64,000 bases of DNA from Flavobacteriaceae bacterium. Its GTDB lineage: Bacteria; Bacteroidota; Bacteroidia; Flavobacteriales; Flavobacteriaceae. The notes below the pieces were generated by a model that was not told the origin of the DNA, searched no databases, and saw nothing but the letters and a program-made list of their open reading frames with translations. The translations under genes were made by a program, and so were the position numbers. Shown one piece after another: positions 1 to 64,000 of the stretch (its first letter is position 1; every line of letters begins with the position of its first letter). The DNA lies in assembly GCA_947456815.1 (NCBI GenBank), contig CANGTL010000008.1:1-64000 (forward strand), written 5' to 3'.

Positions 1-106
1 CCTCTTTAATTTCGTAATACACTGTAATCGTGTCTCCAGCTCCGAATTCAGGGAAGTCTTTTCTTGCAACTAATTCGTCTTGAACGAATTTCATTAAATC
101 TGCCAT
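1..106 (-). CDS. rplS: 50S ribosomal protein L19, N-terminal part (runs off window start)
   Basis: Reverse-strand translation MADLMKFVQDELVARKDFPEFGAGDTITVYYEIKE matches the L19 N-terminus; adjacent to trmD as usual. Confidence 0.93.
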   Translation of the reverse strand, partial: MADLMKFVQDELVARKDFPEFGAGDTITVYYEIKE

Positions 107-207
107 GATAATTGTTTTAATTATGGTTTTAAATCAGAGCAACATTCGCGAGTTTCGCCAGAGGTTGGTCTAAGTGGGCGCAAATATAGATAAAAAAATC
201 AATAAAC

Positions 208-273
208 AAATTCCAAATTCCAAATAATTATTAATACTGATATTGGAATTTGGAATTTTTAAATTTGGAATTT
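208..273. repeat. AAATTCC heptamer units arranged as inverted arms (AAATTCC x2 ... GGAATTT x2, then one more GGAATTT)
   Basis: Direct reading: aaattccaaattcc at 208-221; ggaatttggaattt at 245-258; ggaattt at 267-273. Confidence 0.8.
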
Positions 274-946
274 ATTCTAATAAATCTGGTCTGCGATTTT
301 TCGTATGCTCATAAGCCTTGTCCTCGCGCCATTTGTCAATCTTTGCAAAATGGCCGCTAGTCAAAACATCTGGAACTTTCCAGCCTTTATAATCGGCAGG
401 TCTTGTATAAATTGGTCCAGACAACAAACCATCCTGAAAACTGTCTGTCAATGCCGAAGTCTCGTCGCTCAAAACACCAGGAATCAATCGAATAAGCGCG
501 TCAGACAAAACCAAAGCGCCCAATTCACCACCACTCAAAACATAATCGCCAATCGAAATTTCTTTCGTGATAAAATGATCTCGAACGCGCTGATCTACAC
601 CCTTGTAATGTCCGCACAAAATGATAATATTACCCAACATCGACATCGTATTCGCCATTTTCTGATCTAGCGTTTCTCCATCTGGCGTCATATAAATGAT
701 TTCGTCGTACTCGCGCTCGCTTTTCAACTTCGTGATACAAGCATCAATCGGTTGCACCATCATCACCATACCAGCGCCACCTCCGAAAGGATAATCGTCT
801 ACACTTTTTTGTTTGTTGGTCGTATAATCGCGCAAGTTGTGAAGATGCACTTCCACCAAACCTTTGTCAATCGCGCGTTTCATAATCGAAGCCTCAAACG
901 GACTCCGCAGTAATTCTGGTAAAACGGTAATGATATCGATGCGCAT
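272..946 (-). CDS. trmD: tRNA (guanine-N1)-methyltransferase
   Basis: [13 protein letters not shown]..., [23 protein letters not shown] motifs of TrmD. Confidence 0.97.
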
Positions 947-986
947 TATAATGAAGTTTTGGTCGACAAATGTACGAAGTTTTTTT

Positions 987-1095
987 AGGAGCTATTCCCG
1001 CTATACGTTACAATCTTTTGTGATTGTCACCCTGAGCGCAGTCGAAGGGCTTTTCTGACACAAAAGGATTTCCACTGCTATCGGGGCTAGGGCAA
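987..1095. repeat. Dispersed imperfect palindromic element, copy A, with REP-like CCCTGAGCGCAGTCGAAGGG in its loop
   Basis: aggagctattcccgctatacg...atcttttgtg ... cacaaaaggat...ctgctatcggggctagggcaa; second copy at 25982-26061. Confidence 0.75.
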
Positions 1096-1242
1096 CTTCA
1101 TCCCATTGAGCACTTGTCAGAAAATCTGCAATAATCAGTCCCATCAGCATTATCTGTGTGCTATCATCCATTTGTAAATTTCCAAAGCTTCAAATTATCT
1201 AATTAAATTCGTAATTTCGCCCCACAATTTAAAAACACAAAA

Positions 1243-2175
1243 ATGGAAAACGGAATATACGCTAAATTCAACACTGCAAAGGGTGCAATTTTAGTAAAGC
1301 TAACGCACGATTTAACACCAGGAACAGTTGGGAACTTCGTCGGATTGGCAGAAGGAAATCTAGAGAACAAAGTAAAACCACAAGGAAATAAATATTACGA
1401 TGGACTGAAATTTCACCGCGTTATTCCAGACTTTATGATTCAAGGTGGCTGTCCACAAGGCATCGGAACTGGTGGCCCAGGCTATAATTTTGATGATGAG
1501 TTTCACCAAGATTTACGTCACGATGCTCCAGGAGTTTTGTCGATGGCTAACTCTGGACCAGGAAGCAACGGTTCGCAATTCTTCATTACGCACGTCGCTA
1601 CACCATGGTTAGATGACAAACATACGGTTTTCGGAAATGTAGTCGAAGGACAAGACGTGGTTGATGCTATTGCGCAAGGTGATTCATTAGATTCTGTCGA
1701 AATCATTAGAGTAGGAGCAGAAGCTGAAAAATGGAATGCCATTGAAGCATTTCGAGTTTTTGAAGGTTCACGCGCCAAACGAGAAGCAGCAGCAAGAGCA
1801 GAAGCCGAAGCGGCAATGGAAAAATTAGCAGCCGGTTTTGAAAAGACAGAAAGTGGTTTACGATACAAAATGATCCAAAAAGGAAACGGTAAGAAAGCGG
1901 AAAATGGGAAAACAGTTTCTGTTCATTATTCAGGTTCATTAGAAAATGGAAAAGTCTTCGATTCGTCTTACACCAGAAAAAAACCAATAGAATTCCCATT
2001 AGGACAAGGTAACGTTATCGAAGGTTGGGACGAAGGAATCGCATTGTTGCAAGTAGGTGACAAGGCTCGATTTGTAATCCCATCGCATTTAGGTTACGGA
2101 TCTAGAGGCGCTGGCGGGGTAATTCCACCGAACGCCACTTTAGTTTTCGACGTAGAATTGATGGACGTGAAATAA
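1243..2175 (+). CDS. Two-domain peptidyl-prolyl isomerase: N-terminal cyclophilin, C-terminal FKBP
   Basis: Cyclophilin motifs [25 protein letters not shown] and [12 protein letters not shown] motifs [19 protein letters not shown] and [26 protein letters not shown]. Confidence 0.95.
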
Positions 2176-2267
2176 TATACGAAGGTCATTTTTTGATATT
2201 CGAAAAAAAATCTCAATGATAAAAGCTATTGGGATTTTTTTATATTTACAAATCAAAAGCAAATAAA

Positions 2268-2624
2268 ATGAAAGCAAAATATATTTTGGGTTTGTCACTA
2301 TTTGGAGTTTTCACTTCGTGCGGTACACCAGCGGCAGTAAGTTCAACAACTACAACGCAGATTGAAAAAGAAGAAAAAATCAAACCCACCGAAGGAGTTC
2401 CTACTGCACCACAAAGGGAAACTAGACAACTGGTCATGACCAAAGAGCTTACAGAGGGAAAAGATCTATATGAAAAATATTGCACCTCATGCCACAGAAT
2501 GTTTGAGGCCAAGGAATTTGGTAAGGATGAATGGCCATCCATCTTTGTGCAAATGCAAGAAAAAGCGCACTTAAGCAATAGTCAAATGGCGAGTATTTCG
2601 AATTATATATACGCGCAGTTGTAA
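2268..2624 (+). CDS. Monoheme c-type cytochrome-like lipoprotein
   Basis: Internal start MKAKYILGLSLFGVFTSCGT (lipobox) and CTSCH heme motif; the ORF track start at 2229 is probably too long. Confidence 0.75.
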   Translation: MKAKYILGLSLFGVFTSCGTPAAVSSTTTTQIEKEEKIKPTEGVPTAPQRETRQLVMTKELTEGKDLYEKYCTSCHRMFEAKEFGKDEWPSIFVQMQEKAHLSNSQMASISNYIYAQL

Positions 2625-2649
2625 TTCAATTATAATTTAAAATAAAAAA

Positions 2650-2677
2650 ACATCCCAATATTAGGATGTTTTTTTTA
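2650..2677 (+). terminator. Rho-independent terminator
   Basis: aacatccc-aatatta-ggatgtttttttt hairpin followed by T-run. Confidence 0.75.
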
Positions 2678-2722
2678 TGAAGTTACGATGAAATTAGTTC
2701 AGGTTTTATAGATTTCTATGAA

Positions 2723-3586
2723 CTAATCCTTAACTAGTATTTTTTCAGAAGCTACTAACTTCCCATTCTCAAACAACTGAATCAAATACAAGCCACCAGT
2801 CAAATTATCTTTAGTAAGCGAAATTTTATTACCACTTAAATGATCCATTTGTTTGACCATTTGCCCCATCGCATTATACATTTTTAGTGTTGAATTGTTG
2901 AAACTCAATTCTGAAGAAATCATCAAATCAGTTTGAAATGGGTTAGGCGAAAAGATTATTTTTGAAGCTTTATAATCAGCCTCAAAAATCCCCAAAGCAG
3001 CACAATCTGTCGCTGTTCCTCCATTTGCTATACCTTGATTGTAAATATTTTCACCATTTTGAAAACTGCATCGCAAAGCAAATACTGGATCTGAAAGCAT
3101 TTCGTAATTAGCAATCAATGGATGTTCTGTATTTCCAACACCCTCAACCCAAACTTCGTCAAAACCAAACGGACTCGAGATATTGTTCAAATACCACTGC
3201 CTTCTTTGTCCACCATTCACATTAATATTAGTGATTGCTAGAACAACATAGTTTTCTCCGTTGGCCAGAGTAATATTATCCGAAACATTTAGATTAAAGT
3301 CAAAAAATAAAACATCGGCGCCTCCGACATTTTTATACACTTTCCTTGAAGCAACATCTTCTCTCAACAAATATTCTGCGCTCGATGATGGGCTTCCGAA
3401 TTTTTGATAAGTATATATGCCAACCGTTTCCTGGCCGATTTGACTGATGGTGAAAGTTTGACTTCCACCAAAATTGTAAACGGTAACAACCCAAGATGAA
3501 TTGTTTAAAACAGGAATATACGCTTGCGAAAATACATTTCCAGTGACCAATATTAAAAGTAAATAAATGTAAGTTTTAGTGTTCAT
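2723..3586 (-). CDS. Secreted protein with T9SS type A sorting domain
   Basis: N-terminal signal peptide; C-terminal FSPNPFQTDL...LTGGLYLIQLFENGKLVASEKILVKD. Confidence 0.85.
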   Translation of the reverse strand: MNTKTYIYLLLILVTGNVFSQAYIPVLNNSSWVVTVYNFGGSQTFTISQIGQETVGIYTYQKFGSPSSSAEYLLREDVASRKVYKNVGGADVLFFDFNLNVSDNITLANGENYVVLAITNINVNGGQRRQWYLNNISSPFGFDEVWVEGVGNTEHPLIANYEMLSDPVFALRCSFQNGENIYNQGIANGGTATDCAALGIFEADYKASKIIFSPNPFQTDLMISSELSFNNSTLKMYNAMGQMVKQMDHLSGNKISLTKDNLTGGLYLIQLFENGKLVASEKILVKD

Positions 3587-3639
3587 TGTGTGGTTTTATT
3601 TTGGTTAATATAGTCTCGGAAAGTATTCAATTAAAGCTA

Positions 3640-4911
3640 TTACACCGTAAATCCATTCGGCAATATCGCTCCTTTTTTCACTACGATGATTCCATCTTTG
3701 ACAGTGTATAAAGGCGTGTTTGTATCCGCCAAATGTTTACCGCCGTTGAGTCTCACATCATTGCCAATTCGACAGTCTTTATCTACAATCGTATTGTTGA
3801 TAAAACAGCGTTCGCCAATGCCGACATTGATTATATTCATCTGTATATTACTGCGTATTTCCTCAATATTTTGATAGTAATCATTTCCCATCAAATACGA
3901 ATTGAGAATGGTTGACCCAAAACCAATGCGACTTCTAATACCAATAACGGAATGCTCAATCGTTGTTCCGTTGATGATGCAACCTTCTGTAATGATTGAC
4001 TTGTCGATGGTTGAGGTTCCTGTGATTTTCGATGGAGGTAAAACCCTCGCTCTTGTGTATATTTTACTTGAATTATCAAACAAATTAAATTTCGGAATAT
4101 CGTCGGTCAAACCTAAATTGGCTTCAAAAAACGAATCGATGTTTCCGATGTCGGTCCAGTAACCTTCATATTGATAACTCAGTATTTTTTCTTTTCCAAT
4201 CGATTGCGGAATGATCTCTTTCCCAAAATCTTTGGTATTCGGATTTTTCATCAATTCTACCAACAAATCTTTATTGAAGATGTAAATTCCCATCGAAGCC
4301 AAATACAATTTACCTTCCGATTTCATTTCGTCACTCACTTCCGACGTCCATTGCGGTAATAAATCAGCGGCCGGTTTTTCTATAAACGATGAAATAAAAC
4401 TGTTTTCATCGGTTTTTAAAATTCCAAATTCTGGCGCCTCTTTCGAGTTCACTGGTAAGGTCGCAATCGTAATGGTTGCGCCACTATCGTGATGGGCTTT
4501 GATCATTTGATTGAAATCCATTTGATACAACTGGTCGCCAGATAAAATCAGAGCGTAATCAAAGTCATGATTCATAAAATGTAGCATGCATTGTCGCACA
4601 GCATCGGCAGTTCCTTGAAACCACGTTGGGTTATCAGGCGTTTGCTCGGCAGCCAAAATATCAACGAAAGCGGTACTAAAGTGACTAAAATGATAGGTGT
4701 TTTTGATGTGCTGATTTAAAGAAGCGGAGTTGAATTGCGTCAACACAAACATTCTCTTGATATCCGAATTGATGCAATTCGAAATAGGAATATCCACCAA
4801 TCGATATTTTCCGGCAATGGGAACCGCAGGTTTTGAGCGCGTTTCTGTGAGAGGTGCCAAACGTGAACCTTGTCCGCCACCGAGAATGATAGCTAAAGCT
4901 GATTTATTCAT
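3640..4911 (-). CDS. glgC: Glucose-1-phosphate adenylyltransferase
   Basis: AIILGGGQGSRLAPLTETRSKPAVPIAGKYRLVDIPISN; followed by left-handed beta-helix C-terminus. Confidence 0.96.
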   Translation of the reverse strand: MNKSALAIILGGGQGSRLAPLTETRSKPAVPIAGKYRLVDIPISNCINSDIKRMFVLTQFNSASLNQHIKNTYHFSHFSTAFVDILAAEQTPDNPTWFQGTADAVRQCMLHFMNHDFDYALILSGDQLYQMDFNQMIKAHHDSGATITIATLPVNSKEAPEFGILKTDENSFISSFIEKPAADLLPQWTSEVSDEMKSEGKLYLASMGIYIFNKDLLVELMKNPNTKDFGKEIIPQSIGKEKILSYQYEGYWTDIGNIDSFFEANLGLTDDIPKFNLFDNSSKIYTRARVLPPSKITGTSTIDKSIITEGCIINGTTIEHSVIGIRSRIGFGSTILNSYLMGNDYYQNIEEIRSNIQMNIINVGIGERCFINNTIVDKDCRIGNDVRLNGGKHLADTNTPLYTVKDGIIVVKKGAILPNGFTV

Positions 4912-4916
4912 TTTCT

Positions 4917-6332
4917 TTATTTTTTTAAAGATTGGTATATTGCAATGTATTCTTCGGCTACTTTATCCCAAGAATGGTCAATTTGCTGAATGGTTTTTCT
5001 GATGTCATCGAATTTTTTGGTGTCGTGAAATAATTCAACAGCGCGAGAAATGGAATGACAAACATCGAAAACACTGGTTTCATTGTGACAAATTCCAAAT
5101 CCGCCATCGCCCATATCTACAACGGTATCACGCAATCCTCCTGTTCTTCTAACAATTGGAATATTGCCGTAACGCAAGGCGTACATTTGATTCAGACCGC
5201 AAGGCTCTACTCGCGATGGCATGAGTAAAAAGTCGGCGCCAGCATACAAAATATGCGCTAATTTCTCATTATAGCCGATGTAAGCGTTGTAATTTCCGTG
5301 ATAAAAATTTTGCAAACCTTCGAGCTCTCTTTCAACCGTTGGATCGCCAGAACCTAAAATTAAAATATTAATTTCTTGTGGATGTTGATTGAGTGCAACG
5401 CTGCAAATTTGTGGAATCAAATCAGCGCCTTTTTCACCTACTAATCTTCCAATAAACGTGAAAAGCGGTTTTGATGGATCTAGATTAAATTGTTCGCACA
5501 AGAATTCTTTGTTTTTTGTTTTCCCCTTTTTGAAATCTTTTAAAGTGTAATTAGCATGTAGTAATGGATCTGTTTTGGTGTTCCAAACTTCTGTGTCAAT
5601 TCCGTTTAAAATCCCTAGTGATTTAGGTCTTTCCCATCGTAACAAATTTTCCAAACCATTGGCGTGATTGCTAATTTCGTCGAGATAACTCGGAGAAACA
5701 GTTGTCACTTTCCAAGCACATTTGATGGCTGATGCAAGGGGATTGATTGTTCCATTCCATTCTAAATAACCAATTTTATACAAATCGAACTGAGGCAAAT
5801 AATGCAATTTATCATAGCCAAACCAACCTTGGTATTGTCCGTTATGAATGGTGATAATCGTAGGTGTGTTTTTTAGATTTTGATAATTAAAGCAATGCTG
5901 CACCATAAAGGGAATCAAGCCAGAATGATGATCGTGGCAGTGAATCACGTCTGGCAATTGATCGGTTTCCGTCAACCAATTCAAAAAAGCAATTTGAAAA
6001 GAAAGAAAGCGCTCGGTGTCGTCTTCATAGGAATAAACATTCGTCCGATCAAATAATTCTGGAATCGCAATTTGATATAACTCAAATCCCAATTGATTGG
6101 TTTTTTCTTTCAAAATAGAATAGGAGAAGAGAAAATAGCCCAATTTTAATTTTCCTTCATGCACCACGTCGTAGGCAGTTTTCTGAAAAAAAGCATTGTT
6201 ATATGCAGGAACAACGACTCGTGCCAGATGTCCCAATTGATTTTGGTATTTGGGCAAAGCGCCAACCACATCTCCCAATCCACCAACTTTGGCAACGGGA
6301 TAACATTCGGCGCTGATATGATATATATTCAT
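4917..6332 (-). CDS. glgA: Glycogen (starch) synthase
   Basis: AECYPVAKVGGLGDVVGALP; PSRVEPCGLNQMYALRYG; RRTGGLRDTV. Confidence 0.96.
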   Translation of the reverse strand: MNIYHISAECYPVAKVGGLGDVVGALPKYQNQLGHLARVVVPAYNNAFFQKTAYDVVHEGKLKLGYFLFSYSILKEKTNQLGFELYQIAIPELFDRTNVYSYEDDTERFLSFQIAFLNWLTETDQLPDVIHCHDHHSGLIPFMVQHCFNYQNLKNTPTIITIHNGQYQGWFGYDKLHYLPQFDLYKIGYLEWNGTINPLASAIKCAWKVTTVSPSYLDEISNHANGLENLLRWERPKSLGILNGIDTEVWNTKTDPLLHANYTLKDFKKGKTKNKEFLCEQFNLDPSKPLFTFIGRLVGEKGADLIPQICSVALNQHPQEINILILGSGDPTVERELEGLQNFYHGNYNAYIGYNEKLAHILYAGADFLLMPSRVEPCGLNQMYALRYGNIPIVRRTGGLRDTVVDMGDGGFGICHNETSVFDVCHSISRAVELFHDTKKFDDIRKTIQQIDHSWDKVAEEYIAIYQSLKK

Positions 6333-6520
6333 AGTGCAATAAACTTTCGTAGAATAAGGAAAATCCTTGCACTAAATGTATAAAAATAAATCAACTTTAA
6401 TGTTAGGCAGCTGTTATAAAAACTATACAGGTTCAAAAATGCGTTGGGAACAAAGCAAAAATAATTATCATAAAAATGTATATTTGAACATCAATCTACT
6501 TATTAATATAACAATATAAA

Positions 6521-6874
6521 ATGGAGAAAAGAGAGTTGTCTCAGTTGTTATGGTCTGATTTTGAAAAAGTTGAAATGCGAATCGGAACTATCATTGCGGT
6601 TGCAGATTTTCCCGAAGCTCGTAAACCAGCGTATCAGTTGACGATTGATTTTGGTAGTGATATTGGTCTCAAAAAATCTTCCGCACAAATTACCAAGCGT
6701 TATCAGAAAGAAGATTTGCTTGGTAAGCAAATTGTGGCAGTCGTCAATTTTCCGAAAAAGCAAATTGGAAAATTCAACAGCGAATGTTTGGTTTTGGGTT
6801 CAGTCGGAGAGGAGAATGATATTGTTTTGTTGACCTCGGATTTAAAAGTTGAAAATGGACTGCGAATTGGGTAA
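6521..6874 (+). CDS. csaA: CsaA-like tRNA-binding domain protein
   Basis: VEMRIGTIIAVADFPEARKPAYQLTIDFG; QIVAVVNFPKKQIG. Confidence 0.85.
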   Translation: MEKRELSQLLWSDFEKVEMRIGTIIAVADFPEARKPAYQLTIDFGSDIGLKKSSAQITKRYQKEDLLGKQIVAVVNFPKKQIGKFNSECLVLGSVGEENDIVLLTSDLKVENGLRIG

Positions 6875-6875
6875 T

Positions 6876-7490
6876 CTAAAAAGGACATTTTTTCATGGTC
6901 GCAGCCACTTCTTTTGCGTTCACGTTTTCGATTTTTTCTAATTCGGAAATGATGTTGGAATAATCTTTTTCATTTCTATTTTGGGACATTTTTTTGACCG
7001 CTTCGATACTTTCAATTTCGATTTCAAAGGCAACGATTCCAGCAACTTGACGCATGGTTTTTTCCGATAAGTCTTCGATTCGAACTGGGTTTTCAGAATG
7101 TGTTTCGTATTTATCGGTGAGCTTTTTTAGAGACGTAATTGCGGCATCACCTTCGATTATTTTAACTTTCCCGTAGACATGCACCGCGATGTAATTCCAG
7201 GTTGGAACATTTTCTTTTTCATACCAAGACGACGAGATATAAGTGTGTGGACCGGAAAAAATGGCCAAAACATTCGCATCTGATTCAAAACTTTCCCATT
7301 GTGGATTTTCTTTCGAAATATGGCCAAAAAGAATTGGTTTTCCACTTTCGTTTTGCTCTAATTCGAGCGGAATATGCGTCGCCCATAACTTCCCATTTTT
7401 GTTGTTAACTAGAATCCCAAAACTGTTTTCTTGAAGGAATTGTGTAATTTCTTCTTGGTTTTCGTTTTTATAAAGCTCAGGAATATACAT
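6876..7490 (-). CDS. PaiB-like FMN-binding protein
   Basis: MYIPELYKNENQEEITQFLQENSFGILV; HISKENPQW; VPTWNYIAVHVYGK. Confidence 0.85.
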   Translation of the reverse strand: MYIPELYKNENQEEITQFLQENSFGILVNNKNGKLWATHIPLELEQNESGKPILFGHISKENPQWESFESDANVLAIFSGPHTYISSSWYEKENVPTWNYIAVHVYGKVKIIEGDAAITSLKKLTDKYETHSENPVRIEDLSEKTMRQVAGIVAFEIEIESIEAVKKMSQNRNEKDYSNIISELEKIENVNAKEVAATMKKCPF

Positions 7491-7492
7491 GG

Positions 7493-7534
7493 GATTTAAG
7501 AAGTGAGATTTACGATATTAGATTTATGAAGCAC
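7493..7534. repeat. Six degenerate 7-bp units (GATTTAA GAAGTGA GATTTAC GATATTA GATTTAT GAAGCAC) beginning 2 nt upstream of the paiB-like start codon
   Basis: Direct reading; every unit begins with GA at exact 7-nt spacing. Confidence 0.75.
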
Positions 7535-7547
7535 AATTCTTCGTTGT

Positions 7548-8564
7548 TTAGATCACGTTGACTTCGGCTTCGATGTGAATACCGAATTTTTCAAAAATGG
7601 TTTTCTGAATGTCTTTGGAAACAGCCAAGATTTCTTGACCAGTTGCATTGCCATAATTTACCAAAACTAACGCTTGGTTTTTGTGAATTCCAGCATCGCC
7701 AAAACGTTTTCCTTTAAAGCCAGCTTGTTCTATGAGCCAACCTGCAGGAACTTTGACTTCAGTTTCTGAGACTTCATAGTACTTCATTTCGGGAAATTGT
7801 GCGTGAATTTTCTCGAAATCAATTTTTAAGAGGATTGGATTTTTAAAAAAACTACCGCTATTTCCCAACTCTTTCGGATCAGGTAATTTGCTTTGACGAA
7901 TAGCAATCACAGCGTTGCTCACGTCTTTTATTGTAGGATTTTCAATCCCGTGGTTAGCTAATTCAGCTTGAATATCGCCATATGCTGTATTGATCTTATG
8001 ATTGCGTTTGGTAAGTTGAAAAACCACCGATGTGATGATGTATTGGTCTTTTGCTTCCTGTTTGAAGATACTTTCACGATAACCAAAATGACAGTCTTTG
8101 TTTAAAAAAGTTTTTATTTCGAAAGTATCAATTTTTATGGCTTCGCAAGAGATCATAGTGTCTTTGATTTCGGCGCCGTAAGCTCCGATATTCTGGACTG
8201 GAGTTGTTCCGACATTGCCAGGAATTAGCGACATATTTTCTAATCCACCGTAATTTTGAGAAAGTGTCCACAGTACAAACTCATGCCAGTTTTCGCCAGC
8301 TTGACATTCAACCCAAACCCAATCGTCGTTTTCTTGAACTATATTTTTTCCTTTCAAATCGACATGTACGACCAACCCGTCAATATCTTGAGTCAATAGC
8401 ATATTACTTCCGCCACCAAGGATAAATTTCTTCTTGTCCTTATGTTCCTTTAAAATTGCTTCTAATTCGGACAAAGATTGTACAGCAACAAATTGCTTTG
8501 CCTTTGCTTCAATTCCAAAAGTGTTGAAATTTTTAAGTGAAAAGTCGGATTGAATTACTGTCAT
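7548..8564 (-). CDS. murB: UDP-N-acetylenolpyruvoylglucosamine reductase
   Basis: NTFGIEAKAKQF; ILGGGSNMLL; IPGNVGTTPVQNIGAYGAEI; NSGSFFKNP. Confidence 0.96.
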   Translation of the reverse strand: MTVIQSDFSLKNFNTFGIEAKAKQFVAVQSLSELEAILKEHKDKKKFILGGGSNMLLTQDIDGLVVHVDLKGKNIVQENDDWVWVECQAGENWHEFVLWTLSQNYGGLENMSLIPGNVGTTPVQNIGAYGAEIKDTMISCEAIKIDTFEIKTFLNKDCHFGYRESIFKQEAKDQYIITSVVFQLTKRNHKINTAYGDIQAELANHGIENPTIKDVSNAVIAIRQSKLPDPKELGNSGSFFKNPILLKIDFEKIHAQFPEMKYYEVSETEVKVPAGWLIEQAGFKGKRFGDAGIHKNQALVLVNYGNATGQEILAVSKDIQKTIFEKFGIHIEAEVNVI

Positions 8565-8592
8565 TTAATTAAGTTATTGCTAAGCAGGAGCT

Positions 8593-10461
8593 TTATTTTT
8601 CCAGTTTTATAAGGTCAAATTTGTTCACATAATTTTTCAACCAAATATGCATCATAAATAATGGCATAATATAAGAAACCATTCGATTGTCGCCTTTCTG
8701 CAGGTTGCTAATTAGTTTTTTGACATTGATATGTTCAAAATAAGGCATTTTAAAAAGTTCGCTATTTGAAAAAGATTCTAATTCATCTTTAAAGGCAGCG
8801 CTTTTGGTAATGTAATCTCCCCAAGGAGTGCTTAGTCCAACTTTTTTGAACGTCAAAATCTCTCGAGGAAGTCGTGATTGCATCGCTGTTTTTAGGATGT
8901 ATTTCCCTTTCTTACCAGTGAATAGCCATTTGTTGTCAAGTGATCCCAAACCAGCCAATAGTCTTTGGTCTAAAAAAGGTTCTCTGCATTCGATAGAAGC
9001 GCCCATCGTGCAACGGTCATTTCGATCTAGCAAAGAACATAAGTAAGTGTGCTGGTCGAAGTACAAAGCCTGACGTCGTAGATCATTTGGATATAATGAT
9101 TTGGCTTCCTCATATATTTTGTGGCGATATTCGTTCTTTGGCATATCCTTCATCCCAAACGTCTTGGCGATATCATTCGGGTAAATATTACAGCCATTGA
9201 AAATAACAAGGTCTTTGCAATCTTTAATTTGCGCGTAGCGGATTAACTTTTCAAAACGTGCTTTTTTGCTAAAAGCATCTAAGTTTCCTAAGACGGCGAT
9301 TGAATGCAAAAGCGTTGGGAATTGTAGTGCTTTATATCTAACATAACCACCCATCAATTCATCCGCGCCTTCGCCAGAAAGCAACACTTTTACTTTCGGT
9401 TTTGCCAATTGAGAAATCCCTAATAAGTGTGGTTCACTCAAATGCATTAATGGTTCATCTTGAAAATAGGTCGACGTAAGTAATTTTGAATACAACTCAT
9501 CGTCTTCCAATTGGATGCTGTTATACCCATAGTTATATTGTTCTGCTAATCTTTTCGCCAAATGCGATTCGTTGTGCTCTTGTTCTTTAAAAGCAATTGT
9601 AAACGCTTGAATGTCCTTGAACTGTTGGGAATGCAATGATGAAAGTACCGAGGATGAATCCAAACCAGCGCTCAAAAGCACGCCAACAGGAACGTCGCTG
9701 ACCATTCGAAGACGAATAGAATCGTCAAAAGTTTCTCTAAACCAATCGACAGGTTTTTTAATAGTTTCGTGGTTTTGGATTTCGTATTTCAAATCCCACC
9801 ATTTTTCTGACTCAATTTTACCACTTTCATGCAAAATAATTGCGTGTCCAGGAAGTACCTTTTTTACATTTTGGAAAAGCGTCTCCTCTCCAGCTACAAA
9901 ACGATTGAAAATATATTCCTCGATTCCGTCTTGTGACATTTTTAAGGGAACACCTGCTGTAAAGAGGGCTTTCTGCTCGGATGCAAAATAAAAAGTTTCA
10001 TTATAGAAAGAGTAGTAAAGCGGTTTTACACCCATTCTATCTCGTACGACGGTAAGTTTTTTCTCTACCATGTCCCAAATGGCAAAAGCAAACATTCCAT
10101 TAAGACGATTCAGCATCTTTAGACCATATAGTTGAAACAATTTCATTAGCACCTCAGTGTCTGAATGAGTTTTGATGTCAAATCCTTTTGATCTTAATTC
10201 TGGATAGAACTCTTTGAAGTTATAAATTTCACCATTGTAAACCATCGCGTATCTTCCGTCTTCAGACAGAAAAGGCTGATGCCCTGCAGCGCTGATATCG
10301 AGAATAGACAATCTTCGATGTCCAAGTCCAATATTCTTATTGACAAAAATACCTTTATCATCTGGCCCTCTGTGCTCCAAAGCATCTCGCATCCTTGTTA
10401 GCAAACGTTCGTCTACTTTTCGTTGTGATTGCAAATGCAAAATTCCGTTAATACCGCACAT
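8593..10461 (-). CDS. asnB: Asparagine synthase (glutamine-hydrolysing)
   Basis: MCGINGIL catalytic Cys; HRGPDDKG; VLLSAGLDSSSV; LLSGEGADELMGGY. Confidence 0.93.
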   Translation of the reverse strand: MCGINGILHLQSQRKVDERLLTRMRDALEHRGPDDKGIFVNKNIGLGHRRLSILDISAAGHQPFLSEDGRYAMVYNGEIYNFKEFYPELRSKGFDIKTHSDTEVLMKLFQLYGLKMLNRLNGMFAFAIWDMVEKKLTVVRDRMGVKPLYYSFYNETFYFASEQKALFTAGVPLKMSQDGIEEYIFNRFVAGEETLFQNVKKVLPGHAIILHESGKIESEKWWDLKYEIQNHETIKKPVDWFRETFDDSIRLRMVSDVPVGVLLSAGLDSSSVLSSLHSQQFKDIQAFTIAFKEQEHNESHLAKRLAEQYNYGYNSIQLEDDELYSKLLTSTYFQDEPLMHLSEPHLLGISQLAKPKVKVLLSGEGADELMGGYVRYKALQFPTLLHSIAVLGNLDAFSKKARFEKLIRYAQIKDCKDLVIFNGCNIYPNDIAKTFGMKDMPKNEYRHKIYEEAKSLYPNDLRRQALYFDQHTYLCSLLDRNDRCTMGASIECREPFLDQRLLAGLGSLDNKWLFTGKKGKYILKTAMQSRLPREILTFKKVGLSTPWGDYITKSAAFKDELESFSNSELFKMPYFEHINVKKLISNLQKGDNRMVSYIMPLFMMHIWLKNYVNKFDLIKLEK

Positions 10462-11540
10462 TAGTTAATTTCTTTAGATTTTGTAATTAACTCGTGGTAA
10501 CGGTCTGCTATAATTTTCATATTCAAGCTGTAATTCGCATTTTCATGCACAAATTTTCTGTTCTTTTCAATGACTTGATTTCTGTATTCTTGATTCTCGT
10601 ATGCCCAAATTATTTCTTTGGCCAGCATTTCTTTGTCATCAACTTTGCTAAGTTGGCCGTTTTCACGATGTGTAATGAGGCATTGATTACCCAAAACGTC
10701 ACTCACAATGGGATAGCATTCGATAGCCATTGCTTCAAATAAGGATGATGATACTCCTTCGGTGGTTGGCATGCTGATATAAAAATTGCATTGATTCATT
10801 AACTCTGGGAGTCTTTCATTTGGTATTCGACCGACAAAAATTACTTTTGAATCAATGTTTAGCGATTTTGCAAGGTTTTTCAATTGAACGAGTTGAGGTC
10901 CATCACCGACAATAGTTAAAGTGAAATCAATGCCTTTTTGCTGAATAATTTCGAAGGCTTTGATAATAGTACTGTGGCGATACTCAGGTAGTAAAGATCG
11001 CGTTACAATTGCTTTAATCGACGGGATTTCCTCGGTATTTGTCCTTTTGAAACGCAATACATCGACTCCTTTTGGAAGCACCATCACTTTGTTCATTTCG
11101 ACATTCGAATTTTTCATAGAGTAGGTCATCGCAATTCCCCAAGCATGTATTAGCGTTGCCTTCTTAAAAGCATAATGTTGAATAAATTTCTTGAATGGAA
11201 TCAATAATGAATTTTCAGGCCATAAATCACTAATTCCTTGTTGCGCGATTGCTGATGGTTTAACGCCACACAATGCGGCAAGGAAACCATAACTTGTCGT
11301 GCGTTCCGCTATAATCATATCTGGTTTGTAGGTTTGGACAAGTTTATTGATATTGAAGATGGCGCCGCAATATTCTATAAGTCTCGAGGTACGGTTAAAA
11401 AAACCACTACTTGGTGTTTTTAGCTCCCACGTGACAATTTCAAAATCACCGAATTCTCGAAGCCCATTTATCCAAGTGATGGCATCGGCTCGATAAGTTT
11501 CTCCTAGAAAGAGTATTTTTCTTTTTGGATTTGTATTCAT
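10461..11540 (-). CDS. Glycosyltransferase family 4-like protein
   Basis: GT-B fold: LTIVGDGPQLVQLKNLA, VIFVGRIPNERLPELMNQCNFYISMPTTEGVSSSLFEAMA. Confidence 0.85.
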   Translation of the reverse strand: MNTNPKRKILFLGETYRADAITWINGLREFGDFEIVTWELKTPSSGFFNRTSRLIEYCGAIFNINKLVQTYKPDMIIAERTTSYGFLAALCGVKPSAIAQQGISDLWPENSLLIPFKKFIQHYAFKKATLIHAWGIAMTYSMKNSNVEMNKVMVLPKGVDVLRFKRTNTEEIPSIKAIVTRSLLPEYRHSTIIKAFEIIQQKGIDFTLTIVGDGPQLVQLKNLAKSLNIDSKVIFVGRIPNERLPELMNQCNFYISMPTTEGVSSSLFEAMAIECYPIVSDVLGNQCLITHRENGQLSKVDDKEMLAKEIIWAYENQEYRNQVIEKNRKFVHENANYSLNMKIIADRYHELITKSKEIN

Positions 11541-12214
11541 TAATCTTCTGATGTTAAAGCGCGATTAATAAATTCATTTAGAGGTTTTAATGCTAATAAT
11601 TTCTGACTGATGGTAGAGGCAAAATCGCTTTTCGTCAAATCGGAGTTGCTAATTTTTTGAGTGGCGGTGTAGCTTTTTAGTTTAAGATATTCAATAGCAG
11701 GATGGTCTTTTTCGTATCCTTTGGGTGGATTCTTAAGCGTTGAATTTTCGTCGCGATTTAGTGTCCCGAAGGAAGACTTAAAAGAATTTTCATTCAAGAT
11801 TGATTGTAAATCTTCGTAAAAAAAATTTATTTCTTTTCTAATTTTCTTTAGTTGTTCAGGCATTGGACAGTACAATCCGCCACCTATAAAAGACGCGTCT
11901 TTCTCAATATGAATATAATATCCAGGAGCCTCACCAGACAAAGAACCGGAGCGCAACCAAATTCCCATATGCGTTTTATATGGCGATTTATCTTTTGAAA
12001 AACGAATATCTCGGTTAATTCTGAAGGTACAGTTTTTTACTTCTAACATTTCCAAAGACGCATCTTTTGGCTTCATAACTTCAAGTAAATCGGCAATGAG
12101 CTGATGATACTCTTTTTTATAATCTTCGTACCTTTTCTTGTTGGATAAAAACCATTCTCGGTTATTATTTGCTTTAAGATCTTCCAGGAAAAGTAAAGTT
12201 TCTTTAGACAGCAT
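11540..12214 (-). CDS. DUF2461 (TIGR02453-like) protein
   Basis: FLEDLKANNNREWFLSNKKRYEDY; NRDIRFSKDKSPYKTHMGIW; PGYYIHIEKDASFIGGGLY. Confidence 0.85.
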   Translation of the reverse strand: MLSKETLLFLEDLKANNNREWFLSNKKRYEDYKKEYHQLIADLLEVMKPKDASLEMLEVKNCTFRINRDIRFSKDKSPYKTHMGIWLRSGSLSGEAPGYYIHIEKDASFIGGGLYCPMPEQLKKIRKEINFFYEDLQSILNENSFKSSFGTLNRDENSTLKNPPKGYEKDHPAIEYLKLKSYTATQKISNSDLTKSDFASTISQKLLALKPLNEFINRALTSED

Positions 12215-12220
12215 TTTAGG

Positions 12221-12919
12221 TTATTGTAATTGTTTTTTTAGGTCTTCTTCGCTTATAAATCCGATATGCTTCCACTTTAGTTCAGCATTTTCGTATATTA
12301 GAATAACAGGAAGTCCATCGAGTTTCAAATCAGAAATAATAGTCTTGTTTTCGTCAGCATTCAGGCGCACAATCGCAATTTGATCTTTCAATTCAGATTG
12401 CATTTTCGTAATATATGGCTTCATTTTTTTGCAGGGTTCACACCAGTCCGCGTAAAAATTGATCATTATTTTTGGCTTTGATTTTAGCAATTTTGCGTAT
12501 TCTTGTGAGCAGATTCCGATAATTTTCTCACTGGGTTTTGATAATCCAGCAGCATTCCATTTCATGATACCACCTTGTAAATCATATACTTTAGAAAACC
12601 CCATTTCGACTAATTTGTCCGATGCTTTTTTGCTTCTGCCGCCTACCATACAATAAACAAATACGGGTTGTTTTTTGTCTAGTTTGGAAGCTTTGGCTTC
12701 GAAGTCATTTCCGTTCCAGTTGATATTTTGCGCATTATCGATATGTTGACTTGTATATTCTTCGGGTGTCCGTACATCAATGATCTGAGCATTAGATTTT
12801 GCTTTGATTTTATCGGCAAAGGATGCAGCAGTAATATTTTCGTAGGCGTCACTTTGTTGCCCATTGCAAGACACAATCAAAAAGCTAAACAAGACTATGA
12901 GCAAGTTTCTATAATTCAT
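12221..12919 (-). CDS. Rhodanese-thioredoxin fusion protein, secreted or lipoprotein
   Basis: Rhodanese IDVRTPEEYTSQHIDNAQNIN ... VYCMVGGRSKKA; thioredoxin FYADWCEPCKKMKP; SCNG lipobox-like N-terminus. Confidence 0.88.
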   Translation of the reverse strand: MNYRNLLIVLFSFLIVSCNGQQSDAYENITAASFADKIKAKSNAQIIDVRTPEEYTSQHIDNAQNINWNGNDFEAKASKLDKKQPVFVYCMVGGRSKKASDKLVEMGFSKVYDLQGGIMKWNAAGLSKPSEKIIGICSQEYAKLLKSKPKIMINFYADWCEPCKKMKPYITKMQSELKDQIAIVRLNADENKTIISDLKLDGLPVILIYENAELKWKHIGFISEEDLKKQLQ

Positions 12920-12985
12920 GTGGTATTTTAATTAAGGCTACAAAATTAGGTAAATAATCATTCTTAGAATAGCTATTGTACTAAA

Positions 12986-14065
12986 TTAAAGGTTAAATAT
13001 TTTATAAGTTTGATGGGTAAGTTTTACGATTTTTTCTGTTCTGTCGCTGTGTGTGTCAGAAATAAATAATTGCCCAAATTCATCTTTATTGACCATCGCA
13101 ACAATTTTGCTCACTCGAGTTTCGTCCAATTTATCAAAAATATCATCAAAGAGAATAATGGGTTTTTGTTTACATTGTTTTTTGATGAATTCGAACTGGG
13201 CTAATTTAAGCGCAATCAAGAAAGATTTCTGTTGCCCTTGAGAACCGAATTTTTTGATAGGATGACCTTCAATTTCGAATGATAAATCATCTTTGTGAAT
13301 GCCCGCAGAAGTATAATTTAGTAAGCGATCTTTTGCAATATTTTCGGATAAAAGTAAAAACAGGTCTTTTTCGTATAATTGACTTTCATAAATCAACTGT
13401 ACTTTTTCTTCTCCTCCAGCAATGTCTGCATGATGTTTTTCGAAAATGGGAATAAACTCGTTTATGAATTGCTTTCTCTTTTCGAAAATAACATGTCCAA
13501 GATGATGCAATTGTTCGTTGTAAATTGACAGAGTTTCATTTTCAAAGACATGGTTAAGCGAGAAGTACTTCAGTAATGCATTCCTTTGTTGAAGGATCTT
13601 CTGATATTGAATCAACTGTTGCAAGTACGGGGCGTCTGACTGCGCAATAACACTGTCGATAAATCTACGACGATTTTCGCTTCCCTCTACAATCAAGTCG
13701 CGGTCTGCGGGGGAAATGATTACAAGTGGAATTAGTCCAATATGATCAGAAAATTTCTCATATAACTTTCCGTTGCGCTTGAGGATTTTTTTCTGATTTT
13801 TCTTCAAACTACAGACAATTTGTTCTGTCCGGTCTTTAATGATGAATTCGCCATCGATGACAAAAAAGTCCTCTCCGTGTTTAATGTTCTGCACTGCTAA
13901 TGGGTTAAAGTAACTTTTACCATATGACAGTTGATAAATGGCATCCAATACGTTGGTTTTTCCGATGCCATTCTTTCCTACAAAGCAGTTAATCTTTGCG
14001 TCGAATTCGAACGAAGCTTCGGAGAAATTCTTGTAATTGAATAACGAAATAGATTTTAAATGCAT
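12986..14065 (-). CDS. recF: DNA replication and repair protein RecF
   Basis: [58 protein letters not shown]. Confidence 0.95.
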
Positions 14066-14255
14066 GAGTTAACTAGCTGAATAGCCCGTAATTATTTTAA
14101 AGCAATTTTGTATTCTTAAGCGGTTGCAAATTATTGAAAAAATACTTTCAAATAAGGGCTTTCTATATATTTTAATCCAATTTTTGTTCATGGACTGATG
14201 GTTCATTGTTTAATTCATGATTTTAATTAAAAAAATCGATATTAAATCATTTTTT

Positions 14256-14288
14256 TTTGCGTGTGTTTCAATAAAAATTTTATTTTTG
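14256..14288 (+). promoter_or_regulatory. Candidate Bacteroidetes-type sigma promoter (TTTG-N21-TATTTTTG) for the TPR gene
   Basis: TTTG at 14256-14259 and TATTTTTG (TAnnTTTG) at 14281-14288, just upstream of the ATG at 14310. Confidence 0.5.
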
Positions 14289-14309
14289 CGGCTCACTAAT
14301 TTAAAATAG

Positions 14310-15092
14310 ATGGCAACATATAATAAAAGAGGTTATAAAGCTCCGAAAGAAAAAGAAGAAAAGGACTCAGCTTATTTAGAAGATGTAAAAGTAGATGAAA
14401 AAGACAGTACTACTGCAGGAGTATTTAATTCTTTAGATCAGACTGCTTCTAAAACGGAAGACTGGGTTGCTAAAAATCAAAAATATATTTTTGGAGTAGT
14501 AGCAGCTATTGCGTTGGTTACAGTGGGTTATTTGTTATACCAAAAGTTTATCGTTCAACCTAAAGAAGATGAGGCTGCAACTGAAATATTTGAAGCACAA
14601 CAAAATTTCCAAAAAGCTGTTGACGCAACTACAAACGCAGATTCATTATTTAACTTATGCCTAAAAGGAACAAAAGGAAGTCTTGGGTTTGTTGAGATTG
14701 CCGATAAATTTTCAGGTACTTCCGCAGGAAACTTAGCCAATTATTACGCTGGTATTTCCTATTTAAATACAGGAAAGTATACAGAAGCTATTGCGTCCTT
14801 AGAAAAATTCAAGTCGGAAGATATGATTCTAAGCGTTTTGGCAGTGGGTGCTGTTGGAGATGCTTACGCTCAGAAAAAGCAACCGAATGAAGCGTTGGAA
14901 AGATACATCAAAGCTTCGGAAATGAATAAAAACGACATGACTACACCTCGTTTCTTATTGAAGGCTGGGCAAACTGCTTTAGCTTTAGGTAAAAAAGCAG
15001 ATGCACTTAAGTATTTCACAGAGATTAAAGAAAAGTACGAAAGTTCTCCTGAAGGATCTACAATAGATGCTTTGATTGGTTTGGCACAATAA
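14310..15092 (+). CDS. Membrane-anchored tetratricopeptide repeat protein (YfgM-like)
   Basis: One TM segment (YIFGVVAAIALVTVGYLLY) then TPR-like helices GNLANYYAGISYLNTGKYTEAIASLEKF. Confidence 0.8.
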   Translation: MATYNKRGYKAPKEKEEKDSAYLEDVKVDEKDSTTAGVFNSLDQTASKTEDWVAKNQKYIFGVVAAIALVTVGYLLYQKFIVQPKEDEAATEIFEAQQNFQKAVDATTNADSLFNLCLKGTKGSLGFVEIADKFSGTSAGNLANYYAGISYLNTGKYTEAIASLEKFKSEDMILSVLAVGAVGDAYAQKKQPNEALERYIKASEMNKNDMTTPRFLLKAGQTALALGKKADALKYFTEIKEKYESSPEGSTIDALIGLAQ

Positions 15093-15122
15093 ATTTATTT
15101 TTAGGGGTCAAGATTCGGTTTT

Positions 15123-15157
15123 AAATCCAAAATCCTAAATCATAAATCCTAAATTAA
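15123..15157. repeat. Five degenerate 7-bp units (AAATCCA AAATCCT AAATCAT AAATCCT AAATTAA) ending 1 nt before the ribH start codon
   Basis: Direct reading at exact 7-nt spacing. Confidence 0.8.
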
Positions 15158-15158
15158 G

Positions 15159-15731
15159 ATGGCTACCGCAAATAAAAATTTATCAAATTACAATAAAGAT
15201 ACAATCCCAAGCGCGAAAGATTTTCGGTTTGGGATTGTTGTTTCAGAATGGAATGATCACATTACCAATGGTCTGTATGATGGAGCAGAAAGTGCTTTGC
15301 TAGATTGTGGAGCCTTGCCTCAAAATATTGTTCGTTGGAACGTTCCCGGAAGTTTTGAACTTGTCTATGGTTCAAAGAAGATGATTGAAACGCAGAATGT
15401 CGATGTAGTAATAACAATCGGTTGCGTTATTAAAGGAGAGACGATGCATTTTGAATTTGTTTGTGAAGGCGTAACACAAGGTATAAAGGACTTAAATGTA
15501 TTGTCAGATGTGGCGGTTATTTTTTGTGTTTTAACAGATAATACCGAGCAACAGTCTATTGATAGAAGCGGAGGAATTCATGGAAACAAAGGTACAGAAG
15601 CAGCTATTGCGGCTATAAAGATGGCGTATCTTAGACAACAATCAAAGATAAGTTCTAAACACAACAATCTGCAAGAGTTGACGAGTGGTCAGCGTCAAAT
15701 TGATGACCAACCGCGCAAACTTAAAGAATAG
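15159..15731 (+). CDS. ribH: 6,7-dimethyl-8-ribityllumazine synthase
   Basis: FGIVVSEWNDHITNGLYDGA; NVPGSFELVYGSKKM; GCVIKGETMHFEFVCEGVTQG; GGIHGNKGTEAAIAAIKMA. Confidence 0.96.
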   Translation: MATANKNLSNYNKDTIPSAKDFRFGIVVSEWNDHITNGLYDGAESALLDCGALPQNIVRWNVPGSFELVYGSKKMIETQNVDVVITIGCVIKGETMHFEFVCEGVTQGIKDLNVLSDVAVIFCVLTDNTEQQSIDRSGGIHGNKGTEAAIAAIKMAYLRQQSKISSKHNNLQELTSGQRQIDDQPRKLKE

Positions 15732-15754
15732 TTTTGTTTGCAAATCAATATTAG

Positions 15755-15782
15755 AACCTACTGAATTCAAGTAGGTTTTTTC
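15755..15782 (+). terminator. Rho-independent terminator
   Basis: aacctact-gaattca-agtaggttttttc. Confidence 0.75.
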
Positions 15783-15869
15783 TTTTTATGCTTTTCTTGG
15801 CTGTCAAAGCTAGAAGAATTTCGTTAAATTTGTCCACTTGGGCATAGTTTCCAATTTTAAAAAATAGTA

Positions 15870-17732
15870 ATGTCGAGTATCATTCAACTCCTTCCTGATC
15901 ACGTTGCCAACCAAATTGCCGCTGGTGAAGTGGTGCAACGTCCCGCTTCGGTAGTCAAAGAATTACTCGAAAATGCAGTGGATGCGGGAGCAACCGATAT
16001 CAAATTGATCGTTAAAGATGCGGGTAAATCACTTATTCAAGTCATTGATAACGGAAAAGGGATGAGCGTCACCGATGCTAGACTTTGTTTTGAACGCCAC
16101 GCTACTTCTAAAATACGAAAAGCAGAAGACTTATTTCAACTGCACACCAAAGGTTTTCGTGGCGAGGCTTTAGCGTCGATTGCTGCGATTGCTCATGTTG
16201 AACTGAAAACCAAACAAGAGCTTGAGGAATTGGGAACTCTTATTGTTATCGAAGGCAGTAAAGTAGTTTCTCAAGATGTAACTGTGACTCCAAATGGAAC
16301 TTCATTTTCGGTTAAGAATTTGTTTTTTAATATTCCAGCAAGACGCAACTTTCTTAAGTCTGAGGTGATTGAACTTCGACACATTATGGATGAATTTCAA
16401 CGCGTCGCTCTTGCTCATCCAAATATTTATTTTTCTTTTTATCACAACGGAAATGAAGTTTTTGTGCTGCCAGCGACCAACTTGAGACAACGCATTGTGT
16501 CACTCTTTGCTGGAAAAACCAATGAGAAATTAGTTCCCGCTTCGGAGGAAACAGATATTCTAAGAATCAGTGGCTTTGTTGGTAAACCAGAATTTGCAAA
16601 GAAAAACCGTGGCGAGCAGTTCTTTTTTGTCAATGACCGGTATATCAAAAGCGGATATTTGCACCATGCCATCATGAATGCCTATGAGGGTTTACTCCGT
16701 GAAGGTACGCAACCCAGTTATTTTTTGTATTTGACAGTGCCAACAAATACGATTGACATCAATATTCACCCAACAAAAACCGAAATCAAATTTGATGATG
16801 AGCAAGCATTGTACGCAATCTTGCGAGCAACAGTGAAACATAGCTTGGGGCAATTTAACGTAGCTCCAGTACTCGATTTTAATCGGGATTCCAATTTAGA
16901 CACACCATACCATTATAAAAATGCGGAGGCATCCTATCCGACGATTCAAGTAGACGGTAACTACAACCCTTTTTCCGAAGATTCTATAAGGCAAAAGAAA
17001 GATAGTTTGAAAAGTCTCAATCATCACAAAAGTACTCCAACTTCATGGGAAAGTTTATATGTTGGCCTCAAGGATGATATGGGTAGTTTGGTTGAAATAG
17101 GAGGGATGAACTTTGAAAATGACGAGGCAACTTCTGGTTTGTTTGATGATGGAGAAGCAGCGACAGACGTCAAAAAGACCTACCAGATTCAAAAGAAATA
17201 TATTGTAAATCCGATTAAATCTGGGATGATCATTGTAGATCAACAGCGTGCGCACCAAAGAATATTATACGAGGAGTTACTGAGAAACATGACGGTCGAG
17301 CATGCAACGAGTCAACAGTTGTTGTTTCCACTGCACCTTTACTTTTCAAAGAATGAAATTCACTTAATTACAGAGTTGCAATTATCGCTCACAAATACAG
17401 GTTTTCAATTCGAACCTAACCAAGATGATCACATCGTAATTACTGGATTACCATCGGGTGTTTCAGATTCTCAAGTCAATTTGATTTTCGAGCAGCTGTT
17501 AGGAGATTTGCACGATGGAATTCCAAGCAATAGTTTTAGTCAAAATGACACCATCGCCAAGTCGATGGCAAAGAGTTTGGCCATAAAAAGTGGAACTTCA
17601 TTAACTGAAAAAGAACAAGAAAACATCGTCAACGGATTGTTTGCCTGTAAAGAACCCAACGTTTCTCCTTTTCAAAAACCAACTTTCATCACGATGAGTG
17701 TGGAAGATTTAGATAAAAAATTCACCCTATGA
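15870..17732 (+). CDS. mutL: DNA mismatch repair protein MutL
   Basis: IIQLLPDHVANQIAAGEVVQRPASVVKELLENAVDAGA; GFRGEALASIAAIAHVEL; NIHPTKTEIKF. Confidence 0.97.
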   Translation: MSSIIQLLPDHVANQIAAGEVVQRPASVVKELLENAVDAGATDIKLIVKDAGKSLIQVIDNGKGMSVTDARLCFERHATSKIRKAEDLFQLHTKGFRGEALASIAAIAHVELKTKQELEELGTLIVIEGSKVVSQDVTVTPNGTSFSVKNLFFNIPARRNFLKSEVIELRHIMDEFQRVALAHPNIYFSFYHNGNEVFVLPATNLRQRIVSLFAGKTNEKLVPASEETDILRISGFVGKPEFAKKNRGEQFFFVNDRYIKSGYLHHAIMNAYEGLLREGTQPSYFLYLTVPTNTIDINIHPTKTEIKFDDEQALYAILRATVKHSLGQFNVAPVLDFNRDSNLDTPYHYKNAEASYPTIQVDGNYNPFSEDSIRQKKDSLKSLNHHKSTPTSWESLYVGLKDDMGSLVEIGGMNFENDEATSGLFDDGEAATDVKKTYQIQKKYIVNPIKSGMIIVDQQRAHQRILYEELLRNMTVEHATSQQLLFPLHLYFSKNEIHLITELQLSLTNTGFQFEPNQDDHIVITGLPSGVSDSQVNLIFEQLLGDLHDGIPSNSFSQNDTIAKSMAKSLAIKSGTSLTEKEQENIVNGLFACKEPNVSPFQKPTFITMSVEDLDKKFTL

Positions 17733-18478
17733 TGCAGATTACGCCAACGGTAAAGCAGTTGTTGATTATAAATATTTTGTTTTTTGCTGGAACTTTGTTT
17801 GTTGGTGAGCAAGCGTATACTTACTTGTCTTTGTTCTTTTTTGAAAACTCCAAATTTCAATATTGGCAAATTCTCACCCATATGTTTATGCACGGCGGTT
17901 TTATGCATATCGCTTTTAATATGTTTGCCCTCTATTCTTTTGGCTCAGCTTTAGAATATTTTTGGGGTGGCAAGAAGTTCTTGTTCTTTTATATTTCTTG
18001 TGGATTGGGTGCGGCTTTACTGCATACAGTAGTTAATTATTTTCTTTTTCATAATGGGTTAAATTCCCTAATTGAAGCTGGATTTTCACAATCAGAGATT
18101 TACACTTTGTTGAATGATGGTAAACTAGATACCAGATGGATTGATACTTTGGGAAGTTCAGGGTTGACTAGTTTCACAGGAGCATTTGCATCACCGGCAG
18201 TTGGCGCTTCAGGTGCCATATACGGCTTGCTAGTAGCCTTCGCGTTTATGGTTCCAAATGCAGAATTAGCGTTAATGTTTATCCCAGTTCCAATCAAGGC
18301 GAAGTATTTTGTACCGGGCTTATTGGTTGTCGATTTAGTGCTTGGTGTTTCCGGACAATCTATTTTTGGTGGCGCGAGTGGCATCGCCCATTTTGCACAT
18401 ATTGGCGGCGCGTTGGTCGGGTTCTTCATGATGTGGTATTGGAAGAAGAATCAATTTACGGGAAATCGGTGGAGTTAA
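17729..18478 (+). CDS. Rhomboid family intramembrane serine protease
   Basis: HMFMHGGFMHIAFNMFALYSFG; GASGAIYGLL; FAHIGGALVGF. Confidence 0.93.
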   Translation: MMQITPTVKQLLIINILFFAGTLFVGEQAYTYLSLFFFENSKFQYWQILTHMFMHGGFMHIAFNMFALYSFGSALEYFWGGKKFLFFYISCGLGAALLHTVVNYFLFHNGLNSLIEAGFSQSEIYTLLNDGKLDTRWIDTLGSSGLTSFTGAFASPAVGASGAIYGLLVAFAFMVPNAELALMFIPVPIKAKYFVPGLLVVDLVLGVSGQSIFGGASGIAHFAHIGGALVGFFMMWYWKKNQFTGNRWS

Positions 18479-18491
18479 GTTGAGTAAAAAA

Positions 18492-18526
18492 AGAGAATAG
18501 AGAATAGAGAATAGAGACAAGAAACA
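18492..18526. repeat. Five 7-bp units (AGAGAAT x3, AGAGACA, AGAAACA)
   Basis: Direct reading: agagaatagagaatagagaatagagacaagaaaca. Confidence 0.85.
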
Positions 18527-18562
18527 AAAATTTGAAAGTTAAAAATAACATTAATTCCTTAA

Positions 18563-18642
18563 TCTAGAAATCTAACAGTCTCACAATCTAATAGTCCAAT
18601 AATCTAAAAATCTGACAATCTAAAAGTCTAACAATCCAAACA
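18563..18642. repeat. Ten degenerate 8-bp units (consensus TCTAAmAA) in exact register, ending 1 nt before the rhomboid start codon
   Basis: tctagaaa tctaacag tctcacaa tctaatag tccaataa tctaaaaa tctgacaa tctaaaag tctaacaa tccaaaca. Confidence 0.9.
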
Positions 18643-18643
18643 A

Positions 18644-19513
18644 ATGAACATACTAGACGATTTAAAAATGCAATATAAAATGGGAGGCTTTGAGCAAAAA
18701 GTCATCTATTGGAATTGTGGCGTGTTTTTACTTTCATTGATTTTTTTCTACCGCTTCAGATTGGGTGCTTTTGATTTTCCTACTTGGATTGCTTTGTCTT
18801 CGGATGCGACGAAAGTTTTATTCAAACCGTGGACTTTACTAAGCTATTTCTTTTTTCACGCTGGTTTTTTCCATTTGCTGTTTAATATGATTGTATTGAA
18901 TTTCGCAGGTAGAATTTTCTTGACCTTCTTCAATCAAAAGCAATTTCTTGGGTTGTATTTATTGAGCGGTATTTTTTCAGGTTTGATTTTTATCCTTTTT
19001 TATTCTGTTTTGATGGTCGGTCGAACTTCATCTATTGTTGGCGCTTCAGGCGCTATTATGGCAATTTTGGTGGCAACAGCGACTTATTCTCCGTTCATGA
19101 ATTTACGGCTCTTGTTAATTGGAAATGTCAAACTCTGGCAATTTACTTTCGTGATTTTGCTATTAGACTTGATTCAAATTTTTACGGAGAACACCGGTGG
19201 ACATGTCGCGCATTTGGCGGGTGCTTTTTTTGGTTTTATATACGTTAAATTGCTGATAAACGGAACTGATTTAAGCATGGGAGTTTCCTTTTTGCTAGAT
19301 AAGATTGCAACTTTTACGCGTCCTAAAAAAACGACTCCATTCAAGAAAGTTCATAGAAATTACACAGTCAAGTCAAATCAGTCTCCTTCCAAAATTGTTA
19401 CGAAAGACAAAACACAACAACAGATAGACGATATTTTAGATAAAATCAGTAAATCAGGTTATGACAGTTTGACCAAAGACGAAAAAGAGTTTTTGTTCAA
19501 AGCTGGAAAATAA
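18644..19513 (+). CDS. Second rhomboid family intramembrane serine protease
   Basis: FFFHAGFFHLLFNMIVLNFAG; VGASGAIMAIL; GGHVAHLAGAFFGFIYVKL. Confidence 0.92.
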   Translation: MNILDDLKMQYKMGGFEQKVIYWNCGVFLLSLIFFYRFRLGAFDFPTWIALSSDATKVLFKPWTLLSYFFFHAGFFHLLFNMIVLNFAGRIFLTFFNQKQFLGLYLLSGIFSGLIFILFYSVLMVGRTSSIVGASGAIMAILVATATYSPFMNLRLLLIGNVKLWQFTFVILLLDLIQIFTENTGGHVAHLAGAFFGFIYVKLLINGTDLSMGVSFLLDKIATFTRPKKTTPFKKVHRNYTVKSNQSPSKIVTKDKTQQQIDDILDKISKSGYDSLTKDEKEFLFKAGK

Positions 19514-19528
19514 CCATGAAGCATCGAA

Positions 19529-20578
19529 ATGAAAAAACTCTCATGGTTTAATAAAGCAATGTTCTTCTTCAATATAGTTTTGACTGTATTGACTTTTCTT
19601 GCCTATGTTTTACCATTTTTAGCGCCGAAAGTATTTCCGATTTTGTCAGTCTTAACCCTGATATTGCCTCTTTTTTTAATACTAAATGGATTGTTTTTTC
19701 TGTATTGGTTAATTCAGTTTAAAAAACAAATCTTCCTATCTGGATTGGTATTGCTGATGGGAATTACATTCATCAATAAATTTTATAAATTTTCAGAAGT
19801 CAATACTCCTAGTACAGAAAATGACTTTGTCGTGATGAGCTACAATGTACGATTGTTCAATCTTTTTGAATGGTTGCCAGATACTGATGTTGTAACGTAT
19901 ATCAGGACTTTTATTAATGATAAGAACCCAGATATTGTTTGTATTCAGGAGTATTCTTCCGCGGCGAATATAGACCTGAAAGTGTATCCGCATCGCTACA
20001 TTCACATGCAGGGTAACAAGATCAAAAGTGGTCAAGCAATTTTTTCTAAGTTTCCCATTATTGATGAAGGAAATTTGACTTTCCCACAATCTAATAATTC
20101 CGTTATTTTTGCGGATATTAAGAAAGGCAAAGATGTCATTCGAGTCTACAATATGCAGTTGCAATCGATTAAAATTTCTCCAGATGTCAATGAGATTTCT
20201 GAAAATATAGATGAAATCAACCAGCAAAAGTCGCAGATGGTTTTCAATCGAATTAGTACTGCTTTCAAAAAGCAGCAACAGCAAGCGGAGATTATCATGA
20301 ATCACAAGAAAGATTGTAAATATCCCATCATTATTTGTGGCGATATGAATAATAGCGCGTACTCGTTTGTGTATAGAAGTATCAAAGGCGATTTGAACGA
20401 CACCTTTGAAGAAGCTGGAGGTGGTTTTGGAAACACTTATCACTTTCGATATTATCCGGCTAGAATAGATTATATTTTTGCGGACGCCAAGATGAAGGTC
20501 AAAAGTTTTGAGAGTTTTCCGGACTTTGTCAATTCAGATCATTACCCAATAATGACAAGGTTGTCTATTGAAGAATAG
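19529..20578 (+). CDS. Membrane-anchored endonuclease/exonuclease/phosphatase family protein
   Basis: VMSYNVRLFN; DIVCIQEYSS; IICGDMNNSAYS; RIDYIFAD; SDHYPIMTRLSI; N-terminal TM segments. Confidence 0.9.
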   Translation: MKKLSWFNKAMFFFNIVLTVLTFLAYVLPFLAPKVFPILSVLTLILPLFLILNGLFFLYWLIQFKKQIFLSGLVLLMGITFINKFYKFSEVNTPSTENDFVVMSYNVRLFNLFEWLPDTDVVTYIRTFINDKNPDIVCIQEYSSAANIDLKVYPHRYIHMQGNKIKSGQAIFSKFPIIDEGNLTFPQSNNSVIFADIKKGKDVIRVYNMQLQSIKISPDVNEISENIDEINQQKSQMVFNRISTAFKKQQQQAEIIMNHKKDCKYPIIICGDMNNSAYSFVYRSIKGDLNDTFEEAGGGFGNTYHFRYYPARIDYIFADAKMKVKSFESFPDFVNSDHYPIMTRLSIEE

Positions 20579-21190
20579 CTACAATTTCTGATTCTTTAGA
20601 TAATCTAACGCAAATCTACCTTCATTAAATAGTAAATCTAGGATACTTAAGTTATTGATAAAGCCGTGCTTGTCGCCAAATACTTGCGTGTATGATTCAA
20701 AAGTAGCATTGTCCTTTTTTCCATTAACAAGACTACGAAAATCTCTATAATTAGGTACTTCATGAAAGTATTCGACTGTTTTTTCGTAATTGAATTCCAT
20801 CCCCAGACACTTGGAAACGATTTGCATTGTCTCGAGGTTTAGGTCCATCAAGTAGCGATGTTGCTTGGTGAATATAGGCATCAAGCTGTCTTCAAAATAT
20901 TCAAAAAACGGGGAAGTTCTATAAGCAGCTTCCAATGATTTGAAGTGTTGTTTTTGCCAATCGAATGCCGTTTCTAATCTTACTTCCTTGATGTTTTGGT
21001 GTCTTTCTTTGGTATGTTTTACAGGAATATTCAACAATTGAATTCCGTTCGGACTGTAGATATAAGTTCGATTTCTATTGCTTTGTTTTTGGAAATTATC
21101 TTCAACTTCAAGTACAATACGATCCGCTTGAGCCATGACAACAAAATGACTGATGGATGGGAAATAGGTGGGGTGAATGAGGATATTCAT
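20579..21190 (-). CDS. WbqC family protein
   Basis: LIHPTYFPSISHFVVMAQADRIVLEVEDNFQKQSNRNRTYIYSPNGIQLLNIPVKH. Confidence 0.88.
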   Translation of the reverse strand: MNILIHPTYFPSISHFVVMAQADRIVLEVEDNFQKQSNRNRTYIYSPNGIQLLNIPVKHTKERHQNIKEVRLETAFDWQKQHFKSLEAAYRTSPFFEYFEDSLMPIFTKQHRYLMDLNLETMQIVSKCLGMEFNYEKTVEYFHEVPNYRDFRSLVNGKKDNATFESYTQVFGDKHGFINNLSILDLLFNEGRFALDYLKNQKL

Positions 21191-21204
21191 TTGATGGAGA
21201 TACG

Positions 21205-21275
21205 TTTAACTGTTAATTCGTTTAACCGTTTATTCGCTTAATTGTTCGGAAACATTTTTCGATTAAACGATTAAA
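21205..21275. repeat. 8-bp units TTTAAyCG-like x5 (21205-21244) facing CGATTAAA x2 (21260-21275): inverted octamer arrays upstream of the WbqC gene
   Basis: tttaactg ttaattcg tttaaccg tttattcg cttaattg ... cgattaaa cgattaaa. Confidence 0.8.
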
Positions 21276-21303
21276 CAAATCCACGGTTATACAATGTAAC
21301 AAA

Positions 21304-22857
21304 TTAGCTATCGGCTTGCTTTTTCTTATCTAAATAGAAAGTAATTCCAAAATAAGCAGCCAACGCAATCAAGAAAAACTTAAAGTAGGAGTAAGGTTGA
21401 CCTTCACCACCAACAGTGGTAAACATTCTTTCCCAACGTATTTTCTTGAAACCACTTTCGTTGCTATCCAAACTTAACCAAATTAGGACAGGTTTACCCA
21501 CAATATGATTTTCAGGCACATAACCCCAGTAACGACTATCTTCAGAATTATGACGGTTGTCTCCCATCATCCAATAGTAGTTTTGTTGGAAGGTGTAGGA
21601 TTTTGCAATCTTACCATTGATTCTGATCTCAGAGCCTGTAACTTTCAAATCGTTGCCTTCGTATTCCGAGATGATTCTTTTGTAAAAAGGAATATTCTCT
21701 GCAGTCAATTCGATTGTTTTTCCTGCTTCAGGAATATAAATTGGCCCGTAATTGTCTCGGTTCCAGTTTTTATTGATTTGCGGGAATACCCCATGAGATC
21801 CAACTTCAGGTTCGTGGCTAATGTTTCTAACAATACTTTTAGTTATGGGATTCATTCTCAAGCGTGCGGCCGATTCTTCTGTCAATGCTGAGAAGTAGAA
21901 CGTGTTTGCCGAATCTTGTCTGATTCCGTCCGTGATTTTCAATTCTTTTACGATATACGTTTGATCGTAAAATGAGCCATTGGTTGTTACGGTATACGAA
22001 TACTGCGGTTTGGCTCTCTCCGGAAGTATTAGTTGTTTTCCGTTGATAAAAACGACACCGTCTTTAATTTCTAGCATATCACCTGGCGTACCTTGGCATC
22101 TTTTTACATAATTCGATTTTTTGTCGATAGGTTTGTCTGCTTTTCTATTCGATCTATCAAAGAATTTATAAACCGTATCAACCGGCCAGTTGAATACAAC
22201 AATGTCATTTTTTTCAATCTTCTGCAATCCAGGCAAACGGAAATACGGAAGTTGTGGCCAATTGCTGTATGATTTTTTATGTAATAGTGGAATGGTATCG
22301 TGAACCATCGGTAAAGCAACTGTTGTCATAGGAACACGCGCCCCGTAATGAAATTTACTCACAAAAAGAAAATCACCAACCAATAATGATTTCTCTAAGG
22401 ACGAGGTCGGAATCTGATACGGTTGCATCACGTAGGTGTGCACAATCGTGGCAACAACGATAGCAAATAACAGTGAGCTAATAGTATCAGCAGTTTTATT
22501 CACCGGAATAAGACTGCGGTTTGGGAGATGATCTAGTTTTTCTGTATAGTTAACGTAAGCGATATATAAACCGAAAGTAAAAATCGCCAACAAGGTGTGA
22601 GGTGTTGTGTTTTTACCAAAACTTCTAAGCGTTTCTACCCAAATGACGGGAAACATAATCAGATTGACAATTGGAACGAAAAGCAAAATGGTCCACCAAG
22701 TTGGTCGATTAATGATTTTCATCAATACAATTGCGTTATAAATAGGCACTGCCGCTTCCCATCTTTTTCTATTAGCAGCTTCGTATATTTTCCACGTTCC
22801 AATAAAATGTATCACTTGAAGTACCAAGAAAAAAATAAACCATTGTGATAAAGTCAT
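21304..22857 (-). CDS. lepB: Signal peptidase I (long Bacteroidetes form)
   Basis: QPYQIPTSSLEKSLLVGDFLFVSKFHYG; NYVKRCQGTPGD; YYWMMGDNRHNSEDSRYWGYVP. Confidence 0.96.
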   Translation of the reverse strand: MTLSQWFIFFLVLQVIHFIGTWKIYEAANRKRWEAAVPIYNAIVLMKIINRPTWWTILLFVPIVNLIMFPVIWVETLRSFGKNTTPHTLLAIFTFGLYIAYVNYTEKLDHLPNRSLIPVNKTADTISSLLFAIVVATIVHTYVMQPYQIPTSSLEKSLLVGDFLFVSKFHYGARVPMTTVALPMVHDTIPLLHKKSYSNWPQLPYFRLPGLQKIEKNDIVVFNWPVDTVYKFFDRSNRKADKPIDKKSNYVKRCQGTPGDMLEIKDGVVFINGKQLILPERAKPQYSYTVTTNGSFYDQTYIVKELKITDGIRQDSANTFYFSALTEESAARLRMNPITKSIVRNISHEPEVGSHGVFPQINKNWNRDNYGPIYIPEAGKTIELTAENIPFYKRIISEYEGNDLKVTGSEIRINGKIAKSYTFQQNYYWMMGDNRHNSEDSRYWGYVPENHIVGKPVLIWLSLDSNESGFKKIRWERMFTTVGGEGQPYSYFKFFLIALAAYFGITFYLDKKKQADS

Positions 22858-22925
22858 AATTTCTAATTTTTTAGTTTTTAGGTTAGATCAAGAACCTAAC
22901 GCCAAATATTAATTGTACTAATTTA

Positions 22926-23627
22926 TTAATTTAATTCTAAAACGTCTTTCATCGTAAAAACGCCTTTTTTACCGGCAATCCATTCTGCTGCTATCACGGC
23001 ACCAAGTGCAAATCCTTCTCTATTATGTGCGGTATGTTTTATTTCAATTGCATCAATTTCAGAATCGTAAACAACAGTATGCGTCCCCGGAACGTTTTCT
23101 ATTCTCTTTGCTTCTATATGAATTTCGTCTTCTTTTGCATCACCAATCGTCCAGTTCGAATACGATGAATGTCCTATAATGTCATTCGCCAGCGTAATCG
23201 CAGTACCACTTGGGCTATCTAATTTCTGCGTATGATGAATCTCTTCCATCCGAACTTTGTATTGATCAAACTTCGACATAAGTTTAGCCAAATATTTGTT
23301 CATTTCAAAAAACAAATTCACACCTAAACTAAAATTAGAACCGTAAATAAAAGTTCCGTTTTTTAGCGCACATAGCGTCGCCATTTCTTCATATTGCGCC
23401 AACCATCCTGTGGTGCCACAAACCACTGCGACATTTGTATCAAAACAAGCGGTAATGTTACGAACCGCTGCATTTGGAATGCTAAAATCGATAGCAACAT
23501 CTGCTTTTTCTAGTCCATCGTAGTTGTTAGCACTAGTTTTTCGAAGCACAATTTCGTGCCCGCGTGACAAAGCGATTTTCTCGATTGCTTTCCCCATTTT
23601 ACCATATCCTAACAGTGCGATTTTCAT
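22926..23627 (-). CDS. dapB: 4-hydroxy-tetrahydrodipicolinate reductase
   Basis: MKIALLGYGKMGKAIE; VCGTTGW; EEIHHTQKLDSPSGTAITLA. Confidence 0.96.
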   Translation of the reverse strand: MKIALLGYGKMGKAIEKIALSRGHEIVLRKTSANNYDGLEKADVAIDFSIPNAAVRNITACFDTNVAVVCGTTGWLAQYEEMATLCALKNGTFIYGSNFSLGVNLFFEMNKYLAKLMSKFDQYKVRMEEIHHTQKLDSPSGTAITLANDIIGHSSYSNWTIGDAKEDEIHIEAKRIENVPGTHTVVYDSEIDAIEIKHTAHNREGFALGAVIAAEWIAGKKGVFTMKDVLELN

Positions 23628-24187
23628 TTGAATTTGTAATTTAGAGCAAGACCAAAATTTGGTTTTAAGTAACGCTGATCAGGATACAAGTCTGGCCGTA
23701 TAGAGAGATTGTCATTTACGTTAAATTGACCTAAATGGGCATCAACATTGGCGTCGATAATGTTTAAGGCATAAAATGCAAAAGTTAATAATAACGACAG
23801 GTCTCGATTTCTTTTGTAAAACCGCTGCGCCTCAATCAAACGGGAATCATCCAAATAATCGTATTTCGGATTCGATATTCCTGCCAGACGATCTTTATAA
23901 ACGCCTCGAAATTCATGATATAAATCGTTGTTGGTAGTGTAAAAGTAAAGTGTTGTTGCAAGAGCGCCGTATACTAAAGGAATTTTCCAGTATTTTTTGT
24001 TATAGGCTTGACCTAACCCAGGAAGAATAGCAGAGTAGAAGGCTGCTTTTGCTGGAGAAAGTGGATTAATATCGTCGTTCTTAATTGAATCTTTCGAGAT
24101 TAACAAAGGAGCAGTTTCCTCTTGACCAATAACTAATTGAATAGAGCCACATAAGAGCCAAAGTACTATGAGAGTCTTTTTCTGCAC
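23624..24187 (-). CDS. DUF5683-like membrane-associated protein
   Basis: SPAKAAFYSAILPGLGQAYNKKYWKIPLVYGALATTLYFY typical of the family between parB and dapB. Confidence 0.8.
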   Translation of the reverse strand: MQKKTLIVLWLLCGSIQLVIGQEETAPLLISKDSIKNDDINPLSPAKAAFYSAILPGLGQAYNKKYWKIPLVYGALATTLYFYTTNNDLYHEFRGVYKDRLAGISNPKYDYLDDSRLIEAQRFYKRNRDLSLLLTFAFYALNIIDANVDAHLGQFNVNDNLSIRPDLYPDQRYLKPNFGLALNYKFK

Positions 24188-25087
24188 TTACCCTTTAATC
24201 AATTTAATAATTCGATTGAAATCTTCTTCGGAATGGAATGGTATTGTAATCTTGCCTTTACCATTTCCTGCTACTTTCACATCGACTTTGGTTCCAAAAT
24301 AGCTAGCGATGGCTTTTTTCTCATGCTCGGCAACATCAAAGCTCGCTGCTTTTATAGTTTTTTTTGCGGTCGGTTTGATGCTTTCTTGGTAATTTTTCAC
24401 CAAAGCTTCTGTTTCTCGAACAGACAAATTTTGACTTACGATTTTTTGATAAATATCAGTCTGCACCTCTTGGTCTTCGATATTGATGATGGCACGTCCG
24501 TGGCCCATACTGATGAAACCGTCGCGAATGCCCGTTTGAATAATCGGGTCTAGTTTTAGCAATCGCAAGTAATTGGCAATCGTAGAACGTTTTTTGCCCA
24601 CGCGCTCGCTCATTTGCTCTTGCGTTAATTGAATTTCATCAATCAATCTTTGGTAAGAAAGTGCAATTTCGATTGGATCTAAGTCGTGTCTTTGGATATT
24701 TTCAACCAAAGCCATTTCTAGAGATTCTTGGTCATTGGCAATTCGAATGTACGCCGGAATGGTAGTTAACCCGTTTATTTTTGAAGCACGTAAACGTCTT
24801 TCACCAGAAATTAACTGATATTGATTGAAATCGATTTTACGAACTGTAATGGGTTGAATTACGCCTAATTCACGAATAGACATCGCCAATTCTTGCAACG
24901 ACTCTTCATTGAAATTACTTCGAGGTTGAAACGGATTGATTTCAATCGCATCAATATCCAATTCAATGATATGACCCACCAATTTGTCAGCATTCTTATC
25001 ATTTACAGACTGAATGTTGTTTTCTGGGTCTTTCAGCAAGGCAGATAATCCTCTTCCTAATGCCTGTTTTTTTACTGCTTGCGACAT
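24188..25087 (-). CDS. parB: ParB/RepB/Spo0J family partition protein
   Basis: ALGRGLSALL; INPFQPRSNF; QLISGERRLRASK; ALVENIQRHDLDPIE. Confidence 0.96.
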   Translation of the reverse strand: MSQAVKKQALGRGLSALLKDPENNIQSVNDKNADKLVGHIIELDIDAIEINPFQPRSNFNEESLQELAMSIRELGVIQPITVRKIDFNQYQLISGERRLRASKINGLTTIPAYIRIANDQESLEMALVENIQRHDLDPIEIALSYQRLIDEIQLTQEQMSERVGKKRSTIANYLRLLKLDPIIQTGIRDGFISMGHGRAIINIEDQEVQTDIYQKIVSQNLSVRETEALVKNYQESIKPTAKKTIKAASFDVAEHEKKAIASYFGTKVDVKVAGNGKGKITIPFHSEEDFNRIIKLIKG

Positions 25088-25091
25088 AATT

Positions 25092-25859
25092 CTAGTTACT
25101 ATTTTTCTTAATAATTTCTTGAGCTAAATGAAGGTAATTCGTTGCTCCTTTGCTTGTTGCGTCGTAGTTTATGATGCTTTCTCCGTAACTTGGTGCTTCA
25201 CTTAATTTGACATTTCTCTGAATAATAGTCGTAAAAACCATATCGTTGAAATGCTTTTGCACTTCTTCTACCACTTGATTTGACAAGCGCAATCTCGAGT
25301 CAAACATCGTCAATAATAGACCTTCTATATCTAAATCTGCATTGTGAATTTTTTGAACACTTTTAATCGTATTCAATAATTTTCCCAAACCTTCCAAAGC
25401 ATAATATTCGCATTGAATCGGGATAATCACAGAATCAGAAGCAGTCAATGCATTCAAAGTCAACAATCCCAGCGAAGGTGCACAATCAATCAAAATATAA
25501 TCGTAATCATCTTTGATCGGAGCCAACGCTTGTTTCAACATATATTCCCGATTCTCCTTATCTACCAATTCTATTTCTATCGCCACCAAATCAATATGCG
25601 CTGGTATAACCCAAACGTTTGGCGCCGAACATTTTATTACGGCTTCTTGGGGTAAATTACTATGTTCTAAAATTTGATAGGTTCCAATGGTTACGTTTTC
25701 GATATCAACCCCTAACCCTGAACTCGCATTCGCTTGTGGGTCGGCATCAATAAGCAACACTTTTTTCTCTAAAACACCCAAAGACGCGGCCAAATTTACC
25801 GAAGTAGTTGTTTTTCCAACACCGCCTTTTTGATTGGCTATCGCAATGATTTTACCCAT
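25092..25859 (-). CDS. parA: ParA/Soj family ATPase
   Basis: IAIANQKGGVGKTTTSVNLAASLG; LLIDADPQANASSGLG. Confidence 0.97.
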   Translation of the reverse strand: MGKIIAIANQKGGVGKTTTSVNLAASLGVLEKKVLLIDADPQANASSGLGVDIENVTIGTYQILEHSNLPQEAVIKCSAPNVWVIPAHIDLVAIEIELVDKENREYMLKQALAPIKDDYDYILIDCAPSLGLLTLNALTASDSVIIPIQCEYYALEGLGKLLNTIKSVQKIHNADLDIEGLLLTMFDSRLRLSNQVVEEVQKHFNDMVFTTIIQRNVKLSEAPSYGESIINYDATSKGATNYLHLAQEIIKKNSN

Positions 25860-25960
25860 TTATTTTTTCAGATTTTGAGCCGTAAAAATACAATTAAATC
25901 TGGGTTTTTCAAGGCTTATTTGTTAACAAAAGTTAATAAAGCTAAGTTGATGGCTGTCAG

Positions 25961-26155
25961 TTCTTGGTTGTTGGTTTTTAGTAGCTATTCCGGCTATTCG
26001 CTCTATCTTTTGCTTCGTTACACTACTCAAAAGGATGCCGCTGTTATCCGGGCTAGGGCAATCGAGAAAAGAATCAAGAATCAAGAGAAACGACAAAATC
26101 TATGACGTAAACTTCTTGGCTCTTGTCTCTGTCTTCTATTTTTCTATCTTCTTGC
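25961..26155. repeat. Composite repeat region: heptamer units (25961-25981), palindromic element copy B (25982-26061), heptamers ATCAAGA x2 and relatives (26065-26092), inverse-orientation heptamers TCTTGGC/TCTTGTC etc. (26114-26155)
   Basis: Direct reading; copy B gtagctattccggctattcg...atcttttg...caaaaggatgccgctgttatccgggctagggcaa aligns with copy A at 987-1095. Confidence 0.75.
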
Positions 26156-26173
26156 AGCGAAGCGGTCTTGCTT

Positions 26174-27055
26174 CTATTTGTCTTTCTTAGCTTTAATCAT
26201 CATCTCCAACATATCCCACATTTCTTCCGGAATTTGTTCCAGTAAATTAAATTGTCCCGCGCCTTTCAACCATTCGCCTCCATCAATCACAACTACTTCA
26301 CCATTGATATACGCTGAGAAATCAGACACCAAATACGCTGCGAGATTCGCCAATTCTTGGTGGTCGCCAACACGTTTCAAAGGCACTTTCTTCGCCATGT
26401 CAAACTTTTCGGCTAAATCACCTGGCAGCAAACGATCCCACGCACCTTTGGTCGGAAATGGTCCTGGTGCAATAGCATTTGAGCGAATTCCGTATTTCGC
26501 CCATTCAACCGCTAAACTCCTGGTCATTGCAAGAACACCGGCTTTAGCAGTTGCACTTGGAACTACATAGGCGGAACCAGTAAAGGCATAAGTAGTTACA
26601 ATATTTAAAATAGTTGCAGATTCCTGCTTGCTATCAATCCAGTGTTTTCCGAAGGCTAATGTGCAGTTCTTTGAACCTTTCAATACTATGTCAATTACGG
26701 TATCAAAAGCGTTCGCAGACAATCGCTCTGTTGGTGAAATGAAATTTCCTGCCGCATTATTCAAAAGCACATCGACTTTGCCAAATTTTTTCAAAACTTC
26801 TTGCAGCATGGCTTCGACTTGATCGTAATGACGAACATCACAAGCCAACGGCAGACATGTTCCACCAGTTGATTTTTCTAATTCGCTCGCGGTATTTTTA
26901 AGTTTTTCAAGATCACGTGAAGTAATCGCAACTTGAGCTCCTAATTCTAAAAAGTATTGCGTCATCGCTTTACCTAAGCCACTGCCGCCACCTGTTACTA
27001 CGATAACTTTGCCCTTTAAGGCATCATCACGGAGCATTTTTGCTGAAAAATTCAT
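26174..27055 (-). CDS. SDR family oxidoreductase (2,4-dienoyl-CoA reductase-like)
   Basis: VIVVTGGGSGLGKAMTQYF; LLNNAAGNFISPTERLS; SATAKAGVLAMTRSLAVEW. Confidence 0.9.
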   Translation of the reverse strand: MNFSAKMLRDDALKGKVIVVTGGGSGLGKAMTQYFLELGAQVAITSRDLEKLKNTASELEKSTGGTCLPLACDVRHYDQVEAMLQEVLKKFGKVDVLLNNAAGNFISPTERLSANAFDTVIDIVLKGSKNCTLAFGKHWIDSKQESATILNIVTTYAFTGSAYVVPSATAKAGVLAMTRSLAVEWAKYGIRSNAIAPGPFPTKGAWDRLLPGDLAEKFDMAKKVPLKRVGDHQELANLAAYLVSDFSAYINGEVVVIDGGEWLKGAGQFNLLEQIPEEMWDMLEMMIKAKKDK

Positions 27056-27164
27056 AGTATTTAATTTATAAAAGTAAAAATAGGGAAAATTATGACTGTT
27101 AGGTGATCAAGTTTTGTTTTATGAATAGCGGACAATTATATTGCTAAGTTCACAATGCAGATCT

Positions 27165-28292
27165 TTATAGTTTGTGTAGCAAAGAGGCCGATTTTTCTAA
27201 AGTTGTATCTTCTTTTGCAAAACAAAACCGAATGCATTTCAAAGTCGTCTCGCCGGCAAAAAATGGAGAAATCGGAATGGCCGCCACACCATAATCGATG
27301 AGGAGTTTTTTTGAAAATTCAATGTCATTTTCTTGTGAAATGGCGTTATACCTTGCGGTTTGAAAGTAAGTGCCTTCGCAGGGAAGCAGCTCAAATTTCG
27401 AACCTTGCATGAGCTCGATGAAGTAATCTCTTTTTTCTTTGTAAAAATTCCCAAGAGAATTGATATCTGCAAAATCCAAGTAGTCGTTTAGCGCATATTG
27501 AGCAATACAGTTAACACTAAATACCAAGAACTGATGTACTTTTTTTATCTCCTTCATCAAATGTTCGGGTGCAATCAAATATCCTATTTTCCATCCTGTA
27601 ATATGAAAAGATTTTCCGAAAGATGAAACAACAATACTTCGGTCAGCAATTTTCGGGCGTTGATGAATAGAAATATGTTTTTTTTCAAACGTAATATATT
27701 CATAAACTTCATCTGAAAGCACCATAACTTTCGGATAGATTGACAGCAATTTTTCTAATTGAACAAAGTCATTTTCATCCCAAATTCGCCCAGAAGGATT
27801 GTGTGGATTATTGGTAATGATCATTCTTGTTTTGCTAGTAAATGCGTTTGAAATGGCGTCCCAATTAGGCGTAAAATCATCATTCATTTTCACTCGAATG
27901 GGTTTCGCATTGCAAAGCAAGATTGGTGTTTCGTAGCAGTCATAACTTGGATCAAGTATGATGACCTCTTCATTGATGCCAACCAACGCTTGTATGGTAG
28001 CAAAAATCCCTTCGGTTGCGCCAGCTGTAATAAGAATATCGGTTTCTGGACTGGTTTTTTTCTGATAGGATTTCAAAGTCAGGTTAGCAATTTTTTCAAG
28101 TAGCGGAGGTAAACCTGCCATGGGCAAGTATTGATGAATCTCTTCTTTTGCCCATTTTGAAGCAATATCTTTAAGCAATGGATCGACGGGAAAGTTGGGG
28201 AATCCTTGTGCCAGATTAATCGCATGATGCTGGTTAGCCAATTGCGACATCACTGAAAAAATACTTGAACCAATATGCGATAGTTTTGACAT
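27165..28292 (-). CDS. PLP-dependent aminotransferase (methionine aminotransferase/YbdL-like)
   Basis: INLAQGFPNFPVDP; NNPHNPSGRIW; VLSDEVYEYITFE; SFGKSFHITGWKIGYL. Confidence 0.9.
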   Translation of the reverse strand: MSKLSHIGSSIFSVMSQLANQHHAINLAQGFPNFPVDPLLKDIASKWAKEEIHQYLPMAGLPPLLEKIANLTLKSYQKKTSPETDILITAGATEGIFATIQALVGINEEVIILDPSYDCYETPILLCNAKPIRVKMNDDFTPNWDAISNAFTSKTRMIITNNPHNPSGRIWDENDFVQLEKLLSIYPKVMVLSDEVYEYITFEKKHISIHQRPKIADRSIVVSSFGKSFHITGWKIGYLIAPEHLMKEIKKVHQFLVFSVNCIAQYALNDYLDFADINSLGNFYKEKRDYFIELMQGSKFELLPCEGTYFQTARYNAISQENDIEFSKKLLIDYGVAAIPISPFFAGETTLKCIRFCFAKEDTTLEKSASLLHKL

Positions 28293-28353
28293 TTGCGTGG
28301 GTATATAGCATTAAAAATAGTCATTCAGAAACAAGCGACAAATTTTATTTTCA

Positions 28354-28390
28354 TAAAAAAATCCATTCTTATCAACAAGAATGGATTTTT
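28354..28390. terminator. Hairpin with A/T-runs, possible bidirectional terminator
   Basis: aaaaatccattctt-atcaac-aagaatggattttt. Confidence 0.65.
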
Positions 28391-28689
28391 GGTCGAAACG
28401 GGTACCGGAACTTCGAATTTATTTAATGATATTGACAGCCTGTTAGATTTTGAAATTTAAGTGCTTTATCAGATAAAAAATCTTATTTTTTAGCAGATTT
28501 AGAGGAGTTTTATTTACTATTTACTCATAAAAACACATGAAATTTTTTTGATTTTTTGTTACGACTTCGTGCATTATGCAGATAATAATCACTACCAACT
28601 TATTAAAAAATTCAAAAGAAAAAGGATTCTTTTTATTGTACGGTATTTTTTTTCAGACTTTTTGGATACAAAAAGCAAAAATAATGGAC

Positions 28690-29024
28690 TACAAAGATTC
28701 TGAAAAGAATTTGTCGGTCAGATGATTTTCAAATAACTGATCGAGTTTCTATCCAAAAACAAGTCTACTATTCTTGCATGAGAAGATCGGACATGACATA
28801 AAATTCACTTACTACCTGACTTTAGTTCCCAACAGCAAGATGGTTTTGAGAAGGCAGACAATAAGTGCCTGAAATTTACCAAATTCACAGAAAGCAAAAT
28901 CAACTTTGTCTTCCGATTACAGAAAGATGAAGTTTACGACTTCGCTCAGCAATTGTTTAATAAATCAACAACGGTCGGTTCTTCGTTAAACAAAATAACT
29001 CCCGAAAAATCATTGCTTGGGTGA
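28690..29024 (+). pseudogene. Degraded IS4-family-like transposase remnant
   Basis: Frame-broken translation: EFVGQMIFK*LIEFLSKNK (N-terminal-like) then LPDFSSQQDGFEKADNKCLKFTKFTESKINFVFRLQKDEVYDFAQQL, resembling DkaY..y..f..ftE..inFV.RlK..a.Y of IS4-type DDE transposases. Confidence 0.55.
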
Positions 29025-29269
29025 CCTGATTTGGGTAAATACTGTTTTTATCGGTTGATAATAATGTATTTGTATTTAGTAGAAGTATTATAAACCATAA
29101 AAACACCTGTGTTAATTCTATATTAAATAATGATTTCCAAAAGTTTATATGAATCTTAACTAGTTGCTTATTTATTACTTTAGGTATAGATTTGCAGAAA
29201 AATATTACTTTCCTTTAAGTTCTATTGACTTGTGTTTTTTTATCGATTTATTGCCTTATAAAAACTTGT

Positions 29270-30037
29270 ATGAATTTCATTAAAGCCCATTTTCTTGTAG
29301 TAATTTTAGGTTTCATTTTTTTGTGCTCTTGTTCATCAAGAAAGGAGGTACTCTATTTTAATGATATTGATTCGAACAATCTCGATAAAAATATTTTTAC
29401 ACCAGGACAAATTCAGACCAATGATATTTTAAGTGTAATTGTATCCTCTAATTCTTCAGAATTGTCTGCAGTTTATAATCTAAATCAAGATCAAAATCAA
29501 AATTCTGCAGCTTTCCCCGGTTACTTGGTCAATACGGAAGGTACAATCACATTACCAATCATCGGTAAAATAGCAGTAAGAGGTTTGTCTCTTTCAAAAT
29601 TGGAAGACTTATTGGTCGAAAAATTAAAGGAGGGAAATCATCTAACAGCGCCTATTGTTACAGTTCGTTTAATGAATGCCAAATTTACTGTATTAGGCGA
29701 GGTCAACAAACCTGGAACTTATACATTTTCGGAGCAAAACATAAGCGTACTTCAAGCTATTGGTTATGCTGGTGATTTAACCATCAATGGTAGAAGAGAA
29801 AATGTATTGCTAATTAGAGAGGAGAACAATGCTAAAACATATATAACCATCGATATGACCTCAAAAAATTGGTTCGGTTCTCCTAATTATTACATAAAAC
29901 CCAATGATGTGATTTACGTTAATCCAAATGGACCAAAAGTAAAATCCGCAGGATATATTGGTAATTTAGGCACGTTTATAAACGTAGTTTCTGTTTCATT
30001 ATCGCTGGTATTAACAGTTATTTTACTCTCTAAATAA
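29270..30037 (+). CDS. wza: Polysaccharide export (Wza-like) lipoprotein
   Basis: Start MNFIKAHFLVVILGFIFLCSCSS (lipobox); FTPGQIQTNDILSVIVSS; FPGYLVNTEGTITLPIIGKIAVRGLS; C-terminal TM. ORF track start at 29225 likely too long. Confidence 0.9.
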   Translation: MNFIKAHFLVVILGFIFLCSCSSRKEVLYFNDIDSNNLDKNIFTPGQIQTNDILSVIVSSNSSELSAVYNLNQDQNQNSAAFPGYLVNTEGTITLPIIGKIAVRGLSLSKLEDLLVEKLKEGNHLTAPIVTVRLMNAKFTVLGEVNKPGTYTFSEQNISVLQAIGYAGDLTINGRRENVLLIREENNAKTYITIDMTSKNWFGSPNYYIKPNDVIYVNPNGPKVKSAGYIGNLGTFINVVSVSLSLVLTVILLSK

Positions 30038-30038
30038 A

Positions 30039-32390
30039 ATGCAAAGTCAACCCGTTAAAATTAATGTAAAAGAGGAATTTCTTAAATATTTATCCTATTG
30101 GAAGTGGATTTTACTTTCAACTATAATAATGCTTTTAGCTTGTTATTTCTATTTGAGATATGCTAGTGATGTATTTGAAACCTCAGCCAAAATTCAAGTT
30201 CTAGATAGTTCCAGTTCGTCATTTGAAATGCCTAATGCCGGTGTTTCTATTTTTGGCGACTACAAAGTGAATCTAGAAAATCAAATTGAAAATCTTAAAT
30301 CTTCCAGAATTATAGGCAACGTCGTTGATAGTTTAAATTTGACCACGGAAGTATATAGTGAGGGCAGGGTTAAGTCATACGAATTATGGAATAATCTTCC
30401 CTTTGATATAATATGGTCGTTAGAGAAGGACTCACTCAAGAATAAATTAGCTGCTTTTGAAATTGAAATGACAAAAAATGGTTATAAATTAAATGATAGT
30501 GACAAAGAATATCAATTTGACCAAACCAATTTTGATTATAAGATTCCCTTTAAATTGAGATTAAAATCAAAGACCTCTTTACAAAAAATGGAAGGTCGCG
30601 TCTACGCTATTTACTTGAAGGACAGGAATAAGATTTCACAGTCTATTTCTAGAAAATTATCTATTAGTTATGTTGGCAATCAAAGTGATATCTTAAAGAT
30701 TAGCTTGACAGGATATAACGCAGAAAAAATTACAAGTATAGTAAATACTTTAATGGTTGTTTTTAATAATGACGGCGTAAAAGACAGGCAATTCGTTCAT
30801 CAAAAAACTGTTGATTTTGTCGACAAAAGATTCGAATATCTATACAGCGAATTAGATTCGATTGAACAATCTAAAGCAAATTATAAAAGATATAATGAGG
30901 TAGTTAATGTTGATAGTGATGCGAGTATTTTAATGCAACGAACGTATCAGTCAAAATCAGATGTAGATAAGGCGAATACTCAGTTAACGTTGTCTAAACT
31001 GATGTTATTGTCGATAAATAAATCTAAAGGTCTTGAGCTTTTGCCTCCAAATGTTGGTTTCGAAAACCAAGAAATCAATACTTTAATCGAGGGTTACAAT
31101 CAACAGGTCTTTAAATATAACAAATTAATGCAGTCTGGTGGGGGTGAATCTAATCCGATGGTAAGAGAGACATTAAATCAGGCAACTCAGTTAAAGAACA
31201 ATGTCAAGTCCTCAATTATTGGTTATCAAAAGGTTTTGGAGATCAAAAAGAATGAACTCGAGAAAATTAACTCTGATGAAAAAAGTAATTATGGCAGTGT
31301 TCCGAACAAAGAAAAAAACATTAGATCAATTGAAAGACAGCAAACAATTAAAGAGAATCTCTATGTTTTATTGTTGCAAAAAAGAGAGGAAGCTCTTGTA
31401 AATCTGGCAATTACAAACCCTTGTATTAAGGTTGTCGAGTATTCTAGTTGCTCTGATTCGCCAATATTCCCGGATAGAAAAACTTACTTTGGTATTGCTC
31501 TTTTAATTGGTTTAATAATTCCTTTTATTGTAATTTATAGCAATAAGTTATACAACAATAAAATTCAATCGAAAGAAGATATTGAAGAGGAGATTAAAGA
31601 TATGGTGGTAATTTCTGAAATTCCAAGTATCAAAAATGAAGAAAAAAAAGTAGCCCATTTAGACCGATCTATTTTATCCGAATCCTTTAGAATACTTGCT
31701 TCAAATATTAAATATATTGCCCCATTAAAAAAAGATGGGAATATCATTTATGTAACTTCCTCTGTGAAAGGTGAAGGTAAAACTTTTATTTCCAACAACT
31801 TGGCAATTACACTTTCCTCCTTTGGAAAAAAAGTTATTTTAGTTGGTGCTGATTTGCGGAATCCGCAACTACATAACACTTTCGATGTGAAAAAAAATTT
31901 AGTAGGAGTTACCCATTACCTCTATGATGATAAAATTACGACAAAAGACATCATTATTCCTAATCTTGAAAAAGATTCCAGTCTCGACATTATTATATCG
32001 GGTATTGTACCCCAAAATCCAGCTGAATTATTATCGAACGGTCGATTTGAATTGTTGTTGAGTGAACTCGCAAATAACTATGAGTATGTAATAGTTGACA
32101 CCGCACCCAATGTAGTGGTAACCGATACTAGTTTAATTTTAGAATTAGCAGATATTGTGCTTTATGTTACCCGTTCTAATTTCACAGAAAAACGCCTGCT
32201 CAAATATATTTCAGACTTTAAGAAACTCAACGCCATCAAAAGTATGGGACTTATTCTCAATAATGTAGAGTTGAATAATAAATATGGTTATAAATACAAT
32301 TATGGCTATAACTACGGGTACCGAGATCAAGAAGAAAATGATGGAAAGGAGAGTGTCTTCAAGAAGTTTAAAGAGAAGTTATTGCACTGA
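30039..32390 (+). CDS. wzc: Wzc-like polysaccharide co-polymerase / bacterial tyrosine autokinase
   Basis: Wzz domain with flanking TMs; Walker A VTSSVKGEGKTFISNNLA; VDTAPN; Tyr-rich tail YGYKYNYGYNYGYRDQEEND. Confidence 0.93.
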   Translation: MQSQPVKINVKEEFLKYLSYWKWILLSTIIMLLACYFYLRYASDVFETSAKIQVLDSSSSSFEMPNAGVSIFGDYKVNLENQIENLKSSRIIGNVVDSLNLTTEVYSEGRVKSYELWNNLPFDIIWSLEKDSLKNKLAAFEIEMTKNGYKLNDSDKEYQFDQTNFDYKIPFKLRLKSKTSLQKMEGRVYAIYLKDRNKISQSISRKLSISYVGNQSDILKISLTGYNAEKITSIVNTLMVVFNNDGVKDRQFVHQKTVDFVDKRFEYLYSELDSIEQSKANYKRYNEVVNVDSDASILMQRTYQSKSDVDKANTQLTLSKLMLLSINKSKGLELLPPNVGFENQEINTLIEGYNQQVFKYNKLMQSGGGESNPMVRETLNQATQLKNNVKSSIIGYQKVLEIKKNELEKINSDEKSNYGSVPNKEKNIRSIERQQTIKENLYVLLLQKREEALVNLAITNPCIKVVEYSSCSDSPIFPDRKTYFGIALLIGLIIPFIVIYSNKLYNNKIQSKEDIEEEIKDMVVISEIPSIKNEEKKVAHLDRSILSESFRILASNIKYIAPLKKDGNIIYVTSSVKGEGKTFISNNLAITLSSFGKKVILVGADLRNPQLHNTFDVKKNLVGVTHYLYDDKITTKDIIIPNLEKDSSLDIIISGIVPQNPAELLSNGRFELLLSELANNYEYVIVDTAPNVVVTDTSLILELADIVLYVTRSNFTEKRLLKYISDFKKLNAIKSMGLILNNVELNNKYGYKYNYGYNYGYRDQEENDGKESVFKKFKEKLLH

Positions 32391-32453
32391 TAAAGTAAAT
32401 AACTATTTTGAACTCTAAAATACTTTCTATGTGTAAGTAGTACTTATATTTAT

Positions 32454-33134
32454 TTAACCAAAATAAACTAGCAAGCTTTCACTTTCAAGAGCTTTGATAA
32501 ATACGGGGTTTTCTTTAATTATTCTTCCCGGATTTCCGACTACAATAGAGCCATCTGGAATATCTTTTAGGATTACGCTTCCTGCTCCGATTATGCACCA
32601 CTTGCCAATTGTAACTCCAGGTAACACAACCACACCGGAGCCAATATGAGTTCCTTCTCCTACATTTACAGCACCTAATAAGGTTGCCCTTGGCGATATA
32701 TGTACAAAACTCTCAATATTGCAATCATGCTCTACAATTGTAGCTGTATTTATGATTACGTGCTTACCTATGGTAGCATTAGAATTAATTACACTATTTG
32801 ACATCACTACCGTTCCTTCACCTATTGTAATTGAAGGAGATAATAATGCATTTTTATGATAGCAGGAAAAGAAGATATTATTGCGTAATCTTTTGCTTAT
32901 ATTTTTTCTAGTCAAATTATCTCCGACGGCAATAATAACAGATAATTTCATATCATTTGCCTCGAGAAAATTGCTTGAATAGACTGGGATTGAATTCAGC
33001 AATTTAGATTTAGGACAATCATCAATAAAGGCTTCTACTTTAAAATTATTGCCTTGAATTAGCTCTGCAATGACTTTTCCATGTCCACCAGCACCAAAAA
33101 TAAATTGTTCTTTGTGTTCCATAACTATAAGCAT
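32454..33134 (-). CDS. NeuD/PglD-like sugar O- or N-acetyltransferase
   Basis: FIFGAGGHGKVIAELIQ; hexapeptide repeats VGEGTHIGSGVVVLPGVTIGKWCIIGAGSVILKDIPDGSIVVGNPGRII; start possibly 33122. Confidence 0.88.
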   Translation of the reverse strand: MLIVMEHKEQFIFGAGGHGKVIAELIQGNNFKVEAFIDDCPKSKLLNSIPVYSSNFLEANDMKLSVIIAVGDNLTRKNISKRLRNNIFFSCYHKNALLSPSITIGEGTVVMSNSVINSNATIGKHVIINTATIVEHDCNIESFVHISPRATLLGAVNVGEGTHIGSGVVVLPGVTIGKWCIIGAGSVILKDIPDGSIVVGNPGRIIKENPVFIKALESESLLVYFG

Positions 33135-34291
33135 TTTTCAAAGCTTCTATACTCGTCTAAAATAGACCCACATAGTATCTTTCTTTCAAATCGTGTGATT
33201 ATCATATTTCTAGCATTTGATCTTAATTCTTCATAAAGTTTATCCTCATTAATTAACATGAGGAGTGCTTTTTCGATCGCTGCTATATTTTTCTTCGGAA
33301 TTAAGATTCCATTTTTACCATCGGTAATTATTTCATTACATCCATTAATATCAGTCGCAATCATTGGAAGTCCCATAGCACCCGCTTGCATCATTACATT
33401 TGGGAAGCCTTCCCGATAACTTGGGAATGCTAAAACATTACTTACAGCTAAATAAGGTCTTATATCTCTTTGGAAACCCACATTAATTATGCTTTTGTTT
33501 TTAACCAGGAGTTCTAAAGTAGTTTTACTTAATGGATCTAAATCAGGCTCTTGGTCTCCAACTAAAATTAATTTAACTTTTTTTTGGAGCAGTGAAATGT
33601 TATCAAATGCAGAAACCAGCTCATTAATTCCCTTGTCTGTAACTATTCTACCGACAAAGACAAAAGTGAAGTCGCTTTCTAAAATACCGAGTGTCGATTT
33701 TAATTTAATTTGTTCCTCTTGCGAAACCTGTGATGGAGAAAAATAGTCAATATCAACACCATTAGAACTTCCGTTTCCAATAACTTTGATCTTACTTTTT
33801 GAGATGTAATTATTATCAATTATTTGATTACAAAGTCCATATGAATTTGTAAAAACGAAAGTCGATAGTGAATAGGTCAGTTTTTCTATCAATTCTAGGA
33901 GCTTTCTTTTACTTCCTGTTGCCTCCATTAGCGGTAAGCCTCCAACAGTATGTAATCGAATAGGAATGTTTGTGATTTTGGAAGCTAGCATTGCAATTAT
34001 CCCGGCTTTTGGTGTGTGGGAATGTATAATCAATGGTCTTTCCTTTTTTAGAAAAGATACCAACTGAACTAAAGATACAAGATCTTTAAAAGGCGTTATC
34101 TTTCTTGTCATTTCAATATGCTTGTAACGAACTCCTTCATTTTCAGCACATCGAATTAGATATTCTTTTTCGGAAGAAATTGCAATCACCTCGTAGTGAT
34201 TGTTCATAAATGACAATTGACCATCTAGAATTTTATCTAGCGATAATGGAACCGTTGTAATTCTTATCAATTTCTTTCTTACTTCCGACAT
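33125..34291 (-). CDS. Glycosyltransferase family 4
   Basis: PLIIHSHTPKAGIIAMLA; FVFVGRIVTDKGINELVSAF; FPSYREGFPNVMMQAGAMGLPMIATDINGCNEII. Confidence 0.9.
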   Translation of the reverse strand: MSEVRKKLIRITTVPLSLDKILDGQLSFMNNHYEVIAISSEKEYLIRCAENEGVRYKHIEMTRKITPFKDLVSLVQLVSFLKKERPLIIHSHTPKAGIIAMLASKITNIPIRLHTVGGLPLMEATGSKRKLLELIEKLTYSLSTFVFTNSYGLCNQIIDNNYISKSKIKVIGNGSSNGVDIDYFSPSQVSQEEQIKLKSTLGILESDFTFVFVGRIVTDKGINELVSAFDNISLLQKKVKLILVGDQEPDLDPLSKTTLELLVKNKSIINVGFQRDIRPYLAVSNVLAFPSYREGFPNVMMQAGAMGLPMIATDINGCNEIITDGKNGILIPKKNIAAIEKALLMLINEDKLYEELRSNARNMIITRFERKILCGSILDEYRSFEKCL

Positions 34292-34544
34292 GAAACATTT
34301 AATTTTCAGACTTATTTTCTAATTAAATTTTTACTAAAAAGGCTTACTAATTAGCATTTGTATTTCACAAATTTAAGGTCAAATTGTGTTCTTCAGAGTA
34401 GTTAAAATGAATGTTTACAATAATTTAAAAGAGAAAGTAATCCTTAAAGATTACTTGACATTAAATTAAAATAAAACGTGGTATTGAAAATTTAGGAAGT
34501 ACAACTAAAGTTATTTGTCAATCTTTGATTAAGGCAGAGAATCC

Positions 34545-35684
34545 TTAACCTTTTTCTTTATTTGTGTTGGAAAAATGCCAAAAAAGAAAGATAATTAAGC
34601 CCGGTAAAAACATGTTTCGCATTCTGATCATAATCCCAAGATTTCCTAGTGATTGCGAAAATGTCATTGCTCCAATGATTAAAAAATAAACCAATCCTTT
34701 AATAACAAATGGCGCGCTCTTAAACGAAGTTATTGGATTACTTCTGAAAAAACTAATAGTCAATATTAAAAGAATCATGTTCTCTATGGAAGCCAATAAA
34801 GAAGGGATACTATTGATGTCAAAAAAGAAGGGGCGAAACAAAAAGGTGAATATTTTAACCGGATACGGATAGGAAGATATATCAATTGCTGATCCAGTAT
34901 ATGACTTATTCAATAATGAGGCTTTATTTGAAGCAAAATTATTAAAACTGTCAATGGATGCTTCTTCAATTTTTGCAAATTTCAATACTAGTGGAAAAAT
35001 TGAAACTATAATTCCAATTATGATTGTCGAGAATAAAACCCTCTGAAATAAAGAAATCCTTTTAGTGGTCATGTATGCAAAACCAAAAGAAATTATCATA
35101 AATAAAGTAATATGGGGCCTAACGAAATACGATAAAAACAGAGCTAAGATTATAAAAGCAATTCTTTTTGTGATATTCATTATGCCATAAACAAAAATAC
35201 CAATAGAAAAAAACAGAAGTGTGTCTTTACCAACAGCGCAACTCCAAAAATGTAAGTTCGGTAGAAAAAACAGAATTGGAAATAAATTATAGCCTTTATA
35301 TTGAGGATTATTGGGTATCGTGTCAATGGCTGTTTTATAAAAATAGGCCAATCCAATAAACCCAAGGACACTATAAATTATTGTTCCGGTGAAATACGAT
35401 AACCCAAGAATATTTGATGGAATAAAGTTTAAAGCATATACGAAATAAGTTCCTTGTTCTTCATTAAAAGCGTAGAGAAAATCATCGATGGTCATTGTTT
35501 TTGCTTGTCTCCAATAACCTATTGAATCTCCAAAAACAAAGAAATAATAATAAATTCCAAACAATAAATGATAAAAATAAAGTTGTTTTAATGTAGTAAG
35601 ATTATTTTGAGATAACGAAGTTCTAAAACTGGTCACGAAAAAAAATCCCAATAAAACAAACACAATCACAAAAAGAAAATCCAT
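34545..35684 (-). CDS. Polytopic membrane protein, candidate EpsG/Wzy-like polysaccharide polymerase
   Basis: About 10 hydrophobic segments; FLPNLHFWSCAVGKDTLLFFSIGIFVYGI; only such protein in the locus. Confidence 0.55.
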   Translation of the reverse strand: MDFLFVIVFVLLGFFFVTSFRTSLSQNNLTTLKQLYFYHLLFGIYYYFFVFGDSIGYWRQAKTMTIDDFLYAFNEEQGTYFVYALNFIPSNILGLSYFTGTIIYSVLGFIGLAYFYKTAIDTIPNNPQYKGYNLFPILFFLPNLHFWSCAVGKDTLLFFSIGIFVYGIMNITKRIAFIILALFLSYFVRPHITLFMIISFGFAYMTTKRISLFQRVLFSTIIIGIIVSIFPLVLKFAKIEEASIDSFNNFASNKASLLNKSYTGSAIDISSYPYPVKIFTFLFRPFFFDINSIPSLLASIENMILLILTISFFRSNPITSFKSAPFVIKGLVYFLIIGAMTFSQSLGNLGIMIRMRNMFLPGLIIFLFWHFSNTNKEKG

Positions 35685-35688
35685 AGTT

Positions 35689-36735
35689 TCAGCTTATTAT
35701 CTTAGATTTTATAAAATTCATGCATTTTTTTTCAAATGTAAGATAATATAGATACCCGAAAATGCTTGACAAAAATAATACTAATCCTAATGATAAAATA
35801 AGACTAGGAAGTGAATTTATTTTTGGATATGTTCTTAGTATCAGCATCTGTAGCGGATTGTGAATCAAATAAATAGAATAAGACGCATTTCCCACCAACA
35901 TCATAATTGAATTGCTTTTTATCTTTTTTGTAAACCTACTAATTACGAAATACAGAATCAACAAGGCCATACTAGAAAATAAGTAATTCAAATAAAAATC
36001 TATGGTTATGTATTTTAAATTTTGAATACCTAAAAAAAGGAAAAAGAGAAAAGTAAAGATTACAATAAGATATCTTGACTTTATTTTTATATTGTGAATT
36101 ATAATCAATGAAAGCAGATATCCTAAAATAAACTCGATGTTATAGGGTGATAAAAACACATTTAATATCGGAGACTGAATAATAGCAATGTTCTGTAGTG
36201 AATTATAATTAAACAACAAAATAGCCAATGCCCAAAGCAAAACAAAATAATTCCATGCCTTTCTCGAGAAAAATGAAATGCTAAATACAAAATAAAAAAA
36301 CAGTTCAAAAGTTAAAGTCCATGCAACGGATAATGCAGGATTTCCAGAAGGAAATAAAGTTAGTGTTGTGAATAAACTAATTTCGCGCGTACTATTTGAA
36401 AACAAAGGAAGGTAGGCATACAAGATATACATGGCAATACCTAACGGAAGGTAAGGAATATAGATTCTAATAACCCTGTTTTTGATGTAATTTTGAAAGG
36501 CATTTGGGTTATTGTATTTGTGAAAACTAGCATAAGAAATAATAAAACCCGATAAGATAAAAAAGAAATCTACACCAAATTTACCAAACTTTCCTACCCC
36601 GTCAAGAAAGGGATTGTTTAAGTGGTGGTAGTAATTCAAAGAGCCGACCGCATGGTGCATCACCACCATCAATGCCGCAATTCCTCTGAATAACTGTAAT
36701 GATTCTAGATACCGACTTTTACTTTCTGTTTCCAT
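35689..36735 (-). CDS. Acyltransferase family 3 membrane protein
   Basis: LQLFRGIAALMVVMHHAVG; FGVDFFFILSGFIISY; IYIPYLPLGI. Confidence 0.92.
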   Translation of the reverse strand: METESKSRYLESLQLFRGIAALMVVMHHAVGSLNYYHHLNNPFLDGVGKFGKFGVDFFFILSGFIISYASFHKYNNPNAFQNYIKNRVIRIYIPYLPLGIAMYILYAYLPLFSNSTREISLFTTLTLFPSGNPALSVAWTLTFELFFYFVFSISFFSRKAWNYFVLLWALAILLFNYNSLQNIAIIQSPILNVFLSPYNIEFILGYLLSLIIIHNIKIKSRYLIVIFTFLFFLFLGIQNLKYITIDFYLNYLFSSMALLILYFVISRFTKKIKSNSIMMLVGNASYSIYLIHNPLQMLILRTYPKINSLPSLILSLGLVLFLSSIFGYLYYLTFEKKCMNFIKSKIIS

Positions 36736-37792
36736 CTCTTAAAAGTGGAATTAACTTATTCAAGCTGTTTTGTAAGCTGTATGCTTTTTCTACTTTTTCT
36801 CTTCCTTGACTTCCAAATTGCTTTCTTAATTGGGAATCTTTTATTAGGATTTTTAACTTCTCAATCCACTCATGCTCATTTTCAACTAAAAAACCATTAA
36901 CGCCATCCTCAACTACCTCATTATTCATGCCGATTGAAGAAGCTACAACTGGCAAACCGCAACCCATATATTGAATTAACTTATAGGCACATTTACCTAA
37001 CTCCCATGGTGTATTTTCCAAAGGCATTATGCCAATATCCATGTTAGCTATCATCGCGACTTCTGTCGATTCTGACCACTTCAAATATGTAATTGAGCCT
37101 TCAAAATCTAATACTTCATTAGCGCCAATAATATGTAATTCAAACGGAACTTCCTCTTTTAATGCCTTAAAAACAGTACTTAATTTTTTTACATATTTAA
37201 AAGTAGAAGGTGAACCTATCCAACCTATTATTACTTTATCATTGGGATTTTTTTCAGGTATTGTTTCATATTTTATCGCATCAATGACCGTAGGGAAAGT
37301 GATGATTCTGCGCGCGCCTGAATTTTTAGCTTTTCGAAACAAATAGTCATTCCCCGCTAAAACACAATCGCTATACTTCATCACATTTTCAATTTTATTC
37401 TTTAGGAAAAATTGAATGAGTTTATTAGGACTTAAGCCATAATTATGAAAAATAGCATCATCATAATCTACAATATATTTTATGTTTAAAAGGGAAAGTA
37501 ATTTTTCAAACCAACTGAAAAAATAAGGAAAAATCTCCTTTTCGATGACAACTTTATCATATTTATTGATGCTAAAAAGAACAAAAAATCTTTCAAAATA
37601 ATAAGTTGCTAGTTTGAATTTGGATATCTTTTTTTTGGCATATAAACTATTTAAATAATCTTTGTCAAAAAATGGTTTTACAGTTACAGCGATTCCTTCT
37701 TTTTCCAAAAGCGGAAAATACTGATAACTTCGCAATCGACTGCTGGCACCATTTCTACTATATTTTGTAAGATAAAGTACTTTCATTAGCAA
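36719..37792 (-). CDS. Glycosyltransferase (group 1-like)
   Basis: VIIGWIGSPSTFKYVKKLSTVFK; GIMPLENTPWELGKCAYKLIQYMGCGLPVVASSIGMN. Confidence 0.85.
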   Translation of the reverse strand: MLMKVLYLTKYSRNGASSRLRSYQYFPLLEKEGIAVTVKPFFDKDYLNSLYAKKKISKFKLATYYFERFFVLFSINKYDKVVIEKEIFPYFFSWFEKLLSLLNIKYIVDYDDAIFHNYGLSPNKLIQFFLKNKIENVMKYSDCVLAGNDYLFRKAKNSGARRIITFPTVIDAIKYETIPEKNPNDKVIIGWIGSPSTFKYVKKLSTVFKALKEEVPFELHIIGANEVLDFEGSITYLKWSESTEVAMIANMDIGIMPLENTPWELGKCAYKLIQYMGCGLPVVASSIGMNNEVVEDGVNGFLVENEHEWIEKLKILIKDSQLRKQFGSQGREKVEKAYSLQNSLNKLIPLLRDGNRK

Positions 37793-38973
37793 TAATTTAG
37801 TGCTTTATTGTAACTAGCGGCACTGATTTCTAAGGAAAAATGATCCGTTGCAAACTTTTGTACTTGAGATTTATCAATCGCTTCAGCCTTTTCAATAAAA
37901 ACCAGTGCTTTTTCTGCAGAATCTGTCGCATCGTGGTCGTATAACAGACAAAAATCTTTATCTTTTAGAATCATTTCAGTGTCGCCAATGCCCAAGGAAG
38001 CAATAGTTGGTAAACCCATTAATAAGTACTCACCAAGTTTTATTGGGGCCACGCCCTGCATACTTGGTTTAGGATCTCTTATGGCAAAAGCAATATCTCC
38101 GACTGAAAGGTATTTTGGAATAGCTGCAAATGGAACTGATTTTAAAACAATCTTATCTTGTAAATCTACTGGGATTCTTTCTTTTGCAAAATCTACATGA
38201 GCCGTCAATATCAGAAAAACAGCGTTGTGATTTATTTCCAGATAACTTTTGAATATATTAATCATGATTTCAAATCCGTATTGCGGACCTAAGGAACCAC
38301 TATAAATAAAAACTTTACTATCTTTCTTGATGTTTAAATCTTTTCGCAGCTTTTGAGCCTGGTCACCGTCAGGTATAAAAAATTGAGTGTCTATTCCGTT
38401 TACTACAACAAAAAACTTATCCTGATAACTACTTCCAATAGAACCGAGATGAAAATCAATTGCCTTTTTGCTTCTTGTTATAACAACATCCGCCTTTCTT
38501 AGCATTGATCTTTCTTCTCTTTTGTAAATATTATAAATTAAACTGCTCTTTTTTAATCCTGAGAAATCGATTCGTTCCTCGATAGGCAAACCATCGGCAT
38601 CAAAAATAATTTTGCCATCGATGTTTTTCAATCGATTTACCATGATGGATGGCATCGTACTTCTTGGCATGATGATATCGATTTCATTATTTTGGAGGTA
38701 TTTCTTGATAAAGGAAACACCTTCAATTACTGTAAAAAAACTACCAATTAATGCATTTGGTTTTTTGTAGATTTTTTTTGCACTGTACTTTATATTACAT
38801 TCTCTTGCTTTCCTTTTGGTAATCGCTGTTCGTTCTTTTGGCGCCCAAGTAAATTGAATTATGTGAAATTGATATCTATTTTCTTTCTGAATCTCATTAA
38901 ATATGGGCAAAAACAAACCCTCCATGTAAGTTGTTTGCGCGCCATCCCAAGTAATAAAAAGTATATTTTTCAT
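37786..38973 (-). CDS. Glycosyltransferase family 4
   Basis: KVFIYSGSLGPQYGFEIMINIF; GVAPIKLGEYLLMGLPTIAS. Confidence 0.88.
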   Translation of the reverse strand: MKNILFITWDGAQTTYMEGLFLPIFNEIQKENRYQFHIIQFTWAPKERTAITKRKARECNIKYSAKKIYKKPNALIGSFFTVIEGVSFIKKYLQNNEIDIIMPRSTMPSIMVNRLKNIDGKIIFDADGLPIEERIDFSGLKKSSLIYNIYKREERSMLRKADVVITRSKKAIDFHLGSIGSSYQDKFFVVVNGIDTQFFIPDGDQAQKLRKDLNIKKDSKVFIYSGSLGPQYGFEIMINIFKSYLEINHNAVFLILTAHVDFAKERIPVDLQDKIVLKSVPFAAIPKYLSVGDIAFAIRDPKPSMQGVAPIKLGEYLLMGLPTIASLGIGDTEMILKDKDFCLLYDHDATDSAEKALVFIEKAEAIDKSQVQKFATDHFSLEISAASYNKALNYC

Positions 38974-38979
38974 TGTTTC

Positions 38980-40059
38980 TTAAAATTTACTAGCAGCGCT
39001 TGCAACTGTTGTGTATTTGGTTTTTAGTTTTAAAAATCGTTTTTCAAAATAAAAATAAGAAAGATGAGACACCAAAATGACCGCGCAAAAAGTACAGACC
39101 ATAAATAAAATAATTTTTGTAAGTCCGCTTGTGCCATTATTGAGTAAAAACCTTGAAGTAAAATAAATCAGCAAAGGATTGTAGATGTATAATCCAAATG
39201 AGATTTTACCCAAATAATCAAAAACTTTATTCTCTAAAGAAAATATAGGACTCGGATTATTAATTTGATTGAAAATAATGATCACAACTATAACCGAGAT
39301 AATTTCATTATTGACAATAGAGAAAACACTAATTTGATTCATCATAAATAACATTAAAATGAACCATGCGAGTAGTTCAATAACCTTCTTATTACTAAAT
39401 GCAACTATTTTACTGTTTTCAAAATATAAACAAGCGCCAATCCCACCAATGCCCAAACAACAAAACCTCGTATGCAGCAATATGGATTGCCAAAATATCG
39501 GGGCATTCATGATAGACAATCCTATTTTCAAACCAAAATACGCGGCACAAAACAGGAAAATGGATTGCTTAATTTTTGATGAATATTTAATTAACCATGG
39601 CCAGAAGGCATAAAACTGTTCCTCAACACCCACTGACCAATAATGTGTTAATAATGGAATCGTAACTATTACATGTCCAGATAAATGAAGCGCGAAAGGA
39701 ATGTTTGGGACAACAAAAATATAATACAAAATTGTACTTGGTAACATAAATTTCATCACCAAAACAACCAAGACAATATAAAAAAAATAGAGCGGCCAAA
39801 TTCGTAAAATCCGTCGCATATAGAATTTCTTTATATCAATTTTAGATTTAGATTCTAGCTCTTTAAGCAATAAATAGGTAATCAAAAAACCACTTAAAGC
39901 GAAAAAAATGGTAACAGAATAACCACCAAAATGCCCAAAATAATTGGTTTTTAGAAACCCTCTTTCTACTAATACTCCACATACATGGGCAAGAATAACG
40001 GAACAGGCAGCAATTGCTCGCAAACCATTCAATCCCGGTAAATACATTTTTGCTTTCAA
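38980..40059 (-). CDS. Acyltransferase family 3 membrane protein
   Basis: LPGLNGLRAIAACSVILAHVCG; GGYSVTIFFALSGFLITYLLLKE; HYWSVGVEEQFYAFWPWLI. Confidence 0.93.
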   Translation of the reverse strand: MKAKMYLPGLNGLRAIAACSVILAHVCGVLVERGFLKTNYFGHFGGYSVTIFFALSGFLITYLLLKELESKSKIDIKKFYMRRILRIWPLYFFYIVLVVLVMKFMLPSTILYYIFVVPNIPFALHLSGHVIVTIPLLTHYWSVGVEEQFYAFWPWLIKYSSKIKQSIFLFCAAYFGLKIGLSIMNAPIFWQSILLHTRFCCLGIGGIGACLYFENSKIVAFSNKKVIELLAWFILMLFMMNQISVFSIVNNEIISVIVVIIIFNQINNPSPIFSLENKVFDYLGKISFGLYIYNPLLIYFTSRFLLNNGTSGLTKIILFMVCTFCAVILVSHLSYFYFEKRFLKLKTKYTTVASAASKF

Positions 40060-41193
40060 TTAGTTGTTTCTTAATTGTTTGTTTAAAATCAATTCGGTAT
40101 ATAAGTCAGCAACGTCTTTCACATAGCGATCTTCTGTATAATTCTTCATGGCTTTGACATATCCTTTGTCACCAAATTGCTGTCTTAAATCAGCATCAAG
40201 ACATAAGATATTCAGTTTCTTCCTGATTGCTTCAATATCAAATTTATCGACCAAAAAACCGGTTTCATTGTCATCAATAATATATTGCATGCCGCCAACG
40301 TTGGTTGCTACGACTGGCAGTTTGTGCAACATTGCTTCTGCTAAAACAAGTCCAAAAGCTTCATAGGCAGAGACCAAACAAAAAATATCGAAAACGGCAT
40401 AATACGCTTCAATTTCATTTTGATAACCCGCAAAAACTACCTGACTTTGAATGCCAAGTTTGATTACTAAATCTTCATAATTACTTTTTTCCGGTCCATC
40501 GCCAACCAATACTAATTTAATCTTCTTGTTTTTCGTCGCTAAAATTGAAAAAGCATTTATTAAATCTGAAAATCGTTTGTGAGCGTCAGAATTCATTCGT
40601 CCAACCGAGCCAATAACAACTTCATCTTTCAAAAGTTTGTGTTCCTGTGTTATGCGTTCTTTCGTTTCATCAGAAACAATATTAGGAACGACAACGCCAT
40701 TATTGATTAAGACAACTTTATCTTGAGATACTTTAATTTTATTTTTCAGGTAATTTGTAGCGGCTGGAGACACTCCAATTACTTTATTTGCGGGTATGCA
40801 AAGTAACTTCATTAATAAATTACCTCTCCATGTTCTATTTTGTGGGTCTGAGGTTTCTTCTAAAATAATTATAGGAACACGCTTATAAAATCCATTTATT
40901 GCAGCCATTGTTACGCCCTCAAAAACAGCCCCATGAATAATATGAGGCTTGAAGTCATTGATTATTTTGATTACTTTTCGGTGTTGTCTTATATCTAAAA
41001 AGGATTTCAAATCACCAATTTCAATAATTTCAACATCATGCTTTTTAAATTCATCTGGAAAACTGCCTACAGCATTGGTGCAAATAATCTTAAGCTCAAA
41101 CTTGGATTTATCCAATAATTTAGCCAAAGACAAACGCCTACGTTCTACTCCTCCAGAACCCATGGTGTCAATAATGTTTAGCACTCTAATCAT
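40060..41193 (-). CDS. Glycosyltransferase family 4
   Basis: MGSGGVERRRLSLAKLL; IGSVGRMNSDAHKRFSDLINAF; LVSAYEAFGLVLAEAMLHKLPVVATNVGGM. Confidence 0.92.
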   Translation of the reverse strand: MIRVLNIIDTMGSGGVERRRLSLAKLLDKSKFELKIICTNAVGSFPDEFKKHDVEIIEIGDLKSFLDIRQHRKVIKIINDFKPHIIHGAVFEGVTMAAINGFYKRVPIIILEETSDPQNRTWRGNLLMKLLCIPANKVIGVSPAATNYLKNKIKVSQDKVVLINNGVVVPNIVSDETKERITQEHKLLKDEVVIGSVGRMNSDAHKRFSDLINAFSILATKNKKIKLVLVGDGPEKSNYEDLVIKLGIQSQVVFAGYQNEIEAYYAVFDIFCLVSAYEAFGLVLAEAMLHKLPVVATNVGGMQYIIDDNETGFLVDKFDIEAIRKKLNILCLDADLRQQFGDKGYVKAMKNYTEDRYVKDVADLYTELILNKQLRNN

Positions 41194-42254
41194 AGCTTAT
41201 TTTGATAAAGATTTTCAAGAACTTCAACATAGTTCTCAGTAGTAAAACGATTTTCGACAGATAATCTACCTTGCTTTGCTATTTTTTGAATTTCAACATA
41301 AGGCATGGCAATAATTCTATCGAGATGAGCAACCAACTCCGATTCAATTGTAGGATTAAACAACCATCCATTTTCATGATGCATAATAAACTCGGGAATT
41401 CCTCCTACATCCGAACACAAACATGCTATTTCTTGCTGCATAGCTTCTACTACTGCAATGCCAAAACCTTCTGAAAGAGATGGAATTACAAACAGATGTG
41501 ATTTAGCGAGATACGTTTCTGGATGTTCTACAAATCCCGTAATAATCACTCTGTTTTCTAGTTTCAAACTCTGTATTAAGGCCTCTAAGTTATCTCTTTC
41601 CGAGCCTTTACCTACCAAAATTAATTTTGAATTCGTATCTTTTATTTTCGAAAACGCTTTGATGAGTAAAGATTGATTTTTTACTTTTTCAAGGCGACCA
41701 ACGGATACAATTGTAAATTCGTTTGCCAAATGCTTTTCGACTTTTCTGCCGGAACTAACTGGGTTGTAAATAACAATTCCTTTTTCGGCATTGATTTCTT
41801 TATTTGTAACGATAAAATCCTTAACCGCTTTTGAAACACAAACAACTCGGTACGTGAAACTGTAAATCCTTCTAAAAATAATTTTCGCGGTCAAAGAATG
41901 GTTAGGATATCCTATTTCTTCACCAATAATCATTTTCACGCCCGCCAATTTTGCGGCTAGTATGCCATGAAAATTAGCTTCTGCCGCAGCGGTATGGACT
42001 ACATCGGGCTTTACTTTTCTAAACCATTGGTATAAAGTCCAAATGTTTTTAAGGTTTGAAATCTTAGGATTCTTATTAAAAATCACAACTTCAAAACCTT
42101 TTTTTCTGATGATTTCCTCGGCATAACCGCCATGACCAATAGCTGCAAAAATATATTCATTTTGAAGTGATGCCATGTCAGATTCCGCAAACGAAATATA
42201 TTGCCGTTCTTGTCCTCCAAAATCTAATAAAGTAGTTAATCGGATTACTTTCAT
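41190..42254 (-). CDS. Glycosyltransferase family 4
   Basis: LLDFGGQERQYISFAE; IVSVGRLEKVKNQSLLIKAF; VIPSLSEGFGIAVVEAMQQEIACLCSDVGGIPEFI. Confidence 0.92.
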   Translation of the reverse strand: MKVIRLTTLLDFGGQERQYISFAESDMASLQNEYIFAAIGHGGYAEEIIRKKGFEVVIFNKNPKISNLKNIWTLYQWFRKVKPDVVHTAAAEANFHGILAAKLAGVKMIIGEEIGYPNHSLTAKIIFRRIYSFTYRVVCVSKAVKDFIVTNKEINAEKGIVIYNPVSSGRKVEKHLANEFTIVSVGRLEKVKNQSLLIKAFSKIKDTNSKLILVGKGSERDNLEALIQSLKLENRVIITGFVEHPETYLAKSHLFVIPSLSEGFGIAVVEAMQQEIACLCSDVGGIPEFIMHHENGWLFNPTIESELVAHLDRIIAMPYVEIQKIAKQGRLSVENRFTTENYVEVLENLYQNKL

Positions 42255-42255
42255 G

Positions 42256-43197
42256 CTAATTCAAGATATATCTGATTATTAATTTTAAATAGACTCGAAT
42301 AAAACGGCTGCATTTCTGCGATTTCAAAAGCTTTTGACCAAGCGAGAACGGCAATAAATATAATAACTGAAGTAAAAAGAATTTATGCTCGATATCTTTT
42401 AACACTTCTGCAGCTTTAACCCTGTTTTCTTCATCAAAATAATAGGGATAGAGATTGAAATAAACATAAAGACTAATAAACTTGTTGAAATTCTTATCTG
42501 CGTTAGATTCTTTCAAATCTCTATATAAATCATTGATATTGCCCACCAAATCATTTTCTAAAGCGATTTTGCTTTTAGTAATTTGGTTGGAATCTTCATC
42601 TGAATAATATACCAAAGTATTGGTAATATAAAATGCATTGCCGCCACTTTGAATTGTTCGGAACCAAACATCATGATCTTCTCCTTTTTTCAAGTTCTTG
42701 TTGAATCCGTCATTTTTTTCAAAAAACGTTTTCTTAATTACTGAAGATGATGAAGTAAAGTAGGTGTTTTTTATGGCTTCTCTAAAGTAATTGTCAAACC
42801 TATAATAAGTAGGAACATCAAATTTATTATCAAAAAATTCAATAAATCTCGAATAATGACTGCCAACAATTTTTACTTCTTTTTCCTTTTTTAAAATAAA
42901 ATCAATACTTTCTAAATATTGTGGATGCCACGCATCATCAGCATCTAAAAAGGCTACGTATTCATATTTAGCTTTCTTTATCCCCATGTTTCTCGCAACA
43001 GAAACACCTTCGTTTTTTTGGGAATAAATGCATATAAGATCGGCATATTTTTTTGAGATTAATGCTATTCCGTTGTCTGTTGAACCATCATCAATGATGA
43101 TAATTTCATATTTTTCAAATGTTTGATGCAATACCGAATCGATACATCGAATGATATAGGAAGATTTATTAAAATATGGAATAATTACTGAAAACAT
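42256..43197 (-). CDS. Glycosyltransferase family 2
   Basis: MFSVIIPYFNKSSYIIRCIDSVLHQTFEKYEIIIIDDGSTDNG; ARNMGIKKAKYEYVAFLDADDAWHPQYLE. Confidence 0.94.
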   Translation of the reverse strand: MFSVIIPYFNKSSYIIRCIDSVLHQTFEKYEIIIIDDGSTDNGIALISKKYADLICIYSQKNEGVSVARNMGIKKAKYEYVAFLDADDAWHPQYLESIDFILKKEKEVKIVGSHYSRFIEFFDNKFDVPTYYRFDNYFREAIKNTYFTSSSSVIKKTFFEKNDGFNKNLKKGEDHDVWFRTIQSGGNAFYITNTLVYYSDEDSNQITKSKIALENDLVGNINDLYRDLKESNADKNFNKFISLYVYFNLYPYYFDEENRVKAAEVLKDIEHKFFLLQLLYLLPFSLGQKLLKSQKCSRFIRVYLKLIIRYILN

Positions 43198-43205
43198 CTA
43201 TTTTT

Positions 43206-43853
43206 TTACTTCCATTCTACATTTTCTTTAAGCACTTTTGCTGGAATTCCTCCCGCCAAACATTTTGCAGGAATATCGTTTGTAACCACAGCGCCTGCCG
43301 CTATTATTGCTCCATCGCCAATAGTCACGCCTTTTAAAATGGTAACATTTGTTCCAATCCATACTTGATTTCCTATCACAATAGGTTGTGTCATCAAATG
43401 TTCTTTACCTTTTATAGAATGCGCATCACTATCCCAAATAGTTAAGTTTTCTGAAATAGCGACGTCATGTCCGATAGTTATAGCAGCATAGCATCTGATT
43501 TTTGCATATCGATTGATATAGCCGCTTCCTAAATTTAATTTGGCGTTTTTAAAAACCATTACATCACAACCGCTGTGAATAAAGAATGTGTTTTCAACAT
43601 TGATTTCTGAGTTTGCATACATTTCAATATTACCAACAAACGGATCTTTTTTAGTGATGTATCGGTTGAGGACTAAATGACCATTATTTAAATTAATGCG
43701 TGCCGTTTTGTCAATTGAATGTCCACAATTTCCGAATAATAGTATCCTACTCATTTGCTTTCTAACGCCTTTCGTTCTTATGTTCACAATGAAGTTTTTA
43801 TACTTTAGCAAGTGAATATTTGAAGCGTATATTTTTCTGATTTTATTCATCAT
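43206..43853 (-). CDS. Hexapeptide-repeat acyltransferase
   Basis: PIVIGNQVWIGTNVTILKGVTIGDGAIIAAGAVVTNDIPAKCLAGGIPAKVLKENVEW. Confidence 0.9.
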   Translation of the reverse strand: MMNKIRKIYASNIHLLKYKNFIVNIRTKGVRKQMSRILLFGNCGHSIDKTARINLNNGHLVLNRYITKKDPFVGNIEMYANSEINVENTFFIHSGCDVMVFKNAKLNLGSGYINRYAKIRCYAAITIGHDVAISENLTIWDSDAHSIKGKEHLMTQPIVIGNQVWIGTNVTILKGVTIGDGAIIAAGAVVTNDIPAKCLAGGIPAKVLKENVEWK

Positions 43854-43856
43854 TAC

Positions 43857-45290
43857 CTAGTATTTAAAATTCAATTTCTTCTTGATACTAAAAAACAACT
43901 CTTTTTCAAAAAATACTACTAGCAAAAGATACACTGCAGCGCTTATCAAAATTTTTAAAATCAATCCCGCTATTAGCGATAATTCTGTATAATTATTAAT
44001 GACACTTAACACAATTGCCATAATAAGTGTTGCGAACATAATTCCTCGTAAAACATCAAATACTTCCAGAAGTGAAATGCTTAATTGTTTGATGGCTATT
44101 TTGTACATAGGAATCAGCAACAGTGCGCTAGCAATCAAATAACTGTAAGCTACTCCAATTAATCCATAATTTACTCCAATTACAAAAGCAACAATCAATA
44201 CAATATTAGTAAGTATAGAAACTCTAAAAGCAATATTTACTTTGCCTAAAGAATTGTAAATCAATCCATTTAAAGAAATTATAGATTGTAAAGCACCCAA
44301 CCCACTTAAAATAGAAAGTATCGGTATCATGGCTGACCATTGATTTCCAAAAAATAACAAGACAAACTCTTTAGAAACTAACGAAAGTCCAATCATTAAA
44401 GGGAATGTTATGAGTGCTATATATTGAATAATGTTTAGATAATACTTTTTCAATAGTTGAAGGTCGTCTTGTTTTTGTGAAAAAGCGGGAAACATTACTT
44501 TAGTAACGATGGTGGTAACATTTCTGAGTGGCAATAACATGAGCGAGTATGCTCGGGTATAAATTCCTAAATCGTTGCTGCCTAATACTTTTGCAATAAT
44601 AAAATTGTCGAAGTTTCTTGACCAGTAATTGACACTTGAATCGCCTAAGAAATTAAATCCATATTGTGATAATTCCTTTATCGTTTTCCATTCAAAAACA
44701 AATAACGGTGTCCATTTCGAAACGATCCAATACAAAATAGAATTTAGCATTGCGGTTGTTAAGGTCATCATGACCAACGCCCATACGCCATATCCTTTGT
44801 AGGCCAAAACGAAAGCGACTACATAACCAATCAGCATGGCAATCCAGTTTATAATCACTTTCTTTTTGAATTGTAGTTCTTTAATTAAGAGGTTTGCTTG
44901 CACAGAAGAAAAAGAAGTAATGATAAATGACAAGCAAATGACTCGAATATACACGATCAACTCAGGTTGATTGTAAAATTGACTTATCATTGGTGCGCTA
45001 ATGTAAAAAAGAGCATACATAAAAAAACCAATGCCTAGGTTAAGCCAAAATACGGATGAATATTGTTCTGGTGAAACTTCCTTCTTTTGAATTAATGCTG
45101 CGCTAAAACCTAAGTCAATAAAAAGAATGGCAAAATTGGAAAAAATGGTAATCATTCCTACAATTCCAAACATGGCGGGTGTCAGAATTCGCGCGAGAAA
45201 AATGCTAAAGACTAAAAAAACAATTTGGGAGAGGATTTGGTCGATAAATGTCCATTTCAAACCATTTTTTACTTTACTTTTTAAATTCAT
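43857..45290 (-). CDS. Lipopolysaccharide/O-antigen flippase (Wzx/WzxC-like)
   Basis: NGLKWTFIDQILSQIVFLVFSIFLARILTPAMFGIVGM; ALIQKKEVSPEQYSSVFWLNLGIG; ~12 hydrophobic segments. Confidence 0.93.
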   Translation of the reverse strand: MNLKSKVKNGLKWTFIDQILSQIVFLVFSIFLARILTPAMFGIVGMITIFSNFAILFIDLGFSAALIQKKEVSPEQYSSVFWLNLGIGFFMYALFYISAPMISQFYNQPELIVYIRVICLSFIITSFSSVQANLLIKELQFKKKVIINWIAMLIGYVVAFVLAYKGYGVWALVMMTLTTAMLNSILYWIVSKWTPLFVFEWKTIKELSQYGFNFLGDSSVNYWSRNFDNFIIAKVLGSNDLGIYTRAYSLMLLPLRNVTTIVTKVMFPAFSQKQDDLQLLKKYYLNIIQYIALITFPLMIGLSLVSKEFVLLFFGNQWSAMIPILSILSGLGALQSIISLNGLIYNSLGKVNIAFRVSILTNIVLIVAFVIGVNYGLIGVAYSYLIASALLLIPMYKIAIKQLSISLLEVFDVLRGIMFATLIMAIVLSVINNYTELSLIAGLILKILISAAVYLLLVVFFEKELFFSIKKKLNFKY

Positions 45291-45291
45291 T

Positions 45292-46542
45292 TCAACTTAA
45301 AATTTGAGACCAATTTTTCGCAACACTTTCACTAATGAAATAGTCTCTAATTGATTGTTTGTTTTTTAACATCATTTCCTTTTCGTTGTCAAAATTATCA
45401 ATGATGACATCCAGTTTTTCAGAAAGCTCAAGGAAATTGTATATTTCAAAATAATCTAATTTTGCTTTTCGGTAAGTTTTATAGGGTAACCAGGAACCTG
45501 TGATCACAATATTAGACGCATATAACAATTCTAACATGGTTCCGCTCAAAGCATCTGAAATTGGCGCATGAATGAATATTTCGGAAGCCAATCTCGATAT
45601 TGCCAGCTCATCATTTACGAAGAATTTTTCTAAAATCACGTGCGAACAATCAAGATTCTTTAAAGCATCAATCAACTCAAGTTTGTAGGCTTTCTTTTCG
45701 TTTGCTGTAATGGCATAATTCAAATTGATAATCAAATGGATTTTATCTTTATTTCGCGAATTTTGTAGCGAATTGATTATTTTCAAATGATTGTTTGCTA
45801 TGCTTCCACTGTGACCAATTAAGATGTTTATTTTATCCTTAGAATAATTAAATTTTGATTTAAACAGATCTATTGTTTCTTGATTATTATAATTCAAATC
45901 CATCAAATCGTAAATTTTTTCGTAAACAGGAAAAATAGCGATTTGAACTTTATCTGCTAAATTTCGACCAAATTTAGACAGTACTATTTCTTTTAGTTCT
46001 ATAGACTGACAGGTAATAACTGTAGCTCGGCGTAGTGCTTTTTTTACAAAATAAAAATTGAGGATGTCATTAGTTCTCAATAAATCAGAACCCCAAAAGC
46101 TACAAACAATTTTTTTGCCTTTTGGAACTAAAAATAATTCACGCAAGTAGCTATACTGCATGAAGTGAAAATGAAAGGTATCATAATCTTGAAAACTATT
46201 GTTTCTAACAAAAAAACTCGTTGCGCGTAATTGCTCATAGCAGAAATGCAGCGATTTGCCAAGCTTTTTCTCGACGAATACTATAAAAAAAAAAGTTTCG
46301 TAAAAATGCTTCGACAATAGACAAATTCCAATACCTTGTATAAGAGAAGTTCCAGTATTTTTATATTTAATGCTATCATTATTATTGTACATCGAAGTAT
46401 CATGAACTGAATCTTTAGTCAATTCATTATAAAATGGCACCGTAATGCTATAAGTAGCATCATACTTTTTTAAAGCAGCATATAAAAAAGAAAGGAAATT
46501 ATTTTGACCCAATCCTAAAACTACTATTTTTTTACTCATCAA
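45292..46542 (-). CDS. Glycosyltransferase-like protein, possibly WecF/GT56-related
   Basis: DTFHFHFMQYSYLREL; VCSFWGSDLLRTND; NILIGHSGSIANNHLKIINSL resembles the GNSGDPSNNH motif of TDP-Fuc4NAc transferases. Confidence 0.5.
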   Translation of the reverse strand: MMSKKIVVLGLGQNNFLSFLYAALKKYDATYSITVPFYNELTKDSVHDTSMYNNNDSIKYKNTGTSLIQGIGICLLSKHFYETFFFIVFVEKKLGKSLHFCYEQLRATSFFVRNNSFQDYDTFHFHFMQYSYLRELFLVPKGKKIVCSFWGSDLLRTNDILNFYFVKKALRRATVITCQSIELKEIVLSKFGRNLADKVQIAIFPVYEKIYDLMDLNYNNQETIDLFKSKFNYSKDKINILIGHSGSIANNHLKIINSLQNSRNKDKIHLIINLNYAITANEKKAYKLELIDALKNLDCSHVILEKFFVNDELAISRLASEIFIHAPISDALSGTMLELLYASNIVITGSWLPYKTYRKAKLDYFEIYNFLELSEKLDVIIDNFDNEKEMMLKNKQSIRDYFISESVAKNWSQILS

Positions 46543-46671
46543 ATGACCTTTTTTTATTTCGTGTTTTTTATTTAGATTGAGATTTATTCAAATTATATCA
46601 TAACCAAATTTACAAATTTAAGCAATATACTGCCATTCTTATGGTTATATTATGTGAAATAAAAAGAATAA

Positions 46672-46700
46672 AAAAGCCGTTAAAATTAATTAACGGCTTT
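46672..46700 (-). terminator. Hairpin terminator downstream of the 1221-aa T9SS protein gene
   Basis: aaaagccgttaa-aattaa-ttaacggcttt. Confidence 0.75.
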
Positions 46701-46718
46701 AGAAATTAATATAAAAAA

Positions 46719-49700
46719 TTAGTTTTTGATAATTTTCTTAATGATTACTTCTTCATTTGAAGAATTAGTAATTCTTAAGAAGTAAATACCTTTTGCTAAA
46801 TTTGAAAGATTTTCATTTATAGTATTAAATCCTTCTTTCAATTCTACTGCTTTAGTTCTTGAAGCAACATTTCCATCATAAGAATAAATAGTCATTTCAA
46901 GAGTTCCATCAGTATCAGCAGTTAAGTCGATATTTACAATATCACTAACTGGATTAGGGTAAACTGAAGTTGAAGTAATTAAAACATTTGCTGCTGGTCT
47001 GTTACCTACAGCAGAAGTTAAGTTAAGAACTTTATTAGTCAAACTATTTCCAACTCCATTTACGGCAGTAATTACAATCGTTTTAGGATTAGCAGTATTA
47101 GCAATAAAACTAGCAGGGTAAGTTACAGTAAATACTAAATCGCTTGTTGAAATTGAATTCGTAGTGTTTGAAGCATTACCAGCAGAAGTTACTACAGAAC
47201 CAACAGGACCAGTAACAATATAAGAATTTGCTAGAGCAGAAGCCGTCATAGTGTAGTTGATCACTGCATTATTTGGTATTAATGTGATTTGACCTGAAAC
47301 AGTAGTAACTGCTGCAGGAACAGTAGCTGTAACTTTTAACAGTTTAGCAGTAGAAGTAGTAGCAGGAACTAAAGTACCATTTGTAGTAGTTACTGAAGAA
47401 CCAATACCATTTACAGCTTTACAACCTAAATAGAACGATGTAACACCAGGAGCAACATTAGCAAAATTAATAGTAATTACATTTGAATTACCACCAGAAA
47501 CTTGATTAACACCGTCTGGTAACTCCCAAGTATATGAAGAAGCAGTTGCAGAAGCAGTAGCTGTCAAAGTTAATGGAGTAATTGTTCCAATAAACTTAGA
47601 AACTACGGTAACTGCTGTAGATGTACTAACAGCATCGTTTGTCAATTTCAAAGCAGTAGGAGCAGCAGGTAATGCAGCTACTAACTTAAGCAATTTTGAA
47701 GTTTTAGGAGCAAATCCGCTTGCAGTGTAAGTTGTAGATCCTTGTGTACTTGGAGGAGCAATTAATGTTTCTGTTGCTGTATACGTTGTATTAAACAAAC
47801 CAGGAATTCCTGTTCTGTTAGCAACTACATCAGCGTTAGTTGCATTTGCTGTTACCGAATAACCAACACCGTTAAGTGATCTAACACCAAAATATAATGC
47901 TGTTGTAGTAGGGTTTGTTACACCAGCAAAATTTACTAAAATAGAAGGTAAGTTACTTCTAACTACTGTTCCGTATTGTAAATAAGGTGCTGAAGTAGAA
48001 GGATAAGGATTATTATTACTTGATCCTTGGTATCTTTGAGCACATGTAGAAACTGTAATTGTAGTTGAAACACCATTTACATCAATAGTGTAAGCGTTAT
48101 TAGTAACCGTCCAAAATCTAGTTCCTAGAGGTAATGTACCAGTTGATGGGCTAAAGAATGGTTCTGCAGTATAGTTAACAGTTGTAGTTACTGGAGCAGG
48201 TGTTCCTGCAGGAATGCTGATAGTAACACCAGCTGGTAATTCCCACTCATATGTACTTGCTGCAACTACTGCTGCTGCAGTCAAAGTTAATGGAGTAGTA
48301 GATCCCATATATTTTGCATAAGATGTAACTGCAGTACTAGGAGCTGCAGAAGCTTTATCAGTCATAGCAACTGTTGTAGGAGCACCTGGTAAAACTTTAG
48401 TTAAAGCTAAAGTTTTTGCCGCAGTTCTACAACCAGAAGCATTTTGAGCTTGTATTTGGATTGATCCAACGTTACCAGCACCAAAAGGTACGTTAGCAAA
48501 GTTTACAACAAGAGAATTTGTACCTTGTCCTGAAACAACATTAACTCCTAAAGGCAATGTCCAAACATAAACTAATGAAGTGTTAACAAAAGGAGTAACT
48601 GAATACGTAAATTGTGCTGTTGTTCCAACATAACTTCCAATTGAAGTAACAGAAGTTGATCCAACAGGACCTACACCTGTTATGACGCTAACTACCTCAG
48701 TTGGTATATCATTTACAGTAACAGTTAATAACACTCTTGTGCTTTCTCCTAGTGGATTTGTAGGAGTTACACTTCCTGGATTAAGTTGAGAAACCCAGTA
48801 ATTTTTAACACCAACAATAGTTGTTGCAGGTGTTGGAGCAGTAGTTGCGGCAATACCACCAGTAGCAACAGTATACCATCTCAAAGAAGTGCCAGATCCA
48901 GTGATAGTTGCAGTCAATGGAGTAGCAGTAACACCTTTACAATAAGTACGGTTTGTTACCAATGGAGTTGTTCCAGGCGGAGGAGCAATTACAAAACCAG
49001 AAATTCCGCTATCTGTAAAGTTAGCTCCAGAAGCAGCAGTACTTGTAGTACCTGGTCTGTAATCTAAACCTAAATACGTGTTTGTAGATGCATTATATGC
49101 TAAAGTCAATAATCCAGCACTAGTTGCTTGAGTAGTGTTTCCGTTTGTAGAGAAAAATGAGTTTAATGAAACAGGGTTAATACCTCCTGTGAAGGTTGTA
49201 CCAACAGGACCTGCCATAATATTATTTACGAATTTTAAAGTCCCAGCAGTAGCATTACCAACTGCAAGAGAACCATCAATAAACACGATGCTTGATTTGA
49301 AATCCATAAAGATAGAGTTGTACACTTTTAATTGTGTAGCTCTTCTTAAACGCAACGCTCTTTCATGCCCTACAGCCAATGTCGTAGTTGGAGCTAAAGT
49401 AGCACGGAAAGATGGTCCAACAGAAGTAATATTTGTAAATATTGCAGAAGTAGTATCTAAACCAGTTCCTGAAGCAGTTCCAGCTGCATTATTATCAGAC
49501 TCAAAACTTTCAGAAGTAGAAACCGATGGGTTATCAGCAATAGACGGATCTCTTACAATTAATCCATATTGTACTAAACCTTTAAAACCGTTATCAGTAT
49601 CAAAATCATCATCTAGATTTCTGTAAGAAACTAAGTGTTTACAATTTACAGAACCTCCAAACCATTCAAAAGCGTCATCATTAGTATAAGATACTTGAAC

Positions 49701-50384
49701 GTAGTCGATAGTAGTTCCTCTACCAACAGCACCCATTGTCAAACCATTGATTTCATTGTTAGGAGAGAAAACATATCCTCCAAATTCAATTCTAACATAT
49801 TTTAATGTTCCTGAATCATCATTGTCATTCGGCGTCAATCCACCACCATATTCTGTATTAGCATTAGCAGTAATACCTTCGATATTATTCACACCATTGT
49901 TAGTATTAAAACCTGCTCTTCCTAAAAGGATAATTCCACCCCAATCACCTTTTTGTCTTCCTTGCGCAACTGTTTTACCTGAAGTGAACACAATTGGATT
50001 TGTAGCCGTTCCTATTGCGTTTAGTTTAGATCCCCTAGTTACAATTAAAGCTGTTCCGTTTACAGAAGTAAGCCCCTTAATAACAACACCTGGTTGGATT
50101 GTTAAGATAGCATTATTTCTCACATAGATCAAACCTGTCAGTTTGTAAGTTTTACCCGTTGTCCACGTTGTGTTCGCGGTAATGTCAGCAGTTACATTGA
50201 CTACAGTTGCTGCGTCAAGATAAGGTTCGTTGATTGGATCGTAGTTTGTCCAAGAATCCGTCCACATTGCAGTTGGTGCTGGTGCAAAAGCTCCACGATA
50301 AGTTGTGGATTCAATTTGCGCACTCGCAAAGTTAAAAATCAGCAATAAAATTGCAATTAAAGAGTGTTTTTTCATTTTTTTCAT
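46719..50384 (-). CDS. Large T9SS type A sorted surface protein with N-terminal beta-helix-like region and repeated Ig-like modules
   Basis: Signal peptide MKKMKKHSLIAILLLIFNFASAQ; YVRNNAILTIQPGVVIKG; repeated TPLTLTA...(Y/S)xWELPxGV modules; C-terminal VYPNPVSDIVNIDL...LAKGIYFLRITNSSNEEVIIKKIIKN. Confidence 0.9.
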   Translation of the reverse strand: MKKMKKHSLIAILLLIFNFASAQIESTTYRGAFAPAPTAMWTDSWTNYDPINEPYLDAATVVNVTADITANTTWTTGKTYKLTGLIYVRNNAILTIQPGVVIKGLTSVNGTALIVTRGSKLNAIGTATNPIVFTSGKTVAQGRQKGDWGGIILLGRAGFNTNNGVNNIEGITANANTEYGGGLTPNDNDDSGTLKYVRIEFGGYVFSPNNEINGLTMGAVGRGTTIDYVQVSYTNDDAFEWFGGSVNCKHLVSYRNLDDDFDTDNGFKGLVQYGLIVRDPSIADNPSVSTSESFESDNNAAGTASGTGLDTTSAIFTNITSVGPSFRATLAPTTTLAVGHERALRLRRATQLKVYNSIFMDFKSSIVFIDGSLAVGNATAGTLKFVNNIMAGPVGTTFTGGINPVSLNSFFSTNGNTTQATSAGLLTLAYNASTNTYLGLDYRPGTTSTAASGANFTDSGISGFVIAPPPGTTPLVTNRTYCKGVTATPLTATITGSGTSLRWYTVATGGIAATTAPTPATTIVGVKNYWVSQLNPGSVTPTNPLGESTRVLLTVTVNDIPTEVVSVITGVGPVGSTSVTSIGSYVGTTAQFTYSVTPFVNTSLVYVWTLPLGVNVVSGQGTNSLVVNFANVPFGAGNVGSIQIQAQNASGCRTAAKTLALTKVLPGAPTTVAMTDKASAAPSTAVTSYAKYMGSTTPLTLTAAAVVAASTYEWELPAGVTISIPAGTPAPVTTTVNYTAEPFFSPSTGTLPLGTRFWTVTNNAYTIDVNGVSTTITVSTCAQRYQGSSNNNPYPSTSAPYLQYGTVVRSNLPSILVNFAGVTNPTTTALYFGVRSLNGVGYSVTANATNADVVANRTGIPGLFNTTYTATETLIAPPSTQGSTTYTASGFAPKTSKLLKLVAALPAAPTALKLTNDAVSTSTAVTVVSKFIGTITPLTLTATASATASSYTWELPDGVNQVSGGNSNVITINFANVAPGVTSFYLGCKAVNGIGSSVTTTNGTLVPATTSTAKLLKVTATVPAAVTTVSGQITLIPNNAVINYTMTASALANSYIVTGPVGSVVTSAGNASNTTNSISTSDLVFTVTYPASFIANTANPKTIVITAVNGVGNSLTNKVLNLTSAVGNRPAANVLITSTSVYPNPVSDIVNIDLTADTDGTLEMTIYSYDGNVASRTKAVELKEGFNTINENLSNLAKGIYFLRITNSSNEEVIIKKIIKN

Positions 50385-50696
50385 TTTTTAAATTAATGTT
50401 GCCACAAAACTAAATTCGACATGGTAATTAAATGTAAAAACAGAATTAAATAACTATAATTATTAAGTAAAGAAATGGTTTTTAAATTATGACTTCTGTA
50501 AAAAATTATTGTCGTTTTTGTTAACTTAACATTAATCAAATAAAAAGAATAATCTGATTGCTGCAGATGTTGAGCACTGACTAACGATTTTACTTCTAAG
50601 TATTTCTTAACACCAAGAACATCAAAAAATCTGTATTGTGTAATTTAGAAGATGCAATAGACCAAATCTTATGTTCCATCGTCAGCCTACTAAAAA

Positions 50697-51950
50697 TTAT
50701 TTTTTATTGACTAGACAAAAAAATCCTGTTACTTTTTTCGATTTTTCTTTCGCGTACAAAATTTCTTGCATATAATTTTGCACATAAAAACTTCGCTCAT
50801 TGTCTTGAACTAAATCTTCCCTGATATGATCCGGAAACGAACCCCCATTTTCAGTAACAATAATATTTTTGACACCAGAATAATTACTAAATTTTAAAAT
50901 CATCATATAGATTGATTTAGGATAAATTTCCCAATTCATTGCTGTAGGCGCTACTTTTCTTTTGTATGCGGGTATTAATTTAGCATTTACATGCGGAGAA
51001 TACGAATGATGTTCTACGACCTCTCGATTATAATTTTGAAGACCAATAAAATCAAATTCAACTTTGATTAATTCCTCATCACCTCGACTTACATACTTTT
51101 TAATATGCTTAAAAAAAGGCAATTCCTTTATTGGATAACCCAAACCTAGCGATGGTTCGATAAAGGCTCTATTCAAAAGAGTATCGATCCTTTCGGCAGC
51201 TTTTATATTTTTATCACTATAGGTCAGTGGGGTAATGTAAGCGCAAGAGTGCATTGTCCCAACTTTAGCTGCGGGATTAATTTCCTTTATGATTCTATAT
51301 GCTATTGATTGGCAAAGTAATGCATGATGCATCGCAGTCAAAAATTCATTTAGCCCTCTTTTCCCAAGCTTATAAACTCCTAAAAAATAACCACCTCCAA
51401 CAAAAATGAAAGGTTCGTTTAGGACAATCCAGTATTTTACTTTGTCTTTAAATGCGTTGGCACAAACATTTGTATATTCAGTAAACCACGTTAGTACATC
51501 TCTATTACTCCACCCTCCTTTTTTTTCAAGTTCTAAGGGCAAATCCCAATGATATAAAGTAACAAATGGTTCGATGTTGTTTTCAAGACAAGTATTTATC
51601 ACATCGTTATAAAAATTGATGCCCTCTTGATCTATTGCTCCGATGCCGTTTGGTATAATTCTCGACCAGGATAATGAAAATCTATAATTCTGGATGCCTA
51701 ATTTCTTGATCCGTTTAATGTCTTTTTTGTAATTCTCGCAAGGACCAGCAGGTCCAGTTGGAGCGTCACTATTTTCTATGACTTTCCTTTTGTACGATAA
51801 TCTTTCCAATATAGAATTGCCTTCATCGGATTTATGCTCATCGCTCTCTATTTGAAAACAAGATGATGACGCTCCCCATATAAATTCATCTCCAAAATCA
51901 TCTTTTGTGTAATTGAACGATTCATCATTTGGTGGGACTACATTCTTCAT
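50697..51950 (-). pseudogene. Family 1 glycoside hydrolase (beta-glucosidase-like), apparently truncated at the C-terminus
   Basis: GH1 motifs FIWGASSSCFQIE, YRFSLSWSRIIPNG, TLYHWDLPLELEKKGGW, WIVLNEPF (acid/base), IIVTENGGSFPD (nucleophile); ends GFFCLVNKK* with further C-terminal-like codons beyond the stop. Confidence 0.65.
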
Positions 51951-52122
51951 TAAAGATATTCGTAATTTTGGCTATTGTATTTGAAATGAAAATTATATAA
52001 AATCATATTTTTCAAATAGCAATTGATCTAAATTAACACCTATTTTTTTAGCGTCAAATACAAAAGAATAAGGCGGAAAGCAACTTCCTATAACAAGAAT
52101 TCTGCTAATTAAATTTTTTCGA

Positions 52123-55026
52123 TCAAAAGTTATAAGTCATGGAAAAAGAAAATGTTGGTCCAAATTTGGTTCGCCAAAAAACATTGTCATTAGCCGAATT
52201 AAAGCCATCTTCATAAAGATAATCTCCAGTAAATACGTAATTTCCTAAAGTTTCAAAATTCCCATATTTACTTGCTTTAGTATAATCATTCTGATAAAAA
52301 ACTTGATCCTGAGCCAGAATGTTCTGTACGTTAAGTTTCAATTCAATTTTGTTTTTCATCAAATTTTTTGCAACTTGAAAATCGATTATTGTCCTTCCTT
52401 TTTCCCATATTGCTGGATTCAATTCATTACCTGCAATAGCAATTCGGTTTCCAACCCTATTTAAATTGGAAGAAAACACCCATCCATTATCTTTGTTTAG
52501 GTATTGTAATCCGACATTAACCACAAAAGGTGATTGCCCCTGAAGTGGAATATTGGTTTCTGTATTTGCAGTATTGAAATTAGAAACATCGACAACTGAT
52601 TTAATAATTGCAGTATTAGCAAACAATGTAATATCGTCAAAAACTGTAGTATTTTCGTTGGTAAAAATCGCGCTCAACAAGGTCCTGAACTCTAATTCAA
52701 CTCCACTATTAACAGCACTTGCTGCATTTCTATAGGTTACTGTTTTGTTATTAATTTCCTGTTTAAGCTCTATGGGATTCGTGAAATTCTTTCTAAAATA
52801 AGAGACTGAAAACAACTGCCCCTTCCCCGGATAATATTCATATCGCAAGTCAAAATTTTTGACCGTAGCTATTTTTAAAGTATCATTTCCTTGTGTAAAG
52901 AATTGAGTAGTAAAATCATAAAAGCCAAAGGGCGCCAATTCTCGATACTCAGGTCTGTTTAGTGTTTTTGAATAACTTAATCTTAAATTTTGCTTGCTGG
53001 TAATTGCGTATATTAAGTTAGCAGAAGGCAAAAAATCATTTTGTTTGTTGTTTAAATCCAAATATTCGACTTCTGTTTTCCTCGCGGCCAAAGTTTGGGT
53101 AAAGCTTTCGAATCGTGCACCCCAAATTAGTCTAAACTTTTTATATCTATTATCTAACATAAAATACCCCGCATTTAATTTAGATGATGCGAAATAGGTA
53201 TCTGTAAATTTCGTAAAATCAAAAAGCGTAAAACCATTTAAGCCTGAAGCTAGTGGACCCATATTGGAGACATTGAAAATAGAGCTATTTGGTAATTCTA
53301 ATAGTTCTGAATCAAAAGTTCCACCTTGTGTAAGCGTGTTGTATTGTAACTGCCGAGCAAAAAAGTCTCTTTCTCTGGTTTGGGTAAAAACACCTAGTTT
53401 TATTTCATTAGTTAAATCTTCGCCAATCGAAAATTTTCGGGAAATATCTATTTTTCCGCCAGCTATAAATTCTTGGTTTTCAGACCAAAACAGACCTCCT
53501 CCATAATCAGGTCCTCCATTGTTGTTTGCAATTAAGGCAATTGGCGTTGTTTGCGCTGGATCAGTACTATTGGGGTCAGCAACAGTATACATATTTCTCC
53601 GCAAATTTGGGATATCTCTATATATGTTGCTGTAAAATCCTGTCCAGTTTAGTTTGATTTTCGGTTTAGAAAAATAATGTTCCCCATTAAGTTGTCCAGA
53701 ATAAATTCTACTGCTGGTAAACCATCTTACGTCGGAATTAGTTGTTCTAACGTCTACAACATCATTTTGGCCCGTTCTTTCCACTACTAAATCTGTGGAA
53801 TTCAAGCTCAGAATATTTTTAAATGAAAGAGAATGATTATCATTAAATTTTAAAGAAAAATTTGCTAACGCTGCAGTTAAAACTTGTTCACTATAATTTT
53901 TGTCATTATAGCTTTTAATCAAAATTGCAGGAATACCTTGCGGATTATCATAATCGTTTCTTTCAACTGTATTGAAACTATTTGATTTGTTATTGGAAAA
54001 AGAAAACAAAATACCTATTGTTTTTTCCTTAATATCAAAATGGCGTCCAATAGAGTATTGAAAACTGTAATTGGGTGCGAACTTACTATTATTGATATTC
54101 CAATCCGATTGAAAAGATTTTGCGACATCAACTCGCTCCTCAAATGATAAAAGACTAAACGCTTCTGTAGATGTTACACTTGCTGGCAAATCTCGTTTAC
54201 CATTATCAAATCCTAAAAAATCAGTTCCGCTACCTTTGTATGTTTTTTGAGTTTTCCCAGTGGTTATCGTATTATAACCCGAACCTATCGATATAGTTTG
54301 AAAATCTTTATCAGGTACTGACTTTGTATTAACTTGAACAACACCTCCAGCAAAATCACCCGGTAAGTCAGGGCTTGCAGTTTTTGTTATGATTAAATTA
54401 TCTAACATGTTTGATGGAAAAATATCAAACGAAAATGCTTTACGATCGGATTCTGAACTAGGCAATGGCGCACCATTCAAAAAAGCTGCATTATATCTAT
54501 CATTTAGACCTCTGATGATCACAAATCTATTGTCTTGAATACTTGCGCCACTTATCCTTTTCAAAACATCTGATGTGTTTTTGTCCGGCGTTCTTTTAAT
54601 AGTTTCAGCGGATATACCGTCAGAAACGTTAGCGCTATTCTTTTGCTGTACTAATAATGACTTTACCGATTCGGCTTTAGCTCTGGTTTTTGTAATTACT
54701 ACTTCATCTAGAACATTTTTTTGAGCATCTAACGCAATATTCAAAACTGTTATATCATTCAAGACAACATTTACCTCAGATACAAGTTTTGATTGATAGC
54801 CTATATATATGAATTTCAATTCATAGACGCCAACTGGTATATTTCTGAAGATGAATTTACCTTCTGAATCAGTTGAAACACTTTTATTCAACTCTTTAAT
54901 GACAATATTAGCTCCGGGCAGCGATGAGCCATTTGACTCGTCAACGACAACGCCACTAATTGTTCCGTTTTGCGCAAAAATAGTTTGTGATAAGGTTAAA
55001 ATAAACAGGTAGTACAGGACTTTCAT
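52123..55026 (-). CDS. TonB-dependent receptor with N-terminal carboxypeptidase-regulatory-like domain
   Basis: GTISGVVVDESNGSSLPGANIVIKELNKSVSTDSEGKFIFRNIPVGVYELKFIYIGY; plug AETIKRTPDKNTSDVLKRISGASIQDNRFVIIRGLNDRYN; C-terminal FSFSMTYNF. Confidence 0.94.
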   Translation of the reverse strand: MKVLYYLFILTLSQTIFAQNGTISGVVVDESNGSSLPGANIVIKELNKSVSTDSEGKFIFRNIPVGVYELKFIYIGYQSKLVSEVNVVLNDITVLNIALDAQKNVLDEVVITKTRAKAESVKSLLVQQKNSANVSDGISAETIKRTPDKNTSDVLKRISGASIQDNRFVIIRGLNDRYNAAFLNGAPLPSSESDRKAFSFDIFPSNMLDNLIITKTASPDLPGDFAGGVVQVNTKSVPDKDFQTISIGSGYNTITTGKTQKTYKGSGTDFLGFDNGKRDLPASVTSTEAFSLLSFEERVDVAKSFQSDWNINNSKFAPNYSFQYSIGRHFDIKEKTIGILFSFSNNKSNSFNTVERNDYDNPQGIPAILIKSYNDKNYSEQVLTAALANFSLKFNDNHSLSFKNILSLNSTDLVVERTGQNDVVDVRTTNSDVRWFTSSRIYSGQLNGEHYFSKPKIKLNWTGFYSNIYRDIPNLRRNMYTVADPNSTDPAQTTPIALIANNNGGPDYGGGLFWSENQEFIAGGKIDISRKFSIGEDLTNEIKLGVFTQTRERDFFARQLQYNTLTQGGTFDSELLELPNSSIFNVSNMGPLASGLNGFTLFDFTKFTDTYFASSKLNAGYFMLDNRYKKFRLIWGARFESFTQTLAARKTEVEYLDLNNKQNDFLPSANLIYAITSKQNLRLSYSKTLNRPEYRELAPFGFYDFTTQFFTQGNDTLKIATVKNFDLRYEYYPGKGQLFSVSYFRKNFTNPIELKQEINNKTVTYRNAASAVNSGVELEFRTLLSAIFTNENTTVFDDITLFANTAIIKSVVDVSNFNTANTETNIPLQGQSPFVVNVGLQYLNKDNGWVFSSNLNRVGNRIAIAGNELNPAIWEKGRTIIDFQVAKNLMKNKIELKLNVQNILAQDQVFYQNDYTKASKYGNFETLGNYVFTGDYLYEDGFNSANDNVFWRTKFGPTFSFSMTYNF

Positions 55027-55237
55027 TTGGTTTTCAGTTTTGATGCAAACTAAATGCAGAAGCGCTACATTAATGTTAATTTAAAATTATATATTTAGAG
55101 GAATCTTTATTAAAACATTAATAAAAAATAAAGAATAATGTCAACATTCACTACAATGTTTTGAAATTGTTAACAATCAAATGTTGGTTTTTCAATAAGC
55201 ACTAATTTGAATAAATTTGCCAAAAAATTTAGATTTT

Positions 55238-56557
55238 ATGAGAAAATATCTGTCATTAATCGTAGTAATTCTAGCCGCTGGTAGTTCTTTTTCACAAGAA
55301 AGTACTGATTCAATAGGGCAAACAAAACCAAAAGTAAATAGATGGTCTTTGGATTTGTCTTTCGGAAGTAGTCGCGGAATTAGACCCTACAACGATGGCT
55401 ATTTTTCTACTGAAAGCACCAAGTTTTTAGGAGAATTAAATCTAAATTCATTCAATATTGGAGCTAGATATCAAGTCAATAAATATGTCACATTCAAATC
55501 TGATTTAGCATTTGATAGATTTATTCCAACTGATAGTAAAAGTGCAGCTTTTGATGTGGCGCAATTTAGGTGGTCTATTCAGACAATGTTCAACATTAAT
55601 ATGTTATTTGGTATCGATGAATTTGCAAAATTTAAGTTGCAACCTCATATTGGATTAAATATGGCTTCTTTGAAAACTATTAAATCATCAGAAAATCAAG
55701 CAATTGGTTCGGCAGATAATATTTTGGGTCTGATTTTTGGGCTAACTCCCTCTTACAATATTACAAGCAAAACAAATTTGTTTGTAGATTTTTCACTCAT
55801 AAATAACTTTAGACAGCATAAAACTTGGGACGGTAATCCTTCTGATGAAAAGAATAACCTTTCTGGTCAGATGGGCAATATTTCGTTCGGCGTTAGTTAT
55901 AAATTAGGAAAACCAATTGTAAATGCTGAAAAAGAAATGTTAAAGAAACAGGATGAAGCAAAAAACAACGAAATTGAAAAAAGACTTAATGATGTTGAAT
56001 CTAAATTGATAGATACTGATAAAGATGGAGTTCCCGATTATTTAGACTCAGAAATAAGTTCATTAGAAGGAGCTATTGTAGACAGTAAAGGAATTATGAT
56101 TGACAAGAATAAAAATAATATTCCGGATGAGGTAGAAAAATATTTAGACACAACGAATGGCAAAACAAATGGTAGTGGTTTAAATAATACCGTAGATTCA
56201 AACAATGTCATGTTCAAAAAAGCAATAGATGAAGGCTACATCTGCGTATTTTTCGAAACAGGTAAATCAGTATATTTGAGTTCATCTAGAGATGCTATAA
56301 ACTTCGTACAAACTTTCTTAATTACAAATCCAGAGGCTAAAATCGATTTGATTGGGTATACAGATGACATTGGAACAAGTGAAGTAAACAAAAAATTAGG
56401 TTTAGATAGAGCTAATAATGTTAAAGAAACTTTGGTGAAACTTGGAATAGAACCATATCGAGTAAAAGCTGTTTCTGCTGGAGAAGATCAAACGTATAAT
56501 CCAAGTACTCCAGAGACAAGAAGTTTTGTTAGAAAAGTTGTTTTTAGAATTAAATAA
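55238..56557 (+). CDS. OmpA family outer membrane protein
   Basis: Start MRKYLSLIVVILAAGSSFSQ; beta-barrel-like N-terminus; DTDKDGVPDYLDSE calcium-binding-type repeat; OmpA C-terminus IDLIGYTDDIGTSEVNKKLGLDRANNVKETLVKLGI. Confidence 0.92.
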   Translation: MRKYLSLIVVILAAGSSFSQESTDSIGQTKPKVNRWSLDLSFGSSRGIRPYNDGYFSTESTKFLGELNLNSFNIGARYQVNKYVTFKSDLAFDRFIPTDSKSAAFDVAQFRWSIQTMFNINMLFGIDEFAKFKLQPHIGLNMASLKTIKSSENQAIGSADNILGLIFGLTPSYNITSKTNLFVDFSLINNFRQHKTWDGNPSDEKNNLSGQMGNISFGVSYKLGKPIVNAEKEMLKKQDEAKNNEIEKRLNDVESKLIDTDKDGVPDYLDSEISSLEGAIVDSKGIMIDKNKNNIPDEVEKYLDTTNGKTNGSGLNNTVDSNNVMFKKAIDEGYICVFFETGKSVYLSSSRDAINFVQTFLITNPEAKIDLIGYTDDIGTSEVNKKLGLDRANNVKETLVKLGIEPYRVKAVSAGEDQTYNPSTPETRSFVRKVVFRIK

Positions 56558-56855
56558 TATTTAGACCATTAGTTTAAAAAAAAGTGAGATTTTACTAGCT
56601 GGATGATATAACTTTTTTTACAAAATTGGTATGGAAAAGATCAAGTTGTTGTTTGAAGAATAAACCGTAGCTTTCTATTTTTTAGATGCAGCACTATTTA
56701 CCAACAAAATGCTCTAATCCAATATTTCAAGAATTGCCTACAAATACAATAGGAGCTATAATGGATTTTGGAAGTCATTAATTCTGTACATTGATAATTA
56801 ATCTTTAAGTCAGGTTTTGGGAACGTGGTATTATCGTAAACAAATTGACAAAATT

Positions 56856-57461
56856 ATGTATAAAAAGTATGTGAAATCTTTTTTCGATATTATGGTTGCC
56901 TTTATTGGACTAATCATTTTTTGTCCTTTATTTATTATTGTTACAATTTTGCTTTTTATTTTGAATCGAGGAAAACCTTTTTACTTTCAAAGCAGACCTG
57001 GTTATAAGGGTAAGATATTCAAAATAATCAAGTTTAAAACCATGAACGATAAAAAAAATGAAGACGGAGAACTTTTATCAGATTTTGAAAGAATAACTAC
57101 AGTTGGAAATTTTATTCGTAGAACTTCTATTGATGAAATTCCTCAATTGTTAAATGTTTTTTTTGGACAAATGAGTATAGTTGGACCTAGACCTTTGTTG
57201 AATCAATATTTACCAATATACAATGAAGTTCAAAAACGAAGACATGATGTAAAACCAGGAATAACCGGATGGGCGCAAGTTAATGGAAGAAATTCTATAC
57301 TTTGGTCCAAAAAATTTGAATATGACGTTTGGTATATTGATAATATAAGTTTCATGTTGGATATGAAAATTTTATTGATAACTATTAAAAAAGTTTTATT
57401 CCGAAAAGGTATTAATGCCAGTGATAAATATACGACAGAAGAATTTAACGGTGAAAATTAA
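56856..57461 (+). CDS. Initiating sugar transferase (polyprenyl-phosphate phosphoglycosyl transferase, WcaJ/PglC-like)
   Basis: VKSFFDIMVAFIGLIIFCPLFIIV; FYFQSRPGYKGKIFKIIKFKTM; RRTSIDEIPQLLNVFFGQMSIVGPRPLL; KPGITGWAQVNGRN; start likely 56856 rather than 56817. Confidence 0.93.
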   Translation: MYKKYVKSFFDIMVAFIGLIIFCPLFIIVTILLFILNRGKPFYFQSRPGYKGKIFKIIKFKTMNDKKNEDGELLSDFERITTVGNFIRRTSIDEIPQLLNVFFGQMSIVGPRPLLNQYLPIYNEVQKRRHDVKPGITGWAQVNGRNSILWSKKFEYDVWYIDNISFMLDMKILLITIKKVLFRKGINASDKYTTEEFNGEN

Positions 57462-57480
57462 AGAACTATTGTGGCAAATT

Positions 57481-57508
57481 ATTCCAAATCTCAAATCCCA
57501 ACTCAAAA
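57481..57508. repeat. Four degenerate 7-bp units (ATTCCAA ATCTCAA ATCCCAA CTCAAAA)
   Basis: Direct reading; 20 nt after the sugar transferase stop. Confidence 0.65.
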
Positions 57509-58047
57509 TAAGAAAATATTATTTTTTTTGTTACAATCAGATTGCAGAAATTGAAATAGGTAGATTAATGTCTGATTTGAGATAATCTAGAAAATTGGAA
57601 TTCAAATTCTCCCCAAATTCGAAACATTCTTCCATTTATCAAGACACTATCCCGCGAAGTGTGTAATTTAAAAAAAAATAGAAGTTTGGCTTTTTAATTA
57701 TAGTTACATGCTTTTTTCAGTAGAGTATGGAATTGGCCGGACTCTAGTTTTAGTCTACAAAACATCGGGACTAACAAGATTGTTTTCAACCCTTCTCACA
57801 TTTAAATTATCGGGACTATCAAGACAGAAAAAACCTTTGATAAAAAGAGATTTTCGATTAAAACTACTTACTACTAATTACAACCAAATTAAATCAGTGA
57901 TTAGCAGTTATCAGCGATTTTAATTGATTTTTTAATTAAAATTAATTTTGTTTTTTTCTTTTGTTTTCCTCGTGTTTTTGATAAATCGCGTAAGAAATAA
58001 TTTCATGAAATCGCAGTAAATACAAGGGGTTTGGATAAAAGAAAAAA

Positions 58048-58075
58048 AGACAATTCCCAGTCGAATTGTCTTTTT
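58048..58075. terminator. Hairpin terminator between sugar transferase region and tRNA
   Basis: agacaattc-ccagtc-gaattgtctttttt. Confidence 0.7.
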
Positions 58076-58085
58076 GGTAGTAGTG

Positions 58086-58159
58086 TCGGGATGACTGGAT
58101 TCGAACCAGCGACCCCTAGCACCCCATGCTAGTACGCTACCTGACTGCGCTACATCCCG
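58086..58159 (-). tRNA. tRNA-Pro (anticodon GGG)
   Basis: Reverse strand CGGGATGTAGCGCAGTCAGGTAGCGTACTAGCATGGGGTGCTAGGGGTCGCTGGTTCGAATCCAGTCATCCCGA; acceptor stem CGGGATG/CATCCCG, anticodon stem CTAGC/GCTAG with loop ATGGGGT, GGTTCGAATCC T-arm. Confidence 0.95.
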
Positions 58160-58237
58160 CGTAATTTTCGGAATGCAAATATATTTTTTTTTGGTACATG
58201 TTCAAATGCGCTATCGAAATATGAAGTTGAAAAATAA

Positions 58238-58930
58238 TTATTCAATATTTTTCTTTCTTCGAGTCGCGGTTTGATTTAGTTTGAACTGATAGTTGAAGGT
58301 TTTTAGTTTGCTTCTTCGCTCTTCGGCTCTTAACTTTAACTTGAGCTCAAAGTTCATGTCAACCGAGTTCAGCTGCTTAATTGCATTAGTAAAAATAGCT
58401 TCTTTATCATCCTTTAAAGCCAAATCTTTTTGAAGTGATGGATTTGATTTTTCCGACTTTGTAGCCTCAGTTCTGGAAGCGCTATCCTTTTTTGCTGCTG
58501 GAAAATCAAAGGATAAAACTATTTGTTCTTCATCTGGATTCATTTTAACGACGAAATTATCGACGACAAAATGGTCTGAAAAAATTCTATTCTTAAGTAA
58601 CATTGCTTGATCCAAAATGCCATCCACTTTATAGATATCGCTATGGTCATTTAGGTAATGAATAACCTCTTCGATCGCATTTGGAGCGCTGTCGAAATGA
58701 AAGTAATTCTCCTTTCCAACAAAGACAAGAGCCGCTTTCGAACCTACGCTGAACTTTTTTGAAAGATATAATTTGATATAATCCGAATCTTTCGGTTCAA
58801 GTTTTTTAAAAGAAGTAATGTTGTGTCGATTGTCAATCTCATGCATATAAAGAATGCCCTTAGCATCAGCGTATATTGGCTCTCTAAATGAATTTTCTCT
58901 TTTCTCGTTAATGTAGCCGACTAGTTTCAT
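58238..58930 (-). CDS. Hypothetical protein
   Basis: Long ORF with no recognised family; coding supported by length and lack of competing ORFs. Confidence 0.65.
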   Translation of the reverse strand: MKLVGYINEKRENSFREPIYADAKGILYMHEIDNRHNITSFKKLEPKDSDYIKLYLSKKFSVGSKAALVFVGKENYFHFDSAPNAIEEVIHYLNDHSDIYKVDGILDQAMLLKNRIFSDHFVVDNFVVKMNPDEEQIVLSFDFPAAKKDSASRTEATKSEKSNPSLQKDLALKDDKEAIFTNAIKQLNSVDMNFELKLKLRAEERRSKLKTFNYQFKLNQTATRRKKNIE

Positions 58931-59114
58931 GGGTTTCTTTTCTATTAAATTTTAGAAAAAGCAGGTTTGAAAATAGAAAGCGTCGGGGAGTTCACTTCTG
59001 TGCCTCTAAAGTATGAAAATAATTTCTTATAAAAAAACACCAGGAATACTAGTGTCTTATTTGTTAAGCTATGTGTACTATAGAAGCAAAAACATTTTTG
59101 ATGAATTATTCGTA

Positions 59115-60047
59115 TTATTCTTTTATAAATTTGGAAGTAATACCTTCACTTTGAATAAAATAAACGCCTTTGGTTAGTGAACTTACATCCAAACTGACTG
59201 CATTGTTGTCAGCAAAAGTGCTTGCATGCTCGCTTACAAGTTTGCCATCAATTGTGTAAATCTTGAAGTTATAATTCCCGTCATGGGCACTTATTCCTCT
59301 TACAATGTTTACCGTTTGAGTTGTTACTGTTGGAAAAATTGAAAAAAGTGAATTTGAAAATTGATTATTCGCTAATGAATTATTGTTGACTCTAACATTG
59401 TCGATGATGATTTTGGTTCCGAAGGTTGCGTTTTCAACCGTTCCCATCGAAAACGAAATGTACATCCATAGTGGAGTTTCGTTCGAAGTGTAGAGTACTG
59501 GAGCTTGCGCGTATTTGAATTGTACGTTTCCATCATAAACATAATCGGGCTCCGCAATCTGAATGGATGCTCGTCCGATTTCTCCATTTTCTCCCAATAC
59601 GACCAATTCTGCTTCAATCACATCGGTGACTCCAAAAGGAATATATTTATAGTGAAAAGCTAAGAAAGACACTTCCATTCCTGGTTCTACCGGAACTCCT
59701 GGATTCCAACCTGGACTGTCCTGCGATGCATCGTGAAACAACGTCGCGCCACCCGGAATTACCTGGCCTTGTGTCATATTGTAGGCGTTTCGAATGTCTA
59801 AAGCTCTTGCTCCAGAAAATGCATCGGTAGTTGAAGAACAAGAAAAATCGACGTAATTATCAAACATAATTTCATCAGAAACACTTTGTCCAGTTCCAAC
59901 ATCGATAACCGCGGGCATACTAAAGTTAATTCCCCAGTTACTTACTTTTCCATTTGGTTTTAAGATCTCAAAATCACCATTAACAACTTGAGCGCTCGAT
60001 GAAATTGCAATCATTAACAACAACATCATGTAGTAGTTTTTTTTCAT
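59115..60047 (-). CDS. Secreted protein with T9SS sorting domain
   Basis: Signal peptide MKKNYYMMLLLMIAISSSAQVVNGDFE; C-terminal SIFPTVTTQTVNIV...SSLTKGVYFIQSEGITSKFIKE. Confidence 0.85.
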   Translation of the reverse strand: MKKNYYMMLLLMIAISSSAQVVNGDFEILKPNGKVSNWGINFSMPAVIDVGTGQSVSDEIMFDNYVDFSCSSTTDAFSGARALDIRNAYNMTQGQVIPGGATLFHDASQDSPGWNPGVPVEPGMEVSFLAFHYKYIPFGVTDVIEAELVVLGENGEIGRASIQIAEPDYVYDGNVQFKYAQAPVLYTSNETPLWMYISFSMGTVENATFGTKIIIDNVRVNNNSLANNQFSNSLFSIFPTVTTQTVNIVRGISAHDGNYNFKIYTIDGKLVSEHASTFADNNAVSLDVSSLTKGVYFIQSEGITSKFIKE

Positions 60048-60185
60048 AACGTAAATTTTTAATTTTTTTAGGTTTCATAGCAGTTCCTCCCTAAGCCAAA
60101 AGTACATCTTATTTGGAATTTGTTATCCTTTAGGTTGGTAGACAAAAGGTGTACATCAGCGTAATTTATTGTTTTTTACGCGCGT

Positions 60186-61805
60186 TTAAATGGTTAGGAT
60201 GAAATCTGTGAGGTTTTCTTCGGTTTGCAATTGCAGTTTTTTCCGCAGTCGATATCTTGCCGTCTTAACGCTATCGGGAGAAATATTTAAAATAGTAGCC
60301 ATTTCTTTTATCGATAAATTCAATTTGATAAGCGCACATATTTTAAGATCGTTGGTGCTTATTTCGGGATAATTTTGCTTTAGTCGGGTGTAGAAATTTT
60401 TGTTAATGCCTTCAAAATAAGTATCAAAATCATTCCAACTGTTGTCTTGGTTTAGATGCTTGTTGACCATCTTTAATAATTGTCTTTCTCCAATGGGTTC
60501 TGATTTTTCAATATTGCTTTTGATCTCAGCCAATAGTTCATTTTTTTGAAGCATCTGCAGTGTAATGGCACTCAATTGACTTTCTTTATGTTCAATATCA
60601 TTTTGAAACTGTTGTGCTTTTAAGATCTTTTGTTGCTCCAAAATTTCAACCATTTCATCTTTAGTTTTCAACAGTTGTTTGTCTCTGGCATTGATTTTCT
60701 TCATGAAAAAATATAAAATCCCAAAGATGATTAGTAAAACAAAAATGCCTATGAATAGCAAAGAGTTGGTTAGTTGTGTCACTTTTTTCTCTTTCGAAAT
60801 TAACGCTAATTGACGTTTTTTTTCCGCGACATCAAATTGAACTTCAAGGCTTTTTACAATTTGTGCTCTTTCTAAAGAATAGAATTTTTTTTGAATAGCA
60901 AGCATTTGGTTTTGTAGTTCACTAACTTCTTTGAAATCTTTTTTTTCTTTTTTTATTTCAATTAGTGACTCTAAACTTTTGATTTCAAAAAGTTTATCAG
61001 ATAGGGATTCGGCAATTTGGTGCGCTTGATGATAGCAACTTTCGGCTTTTGCATAATCATGATTTACGTCTTGATACCATGTTCCGACCGCAAGTAGACA
61101 AGATACTTGTGCCTGCTTATTCTGAGAAGTATTTGCAATATTCAACCCATTGTTAAAGTACGCTAGGCTGGTTTCCTTTTGATTTTTCTTTTGAGCTACT
61201 TTACCAATCTTTAAATATGCGTTGGGCAAGTAGGAATAATTTTTATTTGACTCAAAGTCTTTTAAAGCCAACTGAAACAAGAGTTCGATAGAATCTTTTC
61301 TCTTTTCAAGTTCGTATAAACTGCCCAAGCTAATGTACGCCAAACCTAATGTTCCTGAAGCGTCCGATTTATTTCGTAAAATGTGTACTACTTCTCGACT
61401 CATTTTTATCGCGTCTTTAATTTTGTTTTGACGGCTATAAATGGTACTGATCAGTTGTAGGCATTTGCTTCTTCCAATCGCAGATTGTTCCGGATTCGAG
61501 TTTTCTAATTTTTTAAATTCAGCGAGGGATTTTGTTGCGAACTGCAGTCCTTTTTCTAAACTCGAACCAAAAGAACAAATGCCTAAATAAAGTATTGATT
61601 CAGCTTTATCAGCGGTATTATTCTCTCTTTCTGCTTTTTCTTTGGCCAACCAAAAGTACCGAAAGGCTTCATTTTCGTCGTCTTTAACCAATGCCGCCCA
61701 ACCTTTTCTTAAAAGTATGTTGTCGGATGGATTGGCATTACTAAGTAGAAATGCAAATAAGAAGGCGCAACAATAAAACTTTTGAATTAAAGTCATAAAA
61801 TGCAT
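60186..61805 (-). CDS. TPR-containing membrane regulator with C-terminal LuxR-type HTH
   Basis: Probable start MHFMTLIQKFYCCAFLFAFLLSNA; TPR repeats; TM SLLFIGIFVLLIIFGILYFFM; LKICALIKLNLSIKEMATILNISPDSVKTARYRLRKKL. Confidence 0.88.
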   Translation of the reverse strand: MHFMTLIQKFYCCAFLFAFLLSNANPSDNILLRKGWAALVKDDENEAFRYFWLAKEKAERENNTADKAESILYLGICSFGSSLEKGLQFATKSLAEFKKLENSNPEQSAIGRSKCLQLISTIYSRQNKIKDAIKMSREVVHILRNKSDASGTLGLAYISLGSLYELEKRKDSIELLFQLALKDFESNKNYSYLPNAYLKIGKVAQKKNQKETSLAYFNNGLNIANTSQNKQAQVSCLLAVGTWYQDVNHDYAKAESCYHQAHQIAESLSDKLFEIKSLESLIEIKKEKKDFKEVSELQNQMLAIQKKFYSLERAQIVKSLEVQFDVAEKKRQLALISKEKKVTQLTNSLLFIGIFVLLIIFGILYFFMKKINARDKQLLKTKDEMVEILEQQKILKAQQFQNDIEHKESQLSAITLQMLQKNELLAEIKSNIEKSEPIGERQLLKMVNKHLNQDNSWNDFDTYFEGINKNFYTRLKQNYPEISTNDLKICALIKLNLSIKEMATILNISPDSVKTARYRLRKKLQLQTEENLTDFILTI

Positions 61806-61880
61806 TATATTATTGGGCGTTGGACGCAATAGAGACAAGAAGTTACTCACAAACACGATAAAATTCCTGCGAGCGGACAT

Positions 61881-62996
61881 TTAATTGCATTCTGGAAGAG
61901 AATTGATCCAGTCGCTCACCAATTGAATTCCTTCTTGATGTATAATAGTTCTTCCATTTTTCGGCATTCGAAAATTTGTTTGATTTGTATTCATCATGTA
62001 GAATAAGGTCGACTCAGTGGGACTGCCAGGTTTTACAACGAATCCATGAGTAATTCCCGGAACTAGTAGACTTGCAGGTTTGCAGACACCCATGTTTATT
62101 GGCGTAGAGGTTTTGTCAAAAGGCATTCGTAGTTCAATAAAGTCAACATTTCCGCCATCGCGATGACAATGAGCGCAATTGATATCAAAATAAGATCGAA
62201 CTCTTAAGTCCAAACTTTTAGTGGTGTCGTTATAATCTACCGTTGAAACAATGGTTGCAGGTAGCGTATTTTCTAAATACCCGAACTCAATCCATTTTGA
62301 AAGTTGATTTTTCGTACCTGTTGAATAAGGAAATGTATTATTCAAATTTTGCGGTTTGATACCAATTGGATTACTTTTTCCAGTATTGTCATCGTGACAA
62401 GATTTGCAGTCAATTGTAGAAGGTGTTTTATAATCTACATTTTGGGTGGTGTTGTTTTGGTCAATCCATGAAATCGAAACTGTGCTCGATACTGTCGATA
62501 GTACCGCATCCGTTTGATCGGAATTCCATAGATATTCTGCAAAAATCCAACCTTCCATTTTTTTGATCATCACTCTGGTTTCAATAATTTTTGTCGTATT
62601 TGAGGGTTGCACATTGTTGTAATAAAATGTCTTAATCAATGCTGAACCAACTGGTAAATTTAAAACTTCGGCGTCATTGGTGTAAGTGGCTTTTGTGCCG
62701 TTAGGCAACCAAACAAACCTGCTTTTTAAGGCGTAATCTGTAAAAAGTTCACTCGCTGGTTTGTATGGAAGTACACCGTAGGATGGCTGTTGATTTTTGA
62801 TTTCACCTTTAAAGAACTGGTAATGAGATAAATTCGCGTACGGAACTTCTGCTAAATTGAGTACGACTGGTGATACTTCAATAGGAGTGTAGTTATCACT
62901 TTCAGAAGAAGAGCAAGCGTATATAGAAAGAACAATAGCAATTATTGCATATTTGGAAAAAGTGAAATTATTAATGTTTTTCATAGCCGCAATCAT
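61881..62996 (-). CDS. Diheme c-type cytochrome lipoprotein (SO2930/TIGR03806-like)
   Basis: CKSCH and CAHCH heme motifs; YACSSSES lipobox; LPNGTKATYTNDAEVLNLPVGSALIKTFYY. Confidence 0.85.
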   Translation of the reverse strand: MIAAMKNINNFTFSKYAIIAIVLSIYACSSSESDNYTPIEVSPVVLNLAEVPYANLSHYQFFKGEIKNQQPSYGVLPYKPASELFTDYALKSRFVWLPNGTKATYTNDAEVLNLPVGSALIKTFYYNNVQPSNTTKIIETRVMIKKMEGWIFAEYLWNSDQTDAVLSTVSSTVSISWIDQNNTTQNVDYKTPSTIDCKSCHDDNTGKSNPIGIKPQNLNNTFPYSTGTKNQLSKWIEFGYLENTLPATIVSTVDYNDTTKSLDLRVRSYFDINCAHCHRDGGNVDFIELRMPFDKTSTPINMGVCKPASLLVPGITHGFVVKPGSPTESTLFYMMNTNQTNFRMPKNGRTIIHQEGIQLVSDWINSLPECN

Positions 62997-63001
62997 CTTA
63001 A

Positions 63002-64000
63002 TTAATCCAAAAGTATGTTTAAAATTGAAATGGCTGCTTCGCTGATTTTCGTTCCTGGTCCGAAGACAGCTGCGGCTCCCGCATCAAACAAATATTGATA
63101 GTCTTGTGGTGGAATAACACCACCTACAATAACCATGATATCTTGTCTGCCAAATTTTTTAAGTTCAGCAATAACTTGAGGCACCAATGTTTTATGCCCA
63201 GCCGCCAATGATGAAACACCGAGGATATGTACGTCGTTTTCAACGGCTTGTTTTGCTGCTTCTGCTGGAGTTTGGAATAGCGGACCTATATCGACATCAA
63301 ATCCGACATCTGCATAACCTGTAGCAACTACTTTTGCTCCACGATCGTGACCATCTTGACCCATTTTGGCGATCATAATTCTCGGACGTCTGCCTTCTTT
63401 TTTTGCAAATTCGTCTGCTAATTGTTTCGCTTTTTCGAAGCTTTTGTCGTCTTTGATTTCTTTACTATACACGCCGCTAAAGGTTTTAATTTGTGCTTTG
63501 TATCTTCCGAAAACTGTTTCCAATGCGTCACTAATTTCGCCAAGAGTGGCTCGGTTACGTGCAGCAATTACTGCTAATTCTAGCAGATTTCCTTTACCAG
63601 TTTGTGCACAAAGGGTTAGTTGATTAAGCGATTCTTTCACTTTATCAGTATTTCTGGAAGCTTTTATGCGCTCTAATTGTTCGATTTGCTGTCTGCGAAC
63701 CATTTGGTTATCGACATCTAAGATATGCAATGGATCTTCTTTTTCCAAACGGTACTGATTGACACCAACGATGACATCTTGATTGCTATCGATACGAGCT
63801 TGTTTTCTTGCTGCTGCTTCTTCGATGCGCAATTTTGGGATTCCAGCTTCTATTGCTTTGGTCATACCGCCTAATTCTTCTACTTCTTCGATGAGTTTCC
63901 AGGCTTTTTGGGCAATTTCATTAGTAAGACTTTCGACATAATAGCTACCAGCCCAAGGATCGACGGTCTTGGTAATCTTGGTTTCTTCTTGCAAGTAAAT
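63002..64000 (-). CDS. Methylmalonyl-CoA mutase, C-terminal part including B12-binding domain (runs off window end)
   Basis: [71 protein letters not shown]. Confidence 0.95.

Follow-up and report, generated by a model that had tools for sequence, protein, structure and literature searches.

Short tandem arrays in bacterial spacers

Arrays of short tandem units have been described in the intergenic spacers of several bacterial groups. TAACTGA direct repeats are found in Beggiatoaceae, Cyanobacteria and some Bacteroidetes (MacGregor 2015; PMC4679880); they are mostly oriented towards start codons, and their largest class ends 1 nt before the start. In Gramella forsetii and A. sublithincola, other heptamer arrays are found in the same spacers as TAACTGA (PMC4679880). 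Heptamers of Xanthomonas (GGGAATC) and Nostoc (GGGGA(T/C)T) form intergenic arrays with inverted pairs and a strand rule (the G-rich strand is the non-coding strand upstream of genes), and the same spacer varies in length and sequence between close relatives (Rehm 2015; PMC4692102). As summarized in PMC4679880 and PMC4692102, 7-nt units are the most abundant class of long SSRs (LSSRs) in many genomes, and polymerase slippage was proposed for them (Mrazek 2007). The short tandemly repeated heptanucleotides of Calothrix, as they are cited in PMC4692102, comprise several heptamer words per genome.

An array of ten octamers in front of a rhomboid gene shares much with these systems. It lies in the window analyzed here, a stretch of 64,000 nt from a Flavobacteriaceae bacterium (GCA_947456815.1, contig CANGTL010000008.1, positions 1 to 64,000) whose genus, going by its named relatives, is Flavobacterium. 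Like the TAACTGA repeats, it ends 1 nt before its start codon and belongs to a class that is oriented (29:2) at starts. Its unit, however, is the 8-nt TCTAANAR, which is degenerate and one of several words, of two lengths, that have inverted partners, whereas TAACTGA is one heptamer word present in 2–6 exact copies in the type genome (PMC4679880). The intergenic placement, strand rule, inverted pairs and variation between relatives of the Xanthomonas and Nostoc heptamers also recur here, but those heptamers are G-rich and quadruplex-capable, and the rhomboid word is A/T-rich without a G run (PMC4692102). Unlike the LSSRs as summarized in the two papers, the Flavobacterium arrays are degenerate, with 8-nt units about as common as 7-nt units; the Calothrix heptanucleotides, going by their description in PMC4692102, are set apart by different words and a different phylum.

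By anatomy the Flavobacterium arrays belong to the known kind of intergenic, strand-ruled heptamer arrays. What sets them apart is their octamer word, their degeneracy, the use of several words with exactly two lengths, the lineage-dependent step and the forming of hairpins. We found no description of such 7/8-only, several-word, hairpin-forming arrays of Flavobacterium in the openly licensed papers that we searched. The single rhomboid array is minor, but following it up reveals a clean genome-wide signal, a class of spacer repeats with two periods (7 and 8 nt) and a small set of words, oriented by gene edges (above all at start codons) and turning over between species. This signal is relevant to the dominance of 7-nt units among long bacterial repeats, to the way in which spacers grow and turn over, and to the kinds of leader tolerated by bacteria without Shine-Dalgarno sites.

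A degenerate octamer array upstream of a rhomboid gene

The array and the other features of the window are listed in Table 1. When the sequence was reread, the initial annotation proved exact as to the coordinates of the array, its ten distinct octamers, its lack of indels and the start codon: the array ends at 18642 and is followed by a single A and by the ATG at 18644. Identity at lag 8 is 0.694, compared with a mean of 0.32 in shuffles, and none of 100,000 dinucleotide shuffles matched this value (the highest was 0.583). The array is thus a head-to-tail series of constant-length units beyond chance, as in the intergenic 7–8-nt LSSR kind. Identity at lag 16 (0.73) and at lag 32 (0.77) exceeds that at lag 8, and Tandem Repeats Finder scores a 16-bp unit at 88 and an 8-bp unit at 62 (with zero indels at either period); the units therefore seem to have been duplicated as pairs or larger blocks.

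The units had been thought to drift freely in sequence, which they do not: T1, C2, A5 and A7 are fixed or almost fixed, and the letters tolerated elsewhere (A/C/T at position 6, A/G at position 8 and T/C at position 3) are identical at unrelated loci. Nor are substitutions without indels odd for one array, as ∼15 substitutions from the consensus and no indels are unremarkable at an assumed indel:substitution ratio of ∼0.05–0.15. Register keeping is not peculiar to the rhomboid array either: among successive RTCYAA cores at most 20 nt apart in the spacers of this genome, 46 pairs (out of 50) step by 8 or 16 nt, and the spacing of the core is flat in coding DNA of the same genome.

Table 1. Features of the window around and beyond the rhomboid array
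Feature	Position	Strand	Evidence or remark
Ten-unit degenerate octamer array	18563..18642	+	Consensus TCTAANAR, A/C-rich coding strand; sequence, autocorrelation, Tandem Repeats Finder
Upstream rhomboid gene, 249 aa	17729..18478	+	Pfam PF01694, E 1.3e-26
Downstream rhomboid gene, 289 aa, C-terminal DUF6576	18644..19513	+	Pfam PF01694, E 3.6e-22
165-nt spacer separating the two rhomboid genes	18479..18643	+	Octamer array is its last half
Second array in the rhomboid spacer, heptamer AGAGAAT x 3.7	18492..18517	+	Repeat finding
Same-class heptamer array AAATCCT	15122..15154	+	Ends 4 nt short of ribH; L037 has a homologous array
Same-class hairpin, GTTTAACN octamer arm and inverted GATTAAAC arm	21203..21276	.	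Between wbqC-like and lepB genes
Same-class ATTCCAA heptamer hairpin	193..271	.	Array/hairpin analysis
Flavo-1 RNA (RF01705)	990-1092	-	Rfam
Flavo-1 RNA (RF01705)	25983-26058	-	Rfam
L19-Flavobacteria ribosomal protein leader (RF03130)	140-167	-	Rfam, above gathering score

A scan for sigma70-type promoters predicted none within the spacer that separates the rhomboid genes, and no terminator-like site was predicted there. The spacer has no stable stem, its folding being no better than that of shuffles (the leader has a z of +1.38, worse than most shuffles); a hairpin at the array was dropped for this reason. An Rfam covariance-model scan of the window gave four matches, none of them near 18.5 kb, and a known Rfam family at the array was dropped as well. 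At the position of the AGAGAAT array, purine-rich 7-mers are also present in two related species (L036 and L039).

A genome-wide class of 7- and 8-nt arrays

We sampled the genome as 61 stretches (1.25 Mb including the window, less than half of the genome), in which genes were called by a simple, crude ORF rule; the spacer set holds 700 spacers of at least 30 nt (124 kb). Self-similar spacer segments number 56 at lag 7 and 42 at lag 8, with others at multiples of both, and each other lag from 2 to 13 has 0–3 segments (shuffles 0.4–2.8). Coding DNA scaled to equal length has 0–0.9 such segments at lags 2–11. The genome thus has many 7- and 8-nt arrays in its spacers and hardly any in its coding DNA, as is typical of the LSSR kind. 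The autocorrelation of all leaders at lag 8 against shuffles, a check proposed in the initial annotation, turned out positive: 14 leaders (out of 607) reach at least 0.6, with 0.0 expected. At lag 7 there are 10 such leaders, and at lags 5, 6, 9, 10 and 11 there are none.

A pattern search found the word of the rhomboid array at more than 10 separate places in its own genome (the reversed-pattern control of this search is uninformative, as the octamer unit is nearly mirror-symmetric). Profile clustering assigns most arrays to a few families, with octamers GATTAAAC, ACTCAGNA and TCT(A/T)ANAR, and heptamers ATTCCAA/AATTGAT, ACAACYT and AGTCAAG. The arrays are of mixed ages; for example, the TCTAACAA units at C68 are near-perfect, and the rhomboid array is degenerate. 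Over the whole genome, runs of three RTCYAA cores at steps of 8, 7 and 9 nt number 28, 1 and 0, respectively (overlapping runs counted separately). A stop-codon trap, in which 7- or 8-nt steps put TAA or TAG in every frame, was ruled out, since the ATTCCAA and ACAACTT words are free of stops on both strands.

We consider it probable that the rhomboid array is one of these genome-wide degenerate 7-/8-nt spacer arrays, subject to whole-unit turnover and carried as a tolerated leader; it looks like ordinary repeat turnover and not like a dedicated switch. Replication slippage or recombination would add or remove whole units, and the arrays would then decay by point substitution. With copy number changing only in whole units and with few stray indels, the register would survive. 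Coding DNA would lose its arrays because steps of 7 or 8 nt disrupt the reading frame.

Orientation at gene edges and inverted arms

Among arrays at most 20 nt from one start codon, the sense strand is A/C-rich in 29 cases and the reverse in two. Array-free spacers are A/C-rich in 41% and the reverse in 15% of cases, which differs from 29:2 (Fisher p = 0.014), and arrays adjoining stop codons split 19:12. Arrays are commoner in co-directional spacers (63 out of 456) than in divergent ones (11 out of 146; p = 0.04). The A/C-rich strand probably faces the gene because it makes an unstructured, AUG-free leader, and where an array abuts a start codon this strand would be kept as the sense strand for that reason. 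We infer such a filter from data on F. johnsoniae, in which upstream A and low structure aid initiation, with A favoured at -3, -6, -12 and -13 (PMC6847099). The earlier idea of an A-rich leader without a Shine-Dalgarno site is reasonable by these preferences, but in the rhomboid leader both -3 and -12 are C, and in most relatives -6 is T.

The array may instead be a cis-regulatory leader, with repeated sites for an RNA-binding protein (S1, cold-shock protein or similar) and a unit number that sets rhomboid translation. Its position flush with the start codon, the genome-wide orientation and the nearly fixed unit core with variable spacer letters agree with this, and the Beggiatoaceae TAACTGA repeats that end 1 nt before starts have been explained likewise (PMC4679880). 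It is unlikely, however, given that two sister species (L038 and L041) are wholly without the array, that the same class is also found behind stop codons and between convergent genes, that several unrelated words with two periods are not what a single binding protein would be expected to share, and that the key -3 position is C at the rhomboid gene.

Many arrays of the class are two-armed. There are 23 clean array hairpins, 14 of which are flush with both genes and 22 of which adjoin at least one stop codon. For example, the spacer between convergent genes at 9132–9210 of L135 (G000:C5) is a 25-bp perfect inverted repeat of TCTAACAA-type octamers. Slippage alone would give fewer cases of one word with inverted arms in a single spacer. 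The rhomboid array would then be what is left of an intergenic hairpin, with a T-rich arm after the stop and an A-rich arm before the start, that terminates transcription or couples the translation of its neighbors, as the two-armed sister arrays and the perfect stem between convergent genes would suggest. But the rhomboid array is one-armed, with no T-rich arm, stable fold or terminator-like site in its spacer; hairpin arms match their own partner best in just 12 cases (out of 23; ranked without Flavo-1-like elements, which dominate the cross-region scores); and the depletion of hairpins in divergent spacers reaches only p = 0.06, so that we find a lost partner quite improbable. Rather than a dedicated regulator, the rhomboid array is probably a leader that is tolerated, any side effect on initiation being mild; unit number may tune rhomboid expression.

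Inverted array arms also flank some Flavo-1-like elements on both sides.

Turnover across species

That the unit number is changeable, as the initial annotation held, is borne out between species: the orthologous rhomboid spacers of seven close species (one genome per species, compared at species level) have 10, 7, 5, ∼5, 2–3, 0 and 0 units. There are seven units in L039 (rhomboid gene 85% identical at the DNA level), five in L036 (80%), two to three in L037 (80%) and ∼5 units of a TCTTANAA variant in L040 (75%); in L038 and L041 the spacers are 15–16 nt long and have no units. The more distant species' loci that we compared lack the array. Copy number thus differs among relatives at the species level, as in the LSSR kind. 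In L036 and L039 the final five units can be aligned in register and differ by substitutions alone, and a register kept while unit number changes is as predicted by whole-unit gain and loss with point decay. The array had also been taken for a special device of the rhomboid gene, for which we find no support: a unique regulatory element is ruled out by the genome-wide class, by the word at other loci and by the orthologous spacers, two of which lack the array.

A second spacer, in front of a gene ('MILYNV') that we take to be DUF4286-like, was compared in 30 species. Its RTCYAA arrays, present in five species, keep steps of 8, in some cases with steps of 9 or 10 among them; GATTAAAC arms occur in one species and heptamer words in several, and in some species the spacer is a mere 9–18 nt long. 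Judging from these differing words or missing arrays, arrays are born and replaced repeatedly. In L196, L202, L211, L213, L219 and L220 the orthologous spacer carries array words that differ between species. Where the spacer of this gene has RTCYAA or GATTAAAC, it forms a hairpin that runs from just past the stop of the upstream gene as far as the start codon and could couple translation.

Among 199 Flavobacterium genomes, at least one run of three cores is found at step 8 in 100, at step 7 in 111 and at step 9 in 56, with a preference for one of the steps in individual genomes. Of 149 genomes from other genera of the family, 19 have an 8-step run, versus 100 out of 199 inside the genus. The johnsoniae-like loci are 60 copies of one genome region, and their counts are not independent. 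9-nt versions of the core, likewise degenerate (GTCTAAGTA and variants), are found in G176:C2, G211:C5 and G200:C34.

Pure local slippage from random seeds would predict many unrelated words, but few words recur, at scattered loci and across the genus, which implies some spread or word preference outside the turnover account; the dominance of periods 7 and 8 also lies outside it. One answer would be a dispersed repeat that transposition, conversion or templated addition carries from locus to locus and that does not arise by local slippage. Besides the few words at many loci, it would explain why one core has period 7, 8 or 9 depending on species, and perhaps why arrays are over-represented in Flavo-1-like spacers (17 out of 41 versus 29 out of 229, p = 4e-5, spacers of at least 150 nt in the genome sample). 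Yet the loci that we read show neither conserved flanks nor target duplications, the loci differ unit by unit, and the genome has both pristine and decayed arrays, as local expansion predicts; we regard such copying as very unlikely. Another answer, which we put forward tentatively and hold to be rather unlikely, is that Flavobacterium spacers draw on a small vocabulary of 7-, 8- and 9-nt words with a lineage-set period (RTCYAA at step 7 in one clade, 8 here and 9 elsewhere). A dedicated process would spread these words and maintain their register, and two-armed arrays would serve as hairpins between neighboring genes.

The Flavobacterium locus (protein 66–93% identical) is also found in metagenome bins named Sphingobacterium thalpophilum, Bifidobacterium breve and Lentimicrobium (records L039, CALPOS020000086.1; L041, CALPUN020000030.1; and L063, JAEMQE010000058.1), and these names look wrong.
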